Of a stretch of 38,603 nucleotides of DNA, positions 1 to 38,603 are shown piece after piece. The notes beneath the pieces are model-generated. The model did not search any database, was not told where the DNA came from, and was given only the letters and a program-made list of their open reading frames with translations. Origin of the DNA: Flammeovirgaceae bacterium (GTDB lineage: Bacteria > Bacteroidota > Bacteroidia > Cytophagales > Cyclobacteriaceae); NCBI GenBank assembly GCA_021298355.1, contig JAJTEH010000023.1:1-38603 (forward strand), read 5' to 3'. The stretch's first letter is position 1. Each line of letters starts with the position of its first letter. The position numbers and the translations under genes were made by a program.

Positions 1-1
1 T

Positions 2-103
2 TGGCTTAAAACCATTCTTTCAAATGCTGATCGAAGATACCGAACTGAAATAAAAAGAGGTAAACCCAAATACTCCGATGTCTTAACAAATCTCTTAGCT
101 TGA
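2..103 (+). CDS. C-terminal end of an unidentified protein (partial, runs off left edge)
   Basis: An open plus-strand frame enters from the left edge and ends at a TGA at 101-103, giving 33 residues. The tail is basic and hydrophilic (contains RRYRTEIKRGKPKYSD). I do not recognise the family. A strong terminator hairpin lies about 85 bp downstream, which fits the end of a real transcription unit. The fragment is too short for more, and it could be chance coding. Confidence 0.3.
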   Translation, partial: WLKTILSNADRRYRTEIKRGKPKYSDVLTNLLA

Positions 104-185
104 CGGCTATGCTCCAAAGGAGGGGAAGATAAAGCAAGTTTCGGAAAACAAATTTTAAGAAAAGGTTTATACACTAAACACCAAC

Positions 186-220
186 AAAAAAGACCACGTT
201 TTCGCGTGGTCTTTTCTTTT
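186..220. terminator. Bidirectional rho-independent terminator
   Basis: Stem agaccacg (191-198), loop ttttcg, and complementary arm 205-212, flanked by an A-run on the left and a T-run on the right. It has a U-tract on both strands. It therefore fits the end of the leftmost plus-strand gene and the end of nqrF, whose stop is at 237 on the minus strand. Confidence 0.85.
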
Positions 221-236
221 TTTACTATTGATAATC

Positions 237-1532
237 TTATCCTCCGAAATCGTCAAAGCGAATGTTTTCTTTCGGAATACCCATATCATCTAACATCTTT
301 AATACGGCTGCGTTCATCAATGGAGGTCCGCACAAATAGAATTCTACATCTTCTGGCGATTCGTGTTTGCTTAGGTAATTGTCGTACAAACATTTGTGTA
401 TGAAACCAACATATCCATCAGCTTCTCTATCGTCTAAACTTTTCTTTACCTTCCAATTGTCTTCCGGTAAGGGTTCACTTAACCCAATGTTAAATTGGAA
501 GTTCGGAAACTCCTGTTCGATTTTTCTGAAGTGATCTACATAGAATAATTCTTTCTTCGAACGGCCACCATACCAATATGACACTTTACGCTTTGTTTTC
601 TCGGTATGGAATAAGTGGAAGATTTGCGCACGCAACGGAGCCATACCTGCACCACCACCAATGTAAATCATCTCGCGTTGTGTTTTGTTGATGTGGAACT
701 CACCATACGGCCCTGAGATGGTTACTTTATCGCCAGGCTTTCTGGAGAACACATAAGAAGAACAAATACCAGGATTTACATCCATCCATTTGTTGTTCGC
801 TCTATCCCATGGTGGCGTTGCAATACGAATATTCAACATGATGATGTTTCCTTCTGCAGGGTGGTTAGCCATTGAGTAAGCACGGAAGATGGGCTCATCA
901 TTCTTCATCTTTAAATCCCATAACTTAAACTTATCCCAGTCTGGTTTAAATACGTCTTTGCTTGAGTGGCCTAACTCCGGATGTGGCGTTATGTCCATAT
1001 CCTTAAAATTAGTTTGCAATGCAGGCACATCTATTTGAATGTATCCACCGGCTTCAAAGTTTAACGTTTCTCCCGGAGGAAGTTTCACCACAAATTCTTT
1101 AATGAAAGTAGATACGTTGTAGTTAGACACTACTTCGCATTCCCACTTTTTAATACCAAAGATTTCATCCGGAATGCGGATGTTCATGTCTTGTTTTACT
1201 TTTACCTGGCAACCTAAACGCACGTTGCTTAATTTTTCGGCACGATTTAAGTGACCCATTTCAGTTGGCAATACATCGCCACCGCCTGATTCTACCACGC
1301 ACTTGCACATGGCGCACGTTCCGCCACCACCACAGGCAGAAGGCAAAAATATTTTCTCATTGGCAAGCGTTGTTAAAAGTGAACTGCCGGCAGAAACTGT
1401 AATAGTTTTTTCGCCATTAATTACCACTTTAACAGGCCCGGATTGCACCAGCTTAGCCTGGGCGAAAATTAAGAGCGCCACCAACAAAAGAATAACCAAG
1501 GTGAACGCTACAATGGAAGATGTAATAACCAT
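237..1532 (-). CDS. nqrF: Na+-translocating NADH:quinone reductase subunit F
   Basis: NqrF is the NADH-oxidising entry subunit of the Na+-pumping NADH:quinone oxidoreductase in the inner membrane. It passes electrons from NADH through FAD and a 2Fe-2S centre. The 431-residue protein has the usual layout: one N-terminal membrane anchor (about 5-25); a ferredoxin domain with the [10 protein letters not shown] cysteine cluster near residues 67-76 plus a later Cys (RLGCQV); an FAD-binding RAYSMAN motif; an NADH-binding [10 protein letters not shown] loop; and the C-terminal [10 protein letters not shown] and final DDFGG. Length is normal and all expected motifs are present. The odd point is context. 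The nqr subunits usually sit together with nqrF last, but here the upstream neighbours on the same strand are methionine genes 190 bp away, and no other nqr gene is in the window. It seems to have its own promoter (TATATTTG at 1555-1562). Confidence 0.96.
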
Positions 1533-1554
1533 ATTCAGGTAAAATTTAAGTCCA

Positions 1555-1562
1555 CAAATATA
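1555..1562 (-). promoter_or_regulatory. Candidate -7 element of the nqrF promoter
   Basis: On the minus strand this reads TATATTTG, an exact match to the Bacteroidota -7 consensus TAnnTTTG, 22 bp before the nqrF ATG. No convincing TTG box is seen at the usual distance upstream, so only the -7 element is called. Confidence 0.45.
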
Positions 1563-1721
1563 AGAGAGCGAACTATTCGAGATACGACCGATGCCCGAAA
1601 TTTTACGACTTTAAGTATCTTATAATCAAGTTCTTAAATTTTACCTACTCCGAAACCAAACGAAGTTGATTTAAAGGTTAATTTGTTTAAGTTTTTTACC
1701 CTTACAAGCGGCAAAACTTAG

Positions 1722-2945
1722 TCAAATAATGGCCTCTGCTTCTTGTTTAATTTTGATCGGATTTAAACGAGCATCTGGTGCCAATAAAATGCTGATACCG
1801 GGTTGTTTGGATATTGCGGCAAGTTTTTCTAAGGCAATAAACCCGCGCAAAATTTCTTGTCCTTGCCAGGCGTATCCTTCCTGAAAATGTTCGAAGCTAT
1901 CTTTGGTAATGCCTTTGCCTTTTTCGAAAGATACTAAGGCCTCAACTTGCAAAGCATTTGAAAACTCGGGCACTGCGCCTTGCGTACGTTTTTTGTATTC
2001 GTACTGATAATGATAGTTGAGCGCAGAAATATCGGATAACACCGCACTGGCCGTTGGAAAACTGCCCGCTCCTTTTCCTACAAACAATTGCTTTTCGGCA
2101 AATGCACCTTCTACTTGCACAGCGTTAAACTCGTTACGCACACTGAACAAAGTATGTTGCTGACTTACCAATTGTGGTGCAACAAAACCGTAGATTTTTC
2201 CGCCTTGTTTAAACGCTCTAGCTATAAGTTTAATGGTAAATCCATTTTCGCGCGCAAAGCGAACATCTGTATCAGTAATGTTAGCAATGCCGAGGTTGAT
2301 GACGTGTTCGGGCTTTACAAATATTCCGAACGTGTGTGCAATGGCAATGATCAATTTAAACTTCGGATCAAAGCCTAACACATCTAAATCTGGGTTTGAT
2401 TCTGCAAAACCTAATTCTTGCGCTTTGGCTAAAGCACTGGCATAACTTTTTTTCTCTTCAAAAATTTTGGTGAGGATGTAATTGGTTGATCCATTAAAAA
2501 TACCTTCGATAGAGGTGATTAAGTCGTTATCATAATATTCTTCCAAATTGCGGATGATGGGTATACTGCCACACACGGAACCTTCGTATAAAACAGATTT
2601 ACCTGTTATCTTTTGTAGTTCGTAAATCTCTTGCAAGTTTTCTGCCAGCATTTTTTTATTGGCGGTAACCACATCCTTTCCATTTTTAAGGGCCTGTTTT
2701 ACAATGGTAAATGCCGCCTGCGCATCGTCTATTAATTCTACAATTACATTGATGTCTGGATCGTATAGTACATCGTTAGCCTCTGTTGTAAAATGTTGTT
2801 TGGGCAATGTTCTGTTTTTATCAGCATGTTTGATAACAATTTTTTTTATGCTTGCTTTTATGCCCTTGGTTTGGCTGATAACCTGGTGTAAACCCTGCCC
2901 TACTACTCCAAAACCAAATAATCCTATGGTTAATTCTTTTTTCAT
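1722..2945 (-). CDS. hom: Homoserine dehydrogenase (monofunctional)
   Basis: This enzyme reduces aspartate semialdehyde to homoserine with NAD(P)H, the branch point to threonine and methionine. The N-terminus carries a Rossmann GFGVVGQG loop (residues 11-18), then a TANKKMLAE segment with the catalytic-region lysines. The family signature follows: a GFAESNPDLDVLGFDPKFK stretch that binds substrate and ends in the conserved Lys. At 407 residues it is monofunctional, not fused to aspartate kinase as thrA often is. The last ~75 residues do not look like a standard ACT domain, so threonine feedback may be absent or different. It is the last gene of the metY-metX-hom unit, starting 3 bp after the metX stop. 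It probably supplies homoserine for acetylation by MetX and is controlled by the leader upstream of metY. Confidence 0.93.
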   Translation of the reverse strand: MKKELTIGLFGFGVVGQGLHQVISQTKGIKASIKKIVIKHADKNRTLPKQHFTTEANDVLYDPDINVIVELIDDAQAAFTIVKQALKNGKDVVTANKKMLAENLQEIYELQKITGKSVLYEGSVCGSIPIIRNLEEYYDNDLITSIEGIFNGSTNYILTKIFEEKKSYASALAKAQELGFAESNPDLDVLGFDPKFKLIIAIAHTFGIFVKPEHVINLGIANITDTDVRFARENGFTIKLIARAFKQGGKIYGFVAPQLVSQQHTLFSVRNEFNAVQVEGAFAEKQLFVGKGAGSFPTASAVLSDISALNYHYQYEYKKRTQGAVPEFSNALQVEALVSFEKGKGITKDSFEHFQEGYAWQGQEILRGFIALEKLAAISKQPGISILLAPDARLNPIKIKQEAEAII

Positions 2946-2948
2946 GAT

Positions 2949-3989
2949 TTATAAAAATGATACTGCTGCCGATTGATAAAATTTTCTAAAAATGTGTTGA
3001 AGTTTTTTTACTTCTGTTAAAAAGCCATCGTGCCCATATAAGGATTGAATAATCTCGATGTCGGCATGAGGTATATTTTCAGCTAATAAAATTTGTTCAT
3101 TAATTGGAAATAATATGTCGGATTCAATACCAACCACCAATGTTTTGGATTTTATTTGCTTTAATGTTTCTTCAATGCCTCCTCGCCCTCTACTTATATT
3201 ATGACTATCCATCATTTTGCTCAACGTCCAATACGAGAAAGCATTAAAGCGTCTGGCTAGTTTTTCTCCTTGGTAGTTTTGGTACGTAGATGCCCTATAG
3301 GTATCCGTTGTTTCTGTACTCTTTTCTGCTTGTGTAACAGCAAAGGTTTCATACGAACGATAGGATAACATACCGATGGCGCGCGCGGCTTTCAATCCTT
3401 CATGCCCTGCTGTTACTTCTTTATTTTTCCAGGTTGGATCGGCCGCTATGGCCATGCGCTGGGCTTCGTTAAAAGCAATACCCCAGGGCGAGTGTTGCGC
3501 ATTGGTTGCCAATAAAAGTACATGTTCGAATAAATCGGGTTCGGTAATGGTCCATTCTAAAGCTTGTTGCCCCCCCAGCGAACCCCCCATTAATGTATGC
3601 ACCGATTGAATACCCAAAGCTTTTCTGAGTAAATCGAAAGCACGCACAACATCGCGGTTGGTTACAACAGGAAAATCGTGATAATATACCTTACCGTTAT
3701 CTGAATTTATGGATAGCGGACCTGTTGAACCATAACAACTACCCAACATATTTGCACAAACAATAAAATGTTCGCGTGTATTGATTGGACTATCAGCATG
3801 AAATAAATCGCCCCACCATGTTGTTACATCTGCATTGCCTGTTAAAGCATGACAAACCCAAACCACATTGTCGCGTGTTGCATTTAACTTGCCTAAGGTT
3901 ACATACTTTAATTGGAAGCCGGGTAGTTGCCCACCCAGCTCCAACTCAAATGGCTGATTGAAATAAAAAACAGATTCGTGCTTCAACAT
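2949..3989 (-). CDS. metX: Homoserine O-acetyltransferase
   Basis: MetX transfers acetyl from acetyl-CoA to homoserine, giving the substrate of MetY. It is an alpha/beta-hydrolase-fold enzyme of 346 residues, normal for the family. Visible motifs are the CHALTGNAD and GSCYGSTGP segments of the active-site cleft, the nucleophile elbow GGSLGG with Ser137, the catalytic Asp291 in VVGIESDILFP, and His320 in YGHDGF. The family also includes serine and homoserine succinyltransferases. The adjacent O-acetylhomoserine sulfhydrylase and homoserine dehydrogenase make homoserine acetylation the sensible role. It lies 10 bp after metY and 3 bp before hom, so it is almost certainly cotranscribed. Confidence 0.94.
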   Translation of the reverse strand: MLKHESVFYFNQPFELELGGQLPGFQLKYVTLGKLNATRDNVVWVCHALTGNADVTTWWGDLFHADSPINTREHFIVCANMLGSCYGSTGPLSINSDNGKVYYHDFPVVTNRDVVRAFDLLRKALGIQSVHTLMGGSLGGQQALEWTITEPDLFEHVLLLATNAQHSPWGIAFNEAQRMAIAADPTWKNKEVTAGHEGLKAARAIGMLSYRSYETFAVTQAEKSTETTDTYRASTYQNYQGEKLARRFNAFSYWTLSKMMDSHNISRGRGGIEETLKQIKSKTLVVGIESDILFPINEQILLAENIPHADIEIIQSLYGHDGFLTEVKKLQHIFRKFYQSAAVSFL

Positions 3990-3999
3990 ATTTTATTCA

Positions 4000-5385
<1,386 letters not shown>

Positions 5386-5386
5386 T

Positions 5387-5444
5387 TACTCAGGCCGATT
5401 AAGAAAGTGTTGTAAACTTAGATTAACAACAACAGCGCTGAGTA
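5387..5444 (-). promoter_or_regulatory. Candidate RNA hairpins between the upstream ORF and metY
   Basis: In the minus-strand RNA, TACTCAG (5444-5438, inside the upstream ORF) is fully complementary to CTGAGTA (5393-5387). Nested within is a second helix in which the Cys codons, TGTTGT (5431-5426), pair with ACAACA (5413-5408). A ribosome sitting on the three final Cys codons would break both helices. No clear U-run terminator follows, so if this is a switch it may act on translation of metY rather than on termination. The helices are short and were found by eye. Confidence 0.35.
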
Positions 5445-5473
5445 GCCGGCATGCAACACATTTGCATACGCAT
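5423..5473 (-). CDS. Met/Cys-rich leader peptide upstream of metY (candidate)
   Basis: A 16-codon ORF, MRMQMCCMPATQRCCC, lies in the metY leader with its stop 103 nt before the metY ATG. Nine of 16 residues are Met or Cys, the two sulfur amino acids this operon supplies, and it ends in three consecutive TGT Cys codons directly before TAA. This is what a ribosome-sensing attenuator or leader peptide should look like (compare trp and his leaders). The ORF lies downstream of the SAM aptamer in the same transcript. Complementary segments that could form alternative RNA structures overlap the Cys codons. I see no strong Shine-Dalgarno, which is normal for Bacteroidota. That it is translated is inference; the composition and position are direct observations. 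Confidence 0.55.
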   Translation of the reverse strand: MRMQMCCMPATQRCCC

Positions 5474-5586
5474 GGGCGTACAACAACTAATTAATTGAGA
5501 AAAGATAAATTGGATGGTGTCGAAAATGGTTGACAGGTTTTGCTGTCTGTTTGTTTGAAGAAGGATAAAAAATGTTTTCATTTTTA

Positions 5587-5708
5587 AATCGGTTTATAGT
5601 TCTCCTCAACACCCGTTGGGAGCAGGATTTAGCACCTTCTTCCTTATTAGGATTGGTTGCTAGCGATTCATTGAGCCTGTTCTCTCTTCGCTTCTTTATA
5701 AATCGATT
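5587..5708 (-). ncRNA. SAM riboswitch (SAM-I / S-box type aptamer)
   Basis: Read on the minus strand, this region has the conserved S-box core. P1 is AATCGATTTATA (5708-5697) pairing with TATAAACCGATT (5598-5587), 11 of 12 bases paired. P2 is AGCGA/TCGCT around the AGGCTCAATGAA segment, followed by CTAGCAACC. P3 has a short TCCT/AGGA stem, then the invariant GGTGCTAAATCCTGC. P4 is CTCCCAAC/GTTGAGGAG. These elements define SAM-binding riboswitches controlling methionine genes. A 7-bp AT-rich hairpin (AAAAATG/CATTTTT, about 5568-5585) follows P1 and could be part of the expression platform. It stands before metY-metX-hom, a typical target in Bacteroidota. Whether Rfam would score it as SAM-I or the SAM-I/IV variant is not decided here. 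Confidence 0.93.
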
Positions 5709-5738
5709 GGGCGATTTGCCTTTTCGACTATGGTGTTA

Positions 5739-5770
5739 CAAACGTATACTAGTTTAGTAGAGTTTCCAAA
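5739..5770 (-). promoter_or_regulatory. Promoter of the metY-metX-hom leader
   Basis: On the minus strand, TTTG (5770-5767) is followed after 20 nt by TACGTTTG (5746-5739), an exact TAnnTTTG. This is the Bacteroidota housekeeping-sigma layout. Transcription would start near 5731, about 25 nt before the riboswitch P1 helix, giving a leader of about 410 nt before the metY ATG. Confidence 0.75.
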
Positions 5771-5789
5771 TTTTTGTTAAATATTTTTT

Positions 5790-6488
5790 TTAATCAGCGT
5801 TTAAAAGTTTATACTTTACGTTTGCTCTTAATACAGTTGATAACCCTTGGCTATACCATACAGTAAGTTGAAAATTTCTTTTATTGTAACTATTAAACTC
5901 GCAAACAAAACCTGTAAGTAGGGAAAATGAATTTCTATTGGCTACAGTGTATTTCATTGTTCCATAAAATATCTTCCTAACTTCATCTTCTTCAGAATGT
6001 TTTACCAAATGGTTATAACTAAATCCTCCTAAGGCTTTTACGTTAAAATTAAAAAGATAGAAGAATTCATTTTGGATATTGACTTGTTTAATATTGGATA
6101 GTTTCTCTCTTTTTTTAGATTTGAACCAATTTCCTCTTATCAAACTCTTTTGAACTTGAATGTTCGATTGAATGGTATTAATTCCTGTAACTGATCTTGC
6201 TTCTGATAAATCGCGTTTTGCATTTCCATATTTAAATACAATTCCTGATGTATGACCAACATGTACGCCACCGTTAAAACATAACCCTTTACTCGTAATA
6301 AAACCCAAGCTTAAACCCGCAGTTGGGCTAATATTTAAAGCATTAATTGTAAAAAACTCATTATCAGATTGAAAAGACGATGAAAGAGGGTTTGCAATGC
6401 CAAGTTTAGGTGCAATAAAATAATTTACTTGGGAAAATGTAAATTGTAGAGAAGAAATTATAAGCAATAATGTAAATCGGCATCTCAT
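5790..6488 (-). CDS. Secreted outer-membrane beta-barrel-like protein, unknown function
   Basis: 232 residues with a clear signal peptide (MRCRFTLLLIISSLQFTFSQ, cleavage likely after Ser-Gln). The rest alternates hydrophobic and polar residues, with repeated aromatic/Gly strands such as AGLSLGFITSKGLCFNGGVHVG and a C-terminal series of short strands. This is typical of small porin-like barrels in Bacteroidota. No catalytic motif is seen and I do not recognise a family. It stands alone, upstream of the met leader and transcribed the same way, ending about 20 bp before the met promoter. Possible readthrough into that promoter cannot be judged. Confidence 0.7.
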   Translation of the reverse strand: MRCRFTLLLIISSLQFTFSQVNYFIAPKLGIANPLSSSFQSDNEFFTINALNISPTAGLSLGFITSKGLCFNGGVHVGHTSGIVFKYGNAKRDLSEARSVTGINTIQSNIQVQKSLIRGNWFKSKKREKLSNIKQVNIQNEFFYLFNFNVKALGGFSYNHLVKHSEEDEVRKIFYGTMKYTVANRNSFSLLTGFVCEFNSYNKRNFQLTVWYSQGLSTVLRANVKYKLLNAD

Positions 6489-6666
6489 AAAAAATTTTAA
6501 GAATTAAAATTTACTTCTTTAAACAAGTGTTCGAATAATTGCCAATAAAAGTAGTTACTGAGAAAATTTCTAATCAATCAAAAAACATAAACATCCGTTC
6601 TGATTTTGATCATACTAATGGACAGAATAAAAATCGAAATACTGATTTTTTAGAATTGTTGTTTAT

Positions 6667-6921
6667 TCAACAAGGTAGCGACACCGTAAACAACGAGTCT
6701 TCGTGTAACACACTTTTTAATTCGATGATACCATTTAATCTTTTTACAGCACGCTTTAAAATATTTAAACCAAGACTGGAAACTTGTACACGATCGTTAG
6801 CGCGATAAAACATATCGAATACGGTATGCTGATAGTTTTCGGGGATTCCATGTCCATTATCTAATACAACAATATCGATATGTAGGTTAATTTGAAAAAA
6901 AGCTGTGATGCAAAACGTTGT
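6667..6921 (-). pseudogene. Remnant of a histidine kinase ATPase domain
   Basis: An 84-residue open frame bounded by an upstream TAG and ending in TGA at 6667-6669 encodes the C-terminal half of a HATPase_c domain. The G1 box is DNGHGIPE, followed by VFDMFYRAND (the F box). Next is a G2-like SSLGLNILKRAVKRLNG, where SGLGL is expected, and a final SLFTVSLPC strand. There is no usable start codon. The N box, HisKA dimerisation domain and all sensor parts are missing. It looks like the 3' end of a two-component sensor kinase left after a deletion. It sits just past the fabG terminator on the same strand. No response regulator is nearby. Confidence 0.75.
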
Positions 6922-6944
6922 CTATTTTTTTACTTTCATTTTCC

Positions 6945-6969
6945 ATAAAAAAACCCCGTTGCCGGGGTT
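6945..6969 (-). terminator. Terminator of fabG
   Basis: Perfect 7-bp stem aaccccg (6952-6958) / cggggtt (6963-6969) with a ttgc loop. On the minus strand it is followed by a run of six or more T. It begins 8 bp after the fabG stop and is a strong intrinsic terminator. Confidence 0.9.
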
Positions 6970-6976
6970 GATTATT

Positions 6977-7723
6977 TTAGGTTAACATTCCTCCATCTAC
7001 TTGTATAACTTGCCCTGTAATGTAGGTCGACATTTCGCTTGCTAAAAACACGCAAGCATCGGCCACATCGTTGGGTTGGCCTCCTCTTTTTAAAGGAATA
7101 GCATCGCGCCAGCTTTGTACTGTTTTTTCATCTAGTTTGCCCGTCATTTCCGTTTCAATAAAACCTGGAGCAATGGCATTGCTGCGAATACCTCTTGATC
7201 CTAATTCTAGTGCAACTGATTTTGTGAAACCAATAATACCCGCTTTAGAGGCCGCATAATTTGCTTGACCTGCGTTTCCTTTTAACCCTACAACGGATGT
7301 CATGTTAATGATGGAACCACTTTTTTGTTTCATCATTTGTTTTGTAGCAGCCTTAACGGTGTTGAAGCACGATTTTAAGTTTACATTAATTACTTTATCC
7401 CAGGCTTCTTCTGTTAAGCGAAGCAATAAATTATCATTCGTAATACCTGCGTTGTTTACTAAAATATCGAGCGAGCCAAAATCTGCAATCACATCGTTAA
7501 TTAATTTATCTGCTTGTGTAAAATCAGACGCATCGGAACGATACCCTTTTGCTTTTACGCCTTTTGCAGCCAGTTCAGCTTCTAAAGCCTGGCCTTGTTC
7601 TACACTAGATAAATAGGTGAATGCAACATTTGCACCTTGTTCTGCAAAACGAAGGGCGATGGCTCTTCCAATGCCTTTGGAAGCACCGGTAACAAGCGCG
7701 GTTTTATTCTGAAGTAGTTTCAT
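6977..7723 (-). CDS. fabG: 3-oxoacyl-[acyl-carrier-protein] reductase
   Basis: An NADPH-dependent short-chain dehydrogenase that reduces 3-oxoacyl-ACP in fatty-acid synthesis. 248 residues, normal length. Motifs: cofactor loop TGASKGIG (12-19), NNAG (90-93), catalytic Ser143, Tyr156 and Lys160 (YAASK), and the PG motif in IAPGFIETEMTG. The C-terminal ITGQVIQVDGGM is typical of true FabG rather than of other SDRs. Its start overlaps the end of a small membrane-protein ORF by 20 bp, so the two are probably cotranscribed. A strong terminator follows immediately. Other fab genes are not nearby. Confidence 0.93.
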   Translation of the reverse strand: MKLLQNKTALVTGASKGIGRAIALRFAEQGANVAFTYLSSVEQGQALEAELAAKGVKAKGYRSDASDFTQADKLINDVIADFGSLDILVNNAGITNDNLLLRLTEEAWDKVINVNLKSCFNTVKAATKQMMKQKSGSIINMTSVVGLKGNAGQANYAASKAGIIGFTKSVALELGSRGIRSNAIAPGFIETEMTGKLDEKTVQSWRDAIPLKRGGQPNDVADACVFLASEMSTYITGQVIQVDGGMLT

Positions 7724-7889
7724 TATTGGATTTTAAGTGTTTAAAAAAAGCGTAAGAAAAATAAATCAAAACCCCTACGCCTGCATATTTCATGAGGCTG
7801 CCATAGAGAGGTTCCGATTTTTGCCAATTCATACCGGCCACAAATAACCCGGCACCGATAAGTAAAGAAAGAGCATGCAAAGGTTTCAT
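7704..7889 (-). CDS. Small two-helix membrane protein, unknown function
   Basis: 61 residues: MKPLHALSLLIGAGLFVAGM forms a first membrane helix, a short polar loop (NWQKSEPLYG) follows, then a second helix (about 31-48), and a charged tail KHLKSNNETTSE. It overlaps the fabG start by 20 bp on the same strand, so it is likely the first gene of a two-gene unit. A TACTTTTG box at 7894-7901 lies only 5 bp before the ATG, so the transcript may be almost leaderless or translation may begin at a later Met (MNWQK). The overlapping longer ORF in another frame (7741-7926) has many Cys and no coherent helices, and I rejected it. Confidence 0.6.
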   Translation of the reverse strand: MKPLHALSLLIGAGLFVAGMNWQKSEPLYGSLMKYAGVGVLIYFSYAFFKHLKSNNETTSE

Positions 7890-7933
7890 GCGCCAAAAGT
7901 AATGAAAAGCTATAAATCGATATCAATTTCGGT

Positions 7934-7963
7934 TTTGAAAGCCGTGTTTAGCCAGTATCTTTG
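7934..7963 (+). promoter_or_regulatory. Promoter of lpd
   Basis: TTTG at 7934-7937, 18-nt spacer, then TATCTTTG at 7956-7963, an exact TAnnTTTG. It lies 22 bp before the lpd ATG. It also supports the ATG at 7986 as the real start, because the open frame upstream overlaps the promoter and the divergent gene. Confidence 0.75.
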
Positions 7964-7985
7964 GCGGCAATTAAAAAAAAGAATT

Positions 7986-9377
7986 ATGTCGAAATACGAT
8001 CTATTGGTAATTGGTAGCGGACCCGGTGGTTATGTAGCCGCCATTCGCGCCTCTCAACTGGGTATGAAAGTGGGCGTAGTAGAAAAAGCCGAATTAGGCG
8101 GTATCTGCCTTAACTGGGGGTGCATACCTACAAAAGCCTTGTTGAAAAGTGCCAATGTTTACGAATACATTAAACACGCTAAAGAGTATGGAATAACCAT
8201 AGGCGAAGCGAAAGCTGATATGCGGGATATGGTAAAGCGCAGCCGCGATGTGGCCGCAGGCATGAGCAAAGGCGTGCAGTTTTTATTTAAGAAAAATAAG
8301 ATTGAACAAATTGCCGGTTTTGGTAAACTGAAAAAAGGAGGCAAAGTAGAAGTGACTGATGCCACCGGAAAGAAAACAGATTACGAAGCGAAACACATTA
8401 TTGTAGCTACTGGTGGCCGCTCGCGCGAATTGCCAAGCATGAAAATAGATGGCAAAAAAATTATTGGCTATCGCGAAGCGATGGTATTAGATGAGCAACC
8501 TAAGAAATTATTAGTGGTAGGTTCTGGAGCAATTGGTGTTGAGTTTGCGTACTTCTATAATACAATAGGCACAGAAGTAACAATCGTAGAATTTATGCCT
8601 CGCATTGTTCCGGTAGAAGATGAAGAAGTATCGAAGCAATTAGAGAAGTCGTTTAAGAAATCGGGCATGACGATCCACACCAATTCTGAAGTAACAAAAG
8701 TGGATACCTCAGGTAAAGGTTGTGTGGCAACTGTTAAAACGCCTACTGGAGAAATTAAAATTGAAGCTGACGTTGTATTATCAGCAGCAGGTGTTGTAAC
8801 CAATTTAGAAGGAATTGGATTAGAAGAAGTAGGCGTAAAAACCGATAAAGGAAAAATTTTGGTAGACGATTATTATAAGACCAACGTTGAAGGAGTTTAC
8901 GCCATTGGTGATGTTGTACGTGGCCCTGCGCTTGCGCACGTTGCATCGGCAGAAGGTATTATTTGTGTTGAAAAAATTGCCGGACAACATCCACATCCTT
9001 TAAATTATAATAACATTCCGGGTTGTACGTATTGCTCACCAGAAATTGCCAGTGTGGGCTATACAGAAGAAGCTGCCAAGAAAGCAGGATATGAAGTTAA
9101 AGTGGGTAAGTTTCCTTTTACAGCATCGGGCAAAGCGAAAGCAGCCGGTGCATCGGATGGTTTTGTAAAAGTAATTTTCGATGCTAAGTATGGCGAATGG
9201 TTAGGCGCACACATGATTGGTGCCAACGTAACCGAAATGATTGCCGAAGTTGTAACTGCGCGTAACTTAGAAACAACAGGGCATGAAATTATAAAATCTG
9301 TACACCCGCACCCTACCATGAGCGAAGCGATTATGGAAGCCGCTGCTGCTGCGTATGGCGAGGTAATTCATTTGTAG
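7986..9377 (+). CDS. lpdA: Dihydrolipoyl dehydrogenase (E3)
   Basis: Flavoenzyme that reoxidises dihydrolipoamide in the pyruvate, 2-oxoglutarate and branched-chain 2-oxoacid dehydrogenase complexes and the glycine cleavage system. 463 residues. FAD loop GSGPGG (10-15), redox disulfide CLNWGC (Cys41/Cys46), NAD loop GSGAIG, FAD-contacting AIGDV, and the C-terminal HPHPTMSE active site with catalytic His442-Glu447. The start MSKYDLLVIGSGPGG is chosen on the family N-terminus and the promoter just upstream; the frame is open 37 codons further 5' but overlaps the promoter. It is monocistronic, closed by a strong terminator, and divergent from the small membrane protein/fabG pair. Confidence 0.96.
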   Translation: MSKYDLLVIGSGPGGYVAAIRASQLGMKVGVVEKAELGGICLNWGCIPTKALLKSANVYEYIKHAKEYGITIGEAKADMRDMVKRSRDVAAGMSKGVQFLFKKNKIEQIAGFGKLKKGGKVEVTDATGKKTDYEAKHIIVATGGRSRELPSMKIDGKKIIGYREAMVLDEQPKKLLVVGSGAIGVEFAYFYNTIGTEVTIVEFMPRIVPVEDEEVSKQLEKSFKKSGMTIHTNSEVTKVDTSGKGCVATVKTPTGEIKIEADVVLSAAGVVTNLEGIGLEEVGVKTDKGKILVDDYYKTNVEGVYAIGDVVRGPALAHVASAEGIICVEKIAGQHPHPLNYNNIPGCTYCSPEIASVGYTEEAAKKAGYEVKVGKFPFTASGKAKAAGASDGFVKVIFDAKYGEWLGAHMIGANVTEMIAEVVTARNLETTGHEIIKSVHPHPTMSEAIMEAAAAAYGEVIHL

Positions 9378-9402
9378 TTTCTCCCTTATAACAACTACAA
9401 AT

Positions 9403-9431
9403 AAAAGCTGCCTGATGAGGGCAGCTTTTTT
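9403..9431 (+). terminator. Terminator of lpd
   Basis: Stem aaaagctgcc (9403-9412) and ggcagctttt (9420-9429) with a 7-nt loop, followed by further T residues. It lies 25 bp after the lpd stop. Confidence 0.9.
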
Positions 9432-9600
9432 GTTATACAAATTTGTGTTTTTTTCTCAGCAAGTTTACTAGTTTTTTGTTTGCAGGGTATTTGTGAATAA
9501 CTCCCTTAGGGAGATTGCCTTGCAAAATGATTTAAATTCGAAAATTTATTTTAATTGTTTTGGTAGGCGAAGAAACGAGAGAAGAAAAAAGACAGAATAG

Positions 9601-10062
9601 CTAAAAATTTCTAGCCTTCTTTATTTCTACTAAAAAGTCTTTTACTGCTTTAAGGTTTTCATCTGTTAAAGAATGTAAACTAATGGTATGTTGTTCTCCC
9701 TCGTTTGTGGTTAACAAAACTTCGAAAAGTTTTATATCGATGTTTTTAATGGTATCCCATTTGTATATGTGAGGGGTTACAAAAATTCCTCCTGAGCTTT
9801 TTTCTATTTGCTGCTGATCGATTTTTAAAACCGGTGAATTCGTAGTAAACAATCTTTTCTTTCCTAAACCATACAATATTGCCTCTACACAGCTGGGTAA
9901 AAAAAACAACCAAAGGAGGTAGTTGTGAAAGCCTATCTCATCTAAAAGAAAAGAAGATAAAATTATATAGAGTAAACCTATTATACCCAGTACTAAAAAG
10001 AACTTTCTCATTTTACCTGCATCCTGCTCAGCAATAGGTATAGTAATGCTATTTTGTTCCAT
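9601..10062 (-). CDS. Small membrane protein with PH-like cytoplasmic domain
   Basis: 153 residues. Two membrane helices (about 19-41 and 45-67) are followed by a soluble ~85-residue domain. That domain is rich in beta strands and ends in an amphipathic helix (LTDENLKAVKDFLVEIKKA), the layout of bacterial PH-like or STM3941-type proteins. The strand segment VLKIDQQQIEKSSGGIFVTPHIYKWDTIKNIDIK fits a PH-like fold. Function is unknown; such proteins are often membrane-stress or envelope accessory factors. It stands alone between the lpd terminator and the proline dehydrogenase-like gene. Confidence 0.6.
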   Translation of the reverse strand: MEQNSITIPIAEQDAGKMRKFFLVLGIIGLLYIILSSFLLDEIGFHNYLLWLFFLPSCVEAILYGLGKKRLFTTNSPVLKIDQQQIEKSSGGIFVTPHIYKWDTIKNIDIKLFEVLLTTNEGEQHTISLHSLTDENLKAVKDFLVEIKKARNF

Positions 10063-10160
10063 TCGTAATTTATTAGTGTTTTGTTCTACAAAAATTAATT
10101 ACTTCCCATTAATTTACAAAAATCATTTTTTTCAATAAACTCTATTCAAAAAAAAATTAG

Positions 10161-11102
10161 TTAGTCTACTATATCGGCCAAACCTCTGAACAGATTTAAT
10201 GGATATTCTGCCCAACGATTGCACACATACAAATACCATTCTTTGCCATAAACCACATACATTCTGCAAGCGTACTTGTTGTTTTTGTAAATTTCAAATT
10301 CTTCGTTGCATATTCCTAACAACCTTTCTAATACATACTTTGTTGGTTTATACTTATCAATAAGTTTAATGGCTTCTTTATGTATCTTTTCATCATGAGA
10401 GGCAATTGCGCATGGATGATCTGATGATAAAAGTTGTTCAGTGTAATTCAAGTAAATTTCATCAAGTTTGTTTCCACGAGGTATGGATAATCCCTCTGGC
10501 GTATCGTAAGCTCCTTTTACCAGTCGAATACTTCCTTTACATTTTTTTATCTCTTCAAAATCGTTTTGCGTACGGTGTAAATAAGCTTGTAGGGTTATCC
10601 CTACATTAGAATGAACGTTTAGTGCTTCTTTGTACACATCAAGAATCTGGTCGGTTCTATCTGTTCCTTCCATACTAATAATAACCTCTTGATTTGATCG
10701 GGCTGCTTCTTCACAAATTTTATACAGGTTATTTATCACTAACTCTTTAGATACAAGTAAACCAATATGGGATAAATCTAAAGATATAGATGAATTCAGT
10801 TTTTCGGAATAAATTTTCTTTGCTAAGCTTATAAATTCTAACGTTGCCTTGTTGGCTTCACTTTCTGTGCGAATGCTCTCACCCATAAAATCAGTTGTAA
10901 CACTAAAGCCTCTGTTGTTTAGGTTTTTAATGGTATCAACCGATTCCTCTAAGGTTTCGCCACCTATGTAACGATTGGCAGCACGTTTAAATAATTGAAA
11001 TATTTTTTCATTTTGTAGAACAAATTGCTTTGCTTCTTCATGTAAAGCAGCCTTTTTTAATGCGTTACTCCCTAGTTTTATTAGATCTAATTCCATAAAC
11101 AA
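10161..11102 (-). CDS. Proline dehydrogenase family protein (FAD-dependent)
   Basis: 313 residues matching the PRODH TIM-barrel throughout. Motifs: TTDFMGES (69-76), SLDLSHIG (107-114), SMEGTDRTDQ (143-152), LQAYLHRT (171-178), RLVKGAYD (193-200), ASHD (234-237), and the C-terminal YGKEWYLYVCNRWAEYPLN, equivalent to the YG-W-Y-RR-AE-P substrate/FAD motif. The catalytic core is complete, so it should oxidise proline (or a related imino acid) to the pyrroline with electrons going to FAD/quinone. It is monofunctional: no P5C dehydrogenase domain and no P5C dehydrogenase gene next to it. The canonical RR pair near the end reads NR here, which may alter substrate choice. The start is uncertain by two codons (11102 or 11096). 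Confidence 0.82.
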   Translation of the reverse strand: MFMELDLIKLGSNALKKAALHEEAKQFVLQNEKIFQLFKRAANRYIGGETLEESVDTIKNLNNRGFSVTTDFMGESIRTESEANKATLEFISLAKKIYSEKLNSSISLDLSHIGLLVSKELVINNLYKICEEAARSNQEVIISMEGTDRTDQILDVYKEALNVHSNVGITLQAYLHRTQNDFEEIKKCKGSIRLVKGAYDTPEGLSIPRGNKLDEIYLNYTEQLLSSDHPCAIASHDEKIHKEAIKLIDKYKPTKYVLERLLGICNEEFEIYKNNKYACRMYVVYGKEWYLYVCNRWAEYPLNLFRGLADIVD

Positions 11103-11264
11103 GTATCATCTTTAAGTTTTACTGTTTTGATTGAATTGCATAAAATGATTTTGCAAAAAACTTTACATAAAGTAAATAACCCTATGGTATAATCGATTAC
11201 AGGTATAAATTGGATATGTTAAAGACATTCGATCTATCTCTATTTTATTTGTTGTAGATATTAT

Positions 11265-11714
11265 TCATTCCTGACCTCCATACCCGAACTTTATCAGCGC
11301 CATTACAGAATCTAATTCCCAATTACTTTCCGAAATTTTAAATTTCATTTGGCCATCGTGGTTAACGATAACTAAAGATGGAAACGCTGTAGCTTCGTAT
11401 TTCTTGCTAAACTCTTCATACTTTTTATTGATAGAAGAATTTTCTTTCAGCAATTGAGATTTGGGGATATCGATTTCGTAAACAATAAACTTAGCATCGG
11501 CATACTCTTTAAACTTAGGGTTTTGTAAAACATTTTTCTCGAGTATTTTGCAAGGTGCGCACCATTCTTTTCCTGTTAAAACGATAAGAATATCTTTGTT
11601 TTCTTTCTTTGCCAGTTCTACAGCCTGTTCCCATTTTTTATACTTTTTAACTTGAGCTGGCGCTACACTACTGCACAGAAGCAAAAGAAAAATTAGTTTT
11701 AGCTTTATAGTCAT
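11265..11714 (-). CDS. Secreted thioredoxin-fold protein
   Basis: 149 residues with a signal peptide (MTIKLKLIFLLLLCSSVAPA, cleavage before QVKK). A thioredoxin domain follows with an EWCAPCK active site (Cys52, Cys55) and a cis-Pro in TAFPSL. The spacing and the LVIVNHDG strand fit the thioredoxin_7/DsbD-gamma-like class. It probably reduces or isomerises disulfides of exported proteins. About 105 bp upstream on the same strand ends a second, larger thioredoxin-domain protein; the two may be a redox pair. Confidence 0.8.
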   Translation of the reverse strand: MTIKLKLIFLLLLCSSVAPAQVKKYKKWEQAVELAKKENKDILIVLTGKEWCAPCKILEKNVLQNPKFKEYADAKFIVYEIDIPKSQLLKENSSINKKYEEFSKKYEATAFPSLVIVNHDGQMKFKISESNWELDSVMALIKFGYGGQE

Positions 11715-11819
11715 ACCCTTGATAATTTTAATTAAAATTTAAGTTTAAAGTATTCATCATTCTTTAAAGTGAAATAATTTGCCTTAACCATAATATTACG
11801 ATCTGATCTTAATCCTGTA

Positions 11820-13400
11820 TTAATCGTTATGCTTACTCCATGTTTTTAATAAATTAAAAGTTTGCTTATCTCCCGGACGTGGAGCGTCTGACATAACAAT
11901 CTCACCTACCTTATTCACAAGTAAATACCGTGGTATTGTGGTAAGTTTTATATTCTCAAGTAGTACAGAATTATTTCTATTACGCACAATAAAAGAGTTT
12001 GAATTATCTAATTGATGTTTTACATGTGCCTTCTTCCACAGATCTGTTTCATCATCAATAGAAAGATATATAAATTGTACTTCGTCTTTCTTTAATTTAC
12101 TATACAGACTTTTTGAACTAGGAAATTCTCTTATGCATGGTGCACACCAACTTGCCCAAAAGTCTATATAAACTACTTTGCCTTTATTCTTTTTTAGTAT
12201 ACTGAATAAAGTTGTTTTTTCACCTTTTATGTTTTCTAATTCCAGATCGTTGGTGAGCTGATCTTTTAATTGGTATTTCTGTATAACATAAGAAACTAAA
12301 GATGTGTCCTGTAAATCATTCCTGAACTTATCCAGATGAACATTTATTTCAGTAGCATAACTATTTCTTACAATTAGTTCCGTAGTTTCAACCAATAACA
12401 ATTCTTTAGACTTCTTGCTAAATAGGGGGCTTCTTAAAATCGAGTCATAAACATGATTATAATTTGGCAAGTTAGAATTTGATGTTAAAATACGCTTTAC
12501 TTTACGCTCATAAAATGAAGATTGGGTAAATGTAATAAGTTGCCTGTAAGCATGATATTGTAAAAGGGAATCATTATTACCTGACAGATAGTTTAATGCA
12601 TCAACTTTATTTACTTCATTTAAAAAGATTTTTTCTTGCCACCTTTTCCAGTCAAGGTTTGCCAGTAGCCAATTGTACTTTTGTTGCGACAATAATTTTA
12701 CCTGATATAAAGAATCGATCCAGTGTTTTTCTTTTTCAATTTCTGTTTTAGAGTCTAATCGTGCTTCAGAAATTACTTTGCTTATTTGACCGGCTAAACC
12801 AGAGGCATGTTCTTCTTTTCCTACATACACAACGTTGTATCGTATAAACATAAATGGATGCACTATTTTTATAAGCGCAGGAAAACTATCTTTACAAAGA
12901 TTACTTCTTAAAAGTTTATCGTAATTAATTTCGAAGTCCGATGCTTTTCTATTAAGTACTGCTGCATTCGGAATATTGTTTTGATAAGAAAACAAGACTG
13001 TATCTCCCTTTTCAAAAATAAAATCAAAATGATCTACTGCATTTACACTATGTCGAAATTCCATTTGATTGCGATCACATGGTATGACAAGTGTATCTGT
13101 TGATGAATATCTTGGGGTAATAGTTTCTTGCAATAGCTTATCGTTGAAATAAGACAGCGAAGGCTTGGCCATAATATAGGCCCTTTGTTTTGCATCCAGC
13201 AATTGAATTTTATATGGCTCAGGGAAATCTTTAAAGATTAATACAATATGCCTACGTTCAGGTTTACTTTTATCTTCACGCTGTTTATTATTGCTAAAGC
13301 AAGCCATTGTAACAACGGGAAACAGAAATAGAATAAGAAATCTTATTCTATTTGAAATGGGATATGCTAATCTATTCCGTATGGTATACTCGTTTATCAA
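11820..13400 (-). CDS. Lipoprotein-like protein with C-terminal TlpA/thioredoxin domain
   Basis: 526 residues. The N-terminus has a hydrophobic stretch ending in VTMAC, a loose lipobox. Then come about 350 residues with no recognised family, rich in beta strands early and in helices later (several KE/LL-rich helices). The C-terminal ~140 residues form a TlpA-like thioredoxin domain: FWASWCAPCIREFP (Trp418 at the start of WCAPC), LSIDDE and the cis-Pro in TIPRYL (about 490). This N-terminal-domain plus TlpA layout is common in Bacteroidota surface proteins. The start is uncertain: the first codon used is TTG at 13398-13400 and no ATG precedes the signal anchor. It may act with the thioredoxin-fold protein downstream. 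Confidence 0.8.
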   Translation of the reverse strand: MINEYTIRNRLAYPISNRIRFLILFLFPVVTMACFSNNKQREDKSKPERRHIVLIFKDFPEPYKIQLLDAKQRAYIMAKPSLSYFNDKLLQETITPRYSSTDTLVIPCDRNQMEFRHSVNAVDHFDFIFEKGDTVLFSYQNNIPNAAVLNRKASDFEINYDKLLRSNLCKDSFPALIKIVHPFMFIRYNVVYVGKEEHASGLAGQISKVISEARLDSKTEIEKEKHWIDSLYQVKLLSQQKYNWLLANLDWKRWQEKIFLNEVNKVDALNYLSGNNDSLLQYHAYRQLITFTQSSFYERKVKRILTSNSNLPNYNHVYDSILRSPLFSKKSKELLLVETTELIVRNSYATEINVHLDKFRNDLQDTSLVSYVIQKYQLKDQLTNDLELENIKGEKTTLFSILKKNKGKVVYIDFWASWCAPCIREFPSSKSLYSKLKKDEVQFIYLSIDDETDLWKKAHVKHQLDNSNSFIVRNRNNSVLLENIKLTTIPRYLLVNKVGEIVMSDAPRPGDKQTFNLLKTWSKHND

Positions 13401-13504
13401 AATTACTTTTGATGAATTAAAAGTTAAAAAAAATAATCATTTTAAATGATTGAATCAAAATCAGTTTATATTAAAATACTACTTTTTTTGGTTTACCGAA
13501 ATTA

Positions 13505-14140
13505 CTAATACGGATTTTTAACTAAAGGTATGCCGGTCGGTAATTCGAAAATCGCTTTATCTATTTGCATAGGCATAATTTCAATACTTGTGTACGTCAT
13601 TATAAATTGTTGATTTTCTACAATCGCTTTTAGTGGTAATGACTTTGTTCGCGAAACAACTTCGTTCCAGTTTCCATATTTATGGTTCTCGAATAATTTC
13701 CAATCTATTTGCAAGGAAGTATTGAAATAATATTTTTGAACTCCGTTTGTGCAGGTTAATATGAGTTCGTCACACATTTGCCCCATTACGTCAAGTGCAT
13801 TTTTATTTATTTCTGCTTTTACTACGTTATCTGCATTAACTGCACCATCATTCCAAAATATGCTTTCTACATTATTCATTTTAAAATATAGTTTGTTCTC
13901 TTCGGGGTTATACATTTGCCATAAAGCCAAGGTTCCGTTTGTTACAGATTTGTAATAACCTCCTTTTAAAAAATACTCTTGTGTGTTGCCCATCAAAATA
14001 GCAAACTGATCACTAGAAAGATTTTCTACCTTGTTTTTGTATTCGTTCTTGTAAATTATTTTACCTTCGAATAGTTGAGCTTTTGCTGAACCCAAACTTG
14101 TTATGATGATGAATAAACTATAGGCAATTTTCATGTTCAT
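13505..14140 (-). CDS. Secreted hypothetical protein (DUF4412/GLPGLI-like)
   Basis: 211 residues with a signal peptide (MKIAYSLFIIITSLGSAKA, cleaved before QLFEGKI). The beginning QLFEGKIIYKNEYKN and the mix of short beta strands carrying KYYF, YYK and KLYFKM segments resemble the LolA-like fold families (DUF4412, GLPGLI) frequent in Bacteroidota periplasm. Two start Met codons are possible (residue 1 or 3). No catalytic motif is seen. No partner is obvious; the gene stands between the TlpA-like gene and an NTF2-like gene, all on one strand but with gaps over 100 bp. Confidence 0.6.
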   Translation of the reverse strand: MNMKIAYSLFIIITSLGSAKAQLFEGKIIYKNEYKNKVENLSSDQFAILMGNTQEYFLKGGYYKSVTNGTLALWQMYNPEENKLYFKMNNVESIFWNDGAVNADNVVKAEINKNALDVMGQMCDELILTCTNGVQKYYFNTSLQIDWKLFENHKYGNWNEVVSRTKSLPLKAIVENQQFIMTYTSIEIMPMQIDKAIFELPTGIPLVKNPY

Positions 14141-14270
14141 TAATTTGCATTAGTTACGATACTGATTTATATGCACAACTGGTGCAGAACTTTAATTAAA
14201 GATATTTAAACAGTTTGAAAGCCTCAAATTTTATACAAAAAGGTTTCGAATAAAATTTATTCAAGGATTT

Positions 14271-14762
14271 TTACTTTTTTTCTGCTTTTATTGCCTCGTA
14301 CTCCATTGAAAATATAACGCTTGAAATTTTCCACTGGTCCTTTACCTTTATCATTCCCCAACTTTCTTTTCCCCAATTAAGCTTTTTTCTATCTTGCCAA
14401 AAACTATAGTCGAAGGTTACAGAGGCTATGTATCCGTCTTCTACAATAACGGTATTGTAAAACTTTTCTTCGGCATTTATAGGTAGTAAGCTTCTAAAAA
14501 AAGATGTATAGTTATCCGTTATTACTGGGTTAAAATTTTTATCTTGTTTCTGCACATATTCCGTTGTTTTACTTCCGAATACGCCTATCCATACTACAGG
14601 ATCTTGGTGAAACAAACTATAAAAAGTTGTGCTGTCTTTATTGCTAATACAACGCATAAACGTGTTGAGGACCTGTTGTATTTTTTGTTTATTGTCTTGC
14701 TCTACTTGCGCTGCTGCGGTAAGTGATAAAAAAGAAAAGATAAGGGTAAGGATTGTTTTCAT
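14271..14762 (-). CDS. Secreted NTF2-like (SnoaL/DUF4440-type) protein
   Basis: 163 residues from the ATG at 14760-14762, chosen because it starts a signal peptide (MKTILTLIFSFLSLTAAAQ). The frame is open 13 codons further upstream without secretion character. The mature part has the NTF2-like pattern: an N-terminal helix (IQQVLNTFMRCISNKDSTTFYSLF), HQDPVVWIGVFG, then long strands ending in GKESWGMIKVKDQWKISSVIFS. NTF2 folds bind small hydrophobic ligands or act as isomerases; function here is unknown. A second NTF2-like secreted protein lies at 17665-18120. Confidence 0.7.
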   Translation of the reverse strand: MKTILTLIFSFLSLTAAAQVEQDNKQKIQQVLNTFMRCISNKDSTTFYSLFHQDPVVWIGVFGSKTTEYVQKQDKNFNPVITDNYTSFFRSLLPINAEEKFYNTVIVEDGYIASVTFDYSFWQDRKKLNWGKESWGMIKVKDQWKISSVIFSMEYEAIKAEKK

Positions 14763-14801
14763 ACTTTTATTTCTTGAATTTGTTTGTATTAGTATGAACA
14801 A

Positions 14802-15124
14802 CTACTCTACCGTTACATATATAAAAGAATAATTTTGGTGATGCATTCTAACACATACAGCATGCACTACCTGTAGCGTTACATTTATATTCTGCCTATG
14901 TGTTTTAGCAATTTAGTATTTCTGATTTCGGGCACTCATACTTTTAAACATGGTTTTATCGGTTCAAAAAAAGGCAAACACTATATGGTTTTTCTTTTAC
15001 CACCAGGTTTTAAAGTTTAGAAAATTATAGAAGTAAATTATTGTATAAAAAGTTAATGCACCAATAGACTTGTTAAGTTTATTGATAAAACCAGGTTTTC
15101 TTATTTCTTTCTTTAGTAGAAACT
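14802..15124. other. Intergenic, no supported gene
   Basis: AT-rich. On the minus strand, short open pieces in different frames (for example about 41 codons ending at the TAG near 14811-14813) look weakly protein-like, but no frame continues without stops and no family is recognised. AAAACC-A-GGTTTT at 15087-15099 is a small inverted repeat with no loop for a terminator. Confidence 0.3.
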
Positions 15125-16201
15125 TTATCTGACTTCTAAAGTAACAACTTTTTCGCTACTGGTAGGTTTGCCGTCAAGTTTTGCAGGTGTCCACGTATTC
15201 ATGGTTTCTAAAACTCGAATTAAGTTAAACTCATTTCCAGTATTTGATAAAGGATCAAATTTTATCATTTTACCTTTTTCATCTATTGTAACTCTTATTC
15301 GCATTATACCTTTAGATCCTTCAGGGTTTCTTATTCTTAACCTGTTTTTTATCTCTCTATAAAACGCAGCCGAACCACCAGGGTATTTAGGTTCTTCCCA
15401 TTTGCTTATTTTGTTAAAATAACAAGGACTTAAAATGAAACTCTCCGCTGTTATAAATCTTGGTTGTTGTTCTAGTTTACAATATACGGTATCTGTATAC
15501 GATTCTCTTCCTCCCATCATCGACACAAACTTGCCACTCAAAAGTTTTCCATCTTTATATTTTTCAATGTTAACATCAAATCCATTACTTTCTATTTGTC
15601 TCTTCCATGTTCCATTCTTTTTTCCGTTAACAATTTCTCCGTTTATTTTAAAAGATCCTTCACCAGAATCATAGTCGAACCATTTACCATTACCCGAAAC
15701 AACCAAATATTCTCCATCTTCACTCCAAAAATCCTTTACCAGAATATCATCTCCTTGAAAATCCAAAACTTGTTTTTTATTTCCATTCTTATAAAAATAT
15801 TCCCAAATACCACTCTTCTTATCATTTATATAATATCCGGTTTGCGATAGCTGGCCATTTGCAAAATAAACTTTAAAAAGGCCTTCTTTTTTTCCGTTAT
15901 AAAAATTACCCTCTACTGCTTTTGTGGTATCAGCCAAATAATAATCTGTAAAGCCTCCGGTAAACGTTGCTAACTTTTCATCTATTTTAGATAATCTGCA
16001 AATAGTTGCACAAATGGGTCTTACTAATTGCCAACTGTCGTTATAATAAAATACGATTGTATCAGCGCCTAATTGCCCGATTACTTCTTCGATTTTTTTT
16101 GGTGCCGGACTAAAATCAAGTGGGTCTTTGTTCTGAGCATGACTGGTAAAAAATACTACAGAAGCGAATAAAGCTAAGGCTATTCTTTTATAAATGTTCA
16201 T
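15125..16201 (-). CDS. Secreted MORN-repeat protein with TonB C-terminal domain
   Basis: 358 residues. Signal peptide (MNIYKRIALALFASVVFFTSHAQ). The middle, about 95-215, has MORN/YwqK-type repeats: FYNGKKEGLFKVYFANGQL, YYINDKKSGIWEYFYKNGNK, INGEIVNGKKNGTWKRQ. The last ~85 residues (from YPGGSAAFYREI) match the TonB C-terminal domain: RIRVTIDEKGKM, then helix and final strand. There is no N-terminal TonB transmembrane anchor or Pro-rich linker, only a cleavable signal, so it is not a classic energy transducer. This fusion is frequent in Bacteroidota and its role is unknown. Stands alone. Confidence 0.75.
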   Translation of the reverse strand: MNIYKRIALALFASVVFFTSHAQNKDPLDFSPAPKKIEEVIGQLGADTIVFYYNDSWQLVRPICATICRLSKIDEKLATFTGGFTDYYLADTTKAVEGNFYNGKKEGLFKVYFANGQLSQTGYYINDKKSGIWEYFYKNGNKKQVLDFQGDDILVKDFWSEDGEYLVVSGNGKWFDYDSGEGSFKINGEIVNGKKNGTWKRQIESNGFDVNIEKYKDGKLLSGKFVSMMGGRESYTDTVYCKLEQQPRFITAESFILSPCYFNKISKWEEPKYPGGSAAFYREIKNRLRIRNPEGSKGIMRIRVTIDEKGKMIKFDPLSNTGNEFNLIRVLETMNTWTPAKLDGKPTSSEKVVTLEVR

Positions 16202-16408
16202 TGCAATAAATTTGCTGCCAACTTTTGAAAGGATTGATACAAATTTATAAAAATTTATAAAATCTGAACACTTTAATTAATTTCTCATTTGTATAAATAA
16301 TGTTAGGTATGAAAGTAGTTTTTTCTTTTATTCTTACTTTATTGATTGAAACGATTTACCATCTACATAATGAAATTCTATTAATAAAACGTGTGCATAT
16401 ACCTTCTT

Positions 16409-17434
16409 TTACTTATCAACATTTCTTATCTCTTTTAGTATATTTTCAAATGTATCAGGCTGTGTTTTAACGCTGTAGGCAGATAATTCTCCTATTTTGA
16501 TTATTTGATTCGCCCACCTGTGTTTACCTTTTATTTTATCAAGTATAATGAGTTGTGCCGTATAGGCTTTGGGTAAACCTTGTAGGGTTGCCTTTCCGTT
16601 TTTGTTAAACAAAACAGGCATTACAGAATTTATATTTTTAAATACTAAATACCCTAACGGTTGACTATACTCTTCAATAATAATAGTACAGTCTATCTTC
16701 TCCGAAATTTCGGCAAATCTGTCGCAGTTAATCCAGCCTAATTGGGTAATGTTAAACTCGTAGCTTTCTATACTATAGCTTGAAGTATCATACGAACTAT
16801 CTCCTTCTGGTATAAAATTGCGTTTTACAAGTAAAATTGTATCTGAAATAAACTCTTTATATCCGTTTTTATATCTGTATGTAGTTCTATTTATTTTTTC
16901 CTTTCCGTTTGAAAGCGGAACTTTGGTTTCTTCAAAACGAATTGTGTCACGGGTGGTGCCGGCATAGTTCCAATTTATGGTTTGCCCTACTTGTGCTCCA
17001 TAAAATAATTCACCATCGTGTTTACCAATTGTATTAGGTATAGAAATGGTAATTGCTTCGCCTTTTTTGATTTTTAGATTTTTTCCATTCGCTGTTGCTT
17101 GTATGTACATCATCCCAAAAGTTTCGAGAAGGTGGCCATCAGAAACAGTTGAGAGTGTGTTTAAAATCATTTCCGATTTTTTAAAAACATCTTTTATTTC
17201 TAGTTGAAAAGGTTCTTCAGGTTTTTCTCCGTTTTCTAACACAAATAGGTTAGGTGGTAGATAAAGTTTTATTCCGCCTTTGGTTGTTATAGTTGTAGCT
17301 GTGTTTTGCTTTATTGTATACACCTGTGGCGGGGTACTGGCATTTTTTAGTTGAACAGCGAGAGATTGGTTTTCTTTTTCAGTACAGGTAGTAAATAAAC
17401 CTATGGTAGCAAGTACGAATAATAGGGATCGCAT
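16409..17434 (-). CDS. Lipoprotein with ZU5-like beta-sandwich start, unknown function
   Basis: 341 residues with a lipoprotein signal (MRSLLFVLATIGLFTTC, Cys17 followed by TEKENQ). The N-terminal part, ITTKGGIKLYLPPNLFVLE then PFQLEIKDVFKKSEMILN and DGHLLETFGMMYIQA, follows the pattern of Bacteroidota lipoproteins with a ZU5-like module, known from larger surface proteins. The second half holds conserved-looking aromatic strands (ITQLGWINCDRF) but no enzyme motif. Probably anchored on the outer membrane. No operon partner; gaps on both sides exceed 200 bp. Confidence 0.6.
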   Translation of the reverse strand: MRSLLFVLATIGLFTTCTEKENQSLAVQLKNASTPPQVYTIKQNTATTITTKGGIKLYLPPNLFVLENGEKPEEPFQLEIKDVFKKSEMILNTLSTVSDGHLLETFGMMYIQATANGKNLKIKKGEAITISIPNTIGKHDGELFYGAQVGQTINWNYAGTTRDTIRFEETKVPLSNGKEKINRTTYRYKNGYKEFISDTILLVKRNFIPEGDSSYDTSSYSIESYEFNITQLGWINCDRFAEISEKIDCTIIIEEYSQPLGYLVFKNINSVMPVLFNKNGKATLQGLPKAYTAQLIILDKIKGKHRWANQIIKIGELSAYSVKTQPDTFENILKEIRNVDK

Positions 17435-17664
17435 GTTTTTTATTTTCTTAATACACAGGCTTTGATAAAGTCACAGGTTAGGATGCAATCTTTACATTTT
17501 ATTCCATACTATGTGCTTGGCTAAAATCTAAAATGAAGCAGATGAAGTACATCCCTCCAACTTTGTGATTAGGTTAGATGACCTGAAGGTTTGTGACAAA
17601 GAAATGAGAAAAAGAAAAAATATAGGTATTGCCTATCAGCTTATGTTAACGTTACTTCTTTCAA

Positions 17665-18120
17665 TTATTTTTTACCTGTATGCTTAGGATATTCTCTCCA
17701 TGTATAACTCTTATGAATAATTTTCCATGAGCCTTCGTACCTAAGTAATAAAAAGTAATCGGTGAAAATTCGCCAATCAGGAATTACTATTTCTGCTTTG
17801 GCTATAGCAGCATCGTTTTCAAAATCGATTGAGATTATCCGACCTATTCTCTTGGATTTTTCTCCTTGTTTTATTTTTGATATATACTCTTTGCCAGAAC
17901 GTTTCAGCAAGCTGTCTTGCTCTGTAACGGTGTATAAATTAAAATCCGGATGAAATGCTTTCCTTACCCTTTCGGGTTCACCATTTGCTGTTCCTTCTAT
18001 GTAATGCTGTAATGTTTCGGTTATCTTCTCTATCTCCGATTGGCTGTTTTCTGTTTGCGCATTTACTCGAATTTGAGTTGCTAAGACAAACATGAGCGAC
18101 AAAAAAAAATGCTTCTTCAT
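17665..18120 (-). CDS. Secreted NTF2-like protein of the lumazine-binding type
   Basis: 151 residues. Signal peptide (MKKHFFLSLMFVLATQIRVNA, cleaved before QTENSQ). The mature protein matches the putative lumazine-binding family of NTF2-like proteins (Lumazine_bd_2): helix IEKITETLQHYIEGTANGEPERVRKAFHPDF, then AIAKAEIVIPDWRIFTDYFLLLRYEGSWKIIHKSY. The family is often found near enzymes, but biochemical roles are poorly known. The gene ends 29 bp after the stop of the next upstream gene (18149-18691), so the two may be cotranscribed. Confidence 0.75.
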   Translation of the reverse strand: MKKHFFLSLMFVLATQIRVNAQTENSQSEIEKITETLQHYIEGTANGEPERVRKAFHPDFNLYTVTEQDSLLKRSGKEYISKIKQGEKSKRIGRIISIDFENDAAIAKAEIVIPDWRIFTDYFLLLRYEGSWKIIHKSYTWREYPKHTGKK

Positions 18121-18148
18121 ACTTGATTATCGTAAAAAAATGTATGAC

Positions 18149-18691
18149 TTAACAACCATTTTTATTGTATGGTTTCGTAAAAATTACCTTGTTGTTTAAT
18201 TCTACATAGTTGCCTGATAAAATAGGATAAGCATATTTAGGTGCGTAAGAAATATACTTACTTTTAATAGTAATGGTATCGTTTACGGAAAGGCTGCGCA
18301 GGTGCTGAAATTCATCGGGCCTTAATGCACCAAAACTTAAAATGTAGCTGTTACTGTTTATACTAACCAGTATACCATACCCTAAACGCGAACCCGGAGG
18401 AAGCGTAAGTGAAGTAACAATTGCATGCATAGCAGAAGAATCTTTCACATGTTTTGCAATACTTGCTGCAGCAGCGAGCACGTTTTTACCTTCTGAAGAA
18501 TTTTGCCATTTTCTAAAGTCTATTGCTTCGGGTGTTGCTTCCCAATTTTGAAATGCTGTGGTGGTTGCTGCTGTTGCAAGTGCTTTAGAAGTTACCTTTT
18601 CAGTATTCTTATTTTCGTTTTGGCGTTTAGCCAGTACAATTCCGCTAATAACAACTAACGCAAGCAGTAGTATATATATTGATTTTTTCAT
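18149..18691 (-). CDS. Membrane-anchored or secreted hypothetical protein
   Basis: 180 residues from the ATG at 18691, chosen because it opens a hydrophobic N-terminus (MKKSIYILLLALVVISGIVL). A -7-like TAGATTTG at 18719-18726 overlaps the alternative start at 18721 and so argues against that start. A low-complexity Ala/Thr stretch (TSKALATAATTTAFQ) follows, then a helical part and a beta-rich C-terminal half. The C-terminus NGC is unusual. I recognise no family. It is 28 bp upstream of the lumazine-binding-like gene on the same strand. Confidence 0.6.
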   Translation of the reverse strand: MKKSIYILLLALVVISGIVLAKRQNENKNTEKVTSKALATAATTTAFQNWEATPEAIDFRKWQNSSEGKNVLAAAASIAKHVKDSSAMHAIVTSLTLPPGSRLGYGILVSINSNSYILSFGALRPDEFQHLRSLSVNDTITIKSKYISYAPKYAYPILSGNYVELNNKVIFTKPYNKNGC

Positions 18692-18967
18692 ATTGAAATG
18701 GGGGTTAATTGATGCAAACAAATCTACCTGTTATTATCTGCTTTTTTAGTTAAGCAAATGTTAATATACATTAATAAGTGTTAATGGAAGGAAATTTGGG
18801 GTATCATATTAGGTTGAAGAGAAAATGTGTTAATACAATTGTTGCTACGGTATATAGGTAAAGTATTTTTGCCATTGAAATTATCTTGTTTTTACGTGAC
18901 TTATAGCGTTAGTTGATTGCTTTACGTGTACATTTTGGATTGAATAGCTTATACGTTTATTTGATTA

Positions 18968-19570
18968 TTAATCTTGAATGTCCATAAAAATTAAATCGAT
19001 ACAGATAGCTACAGACGCAAATAATTTTTGTTTAAAAAAATCATCGGATAATGTTTCGGAAAAATGGATAATATATAATGAACTAAATCTACTACCATTG
19101 TGTGTAAGCCTTGCACGTGTTTCTATTACCTCTTGTGAGTTGCTTATAACTTTTGCCAACACGTTATCGTCTTCGTCTGTTATCATGTAGTTAAACGAAT
19201 ACAAATCAAACTTTATGGTATAGAATAAATTTCGTTCGTTTGTTTGCAAAATGTACTTTGCATTATCCGGCCTGAAAAATCTTCTTTTTAAAAATGCAAT
19301 GTTGGTAGTATCGGCATCGGTGAAAGTTGTTCGGGATGCTAACAATGTAAAACTTTTATAAAAAGAAAAAAGTACAGTATTGTTCATGGAAAACATTTTA
19401 AAACCAAAGGAGGTTTCTGAAATATCCAACAGTCTGAGAATTTTTTGAACGAAGGTTAGTTTATTTTCCTTCACTACAAATAAGATATTTTGTGTTTGTA
19501 AATCGGTTACAAAAAACTCTCGTTGGAATTTTAAAAAATTTAATTTCCGGATTATGGCAAAAGATTGCAT
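18968..19570 (-). CDS. Scramblase / LURP-one-related (tubby-like fold) protein
   Basis: 200 residues with no signal peptide. The pattern of short beta strands around one hydrophobic C-terminal helix matches the tubby-like fold of phospholipid scramblases and LURP-one-related proteins: FFVTDLQTQNILFVVKEN, then LRLLDISETSFGFKMFS, then SFNYMITDEDDNVLAKV, and the final helix FFKQKLFASVAICIDLIFMD. In bacteria these are small cytoplasmic proteins of unclear role, possibly membrane-associated. Isolated gene. The fold call rests on overall pattern, not on a catalytic motif. Confidence 0.6.
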   Translation of the reverse strand: MQSFAIIRKLNFLKFQREFFVTDLQTQNILFVVKENKLTFVQKILRLLDISETSFGFKMFSMNNTVLFSFYKSFTLLASRTTFTDADTTNIAFLKRRFFRPDNAKYILQTNERNLFYTIKFDLYSFNYMITDEDDNVLAKVISNSQEVIETRARLTHNGSRFSSLYIIHFSETLSDDFFKQKLFASVAICIDLIFMDIQD

Positions 19571-19874
19571 AAGTAAGCTTGAGTTACGAACTAAATAAAG
19601 GTAGTGAGAAGTATCGAAATTCTACTTCTTGAGTATTGTAAGGTATACTTTGTACGTGGAGATCTCTGACTTATGTTTCTACTATTTTTTTATGGTTGTT
19701 ACACCTTTTGAAGTAGATTTCAGTAACAAATATTATCCTGCATGGAAAATCAGGGGGGAAATTAATTGAATCTGGTATTTATCAATGAAGTTCTGGATGT
19801 TCTTGTTTGATCAGTTGAAAAACCTATTGAATACGATTGTATAGATTTGAAACCTCTTTGATCTATTTTTAGTG
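19571..19874. other. Intergenic, no supported gene
   Basis: 304 bp between the scramblase-like gene and dprA. On the plus strand a short piece with one in-frame stop (about 19693-19846) looks faintly coding, but it matches nothing I know. No promoter box for either neighbour is clear. Confidence 0.3.
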
Positions 19875-21029
19875 CTACAAAAAAAGTGTGGTTTGTGTTG
19901 TGCTTGTTGTGTGTTTTAGTTTGTATAAGGTTATATTATTTTCCTTTACAACTTCGATAAAATTTAACTTCTTAATATAACTATTCAATTTCTGTGTCGA
20001 CCAAGTGAGATTTAGTTTTATAAGCAGTTCTTTAGCACTAATTGGTTTTCTGTTACAGGCAGAACGGATTTTTTCTTCGAGCGATTCATAACCTGGAGAT
20101 TCTTGAACAATTGATATTTGTTTCGTTTCCTTTTCGATTAAGTTTACGGGTAATTCTAGCCCGGCAGAGTCTACAGCAATAGCACCTTTTTGAATTAAAA
20201 TATTATTTGCATTTTTTTCATTTGGCTCTGGCTTTCTCACAAATATTTTTCTTCCTTTTCTTAAACCATCTACAACGCCAGACCACGTTCCACCTTTTTC
20301 TGCTGACTCAGCCACATAAATTTCGTTTGAAAGGCCATAAATTATTGGGTTGCGTGCCATTGCTAATTCTGCTTTCCAGGGAGCTTGCGGAAAGAAGGTA
20401 CTTAGTACTAAAACATCTCCACTTATAATTTGCTTGTAGTAGTTTTTAAAGCCAGAACTAAAGGTCATTATACCTTGAGGTAGCACAATTATACTTTGTC
20501 CGTTATAATGTATAGCCGAATCTAACGCTTGTTTATCTACACCTTTGGCAAAGCCACTTACTACTACTTTAAATTCTTTACTCGCAAGTTTTGCAATGTT
20601 ATCGGTAAACTTTAAGGCTGGTTCTGATGCATCTCTTGAACCTACAATGGCGATTGATTTTTCTTCAAGTATTTTTTTGTTTCCTTTTACATATAAAACT
20701 GCAGGGGCGTGGGTAGTTTTTAAGTTAGCTTTTAGTGTTTTTGAATATTCTGGAGACGTAATTGGGATAATTTCATAACCTTGGCTAAAAAAAGATTCGG
20801 CCAAAAATGCATTGCTTGCCAATTCGGACTTGGCTTGCAATAAATCTGAAATTTGTCTTTCATCTAATTGATATTGCTCTTTCCAATTGGCTACGGTTAA
20901 CTGAAAAAATTCATCAACTGAAAGTTTGTTTTCGTGGAAAAACTTTATAATGAGATTGTTTATTTTCGAATATCCCCAGCGTGGCAGGTGTGCCAATGCT
21001 ATCCAATATGTTGCTTCTTCTTTTTTCAT
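19875..21029 (-). CDS. DprA/Smf-like DNA-processing protein (divergent)
   Basis: 384 residues with the three-part DprA layout. There is an N-terminal helical region (1-~75). A Rossmann (SLOG) core follows with VGSRDAS (129-135), SGFAKGVD (158-165), VLPQGI (182-187), MARNPIIYGLS (224-234, the ARN..I..LS equivalent of FPxRNRIIAGLS) and NILIQKGA (276-283). A C-terminal winged-helix-like domain spans about 318-372. DprA loads RecA on incoming single-stranded DNA in transformation, and SLOG relatives also occur in immune systems. Several consensus positions differ: the SGSLITA motif is KGGTWSG and the VPG motif is VRKPE. This suggests a paralogue rather than the housekeeping DprA. Its start is 1 nt after the stop of the RecQ-PRTase gene, so the two are surely coupled. 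Confidence 0.85.
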   Translation of the reverse strand: MKKEEATYWIALAHLPRWGYSKINNLIIKFFHENKLSVDEFFQLTVANWKEQYQLDERQISDLLQAKSELASNAFLAESFFSQGYEIIPITSPEYSKTLKANLKTTHAPAVLYVKGNKKILEEKSIAIVGSRDASEPALKFTDNIAKLASKEFKVVVSGFAKGVDKQALDSAIHYNGQSIIVLPQGIMTFSSGFKNYYKQIISGDVLVLSTFFPQAPWKAELAMARNPIIYGLSNEIYVAESAEKGGTWSGVVDGLRKGRKIFVRKPEPNEKNANNILIQKGAIAVDSAGLELPVNLIEKETKQISIVQESPGYESLEEKIRSACNRKPISAKELLIKLNLTWSTQKLNSYIKKLNFIEVVKENNITLYKLKHTTSTTQTTLFL

Positions 21030-21030
21030 T

Positions 21031-23046
21031 CTATACTATGTCGCCACCCACAGTTTTTGCAATTACTACAGGCACAATTTTTATTGCTCCAAATTTAGTT
21101 AATAATCTTCCTACTTCTTTAATTGTTGCTCCACTATCAAAAATATCGTCAATGAGCAAAATGGTTTTTCCTTGTATAATAGCGGGATTTGTAAAACCAA
21201 AAGCACCCTTTACGTTATCCGTTTTAAGATACATATTCTCAAATACTTTTTGTTCTTTGGTTGGTCTTACTTTTATAAGAGTATGATTAATCGGAACCTT
21301 AACTACTTGTGATAGTTTAACAGCAAAGTTTTTTACTAAATCACCAGATGAAGTAGACGGAATATATAGCATAAAATCGAATGTTTCATGACCAAATTTT
21401 TTTCGGAATGCTTTTGCTGTTAACGAGAGTAGAAAATCCGGAAAGTTGCAGCCTTGCTCGTATTTTGATCGGTGCAAGGCCGCACCCACATTCGATACGC
21501 CATAATAAGAGGCAGCTACACCGTTTACTATGTTAGAACCTTTTGCTTCTACTTTTAATTCTGGAAAATAATCTTCTCTGAAGTGTTGCAGCTTTTCTTT
21601 CCATTCTGGTTTTACCGATACAGTAAGCTTTTTTTCTCCGGTGTTATCGCAATTGTTGAATGTGTACTTTGTTTTATCTCCTAAATAATCGCAAAGAAAT
21701 TCCATTCTGGATCCATTCGTTTCTGCGTAAGCAATCATGCTATCCAGATCGGCCAATTTTGCATTTCTTAAATCTTCGAATGTTTTAGTGTTTAGTGGTT
21801 TGGAATTAGGAATGTATTCAATTTTTTTATTTTGTTCATTCATGATTTCACGCACAATTCCTTGTTCTATTAAATCGGCTTTGATAATTCTAATTTGGTT
21901 TTGCTTTAGGTTTGTTTGCTTCATTAAATCCTTCTCCCCTAATAATTCAGATTTTATAGCATGTATAACCTTTTCATATTTTTTCAAAGATGGCCTTGCG
22001 CTTTCGATAAATGCCTGTGGTAATTTTTTGTCTTCAGGGTTATAAAATAAAATGATGTTTGCAGGCTGTCCGTCTCTTCCTGCTCTTCCAATTTCTTGAT
22101 AATAATGAATAGGAGATTGTGGAATTTGGGTATGAATGATGAACCGAATATCAGGTTTGTCGATGCCCATTCCCAATGCATTTGTTGATATAATGCATTT
22201 CCATTTACTGTTGATAAGTCCGTTTTCAATTTCGATTCTTGATTCTGTATCTAAACCGGCATTGTAAAAAGTAGAAGAGATTTGTAAATTCTCAAACCAT
22301 CTGGAATAAATTTCAGTATCTACTCTTGTTCCTGCGTAAAGAATTCCTGTACCCGGGAGTTTAGTTATGTTCTCGCCAAGCCATATAAACTTTTCATCTT
22401 CTGTAGTAACTTTAATTACAAATAACTTAAAATTATTACGCATTAAGTTACCTCGGATGGTGGATATTCCACTGCCGATTTGCTGTGCTACATCTAGTTC
22501 AACTCTTTTTGTAGCTGTTGCAGTAGTTGCTAAAACAGGCAGGCCTTTGGGTAGCAACTGCACAAGATTTATCATTCGTTTAAATGCAGGACGGAAATCG
22601 TGACCCCAGACGGAAATACAATGTGCTTCATCAATAACTACCATCGAAAGGTTTATTTGCTGGGTTGCTTCAATCCAATCGGTGTTCTCTTGTCGTTCGG
22701 GGGCTACGTATAAAATTTTTATTTTGCCTTGTTTAGCTTCGCTTAAAATCTGTTTATTTTCTTCTGGGGTTTGCTCACTATTGATACACTTTGCGGCTAT
22801 ACCAAGTGCTGTTAACTTTTTTACCTGATCACGCATTAAAGCAATCAAAGGAGAAAATATTACTGTAGTGCCGTTAAAAATAATTGCCGGAAATTGGAAA
22901 CACAATGATTTACCAAAGCCTGTTTTTTCAATTAGCAAAACCTTTTCGCCTTTTAAGACTTTTTCTATGGTTTGCCATTGTTCTGTATAGAAGTTAGGGA
23001 GCTTAAATGTGTCTTGCAAAATTACTTCTGCTTCTTGCCTTGTCAT
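21031..23046 (-). CDS. RecQ-family DNA helicase fused to a ComF-like phosphoribosyltransferase
   Basis: 671 residues. Helicase part 1-~400: KTGFGKSLCF (Walker A, 41-50), SPLIALMRDQV, IDEAHCISVWGHDFRP (DEAH plus RecQ aromatic loop, 138-152), ATTATAT, and QEIGRAGRDG (motif VI, 317-326). A reduced RecQ zinc region follows (FLCDYLGD...NNCDN, 450-468), with two Cys instead of four. From about 500 to the end is a type-I phosphoribosyltransferase domain of the ComF type, with IPSTSSGD and the PRPP loop LLIDDIFDSGAT (630-641). HRDC and a normal RecQ-C winged helix are not evident. In competence, ComFA (helicase) and ComFC (PRTase) work with DprA; here the first two functions are in one chain and a DprA-like gene follows after 1 nt. 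The role in DNA uptake, repair or defence is inference. Confidence 0.9.
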   Translation of the reverse strand: MTRQEAEVILQDTFKLPNFYTEQWQTIEKVLKGEKVLLIEKTGFGKSLCFQFPAIIFNGTTVIFSPLIALMRDQVKKLTALGIAAKCINSEQTPEENKQILSEAKQGKIKILYVAPERQENTDWIEATQQINLSMVVIDEAHCISVWGHDFRPAFKRMINLVQLLPKGLPVLATTATATKRVELDVAQQIGSGISTIRGNLMRNNFKLFVIKVTTEDEKFIWLGENITKLPGTGILYAGTRVDTEIYSRWFENLQISSTFYNAGLDTESRIEIENGLINSKWKCIISTNALGMGIDKPDIRFIIHTQIPQSPIHYYQEIGRAGRDGQPANIILFYNPEDKKLPQAFIESARPSLKKYEKVIHAIKSELLGEKDLMKQTNLKQNQIRIIKADLIEQGIVREIMNEQNKKIEYIPNSKPLNTKTFEDLRNAKLADLDSMIAYAETNGSRMEFLCDYLGDKTKYTFNNCDNTGEKKLTVSVKPEWKEKLQHFREDYFPELKVEAKGSNIVNGVAASYYGVSNVGAALHRSKYEQGCNFPDFLLSLTAKAFRKKFGHETFDFMLYIPSTSSGDLVKNFAVKLSQVVKVPINHTLIKVRPTKEQKVFENMYLKTDNVKGAFGFTNPAIIQGKTILLIDDIFDSGATIKEVGRLLTKFGAIKIVPVVIAKTVGGDIV

Positions 23047-23561
23047 TTATTATTCATTTTTAAAGAAATTTATTTTTGCACTATTACTAAAGACTTTCTG
23101 CCAACGCTTAGTAAAGAAGTATTGTCTTACTACCTTGTTAGGAAAAATATTTGAGCACTAGCGCTCATAAAAGTTTTGGGAGAGTGTTCTGTGCTGACTA
23201 TTAATTTATTCCATTATCAATTTTCCTATTTGCTAAGTAAAGATACGTAAATTACTTGTAGCTAATACTTCTACTACCTTTACGTAAAGGTGTTTTATCC
23301 TATATTCGGCTTTTCGGTATGCCGATAATTTACTATTAGCTATTATTTAGTATACTTAGAACGTGATACTATATTTTGAATGATAAATATGTTTTAATAA
23401 AGGATTTTAAATCGATTTAAGACTGCGCAATAGCAAGTATGTTGAATTTGCTACGATGGTAGATATTTTATTAATCTGTTTTATTTGTTGTACGCTTATT
23501 TTTTATAAAAAGATAAACAACAGAATTAGTAATTATCTGAAAAGCCGTTATTGTGTTTTTG
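23047..23561. other. Intergenic region upstream of the RecQ-PRTase gene
   Basis: AT-rich, stops in all frames, no gene seen. It contains a 16-bp perfect palindrome at 23276-23291 (listed separately) and a small cggc/gccg hairpin near 23307-23324. No exact TAnnTTTG box was found within 200 bp of the RecQ start. Confidence 0.5.
23276..23291. promoter_or_regulatory. 16-bp perfect palindrome upstream of recQ-PRTase/dprA
   Basis: ACCTTTACGTAAAGGT is identical on both strands over all 16 bp and lies 230 bp before the RecQ-PRTase start. A perfect palindrome of this length is the shape of a dimeric regulator's operator. No regulator gene is adjacent, so the assignment is open. Confidence 0.35.
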
Positions 23562-23762
23562 CTAGATAGGTATACCCATATAGAAATTTTTAACCTTGTG
23601 GTTAGAACAGCTATATTCTTTATCACCAAAATTCTCACTTATTGAAATAACATACCTAAATCTACTCGCCAACCGTGCCAGAATTTTCGAATACTTCTTG
23701 GCTTTAGCAAGTACCTGTTTAGAAAAACGAATGATTGCCTGGTTAATACGTGATAAGCCCAC
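23562..23762 (-). CDS. Doubtful small ORF (66 codons, GTG start)
   Basis: A basic, helix-rich 66-residue frame (VLAKAKKYSKILARLASRFRY) from a GTG start. The frame is open about 20 codons further upstream without an ATG. It could be a remnant of a larger gene. An opposite-strand ORF (23596-23817) overlaps it and is equally unconvincing. No family recognised. Kept only because the composition is not random-looking and the region would otherwise be empty. Confidence 0.2.
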   Translation of the reverse strand: MGLSRINQAIIRFSKQVLAKAKKYSKILARLASRFRYVISISENFGDKEYSCSNHKVKNFYMGIPI

Positions 23763-23848
23763 AAGAAAAGTGCAACCTGTTGAATGTAAAAAGGAAATTA
23801 GTTGTGTACGGATTTAACGAAAATAATAATACAACTTAGGTTGATTTT

Positions 23849-24124
23849 CTATTCGTTTAGTTTTCGTTCTTTTATTATGTCTTCTAAATCTTTATTCTTG
23901 TTAGGTGATGTGAGCAGTTTGTATATGAAAATTACGGGGATTAGCATAGGAAACAAAAATGCCGGATGTTTTGAAGAAAGGAGACTCCACGAAACAACTC
24001 CAAATATGAATATACCGGCTAGAAAACCAATAGACATTGCGTGGAAGAGTTTTGATTTGTTTAGCTTCTTTTTCGCAGCTAATAGTTCTTCGTTAGATAG
24101 TTTAGCGAGGTCTTTCTTTTCCAT
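23849..24124 (-). CDS. Small two-helix membrane protein
   Basis: 91 residues: charged N-terminus (MEKKDLAKLSNEELLAAKKKLNKSK in outline), two membrane helices (about 31-51 and 55-72), and a charged C-terminus DLEDIIKERKLNE. This layout matches small Bacteroidota proteins often named 'redox-active disulfide protein 2', although no CxxC is present here, so that name would mislead. A TAAATTTG box at 24172-24179 may be its -7 element. No partner. Confidence 0.65.
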   Translation of the reverse strand: MEKKDLAKLSNEELLAAKKKLNKSKLFHAMSIGFLAGIFIFGVVSWSLLSSKHPAFLFPMLIPVIFIYKLLTSPNKNKDLEDIIKERKLNE

Positions 24125-24222
24125 GATCTTATACTTATAATTTAAATTTTCTATGTGTTTATGTAGTACTACAAATTTATTCTTTTTTATCTCACGTTAA
24201 TAGATTGCAAAATTGTTTGGCT

Positions 24223-24402
24223 TTACTTCGTGTTTCTCGGGTGTTGTGCCCACTTTTTCGATTGATCGTGTTTTAAGGTTGTGGCGAAGTTTTTAACAGT
24301 GAACAATACATTTTTGCCTTCAAAATTTAGTTCGTTACCCCAACGGATAATCCTGCCTTTTCATTGAAACTCTATGATATTCTGTAGTACTTTACAAAGT
24401 AT
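24223..24402 (-). pseudogene. Remnant of an unidentified gene with in-frame TGA
   Basis: A 60-codon minus-strand frame ending in TAA (24223-24225), interrupted by TGA at 24361-24363. The 45 residues after it look like real protein (RWGNELNFEGKNVLF, TVKNFATTLKHDQSKKW). The preceding 13 codons continue the same style. There is no start codon. The TGA could replace a Trp codon. Family unknown. Confidence 0.4.
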
Positions 24403-24405
24403 TTA

Positions 24406-24719
24406 CTTTTTAATGATTCTCATAGTGTGTTGTTTCCGTGGTAATCCGGATTGCTTACGCTTTTGTTACACGAAGTAAGGTAAGACAGTTTGCTTGAATT
24501 TTTTAAAGTAGATTCTTCTTAGAACTATGTATAATGTTTACTCTACAGACTGTGGCATTTCTTGGCTAAAGTGCTAACCCGATTCTTGAAATAAATAGAA
24601 TTGCTATTGCCTTATCTTATAGCCTTTTTGCCTTTGTTTTGTTTGTTGTTGTTTGCATACTTGATATTCTTAGTAACCTGGTAATTGTTGGTTGTAAAGA
24701 AAACAGGTTAAGCTTTTTC
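24406..24719. other. Intergenic, no supported gene
   Basis: About 310 bp between the remnant at 24223-24402 and the DUF3592 pseudogene. AT-rich, stops in all frames. It holds an AACCTG...CAGGTT inverted repeat with a 23-nt loop near 24676-24710, without a T-run that would make it a terminator. Confidence 0.4.
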
Positions 24720-25136
24720 TCAATCCTTTAGCAATTGGGTAATGTCGAACAGTTCTGAAAACCCAAAGAGCAGTAGTACAATTCCTGCAATAATCAACAA
24801 ACGCGGAAGTATTTTAAGTTGAAAAGCTGAGTTTATCTGTATGCTCTGTGGATCGTTGGGATCGTATATTATTTCTAATTTAGTGCCTTCTTATTTGGCG
24901 GGGCTGTACCCAGTATTTAATTCTTGTGTTATCCACTCTTGTTTGTCGGTTAAAAATCTTACTACAGGATAGTACAAATCTTTATCGCCAGATGTTTCTG
25001 TTCTGAAATTATTTTTAAATACTACTGCTGTTGCTTTTTTACCATTTTTAAGCAGATGATTTCCTTTTTGCCAAAATTGAATTCCAATAGCTATGTTTAT
25101 AATTGAAATTACGAATACTACTATTTCTGCAGGCAT
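24720..25136 (-). pseudogene. DUF3592-type membrane protein gene broken by an in-frame stop
   Basis: The frame runs 139 codons from ATG at 25136 to TGA at 24720-24722, with one TAA at codon 82 (24891-24893). Before the stop: an N-terminal membrane helix (IVVFVISIINIAIGIQFW), then TAVVFKNNF and LYYPVVRFLTD. These are the DUF3592 signature strands. After it, in the same frame: EGTKLEIIYDPNDPQSI and a second membrane helix (LLIIAGIVLLLFGF). Together this is a normal DUF3592 protein (two helices around a beta domain). One base change explains the break. If translated as it stands, an 81-residue truncated protein results. Confidence 0.75.
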
Positions 25137-25421
25137 ATGGTTCGTTTACTGTTTAACAAATTACACAGTTAGATGGATCTGTTTATAATGCTAGTTTACT
25201 ACTTTGAGAACAAACTTTATTAACAACCCAACCATTTTTTTTATGGCATACGTGCTTATATAAATTTATAAAATGAAATGGTAAACATTTACACTTCACC
25301 CAGGCTGCTATGTTTTTTATGTGTATCACTTTTTTAAAGATAAAATTCTTTTATTCAACTTTTAGCACTTCGAAATAGTAGCCTGCCCTGTTTCGATATA
25401 AGCATGATGCAAAAGTAAATA
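25137..25421. other. Intergenic, no supported gene
   Basis: AT-rich stretch between the DUF3592 pseudogene and the terminator hairpin that closes the TfoX-like gene. No frame is protein-like over a useful length. Confidence 0.4.
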
Positions 25422-25459
25422 AAAGGGGCGAACGCACAAGCCTGTACGTTTGCCCCTTT
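25422..25459 (-). terminator. Terminator-like hairpin after the AraC-VOC-TfoX genes
   Basis: A 13-bp stem (25422-25434 with 25447-25459, one G-T pair, core ggggc/gcccc), 12-nt loop, followed on the minus strand by TTTTATTTACTTTT. It lies 15 bp past the stop of the TfoX-like gene and is the likely end of that transcription unit. Confidence 0.75.
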
Positions 25460-25473
25460 AAATAAAACGTATA

Positions 25474-25829
25474 CTAAAGCGTTGGTACTTTTCTGTTCTT
25501 TGTTAGTAAAACTTTGTTATAGTCGAGGCAAATTTTTAGTATGTAGTCTAAATCCTTTCTGTGTTTAAATCCTTCCGGATTTATACAACAGTATCCTTTG
25601 TATTCTTTACCTTTCATTAACATTGTTTCGTATCCACTCCACTCCTACATTTTTTCTGGAGTTGAGGGGCAAACCGTACCATCAACTTTTCTCCGCTAAC
25701 ACTCACACAGGTTTTACCATTAACCATAAAGTTGAGTGCTGAGAACATTTTCTTTTCTTCCGTCTCACTATCTGGAATTTCAGACAGACACCCGCGCACG
25801 CTGGCTGCAAGGGCTATGCTGTACGGCAT
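25474..25829 (-). pseudogene. TfoX/Sxy N-terminal-domain gene with a 5-bp tandem-duplication frameshift
   Basis: The first 60 codons (from ATG 25829) match the TfoX_N domain: EKKMFSALNFMVNGKTCVSV and GEKLMVRFAP. The frame then meets TAA at 25617-25619. In another frame the domain continues: SGYETMLMKGKEYKGYCCI, then LDYILKICLDYNKVLLTKNR, to TAG at 25474-25476. The switch falls in GGAGTGGAGTGGA (minus strand; plus 25633-25645), a tandem repeat of GGAGT. Removing one 5-bp copy restores one 116-residue frame, the normal family length. TfoX_N proteins outside the gamma-proteobacteria are of unknown role and often stand beside VOC proteins, as here (10 bp after the VOC gene). Could be a recent mutation, a reversible slip, or an assembly error. 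Confidence 0.8.
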
Positions 25830-25838
25830 AAACTTTCG

Positions 25839-26213
25839 TTACTTTCGCGAGTGTAATCCTATTGTATTTCCTTCAGTATCTAAGAAAATAGAGATATACC
25901 CAAACTCGCCAATATGCATTTTAGGTTGTAGTATCTTTCCTCCATGTTGTTCTATTCTTCTTTCTTCGGCCACACAATCTTCTGTTTCAAAATACACAAC
26001 TGTATTGTTTGCACCGGGTTGTATATCTTTCTTTTCTACTAAAGCGCCAGAAATATTGGGAGCCTCCGGGTTAAATGAAAACAGCGCTTGTTTACCCCAC
26101 TCAATAGGAAGGTCTACCAGTTTAACCTGAAAAACTTTTTCGTAAAAGGTTTTTGCTCTTTCGAAGTTGGCAACATTAATATCGAACCAACCTACCGGAT
26201 TTGACTTGTTCAT
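25839..26213 (-). CDS. VOC (glyoxalase/bleomycin-resistance superfamily) protein
   Basis: 124 residues with two beta-alpha-beta-beta-beta units. The first begins VGWFDINVANFERAKTFYEKVF and the second begins NTVVYFETEDCVAEERRIEQHGG and ends GYISIFLDTEGNTIGLHS. These are the classic VOC patterns. It may bind a metal and a small molecule; the substrate is unknown. It lies between an upstream AraC-type regulator (83 bp away) and the TfoX-like gene downstream (10 bp), probably one unit. Confidence 0.85.
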   Translation of the reverse strand: MNKSNPVGWFDINVANFERAKTFYEKVFQVKLVDLPIEWGKQALFSFNPEAPNISGALVEKKDIQPGANNTVVYFETEDCVAEERRIEQHGGKILQPKMHIGEFGYISIFLDTEGNTIGLHSRK

Positions 26214-26296
26214 AACTTTCTTTTTTAGGTTTTTGCAAAATTGCGATGCAAGGTTACCTCAACCCTGAAAGTTAAAATTGTAAAAATGGGACAAGT

Positions 26297-27118
26297 CTAT
26301 TTTTTACGGTCAAAAATCAAAGACATTTTAAGGTCGTCTCCGTAAAATTCTTTGGGGGTAAGTCCTGTAAATTCCTTAAAGTCTTTTATAAAATGCGCCT
26401 GATCAAAATACTCGTTTTCATACGCCAAATCAGTAAAGCTTGTAGGGTCTTCATTCAGCAATGTTTTTAAAATTCTTTGTATTCTTATTGTTTTGGCAAG
26501 TTGCTTTGGACTTAACCCAATAGCAGAAGAAAATTTACGCGCTAATTGTCTGCGGTTAATGTTATAGCTTTTTGAAAATTCATTTACAGAAAACTGTCCG
26601 TTTGCCTGAAAGATTGTTTCAACAGTAGCTTTTACAAGGGTATCTATTGTTTTCTTAGTAGCTAATTCTTTAAAAAGAAAAGCTTCTATGATTTTAATTC
26701 TTTCATTTGTAGAAGCGGCATTCAGTATTTGTTCACCTAGTTGTTTTCCATCTTTCTTAAACACTTTGTTTAACGGTACAGCGGTGTTCTCCATTTCTTT
26801 AATTGGCATTGAAGCGAAGGGAAGAAAACCATTTGGTTTAAACTGAACAACAAAACTGCCTGTTATCCCAACAGGTTCTATTACATATGGCTTTGTTAAC
26901 TGGCCAATTAAAAAGCATTTTGGTAAGATTGTTATCGCGCCACTATGTGCATGGTGTTTGTATGTTTCTCCGTAATGAAAAATTAATTTCATTGTTCCAT
27001 CTGGTACAATTGTGTTTCTTAATGGTATATTTTCCTTTTCACCATCCAACGTCCAATATCGTTTTACAAACTCTGCCAGTTCGGTATGTGGTTCGTATAC
27101 TTTCGGATTTAATTGCAT
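26297..27118 (-). CDS. AraC-family transcriptional regulator
   Basis: 273 residues. The N-terminal ~130 residues are a cupin-like effector domain of the DUF6597 type (YEPHTELAEFVKRYWTLDG, VPDGTMKLIFHYGE, QFKPNGFLPFASMP). The C-terminal ~100 residues contain the two AraC helix-turn-helix motifs: FSVNEFSKSYNINRRQLARKF and FTDLAYENEYFDQAHFIKDF, then FTGLTPKEFYG. Complete and normal in length. It stands first before the VOC and TfoX-like genes and is the likely regulator of that unit. Confidence 0.9.
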   Translation of the reverse strand: MQLNPKVYEPHTELAEFVKRYWTLDGEKENIPLRNTIVPDGTMKLIFHYGETYKHHAHSGAITILPKCFLIGQLTKPYVIEPVGITGSFVVQFKPNGFLPFASMPIKEMENTAVPLNKVFKKDGKQLGEQILNAASTNERIKIIEAFLFKELATKKTIDTLVKATVETIFQANGQFSVNEFSKSYNINRRQLARKFSSAIGLSPKQLAKTIRIQRILKTLLNEDPTSFTDLAYENEYFDQAHFIKDFKEFTGLTPKEFYGDDLKMSLIFDRKK

Positions 27119-27202
27119 AACTGATACTAGTTGAGTGTTTAAAATTATACAAAAAGTACAAGTTTGTTTCTACATAAAATTAAATTACAGCCAATGGATG
27201 AA

Positions 27203-28165
27203 CTATTTACGCACCGTTACTCGAAACGAAAGATCTAAACTAAATGTATGTTCGTAATAAAACTCTGGCCTGCTATTTAGTCTAAAAAGAGATGGCCTAT
27301 AAATAAAACCTACGTAAAATTCTTTGGTGAATTGATAGTGCATATTCATTGTTACACCTAAAGCGAAATTTCTTTTTGATTCCAACACACTGGCAATTGG
27401 TTTTACAGAAAAATCTATTACTCGCCAACTATTTCTCATATAAGAAAGGCCATAACCCAGGTGTACACGATTTAGCTTATGATTATTTGTAAAGTCTATG
27501 GCAGTAGAAATATATCGTTCGTGTATCCCTGTATAATCGGTAGCAACAGGTAATGGCTCATCCATATTAACCATTGCACTTAAGCTAATGTTGAAATACT
27601 TTTCGTTTGTATAGTAATAATTTAATCCTGTTGAAATTCCAAAAAAACCCGTTGCACTTTTTGTTGGCTGCTGAATGGGTTTAAAATTAAAATTATTGAT
27701 ATAAGGGATAGCTACCACGAAATCAATTTCGCCATTGTTTCTATCAAATTTTCTGACATTTAGAGACTCGAGCTTGGTTCTAATTCTTGGCGTTATTACT
27801 TGCGATTTATTGAGACGGTTTATATAGATAGCTCTTTCGTAATAATATTTTTTCTGTGTTCTAGTATCTATTAAATATGCGAATGGGCTTACCTGTAACC
27901 AAATCAAATTTCCATACAAGAATTCCGGATTCAGTGAAGATTTAACAACGTAATCAAGTTCAGCACTATCTGTTTGTAGCGTAAATAATAAATCATTTTT
28001 AGATCGTTGAACATTAATTTTTGCTGGTAAGGTATATACTTTGTTTTCGAATTTAACCTTATCGCCAGCGCGCGATGACGATATGCTTAGGTTATAGCGT
28101 TCTCTGTTTATAATAGTTGCGCACGAGGACAAAGTTAGTAGAATGATTAGAAAAAGTAACTTCAT
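27203..28165 (-). CDS. Lipoprotein, probably outer-membrane beta-barrel-associated
   Basis: 320 residues from the ATG at 28163-28165, which begins a lipoprotein signal (MKLLFLIILLTLSSCATI, Cys15). The frame opens 5 codons earlier without benefit. Residues ~20-110 resemble a PEGA-like or 'SSCAT...' N-terminal module (AGDKVKFENKVYTLPAKINV). From ~160 on, the alternating strands (FGISTGLNYYYTNEKYFNISLSAMV, FALGVTMNMHYQFTKEFYVGFIY, final FSLDLSFRVTV) look like a small barrel. Unknown function; stands alone. Confidence 0.65.
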   Translation of the reverse strand: MKLLFLIILLTLSSCATIINRERYNLSISSSRAGDKVKFENKVYTLPAKINVQRSKNDLLFTLQTDSAELDYVVKSSLNPEFLYGNLIWLQVSPFAYLIDTRTQKKYYYERAIYINRLNKSQVITPRIRTKLESLNVRKFDRNNGEIDFVVAIPYINNFNFKPIQQPTKSATGFFGISTGLNYYYTNEKYFNISLSAMVNMDEPLPVATDYTGIHERYISTAIDFTNNHKLNRVHLGYGLSYMRNSWRVIDFSVKPIASVLESKRNFALGVTMNMHYQFTKEFYVGFIYRPSLFRLNSRPEFYYEHTFSLDLSFRVTVRK

Positions 28166-28234
28166 ACTATATTCTTGCAAGCAACTGAGAGGGTACTAAA
28201 TGTACTTATTTTAGTTTATGAAGATAGAACTTTT

Positions 28235-28870
28235 TTAGGTTCGTTTACTAAAGGCTACTCTAATTCCCAAACCAATAACTGTTAATCCACAAATTTTATT
28301 AATCAAATTAGAAAGAGCATTATTCTTTTTAAGTTTACTAAATATGGAAGAAGCGAAAACTGCTAAGACAAAACACCAGATCGTTCCTGTAGTTATAAAC
28401 GTTACTCCTAGAATAATAAAGGGAAGTACTGTATTGCTAACGGATGTATCTATAAATTGAGGTAAAAAAGCAATATAAAAAAGAGCAACTTTAGGGTTTA
28501 ATATATTGGTGAAAATACCATCTCTGTAAATTTTCCAGTACTCTTTTAAGCTTGGATTATGCATTGTATATGTGGTAATTTCAGACTTACTGATTAGCAT
28601 CTTAAAACCTATGTAAAATAGGTAAATCACTCCAACATACTTTATTACATTAAAAAGTAGTAAAGATTTTGCAATGATGGCCGAAAGCCCAAATGCAGCA
28701 AAAAGTGTGTGCACAATATTTCCAGTTCCAATACCTAAGGCCGAAATAATTCCAGCTTTTTTTCCTTGACTTATACTTTTTGTTAAGATAAAGATAGTAT
28801 CGTTTCCTGGGGTAATATTTAACAAAATACCAGTTAAAAGAAATGTTTCAAAATGGATGATACCTGACAT
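28235..28870 (-). CDS. LysE/RhtB-family translocator
   Basis: 211 residues with about six membrane helices. Family motifs: LLNITPGNDTIFILTKSISQGKKAGIISALGIGTGN (the conserved PGPD-like start, here PGND) and NPKVALFYIAFLPQFID in the fourth helix. The family exports amino acids, homoserine, lactones and similar compounds. The N-terminal PGP-to-PGN change may affect substrate choice. The substrate cannot be read from sequence. Single gene. Confidence 0.88.
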   Translation of the reverse strand: MSGIIHFETFLLTGILLNITPGNDTIFILTKSISQGKKAGIISALGIGTGNIVHTLFAAFGLSAIIAKSLLLFNVIKYVGVIYLFYIGFKMLISKSEITTYTMHNPSLKEYWKIYRDGIFTNILNPKVALFYIAFLPQFIDTSVSNTVLPFIILGVTFITTGTIWCFVLAVFASSIFSKLKKNNALSNLINKICGLTVIGLGIRVAFSKRT

Positions 28871-29262
28871 ATTATTTTATATTAAATAAGTTTTACCAAC
28901 GTTTTATATACGTGCTTATGTTTTTTTTATAAAGTTAAATTATTTTAAAATGATGAAGAGAATATTTATTACTATGGAGATTCAATTTCTATTTCAATTC
29001 ATTCTCAATCAGAATACTTTATTCTCGCTTTTAATTCGGTTATAATTCCATTATGTGTTGGCCTATGAAAAACTGATCTGGTCATTTCTCCTTGGTCGGA
29101 ATAATAAAATACTTTAAACAAAGAATCCTTTACTACTGAACATTTCGAATAAATGCTCTTTCAATTTTCTCATACAAAAAATGAGTGTGTAGTATAATGG
29201 TACGTTATAAATACTTTAAGTTGGTAGACCACCTATACGATATTGTGAATAGGTACATAAAC
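28871..29262. other. Intergenic region with a short coding remnant
   Basis: About 390 bp between the LysE gene and the CarboxypepD_reg lipoprotein. The only coding signal is the remnant at 29005-29160, listed separately. Otherwise AT-rich with no terminator seen. Confidence 0.4.
29005..29160 (-). pseudogene. Short coding remnant, family unknown
   Basis: A 51-codon minus-strand frame between a TGA and the TGA at 29005-29007 has plausible protein composition (KVFYYSDQGEMTRSVFHRP, THNGIITELKARIKYSD) but no start codon. Likely the 3' end of a lost gene. Could also be chance. Confidence 0.3.
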
Positions 29263-30174
29263 TTAATTTGTTAACAATACCCGTATAGCTAATTTATCGA
29301 ATTTATCAGCATACATTTTTTGCTTGATGTTTTTATTTTTATCATCTCTTTGCCAATTACCATTTTTGTATATCCAACTATCTTCATTTGTTTCGGCAGG
29401 TACTACTCCTACGGATGGCGCATAAACTACTTTGGTTACTTTAACGGTATCTGGCGGTATGGTGTAACGGATGGTAAATTCGTTCTGCTTTACAATTAGG
29501 TATTCAAAAGCCAAAAGCAATCCTGAAACCGGAAATTCAATTAGCTTGTCTGTTAAATTTATACTTGTTATGTTTCTCCCTTTCTTTACCGCTACGATAA
29601 TGTTATCCGCATAAATTGATTTACCCGGATTTCCGAATTTATCCAGGGTGTATAGTCTTAGATTGAACGTGGCGTTTTCTATTGTACTATTTGTTACTAT
29701 ATCCACTTTTGATAGATAAGGGGTTTTGGCATATTCTTCTTTGTACGGAAAAAATCTTGCTTTCATGTATGGCATTCCATCACAAAAGAAAAAAAGCCGA
29801 ATGTCTGATGCTTTTAGTTTTTCTGATATAAACCTTGTTTTCTCTTTACTGCTTTTGATAACTACTTCTTTAAGGTGTAGAATTTCGGGTTTAAGAAGTA
29901 TGGTTTGAGCATTTTTGGTAAAGACGATACTCTTTTTCTTATACCCGATTGACGAGAGAATAACTCTTTTACCTATAACATCTGCATTAAAAATAAAGTT
30001 ACCTTTTTCATCAGATGTTGTACCTATTAATTCTCCATCGATCCACATGTTTACATATGGTATGGGCTCATTTGTTGTGCTGTCTCTTACAACACCTAAC
30101 GATTGACTTTTTGTTTCAAAACAAGACAAAAACAGACATGCCAATAATAGAATAAACATTTGTGCTAAATTCAT
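29263..30174 (-). CDS. Lipoprotein with CarboxypepD_reg-like domain
   Basis: 303 residues. Lipoprotein signal (MNLAQMFILLLACLFLSC). A carboxypeptidase-regulatory-like beta-sandwich follows at about 25-100: LGVVRDSTTNEPIPYVNMWI, GTTSDEKGNFIFNAD, ILSSIGYKKKSI, ILHLKEVVI. The remaining ~200 residues have no recognised family but keep beta character (ATFNLRLYTLDKFGNPGKS). It lacks the TonB plug and barrel that normally follow this domain in SusC-like receptors, so it is a stand-alone surface or periplasmic protein. Confidence 0.75.
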   Translation of the reverse strand: MNLAQMFILLLACLFLSCFETKSQSLGVVRDSTTNEPIPYVNMWIDGELIGTTSDEKGNFIFNADVIGKRVILSSIGYKKKSIVFTKNAQTILLKPEILHLKEVVIKSSKEKTRFISEKLKASDIRLFFFCDGMPYMKARFFPYKEEYAKTPYLSKVDIVTNSTIENATFNLRLYTLDKFGNPGKSIYADNIIVAVKKGRNITSINLTDKLIEFPVSGLLLAFEYLIVKQNEFTIRYTIPPDTVKVTKVVYAPSVGVVPAETNEDSWIYKNGNWQRDDKNKNIKQKMYADKFDKLAIRVLLTN

Positions 30175-30251
30175 AAGAATTGTTTTTAGTTTAGTTTAGA
30201 TACACTTTGCTTTTGGTAAGCAACAGCGAATTATTTATACCTACGCACTAG

Positions 30252-30563
30252 TTAATTTTTCTTTTTTAAGTAGTGGCCAAGTTTGTTGAGTTTTTTGTTC
30301 CAGAATTTCTCATATTTTTTCAGCCAACTGTTTACTTCTTCTAATGTATCAAGCGCTAGGTAACAATACTTTTCACGTCCGTTTTTTTCTATATTCACAA
30401 GTCCGCTGTCTTCAAGATATTTGAGTTGCTTTGTTACAGCTTGTCTGGAAACCGTGTTGAAATGATCGGCTATCTGATTAATGTTTAACTCTTGTTGAGC
30501 CAATAGGTCAATAATTGCCCTTCTTGTTGGATCCGCAATGGCAGCAAATGGGTCTCTGTTCAT
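30252..30563 (-). CDS. ArsR-family transcriptional regulator
   Basis: 103 residues, a single winged-helix domain (FAAIADPTRRAIIDLLAQQELNINQIADHFNTVSRQAVTKQLKYLEDSGLV). No metal-binding Cys are seen, as is usual for the sub-group paired with SRPBCC proteins. It overlaps the SRPBCC gene by 4 bp (ATGA) and closes a four-gene unit. Two palindromic sites in the promoter of that unit (32032-32075) are likely its operators. Confidence 0.92.
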   Translation of the reverse strand: MNRDPFAAIADPTRRAIIDLLAQQELNINQIADHFNTVSRQAVTKQLKYLEDSGLVNIEKNGREKYCYLALDTLEEVNSWLKKYEKFWNKKLNKLGHYLKKKN

Positions 30564-30976
30564 TTATCTAAATACATTTTGATTTTCTTAACTAACAAGT
30601 CTTTCCAACCACTTCCTAAAATAAATCTAACTATGTATTGATTGATAAAACCTTCGAAACCGCTATGCTTAAAGGTAAGAATTGTTCCGTTATTTGTTGA
30701 TTTCAGTTTAAAGGTAACTGTTGTTGGTTTTTTTAATGGCCCCCCTTGCCAGGTGAAGGATAGCCTTGTTGGAATTTCAAAGTCAATTACTTTACATCTT
30801 ACTATGCCATCAAAACCGGGTTGAGGTTTTGTTTTAAAAGTAAACTCATGTCCGATTTCTAGTTTAAAGTTGTTTGGCATCAACCACTCACTTAATGCAT
30901 CAGATGTGGAGATGGCATTCCAAACTTTTTCAATTGGGTAAGGATAAACCTTTTCTATGTTAATTTCTTTTGCCAT
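30560..30976 (-). CDS. SRPBCC (AHSA1-type) domain protein
   Basis: 138 residues, one START-like hydrophobic-pocket domain: INIEKVYPYPIEKVWNAIS, FKTKPQPGFDGIVRC, PTRLSFTWQGG, TILTFKHSGFEGF, and a C-terminal helix. The AHSA1-type group pairs with ArsR regulators in many bacteria. It overlaps both neighbours (TAATG with the gene before, ATGA with ArsR after). Ligand unknown. Confidence 0.9.
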   Translation of the reverse strand: MAKEINIEKVYPYPIEKVWNAISTSDALSEWLMPNNFKLEIGHEFTFKTKPQPGFDGIVRCKVIDFEIPTRLSFTWQGGPLKKPTTVTFKLKSTNNGTILTFKHSGFEGFINQYIVRFILGSGWKDLLVKKIKMYLDK

Positions 30977-31518
30977 TAGTTTTTTACGTATGCTTCTCGA
31001 ATATATTTTTTTACTTGATTTATATTGTTACTATTAACTAGTATCATTTTGTTAATTCGATCGGAACCACCCAATTTCTCAGCATCCAATAATTCAGGAA
31101 AATTAGAAGTTGTTAGGTTTAATCCTAGTATGAGTTCGCCTTTTTTCTCAGTAAGTATGGCGAATTGATTTTTCCTATAAAACGGAATATAGGTTTTGCA
31201 TGGTCTTACAGAAATAGCGCTGTTCATTTCTACTATCTGCTTTTTCAATTTTTTATATACATGAAACGTTTTCTTAAAAATGTTTTCTTCATAACCTGTT
31301 GTTTCTACATAGGGCTTTTCATCTTTCATACGCCAAACTATTGTTTGCGCTTGTACATGACCTAGGTTATAATCTGATTTCAGTTTTTTCAGAATCTCAC
31401 TTTTTCTTGAGAAGTTAAATTTTTTGGCAATACTAATCCACTTCTGAAGTGATTTGCCTGTTTTTGCCGCAAGGTTATGTATTATAGCCTCCTGCATTTG
31501 TGCTGCTGAAAGTGCCAT
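30976..31518 (-). CDS. DUF4287/DUF5655 domain protein
   Basis: 180 residues from the ATG at 31518 (MALSAAQMQEAIIHNLAAKTG), chosen because the DUF4287 domain starts there. The open frame extends 15 codons upstream into the preceding gene. The N-terminal ~70 residues are DUF4287 (KTGKSLQKWISIAKKF, LKSDYNLGHVQAQTIVW). The rest is DUF5655 (FAILTEKKGELILGLNL and later). Both are domains of unknown function often found together. Its stop overlaps the SRPBCC start by one base (TAATG). Confidence 0.8.
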   Translation of the reverse strand: MALSAAQMQEAIIHNLAAKTGKSLQKWISIAKKFNFSRKSEILKKLKSDYNLGHVQAQTIVWRMKDEKPYVETTGYEENIFKKTFHVYKKLKKQIVEMNSAISVRPCKTYIPFYRKNQFAILTEKKGELILGLNLTTSNFPELLDAEKLGGSDRINKMILVNSNNINQVKKYIREAYVKN

Positions 31519-31522
31519 ACCA

Positions 31523-32023
31523 TTATTTGATTTTAAAGATGTAACGATTTTGAATAAAAGCAATAAAGGCCCAGCCTCCTAGTGTTTTAACAATAACACC
31601 GCTCGTATAGTAAAATGAAAAGCCCCACCAGTTTAAATACGGTATATGAATGGCCAAGCAAGCTATGCTAGCGAAACTAATTGTTAGTAACAATCTTTCT
31701 TTTAAACTATGATGTTTAATTTTCGCAAAAAGTATTGCCAATACTGTGGCTATTGCAAAGGCTGAGAAAAACTCTATGGCAAAAAATTTAGGTAGATTGT
31801 AAAAGTCGGCTGGCCTTGTGGCTACAAAGCTTACGGTTTCGTTGGTAGTAATGTATGCCATTTGGTTTGTTAATTCATTAAATTTTGGTGTAGTCAGTTC
31901 ATTGCTTTCTATACGTTCTACTGCTCTTACTCCAAAGTTTGGTATAGCCTGAAAGGCTCCATCAAACAGAAATAACACCATTGCACCCGCTAAAGATGCG
32001 ATAATGATTTGTTTTATACTCAT
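31523..32023 (-). CDS. Four-helix membrane protein, first gene of the ArsR unit
   Basis: 166 residues from the ATG at 32021-32023. Helices at about 4-22, 80-100, 109-127 and 132-150 (IIIASLAGAMVLFLFDGAF; FAIEFFSAFAIATVLAILFA; LLLTISFASIACLAIHIPYL; FYYTSGVIVKTLGGWAFIAFI), with a long polar loop between the first two. Unknown family. Its stop is 4 bp before the DUF4287 gene. It is first in the operon, with a 5' UTR of about 17 nt from the promoter described below. Confidence 0.75.
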   Translation of the reverse strand: MSIKQIIIASLAGAMVLFLFDGAFQAIPNFGVRAVERIESNELTTPKFNELTNQMAYITTNETVSFVATRPADFYNLPKFFAIEFFSAFAIATVLAILFAKIKHHSLKERLLLTISFASIACLAIHIPYLNWWGFSFYYTSGVIVKTLGGWAFIAFIQNRYIFKIK

Positions 32024-32031
32024 ATCTATAT

Positions 32032-32047
32032 GCAACTATTTGGTTGC
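32032..32047. promoter_or_regulatory. Operator-like palindrome, copy 1 (ArsR unit)
   Basis: GCAAC-tatttg-GTTGC, a 5-bp inverted repeat overlapping the end of the -7 element. It is a second copy of the site at 32060-32075, 28 bp away in the same register. Likely bound by the ArsR-family protein of the same operon. Confidence 0.6.
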
Positions 32048-32077
32048 AAATATAGTTAAGCAACCTTTTGGTTGCAA
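32047..32077 (-). promoter_or_regulatory. Promoter of the four-gene ArsR unit
   Basis: On the minus strand, TTG (32077-32075), 20 nt, TATATTTG (32054-32047), an exact TAnnTTTG. Start of transcription is expected near 32040, 17 bp before the first ATG. Operator copy 2 lies in the spacer and copy 1 just past the -7 box, so binding would block RNA polymerase. Confidence 0.7.
32060..32075. promoter_or_regulatory. Operator-like palindrome, copy 2 (ArsR unit)
   Basis: GCAACC-TTTT-GGTTGC, a perfect 6-bp inverted repeat placed between the -33 and -7 boxes. It shares GCAAC(N6)GTTGC with copy 1. Confidence 0.65.
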
Positions 32078-32635
32078 TTAAAATTAAGTTTTTTTTGCCT
32101 TTAGGTATTTTTACAGGGCTGGTTAAGTTTCAGCGTAGGCAGTATGGTTTGGGCTAAATATTATTTAGTTAGATGGATACTGCAAATACACGGTATAACT
32201 GGTTGTACTCCCCCGTTGTATTTAATTATTATACCGATTGAATATTTTGTTTACTATCTTCTTCATTCCTTTTAGGCATTAATGTGTACGAAAATCTGAT
32301 GTTGCTGCTAGTAAACTAAAATATAAACTAGTTTATCATTGGTTCAACTACTTTATAGCTCTTTTACGTTTAATCAATAAACAATATTTTTCTCCATTCT
32401 TTGTAAGTAGTTTTTACTAATACCGTTTACCTTTTGGCTGTTTATGCGTACGTGTAATAAAATTTAAAAGGTAGAGAATGCGTACGTTCCGCTCCGAATT
32501 AGACTTGTTGCTAAATAAAAGCAAAAGATAACTTCTGCTTGCTGCACTGTACTACTTTTTTGAAATACATTTTGATATACCCCTTTTGCGAGTGTTGATC
32601 ATTACCACATACTTTCTTTCTGGTTTTGTACATAC
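32078..32635. other. Intergenic, no supported gene
   Basis: About 560 bp, AT-rich, many stops in all frames. A 43-codon plus-strand ORF (from ATG near 32143) is hydrophobic but unconvincing. No terminator hairpin or RNA element recognised. Confidence 0.4.
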
Positions 32636-33670
32636 TTATAAACTAAGTATTCTTTTACAGAATTGAGTCCAGCTTTCGTTACTCGGGTGAGAATAAAGCA
32701 CAGGGTTTTTACCGTAGTATGTACTATTCTCAACGCCAACAGCATCAGCTCTTTGTTTTAATTCTCTTGCATGAAAAGCATGATGAGAGGATATATCTGG
32801 TGCAGCATACGGATGTACTACATCTCTGAGTGTATTATCAATCCAAATGGCAGGGTCGTCAGCGGTTAGTAGCGCCAACATGTCTACTTCTGCTCTATAG
32901 GTATCAATTTCGGCTGATTCATATTCTGCGTTTGACGACACCCCGTATATTTTTGAAATGTTACCGGTTTCGTTAGCTAATATTTCTGCCCACGTTAGGT
33001 TATAGTCTACAAATACATCATTTACCCAACGGTCTTCTATATTATAACTTGATTGTGTTTCTCTTGCCACAACACCTTTTACTCTTGTAGACTCGCGTAA
33101 AACCGGGTCGTTGTTTTTAAGGTCTGCCAATTCGTTATTGAATGCTATCCAAAGTGAAGTACCCGCACCGGCAGAATTACCGGCAAGAATAATTTTATTT
33201 TTGTCGATGTTAAAATTACTTGCATGATGCCTGATATATTGCAATGCCCTTTTAACATCGTTCATTGGTTTTTTAATACCATCCTTTTCTCCTGTTGGGT
33301 TTAATAGTGTATAACGAATGGTAGCAAAGGCAATATTGTTTTGTAATAAAAATCTTATGTCGGAAGGGAAGTCCCAAGCTCCACCTTGTTGAGCGGAATA
33401 CACAAAGTCTTTATCACCACTTGTGAATCCGCCACCATGCGTGTAAATCACCAACGCTGTTGGTTTGTTTGAATCTGGCAACCAAATGTCGAACTGGGTA
33501 CGCTGCTTGGTATCGTAGGCAATATCCTTTGAAAATTTAGCTGGTATTCCATTTAATGGAAATGGAGATTCGGAAAAAACTAAATCGATTGTGTTATCCA
33601 CCGAATCATCTTTGTTGCAAGCTGTGTTTAGCAGAGAAAGCAGAAAAAATAAAATCAACCGAATTTTCAT
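32636..33670 (-). CDS. Secreted lipoprotein esterase/lipase (alpha/beta hydrolase)
   Basis: 344 residues from the ATG at 33668-33670, which starts a lipoprotein signal (MKIRLILFFLLSLLNTAC, Cys18). The oxyanion hole HGGGF (in IYTHGGGFTSGD) and nucleophile elbow GNSAGAG mark the hormone-sensitive-lipase/carboxylesterase branch. Catalytic His likely lies in SHHAFH or YSHPSNESW. The DVKRALQYIRHH helix between them is typical (BD-FAE-like). It should hydrolyse short-chain or acetyl esters at the cell surface; substrate unknown. Isolated, with no sugar- or polymer-degradation genes beside it. Confidence 0.85.
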   Translation of the reverse strand: MKIRLILFFLLSLLNTACNKDDSVDNTIDLVFSESPFPLNGIPAKFSKDIAYDTKQRTQFDIWLPDSNKPTALVIYTHGGGFTSGDKDFVYSAQQGGAWDFPSDIRFLLQNNIAFATIRYTLLNPTGEKDGIKKPMNDVKRALQYIRHHASNFNIDKNKIILAGNSAGAGTSLWIAFNNELADLKNNDPVLRESTRVKGVVARETQSSYNIEDRWVNDVFVDYNLTWAEILANETGNISKIYGVSSNAEYESAEIDTYRAEVDMLALLTADDPAIWIDNTLRDVVHPYAAPDISSHHAFHARELKQRADAVGVENSTYYGKNPVLYSHPSNESWTQFCKRILSL

Positions 33671-33824
33671 ATCAAAATATTTTATTTTAATCGTCATAAA
33701 ATAATCTTCTCAAAAGTTAGAAGGCCTCATTATACTTTCCTGTGGCTTTTTAGTTTTTAATTGGTATACTTAATTAACAACGTGTTAGCCTTTTCTTACC
33801 ATGCCCTATTGTTTGAAAAGATTG

Positions 33825-33853
33825 GCTACCCTACATCCTGTAGGTGTTGTAGC
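33825..33853. other. Nested stem-loop in the gap before the cupin genes
   Basis: GCTAC/GTAGC (33825-33829, 33849-33853) around CCTACA-tcc-TGTAGG (33830-33844), followed by TTTT on the plus strand. It lies about 140 bp past the second cupin gene. It could be a weak terminator, but no plus-strand gene precedes it. Confidence 0.4.
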
Positions 33854-33992
33854 TTTTATAGTTTATAAAGTTAAAACAATTTAACAATTCAGATCGAATA
33901 TATCTTGTTGCCACCTGTTCTCTGTGTTCCTGAATTATTCTTGTTAACAAAAGAAATTTCTGACGTTAGAACGAACTTTATAAATAAGATTG

Positions 33993-34319
33993 TTATCTAT
34001 TCTTATACTCCTCTCTAACCGGACTAAAGACATCCATAATCTTACAATTAGTAAGGGCTACTCCACCATGTACAACATTAGAAGGAATAACAGCCACTAA
34101 TCCGTTCTCATATATTTTAGTTTCTCCATCTATAGTCAACTCAAACTTTCCTTCTACCACCTGCGTAATTTGTTCGTGTATATGTGCATGTAAAGGTATG
34201 GATGCACCTTTCTCTACTTCCCAAAAAGCTAGTGTTGTATTTTCGGTGTGTATGAATTTCCCTTTAAAACCTTTTATAATTTCTTTGGGCTCCATTTTTG
34301 AAAGATCTACGGTTGCCAT
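33993..34319 (-). CDS. Cupin-domain protein (second of pair)
   Basis: 108 residues with cupin motif 1 (PLHAHIHEQITQVVEGKFEL: the H-x-H, Gln and Gly pattern) and motif 2 (VIPSNVVHGGVAL). The fold binds a metal and a small ligand; activity unknown. It starts 13 bp after the preceding cupin gene and is the last of a CPBP-cupin-cupin unit. Confidence 0.85.
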   Translation of the reverse strand: MATVDLSKMEPKEIIKGFKGKFIHTENTTLAFWEVEKGASIPLHAHIHEQITQVVEGKFELTIDGETKIYENGLVAVIPSNVVHGGVALTNCKIMDVFSPVREEYKNR

Positions 34320-34331
34320 GTGGGTAGTTTA

Positions 34332-34688
34332 CTAGAGTTGTTCTTCAATTGATTTACTAATAGCAGATTTTACCTTGCCGGTATGTTCGGTGGTTTTCGG
34401 TTCAATCAGCATAATCTGGCATTCCTCTTTTGAAGAAACACGGTGGTTTGTTCCTTTCTTCACAACAAACAGGTCGCCTTTTTTCATCGTAAATGCCAGT
34501 CGATTCTCCATTTCCATCAGAAGTTGCCCCTCAATGATATAGAATAACTCATCTTCATTCTCATGATTATGCCAAGGCACTTCTTGCCCTTTTATTTTTA
34601 CAACTTTAATATAATGGTCATTTACTTCGCCAACAATCTTTGGAGAAAAATAGTTGTTAAGAACTAAAAACGCATCGCTTACATTCAT
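34332..34688 (-). CDS. Cupin-domain protein (first of pair)
   Basis: 118 residues. Motif 1 PWHNHENEDELFYIIEGQL gives the full H-x-H-x4-E pattern with the later Gly; motif 2 is GDLFVVKKGTNHRV. The tail (EPKTTEHTGKVKS) is typical of the 'cupin 2' group used as small-molecule sensors or isomerases. It overlaps the protease gene by 4 bp (ATGA) and is followed by another cupin. Confidence 0.88.
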   Translation of the reverse strand: MNVSDAFLVLNNYFSPKIVGEVNDHYIKVVKIKGQEVPWHNHENEDELFYIIEGQLLMEMENRLAFTMKKGDLFVVKKGTNHRVSSKEECQIMLIEPKTTEHTGKVKSAISKSIEEQL

Positions 34689-35554
34689 CTGTTAAACAGT
34701 TTACTTTTTACAATTTTACCTTCTTTTTTTGCACGGTAATAGAGAACTATTCCAATAAGCAATAAAAAAGTTGCTGTAAAAATGGAATCCTCAATTCCAA
34801 CGGCACCGCCCGTCAATATTTCGGAGCCAGTAAATTTTGATTGAATGATACTGCCCATATCACTTGTTCCGGTGAGATTTGAGCCATAAAAAGGCTGGGC
34901 AAAATTCCAACCGATATGGAAAAAATACGGTAGCCATATTCTTTTCGTATAGATAAACAACATGGCCATCGTAAACCCCCAAATCAAATAATAAAAAAAG
35001 CTAAACAGGTTAGAATTGGGATTATAAACGTGTTGAAGTTCTACTACCATAGCAATAACAAGGGTTGGGTGAGTACCTAACCAATTTTCACAAACCCTTA
35101 CGATTAATCCGCGGTGAAATAAGTCTTCAACGATGCCCGCAAATAATAATATCGTGAAAAATTTTACGGAGTAGTGAGTGGTTGAGAAACTTATCACTTC
35201 ATAATTCCCTAATACGTATAAAATGAAAATGGATAATGAGATGGTAAAAAAGCCAAAGGAAAATCCGCCAAACATTTCTTTGAATATATATTTTGTAGAT
35301 AACTCGGTTATTTCTCTCTTATCGTATAAACGAAATAGATAGTAATAGCTAACCAGTAACACTAGTAATGAAATACAATGAATAATTGGATTAGCAATAT
35401 TTTTATTGTGAATGATGCTATAAAAAATTGGTTTTAATACAAAGTTTTGAATGACTACGAATAGAGAAAAAGGAAGGACAATGCCTACGATAATTTTAGT
35501 AATTGGAAAGAACAGTACTTTTTTGATGAATGCATTCATACTTTTTTGATTCAT
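34685..35554 (-). CDS. CPBP-family intramembrane metalloprotease
   Basis: 289 residues if started at the ATG at 35552-35554 (MNQKSMNAFIKK). The open frame reaches 35659 without a likely start, and MLEILCN at 35605 is the other option. About eight membrane helices. CPBP/Abi motifs: VEDLFHRGLIV (the E-(x)n-R motif, with E-D in place of E-E), LQHVYN (His of motif 2) and FFHIGWNFAQP (H-x3-N of motif 3). Eukaryotic relatives cleave CAAX proteins; bacterial ones have varied or unknown targets, including bacteriocin self-protection. It is the first gene of the CPBP-cupin-cupin unit, divergent from an HxlR regulator. Confidence 0.82.
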   Translation of the reverse strand: MNQKSMNAFIKKVLFFPITKIIVGIVLPFSLFVVIQNFVLKPIFYSIIHNKNIANPIIHCISLLVLLVSYYYLFRLYDKREITELSTKYIFKEMFGGFSFGFFTISLSIFILYVLGNYEVISFSTTHYSVKFFTILLFAGIVEDLFHRGLIVRVCENWLGTHPTLVIAMVVELQHVYNPNSNLFSFFYYLIWGFTMAMLFIYTKRIWLPYFFHIGWNFAQPFYGSNLTGTSDMGSIIQSKFTGSEILTGGAVGIEDSIFTATFLLLIGIVLYYRAKKEGKIVKSKLFNR

Positions 35555-35649
35555 GTTTTCTGTGAACTGGAAATGGCTGATCGTGTTACACAGAATCTCC
35601 AGCATGTAATGTTTCTTGTAAAGAGAAGTATATAATATCTTTACAACAA

Positions 35650-35667
35650 GTACATACAAGAATGTAC
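35650..35667. promoter_or_regulatory. Candidate HxlR operator between CPBP and HxlR genes
   Basis: GTACAT-acaaga-ATGTAC, a perfect 6-bp inverted repeat in the divergent region. A likely HxlR -7 element (TATCTTTA, ending near 35642) lies directly before it, so a bound dimer would sit at the start site. HxlR proteins bind short inverted repeats. The site was found by eye and is not proven. Confidence 0.45.
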
Positions 35668-35724
35668 CCTACATACCAGAACTATACTATTGTTGATTAT
35701 CAACTCTTTAAAAATTTCAATACA

Positions 35725-36048
35725 ATGAAAAAAAAATCGAACAAAGCCTATTGCGCAGTGGATTATGCCTTTCAACGAATTGGAGGAAAATATAAAGGAA
35801 GAATTTTGTGGGTATTGAAAGATGGTGTTTTACGTTATGGCGAATTGAAAAGAGCTGTGGTGGGCATAACACCAAAAATGCTTACGCAAACTCTAAAAGA
35901 GTTGGAAAGTGACGATCTGATTACAAGAAAAGTCTATCTGGAAGTTCCGCCACGCGTGGAGTATGCACTTACGGCTACCGGCAAGGAGTTGATTCCTGTG
36001 ATTAAGCAAATGCGCGCCTGGGGTGAACGGCAAATGTCTTTAAAGTGA
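35725..36048 (+). CDS. HxlR-family transcriptional regulator
   Basis: 107 residues from the ATG at 35725 (MKKKSNKAYCAVDYAF). The frame extends 21 codons upstream to 35662, into the operator. HxlR wing-helix pattern: CAVDYAFQRIGGKYKGRILWVL, LRYGELKRAVVGITPKMLTQTLKELESDDLI, RVEYALTATGKELIPVI. It has one early Cys, as in redox- or electrophile-sensing HxlR members; sensing is an inference. It stands divergent from CPBP-cupin-cupin and is likely their regulator. Confidence 0.9.
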   Translation: MKKKSNKAYCAVDYAFQRIGGKYKGRILWVLKDGVLRYGELKRAVVGITPKMLTQTLKELESDDLITRKVYLEVPPRVEYALTATGKELIPVIKQMRAWGERQMSLK

Positions 36049-36118
36049 AGGGATTTAAACTCTTTTTCTTTCATTAGTGTCTGGGTGGATTTGTGTGGTA
36101 AGCAGATGTGCCAATTTT

Positions 36119-36150
36119 CGTTATTACTAGTTCTCTGTGCGGTAATAACG
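36119..36150. repeat. 9-bp inverted repeat between convergent genes
   Basis: CGTTATTAC (36119-36127) and GTAATAACG (36142-36150) with a 14-nt loop, between the convergent ends of HxlR (36048) and the lipoprotein (36231). A T-rich tract follows on the plus strand about 15 bp later. It may act as a weak terminator or be a mobile-element end; neither is established. Confidence 0.45.
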
Positions 36151-36230
36151 TTCTATATGTATGCTTTTTTCTTTCTTATAGAATTACTTTTTTAGCCAAA
36201 GGGCATTTAACATTTTAGCGCAAGGCTATT

Positions 36231-36677
36231 TCATGATTTTTTAAATACAAGTATTTTGTTTGTCGATGTAAGAATTAGCTTGCCGTTTTCTATTTTGTAA
36301 TTTTTAATTCCCATTAAATCCAATGCAAAGTTGTTGGGCTCTAATTTGTATTTCTCTTTTGTCCATACAATTTTTTCAATCGGTCGAGTATGAAAAGTTA
36401 TGGAAGAGTCCTTTACAATATACCACAAATTGTCGCCAACAAAATCTAATTCGTTCCACTTAAATGTAAATCTGCCTTTCGAATAAAAGTCCATTGTTAC
36501 GTTGCTATCAGGTGTTTTTCCGTCCCATAACTCGAGTGTCCAATTAGTATTAAGTAGTTGTGCGGGAATTATTTGTTGCTTTGTTTCCCTTATATATTGT
36601 CTTCTTGGTGGCATTAAACCACAAGCAATTAAAATACAAGTTGAAAGAAGAATGCTTACAAACAGAACGCTTTTCAT
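36231..36677 (-). CDS. Small lipoprotein, META/lipocalin-like
   Basis: 148 residues. Lipoprotein signal (MKSVLFVSILLSTCILIAC, Cys19). After a linker, LLNTNWTLELWDGKTPDSNVTMDFYSKGRFTFKW and the later strands up to NKILVFKKS read like a small beta-barrel of the META or lipocalin-like type. Function unknown. Another AGTCATAAG-bearing segment precedes it (see findings). Confidence 0.6.
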   Translation of the reverse strand: MKSVLFVSILLSTCILIACGLMPPRRQYIRETKQQIIPAQLLNTNWTLELWDGKTPDSNVTMDFYSKGRFTFKWNELDFVGDNLWYIVKDSSITFHTRPIEKIVWTKEKYKLEPNNFALDLMGIKNYKIENGKLILTSTNKILVFKKS

Positions 36678-36731
36678 ATTGTTTTTAACTCCTTATGACT
36701 TTGCATATAACTGTTGGTGTATATGGTTTTG

Positions 36732-37463
36732 TTATGGAAATTTCGAAATGTTATCTTGAACAAATTCATAAAGTTTATCTATAATTAATTTTCTTTGTTC
36801 TCTAAATTTTGACTCGGCTTCTACAAACTCTTTGTTTTTCATTAATTCGTTTGTTGCTTCCACATACTTGTTGCTATCGTCAACTTCTAGTTTATCATAA
36901 ACCTGCACTACTACATCCTCAGCCTTTCGTAGCGAGTTTGATATTTCAAACAGACTTAGTTTTAAATCGATTTGTTCAGTAAATTTTTGGATGTTAAATA
37001 ATAAAGCACTTTGGTAATTCTCCCAACTCTCGAAGTTAAGCCACTCCATAATTACAATAAAGCCATAAATTTCTGTAGGTAACTGTTTTAAATCTTCGGG
37101 GCTGATCCAAAACTTCTTCTTTATGTTATACTTATTAATAACTTCTAAAAATATTTCGTCTAATGCTTTTTCTTTTTTAGCGCTATACTTTCTTGTAATA
37201 CGTTCAGTAGAAGTATAAACATTCTCATTTATACTTTCAATGGTTAATCTAATATCAAAGTTACAATCAATTAAATGCTTTAGTGCTATTTCTGATTTTA
37301 CTCCCGTTTTTGTGCATACTTGTGCAACACTCTCTTCTACATAATTTTTTTCAGCTTCTTCTAAATCTCCTTTTACTTTTTCAAGTTATCTCTCTCCTTG
37401 CTTATGACTAACGGGTATGCGCTGCATTAATATTTCGAGTTTTATATCTTTCGGCTTACTCAT
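36732..37463 (-). pseudogene. Hypothetical protein gene interrupted by an in-frame TAA
   Basis: The frame runs 244 codons from ATG at 37461-37463 to the stop at 36732, with a single TAA at codon 26 (37386-37388). Beyond it the sequence is clearly coding: LEKVKGDLEEAEKNYVEE, KTGVKSEIALKHLIDCNFDI, a helical middle (SAKKEKALDEIFLEVINKY), then WLNFESWENYQSALLF and a coiled C-terminus. Without the stop it would be a 243-residue, charged, mostly helical cytoplasmic protein. The only later ATG in frame (37047-37049) would give 105 residues. Family unknown. The break may be a real mutation or a sequencing error. A remnant of another gene sits 30 bp upstream. Confidence 0.65.
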
Positions 37464-37491
37464 TATTTATTACTTAAAATGATACATAACG

Positions 37492-37710
37492 TTAATATAT
37501 AAGTTTATTCAGATTAATACCACCAGAAAATGGAGTTTTATTGTAGTATTTGAGGGTACCAAGTCGACTTTGTTCTGTGTAACCTTGCCTGACCCGACTA
37601 TACAATTTAGAATTAGTAGCAAAATCGTCTATGGGTTTTAGCCCGTGTGGTTGCCAGTTGGGTTTCGTCCAAATCGTAAGTCCTTCAATTTGATACTCGA
37701 TGCTTGTTGC
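37492..37710 (-). pseudogene. C-terminal remnant of an unidentified gene
   Basis: A 72-codon minus-strand frame between TAA (37711-37713) and TAA (37492-37494) with strong protein character: SIEYQIEGLTIWTKPNWQ, then LKPIDDFATNSKLYSRV, then GTLKYYNKTPFSGGINL. No start codon, so the 5' part is lost. Not recognised. It ends about 30 bp before the ATG of the next decayed gene, in the same direction, as if the two once formed a unit. Confidence 0.55.
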
Positions 37711-37778
37711 TTATCTGTGAAGCTCAAATGGGCAAGTATAAAAAAGATTAAGGTATACGTTTAATTTTTAGGTTTTTA

Positions 37779-37809
37779 ATACGAATCGTACTAATTTTGA
37801 TACGAATCG
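37779..37809 (+). promoter_or_regulatory. Repeated operator-like sites in the PadR promoter
   Basis: ATACGAATCG occurs at 37779-37788 and again at 37800-37809, 21 bp apart (two helical turns). The first copy extends to TACGA-A-TCGTA, a palindrome. Between them lies TAATTTTG (37792-37799), an exact TAnnTTTG -7 box; the -33 box is weak. The second copy ends 9 bp before the PadR ATG. This is the layout of an autorepressed promoter. Confidence 0.55.
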
Positions 37810-37818
37810 ATCTATTGC

Positions 37819-38355
37819 ATGAAAAAACCCATTTTCCGCCTTACAACATTAGATTTTTCTATTTTAGGATTACTTATGCAAAAACCAATGACAGGTTATG
37901 GTATCCGAATGATGTTTGAGAAAACAGCCTTGGCAAGCTATAGTAGTAGTCCTGGAACTATCTACCCTGCGCTTAGCCGCATGAAAGGGCTAGGCATGGT
38001 TGAAAAAAAGAAGCAAGCTAGTAGCAATCAGGAATTATTCACGATTACTAAAAGGGGCATCTCTCTTTTAACAAGATGGGTAACACAGACTGTTACAAGA
38101 AATGATGTAATAAGAAATTCTGAAATTCTCCTTTTACGATTTGCCTTTATGGATATTCTAGCTAGCAAAGCTGAGAAGCGTAAATTTTTAAATTCTTTTC
38201 TTGATGTTGTAAATCAGTATATAAAAGAACTTGAAGCGTATCACTTGGCCGAATCATCTGTTATGCCCGCGAGTGGCCGTCAAGCGTTTGAACATGGCCT
38301 CGAATTAAACAGGGCAACTTGCCGTTGGATTAAGAACCTTTTGAACAATCTTTAA
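37819..38355 (+). CDS. PadR-family transcriptional regulator
   Basis: 178 residues with the N-terminal PadR winged helix (FSILGLLMQKPMTGYGIRMMF, SSPGTIYPALSRMKGLGMVEKKK, LFTITKRGISLLTRWV) and a C-terminal dimerisation helix region (~95-178). This is the long PadR type (AphA-like). PadR proteins repress nearby genes, often exporters, until a ligand binds. The next gene, 18 bp downstream, encodes a membrane protein and is the probable target. Confidence 0.9.
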   Translation: MKKPIFRLTTLDFSILGLLMQKPMTGYGIRMMFEKTALASYSSSPGTIYPALSRMKGLGMVEKKKQASSNQELFTITKRGISLLTRWVTQTVTRNDVIRNSEILLLRFAFMDILASKAEKRKFLNSFLDVVNQYIKELEAYHLAESSVMPASGRQAFEHGLELNRATCRWIKNLLNNL

Positions 38356-38373
38356 CTATTAAATTAATTCTTT

Positions 38374-38603
38374 ATGAATAAGCAGTTCTGGTTCCGGAGT
38401 TTCATCGCTGCATCCGTTCTACTGGTTGTTGACTTAATCTTTTCACCTACAGAACCCAATGGTTATTCATTGGAAAATGCATTTTGGGAAACAGGTACTC
38501 TAATGGTATGTAGTAACGTTAACCACCTTTTATCACTATTCGTAATAAATTCTTTTCCTTTTGAAGTGAAAGAAAAAATAATTACAAATGCAAGCCCTAA
38601 TGG
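38374..38603 (+). CDS. Membrane protein following PadR (partial, runs off right edge)
   Basis: Starts at ATG 38374 and stays open to the window end (76 codons seen). Begins MNKQFWFRSFIAASVLLVVD, one hydrophobic segment, then a mixed part (PTEPNGYSLENAFWETGT). It follows padR by 18 bp on the same strand and is probably in one operon. Family not recognised from this fragment. Confidence 0.65.
   Translation, partial: MNKQFWFRSFIAASVLLVVDLIFSPTEPNGYSLENAFWETGTLMVCSNVNHLLSLFVINSFPFEVKEKIITNASPN

Follow-up and report, generated by a model that had tools for sequence, protein, structure and literature searches.

We report that the stretch of DNA analysed here (38,603 nt; hereafter the window) carries on its minus strand a SAM-I (S-box) riboswitch aptamer, a short leader ORF and the genes metY, metX and hom, in that order (with the genes running from 5319 down to 1722; Table 1). 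The aptamer scores well above the RF00162 gathering score of 44.4 bits for a match to sequence and structure and, from the measured spacing to the leader ATG and the size of the ribosome, its P1 stem presumably falls inside the normal footprint of an initiating ribosome. The leader stop codon is separated from the metY start by 103 nt. The original prediction had placed a leader peptide of only 16 Met- and Cys-rich residues between aptamer and metY; its ATG and TAA are present, but since the frame is open upstream to 5581, and since relatives also start right behind the aptamer, we reject the 16-codon extent and take the true ORF to comprise 52 codons. A counterpart of 60 aa precedes metY in a congener (G235), where it starts at +8 after the aptamer and ends CTCCMRISAAQAGCCC. 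Behind hom, nqrF is found both in the window (237-1532, minus strand) and in a relative (L358:2904-4205; TIGR01941, 596.6 and 611 bits, respectively), the methionine operon and a Na+-NQR gene being neighbours in two genera.

Table 1. Features of the metY leader and operon in the window.
Feature	Coordinates	Strand	Basis
SAM-I (S-box) riboswitch aptamer	5591..5704	-	RF00162, 68.8 bits, model positions 1-108 of 108
Gap of 9 nt from aptamer P1 to leader ATG	5582..5590	-	measured spacing
Leader ORF, 52 codons, MKTFFILLQTNRQQNLSTIFDTIQFIFSQLISCCTPMRMQMCCMPATQRCCC	5423..5581	-	open frame, ATG at 5581
Sulfur tail, residues 33-52 of the leader ORF	5426..5485	-	Cys or Met at 11 of 20 residues
16-codon stretch of the original prediction, MRMQMCCMPATQRCCC	5423..5473	-	ATG...TAA; 3' end of the 52-codon ORF
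ACAACA, able to pair with the terminal Cys codons	5408..5413	-	duplex, p = 0.015 in the window
Hairpin in the interval from leader stop to metY, lacking a trailing U-run	5366..5399	-	minimum-energy folds
metY, O-acetylhomoserine sulfhydrylase, 439 aa, regulated gene	4000..5319	-	TIGR01326, 666.5 bits (cut-off 495.1)
metX, homoserine O-acetyltransferase	2949..3989	-	best match TIGR01392, 343.9 bits, below the cut-off of 500
hom, homoserine dehydrogenase	1722..2945	-	NF004976, 321.6 bits (cut-off 205)

The region upstream of metY was compared among named relatives, i.e. the best 80 of 587 metY relatives from one metY search, which form a set of related, unweighted loci. RF00162 was present at or above its gathering score in 74 of the 80, and these together with the window constitute the 75 loci analysed. 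An ATG follows no more than 25 nt behind the aptamer in 74 of the 75; at the remaining locus (L060) the ORF overlaps the aptamer, its start being 7 nt upstream of the aptamer end. Among the six relatives in which the aptamer was not matched, one (L091) has merely 67 nt of upstream sequence and another (L106) begins near the ORF with sequence resembling an aptamer end, and in the other four (L084, L102, L107 and L110) a comparable leader was not seen upstream of metY.

When the ATG was chosen by tail and frame (highest Cys count first, in-frame ATG closest to the tail second) it fell at +7 to +13 behind the aptamer at 72 of the 74 loci, and at least three Cys were found among the last 14 residues in 61 of the 74 ORFs vs 106 of 7,400 dinucleotide shuffles (1.4%), which had one ATG each. 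Taking the first ATG, without any choice, leaves 59 of 74 with such a tail; this ATG is located at +7 to +13 in 63 loci, at +16 in one and at +1 to +4 in ten, mostly with a second in-frame ATG behind it. The tail of at least three Cys in 14 is absent from 13 of the 74 leaders (chosen ATG), and in L062 and L074 a Cys cluster is present and followed by a longer tail. Residue 2 is Lys in 52 of 74, and lengths range between 18 and 57 codons at the metY loci, with 60 in G235. With the proviso that these counts ignore kinship, and that the named set and the census described below overlap, a Met/Cys-rich ORF between the SAM riboswitch and metY is conserved in most close relatives (the ORF in 74 of 75 loci, the Cys tail of the first ATG in 59 of 74). 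The original prediction had named beforehand the lack of such an ORF in orthologous leaders as grounds for giving it up; the ORF is present in relatives, and on this point it stands.

At two named loci, L101 (ORF at +13) and L106 (ORF 356 nt before metY), the tails are Met-rich with a single Cys (HMAMSMPGC and RMTMPMPGC), and these are perhaps a Met-sensing version of the leader; a DNA pattern of this tail type had no match in any of 395 genomes from the class. A further observation is a DUF805 RNA (RF03081, 73.3 bits) at L089:195-262, on the upstream side of the metY region.

Several lines of evidence show that the leader ORF has the character of a coding frame. The longest TGY run (of at least three) is in the Cys frame at 51 of 53 loci when the first ATG is used and at 53 of 53 with the chosen ATG, and in 32 of the 53 leaders having such a run it reaches the stop codon exactly. 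A chance ORF is ruled out by these runs in the Cys frame together with Cys tails far above the shuffles. For nine related leader pairs, pooled, pN was 0.203 and pS 0.378 (pN/pS 0.54, where the protein alignments bias pN somewhat downward); Cys was conserved in 47 of 57 cases and other residues in 188 of 293, and 8 of the 47 conserved Cys codons differ between relatives, the residue being the same and the RNA changed. Tail composition was determined for 82 leaders from the named and census sets, 68 of which remained at a similarity below 0.7. As these were selected for Cys, which makes up 40% of their last 14 residues, the test lies in the excess of Met: among non-Cys residues it accounts for 84 of 570 (14.7%) in the tails vs 15 of 1,621 (0.9%) in the bodies, while Ile shows no tail excess (about 11% and 10%, respectively). 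Met immediately precedes the first Cys-Cys in 36 cases, and the description "Met/Cys-rich", originally given for the window, holds across the group. As a caution, ATG in front of TGT might also serve at the RNA level or provide an internal start site. Taken together, we regard it as close to certain that the ORF is genuine and that its nature is cis-regulatory.

The distribution of the leader over genes was examined in a census of 97 SAM aptamers from 37 family members, namely those listed among the matches of a search with the 52-aa peptide. Gene classes were assigned from sequence motifs and representatives were checked with family models, several of the checks (NirA-type reductase, MetX and sulfhydrylase-like) scoring below the curated cut-off; some census contigs are shared with the named records, and near-duplicates were removed in the tail-composition count alone. 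A leader with at least three Cys precedes 11 of 27 metY genes (it is absent from the other 16), all four osmC genes (one of which, L347 in the class "other", was assigned by eye), all three sulfite-reductase operons and the single gene for a sulfur transporter (YeeE/TsuA-like). For metX the association is weaker, with such a leader at two of six loci and at least two Cys at five of six. Two of the sulfite-reductase operons encode a nitrite/sulfite-reductase-type protein followed by a uroporphyrinogen-III C-methyltransferase, and further a protein with a siroheme-synthase N-terminal domain and phosphoadenylyl-sulfate reductase (CysH); their leaders end NINCCCCCCCG and CLCCCCCM. A Cys leader in front of cysteine-forming genes is as tRNA sensing predicts, and we consider it very likely, on the basis of the sequences compared, that the leader senses tRNA.

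At metH-type loci of the census, on the other hand, the leader with at least three Cys was found in 0 of 37 (metH 0 of 34, metH C-terminal half 0 of 3), and likewise in 0 of 18 loci of O-acylhomoserine sulfhydrylase-like enzymes and at 0 of 1 CGS/CGL-like gene. An ATG at +3 to +13 behind the aptamer is present at 26 of 27 metY loci, 8 of 18 sulfhydrylase-like loci, 1 of 3 loci of the metH C-terminal half and 0 of 34 metH loci, two metH loci having an ATG at +2. The first ATG in the frame of the gene itself is 38-102 nt from the aptamer at the 34 metH loci, and 47 nt in the genome of the window. With its aptamer alone, metH constitutes a built-in control within the same genomes.

Two other groups of loci with SAM aptamers deserve mention. 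At L297, L303, L315, L324, L327 and L332, ORFs without a Cys run are positioned at +7 after the aptamer and precede O-acylhomoserine sulfhydrylase-like genes; they are mutually dissimilar, some with internal repeats, and may represent another riboswitch-gated leader. At L192, L193, L195, L196 and L197 (family f23) the aptamers precede a peroxiredoxin-like gene and a NifS/IscS-like cysteine desulfurase, which are unusual targets and were named from sequence alone.

A SAM aptamer match is present in 312 of 392 genomes of the phylum. As a phylum-wide control we used 80 aptamers chosen among the approximately 150 best-scoring matches, covering 25 families with the family of the window represented once. 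An ORF with a tail of at least three Cys was found behind 0 of these 80, and one with two Cys behind 2 of 80; at the 33 metY-like loci among them the figures were 0 of 33 for at least three Cys and 4 of 33 for an ATG at +3 to +13. Since this control is devoid of leaders with at least three Cys, the Cys leader appears to have been added to an old riboswitch in certain lineages. Among the named loci it occurs in Cytophagales, Mucilaginibacter, Solitalea and a few MAGs labelled otherwise; the bacteria that carry the element are a soil and water group.

The position of the start codon and the Cys run are separable. In a genus-like group of the census (g3, Algoriphagus-like) the metY leader ATG is at +9 in 10 of 10 loci and the tail has fewer than three Cys in 9 of 10, and named Algoriphagus and near kin show the same pattern. 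That the start position is kept where the Cys codons are lost suggests that the aptamer targets the leader start itself, and lineages of this kind would be natural mutants in which the two inputs are separated. The distance to metY was also recorded: the stop codon of the 13 named leaders without the Cys tail is 5-104 nt before metY (with one at 229 nt), and that of the Cys leaders is 75-166 nt before metY when close, the others being at 240, 344 and, in six cases, 582-695 nt, which leaves room for an intervening gene (osmC-like where its start was read).

With respect to RNA structure, it had been proposed that the Cys codons pair with ACAACA (5413-5408) and that TACTCAG (5444-5438) pairs with CTGAGTA (5393-5387). 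All of these motifs are present in the window. The former pairing is moderately better than shuffles in the window and is not general across the leaders, and the latter finds no place in the minimum-energy fold, in which CTGAGTA is occupied by the hairpin at 5399-5366; this hairpin is predicted for the free RNA as well as for a ribosome placed at each of the four positions tried. Pairing between the run and downstream sequence beats dinucleotide shuffles (p ≤ 0.05) in 11 of 61 leaders. In partner-swap tests, the number of permutations as low, out of 5,000, was 107 (24 leaders), 358 (all 61), 1,145 (19) and 2,109 (20), and a leader's own pairing partner is preferred over swapped ones weakly at best. 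On the basis of the 11 of 61 leaders and the swap tests, pairing of the Cys codons with downstream sequence was dropped as a general mechanism.

An RNA switch conserved across clades was not found between the leader stop and metY. In one clade a hairpin after the stop (R1; 12 pairs) is well supported, with 89.3% of cells paired vs at most 42.9% with slid partners, and with 25 cells in which both partners have changed, a number that none of 500 shuffles reached; two further measures are not clearly above shuffles, i.e. pairs changed on both sides (31 of 500) and further pair types (401 of 500). All 19 loci (drawn from L033-L054, with L093 added; e.g. L041:1387-1457) were chosen for a GUGAC motif (GUGGC in one), and the loop is invariant by this choice. 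The R1 model matches these 19, which they do by construction, and no other of the 82 sources, the window included; among 281 genomes of the order it matches four, all of one genus and with one copy each. Being clade-specific, R1 is excluded as a general output device. Pairing of its loop with the metY start (AUGUCA) was considered and dropped because that start also occurs without the loop.

Terminator-like sites are few as well. Terminator-like sites were absent from the minus strand of the window between 5250 and 5850, and across loci they were present within 110 nt behind the aptamer in 7 of 74 (2.2 expected) and in the leaders in 9 of 54 (3.3 expected), which led us to reject a general intrinsic terminator behind either aptamer or leader. 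At four-fold sites G amounts to 12.8% in the leader vs 20.6% in metY, and C to 21.8% vs 27.4%; as C is also lower in the leader, there is no clear C-over-G signal of the Rho type. Overall, G makes up a small share of the leader bodies (12%) and of the 60 nt upstream of metY (6%). The leader start region is unpaired with the aptamer 5' side in 15 of 74 minimum-energy folds.

We interpret the element as a serial combination of two cis-acting controls, a SAM-I riboswitch and, behind it, a leader peptide for sulfur amino acids, a reading to which we assign a probability of roughly 0.72. At high SAM, a stable P1 would cover the upstream part of the leader initiation region, the ATG being about 10 nt further on, such that the leader would remain untranslated and metY off. 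At low SAM the leader would be translated, and if Cys-tRNA (or Met-tRNA) is short the ribosome would stall on the Cys and Met codons adjacent to the stop codon; a ribosome stalled near the 3' end of the leader is envisaged to favour expression of the sulfur-uptake gene behind it. Candidates for this output step are Rho-dependent termination, a structural switch and control of metY translation. The short and narrow spacing between aptamer and ATG suggests that translation initiation at the leader ORF is what the aptamer controls, and gating of the leader by SAM is in our view likely. Two-level sulfur control, as originally proposed, is retained as the best reading in the modified form that a single message appears to check two stages of sulfur supply in series; the proposal that aptamer and leader are separate inputs is not favoured given the narrow spacing. 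A broader version, for which we would put the odds at even, is a transferable Bacteroidota module in which SAM gates a leader reading Cys-tRNA and Met-tRNA, the sulfur-entry regulon (metY, metX, sulfate assimilation and sulfur transport) opens only at low SAM combined with a shortage of the amino acids, and metH, which does not fix sulfur, is equipped with the aptamer alone.

The reading that comes closest to challenging the series arrangement is that of two independent controls on one transcript, where the riboswitch has its own expression platform and an ordinary Cys attenuator is merely nearby. It draws on metH, whose aptamers in these genomes do without a leader of this kind and have the ATG 38-102 nt away. 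Against it stand the narrow range of start positions behind the aptamer at metY and the +9 start kept in g3 where the Cys run is mostly lost, and a general S-box terminator was not seen (terminator-like sites within 110 nt at 7 of 74 loci, 2.2 expected); we consider it unlikely. Another view, compatible with the series arrangement, concerns the output: translation of the leader might keep Rho off or be coupled to metY, with the Cys tail timing the last ribosome and no RNA switch involved. The lack of a conserved RNA switch and the few terminator-like sites are in keeping with this, as are the stop codons of non-Cys leaders 5-104 nt (one 229 nt) before metY and those of Cys leaders at 75-166 nt and beyond; the four-fold sites without clear C-over-G bias and the conserved hairpin in one clade speak against it, and coupling across about 128 nt would be unusual. 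We hold this output to be a tentative possibility, somewhat short of probable.

Two readings that dispense with tRNA sensing are far less probable. In one, the TGY repeats are maintained for RNA pairing in a hairpin upstream of metY and the reading of Cys is incidental, for which the better-than-shuffled downstream pairing in the window (p = 0.015) and the well-supported hairpin of one clade speak; however, at 51 of 53 loci the run shares the Cys frame with the first ATG, the tails are enriched in Met and not in Ile, 8 of 47 kept Cys codons vary synonymously and the pairing is not general, and we give this explanation very little weight. The same applies to a functional small Cys-rich protein, binding metal or sulfide and made with the sulfur genes: the ORF is conserved and its C-terminus rich in Cys, but beyond an initial Met-Lys and the tail both sequence and length (18-57 codons; 60 in G235) vary widely, no Pfam family was matched and NCBIfam gave one far sub-threshold match for the window peptide, which makes such a protein highly improbable. 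Searching 291 genomes of the order with the 52-aa peptide gave weak matches besides itself (best other E-value 0.0017), as expected of a fast-evolving leader. In the genome of the window, TGY-TGY-TGY-stop occurs at 46 places; among the 30 examined in context, the metY leader alone resembles a Cys leader before a sulfur gene, as judged from translated starts. At 20 loci of the PAPS-reductase family in 10 genomes, no Cys leader was found within the 1.5-kb flanks, outside of which the operon starts may lie.

The gene content of the host bears on the sulfur source. A nitrite/sulfite-reductase domain (NIR_SIR) was not found in the genome of the window (97% complete), in G235 or in 4 of 10 other genomes, and the PAPS-reductase domain gave a sub-threshold match in the former and strong matches in G235. 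The source organism is probably unable to assimilate sulfate, and its MetY probably uses sulfide or another reduced sulfur source.

Riboswitches and leader-peptide attenuators are usually separate devices, and RNA regulation in Bacteroidota is poorly charted. In the present case both devices share one leader with a narrow geometry and recur at several sulfur operons of one family. If the series reading is correct, a metabolite sensor and a tRNA-charging sensor would be connected one after the other by a single small ORF, Bacteroidota would have a concrete amino-acid attenuator, and a function would be provided for small ORFs that gene finders may miss. The combination of a SAM riboswitch with a Cys/Met leader peptide was not found among the matches listed in the literature that we searched by titles and beginnings of abstracts, with subscription papers and preprints mostly outside it; where "SAM riboswitch" and "leader peptide" are both used in a text, the terms occur apart in the portions available.

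In terms of known classes, the element resembles amino-acid leader-peptide attenuators in being a short ORF before a pathway gene and enriched in codons for amino acids of that pathway, and it resembles mycobacterial polycysteine uORFs in having a Cys run near the stop and preceding sulfur genes. The window aptamer is a full-length member of SAM-I (S-box; RF00162, 68.8 bits); it differs from classical S-box transcription control in that there is no intrinsic terminator directly downstream of it, the metY leaders studied here being without a general one and having the leader ORF close behind the aptamer. The mycobacterial polycysteine ORFs are the subject of an experimental paper from 2020 by Canestrari, and are reportedly leaderless according to its title; here, the aptamer of about 110 nt before the ATG argues against a leaderless message. 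For the cys operons of mycobacteria, as Cys leaders of Actinobacteria, polycysteine ORFs have been predicted, with no obvious terminators in the part of the text available (PMC1262725), and they are cited in the accessible part of a further paper (PMC13236596). As described there, these are likewise short ORFs with a Cys run at the end, before sulfur or cysteine genes (PMC1262725), whereas the leaders reported here are behind a SAM aptamer, occur in Bacteroidota, are mostly of 30-57 codons and have Met codons beside the Cys run.

Other systems share single aspects, as far as the accessible sections of the sources describe them. In Rhodobacterales, uORFC-8-2 before cysS has tandem Cys codons, as in the present leader, and ribosome-mediated attenuation has been proposed; it differs in having an intrinsic terminator, and a riboswitch is not mentioned in those sections (PMC8632094). 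The ppe2 uORF of Mycobacterium tuberculosis is a translated leader controlled by a B12 riboswitch, with the downstream gene depending on its translation (PMC11260477). The likeness would be that of a riboswitch-controlled leader, which for the present element is suggested by its geometry; the differences are the ligand, B12, the stop/start overlap of uORF and gene, and that a run of amino-acid codons is not mentioned in the sections available (PMC11260477). The metA SAM-II riboswitch of Sinorhizobium meliloti is also a SAM riboswitch on a methionine gene and acts on translation, but it concerns two in-frame start codons of metA itself, and the same sections do not mention a leader peptide (PMC9373788). 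Within the phylum, leader peptides have been hinted at for a flavobacterium (PMC9723704) and for Bacteroides (PMC7366714). Hence, both parts of the proposed regulator are known from other systems, and what appears to be new, to us and to the literature searched in the portions available, is that they are placed one behind the other, in a conserved manner, across a sulfur regulon.
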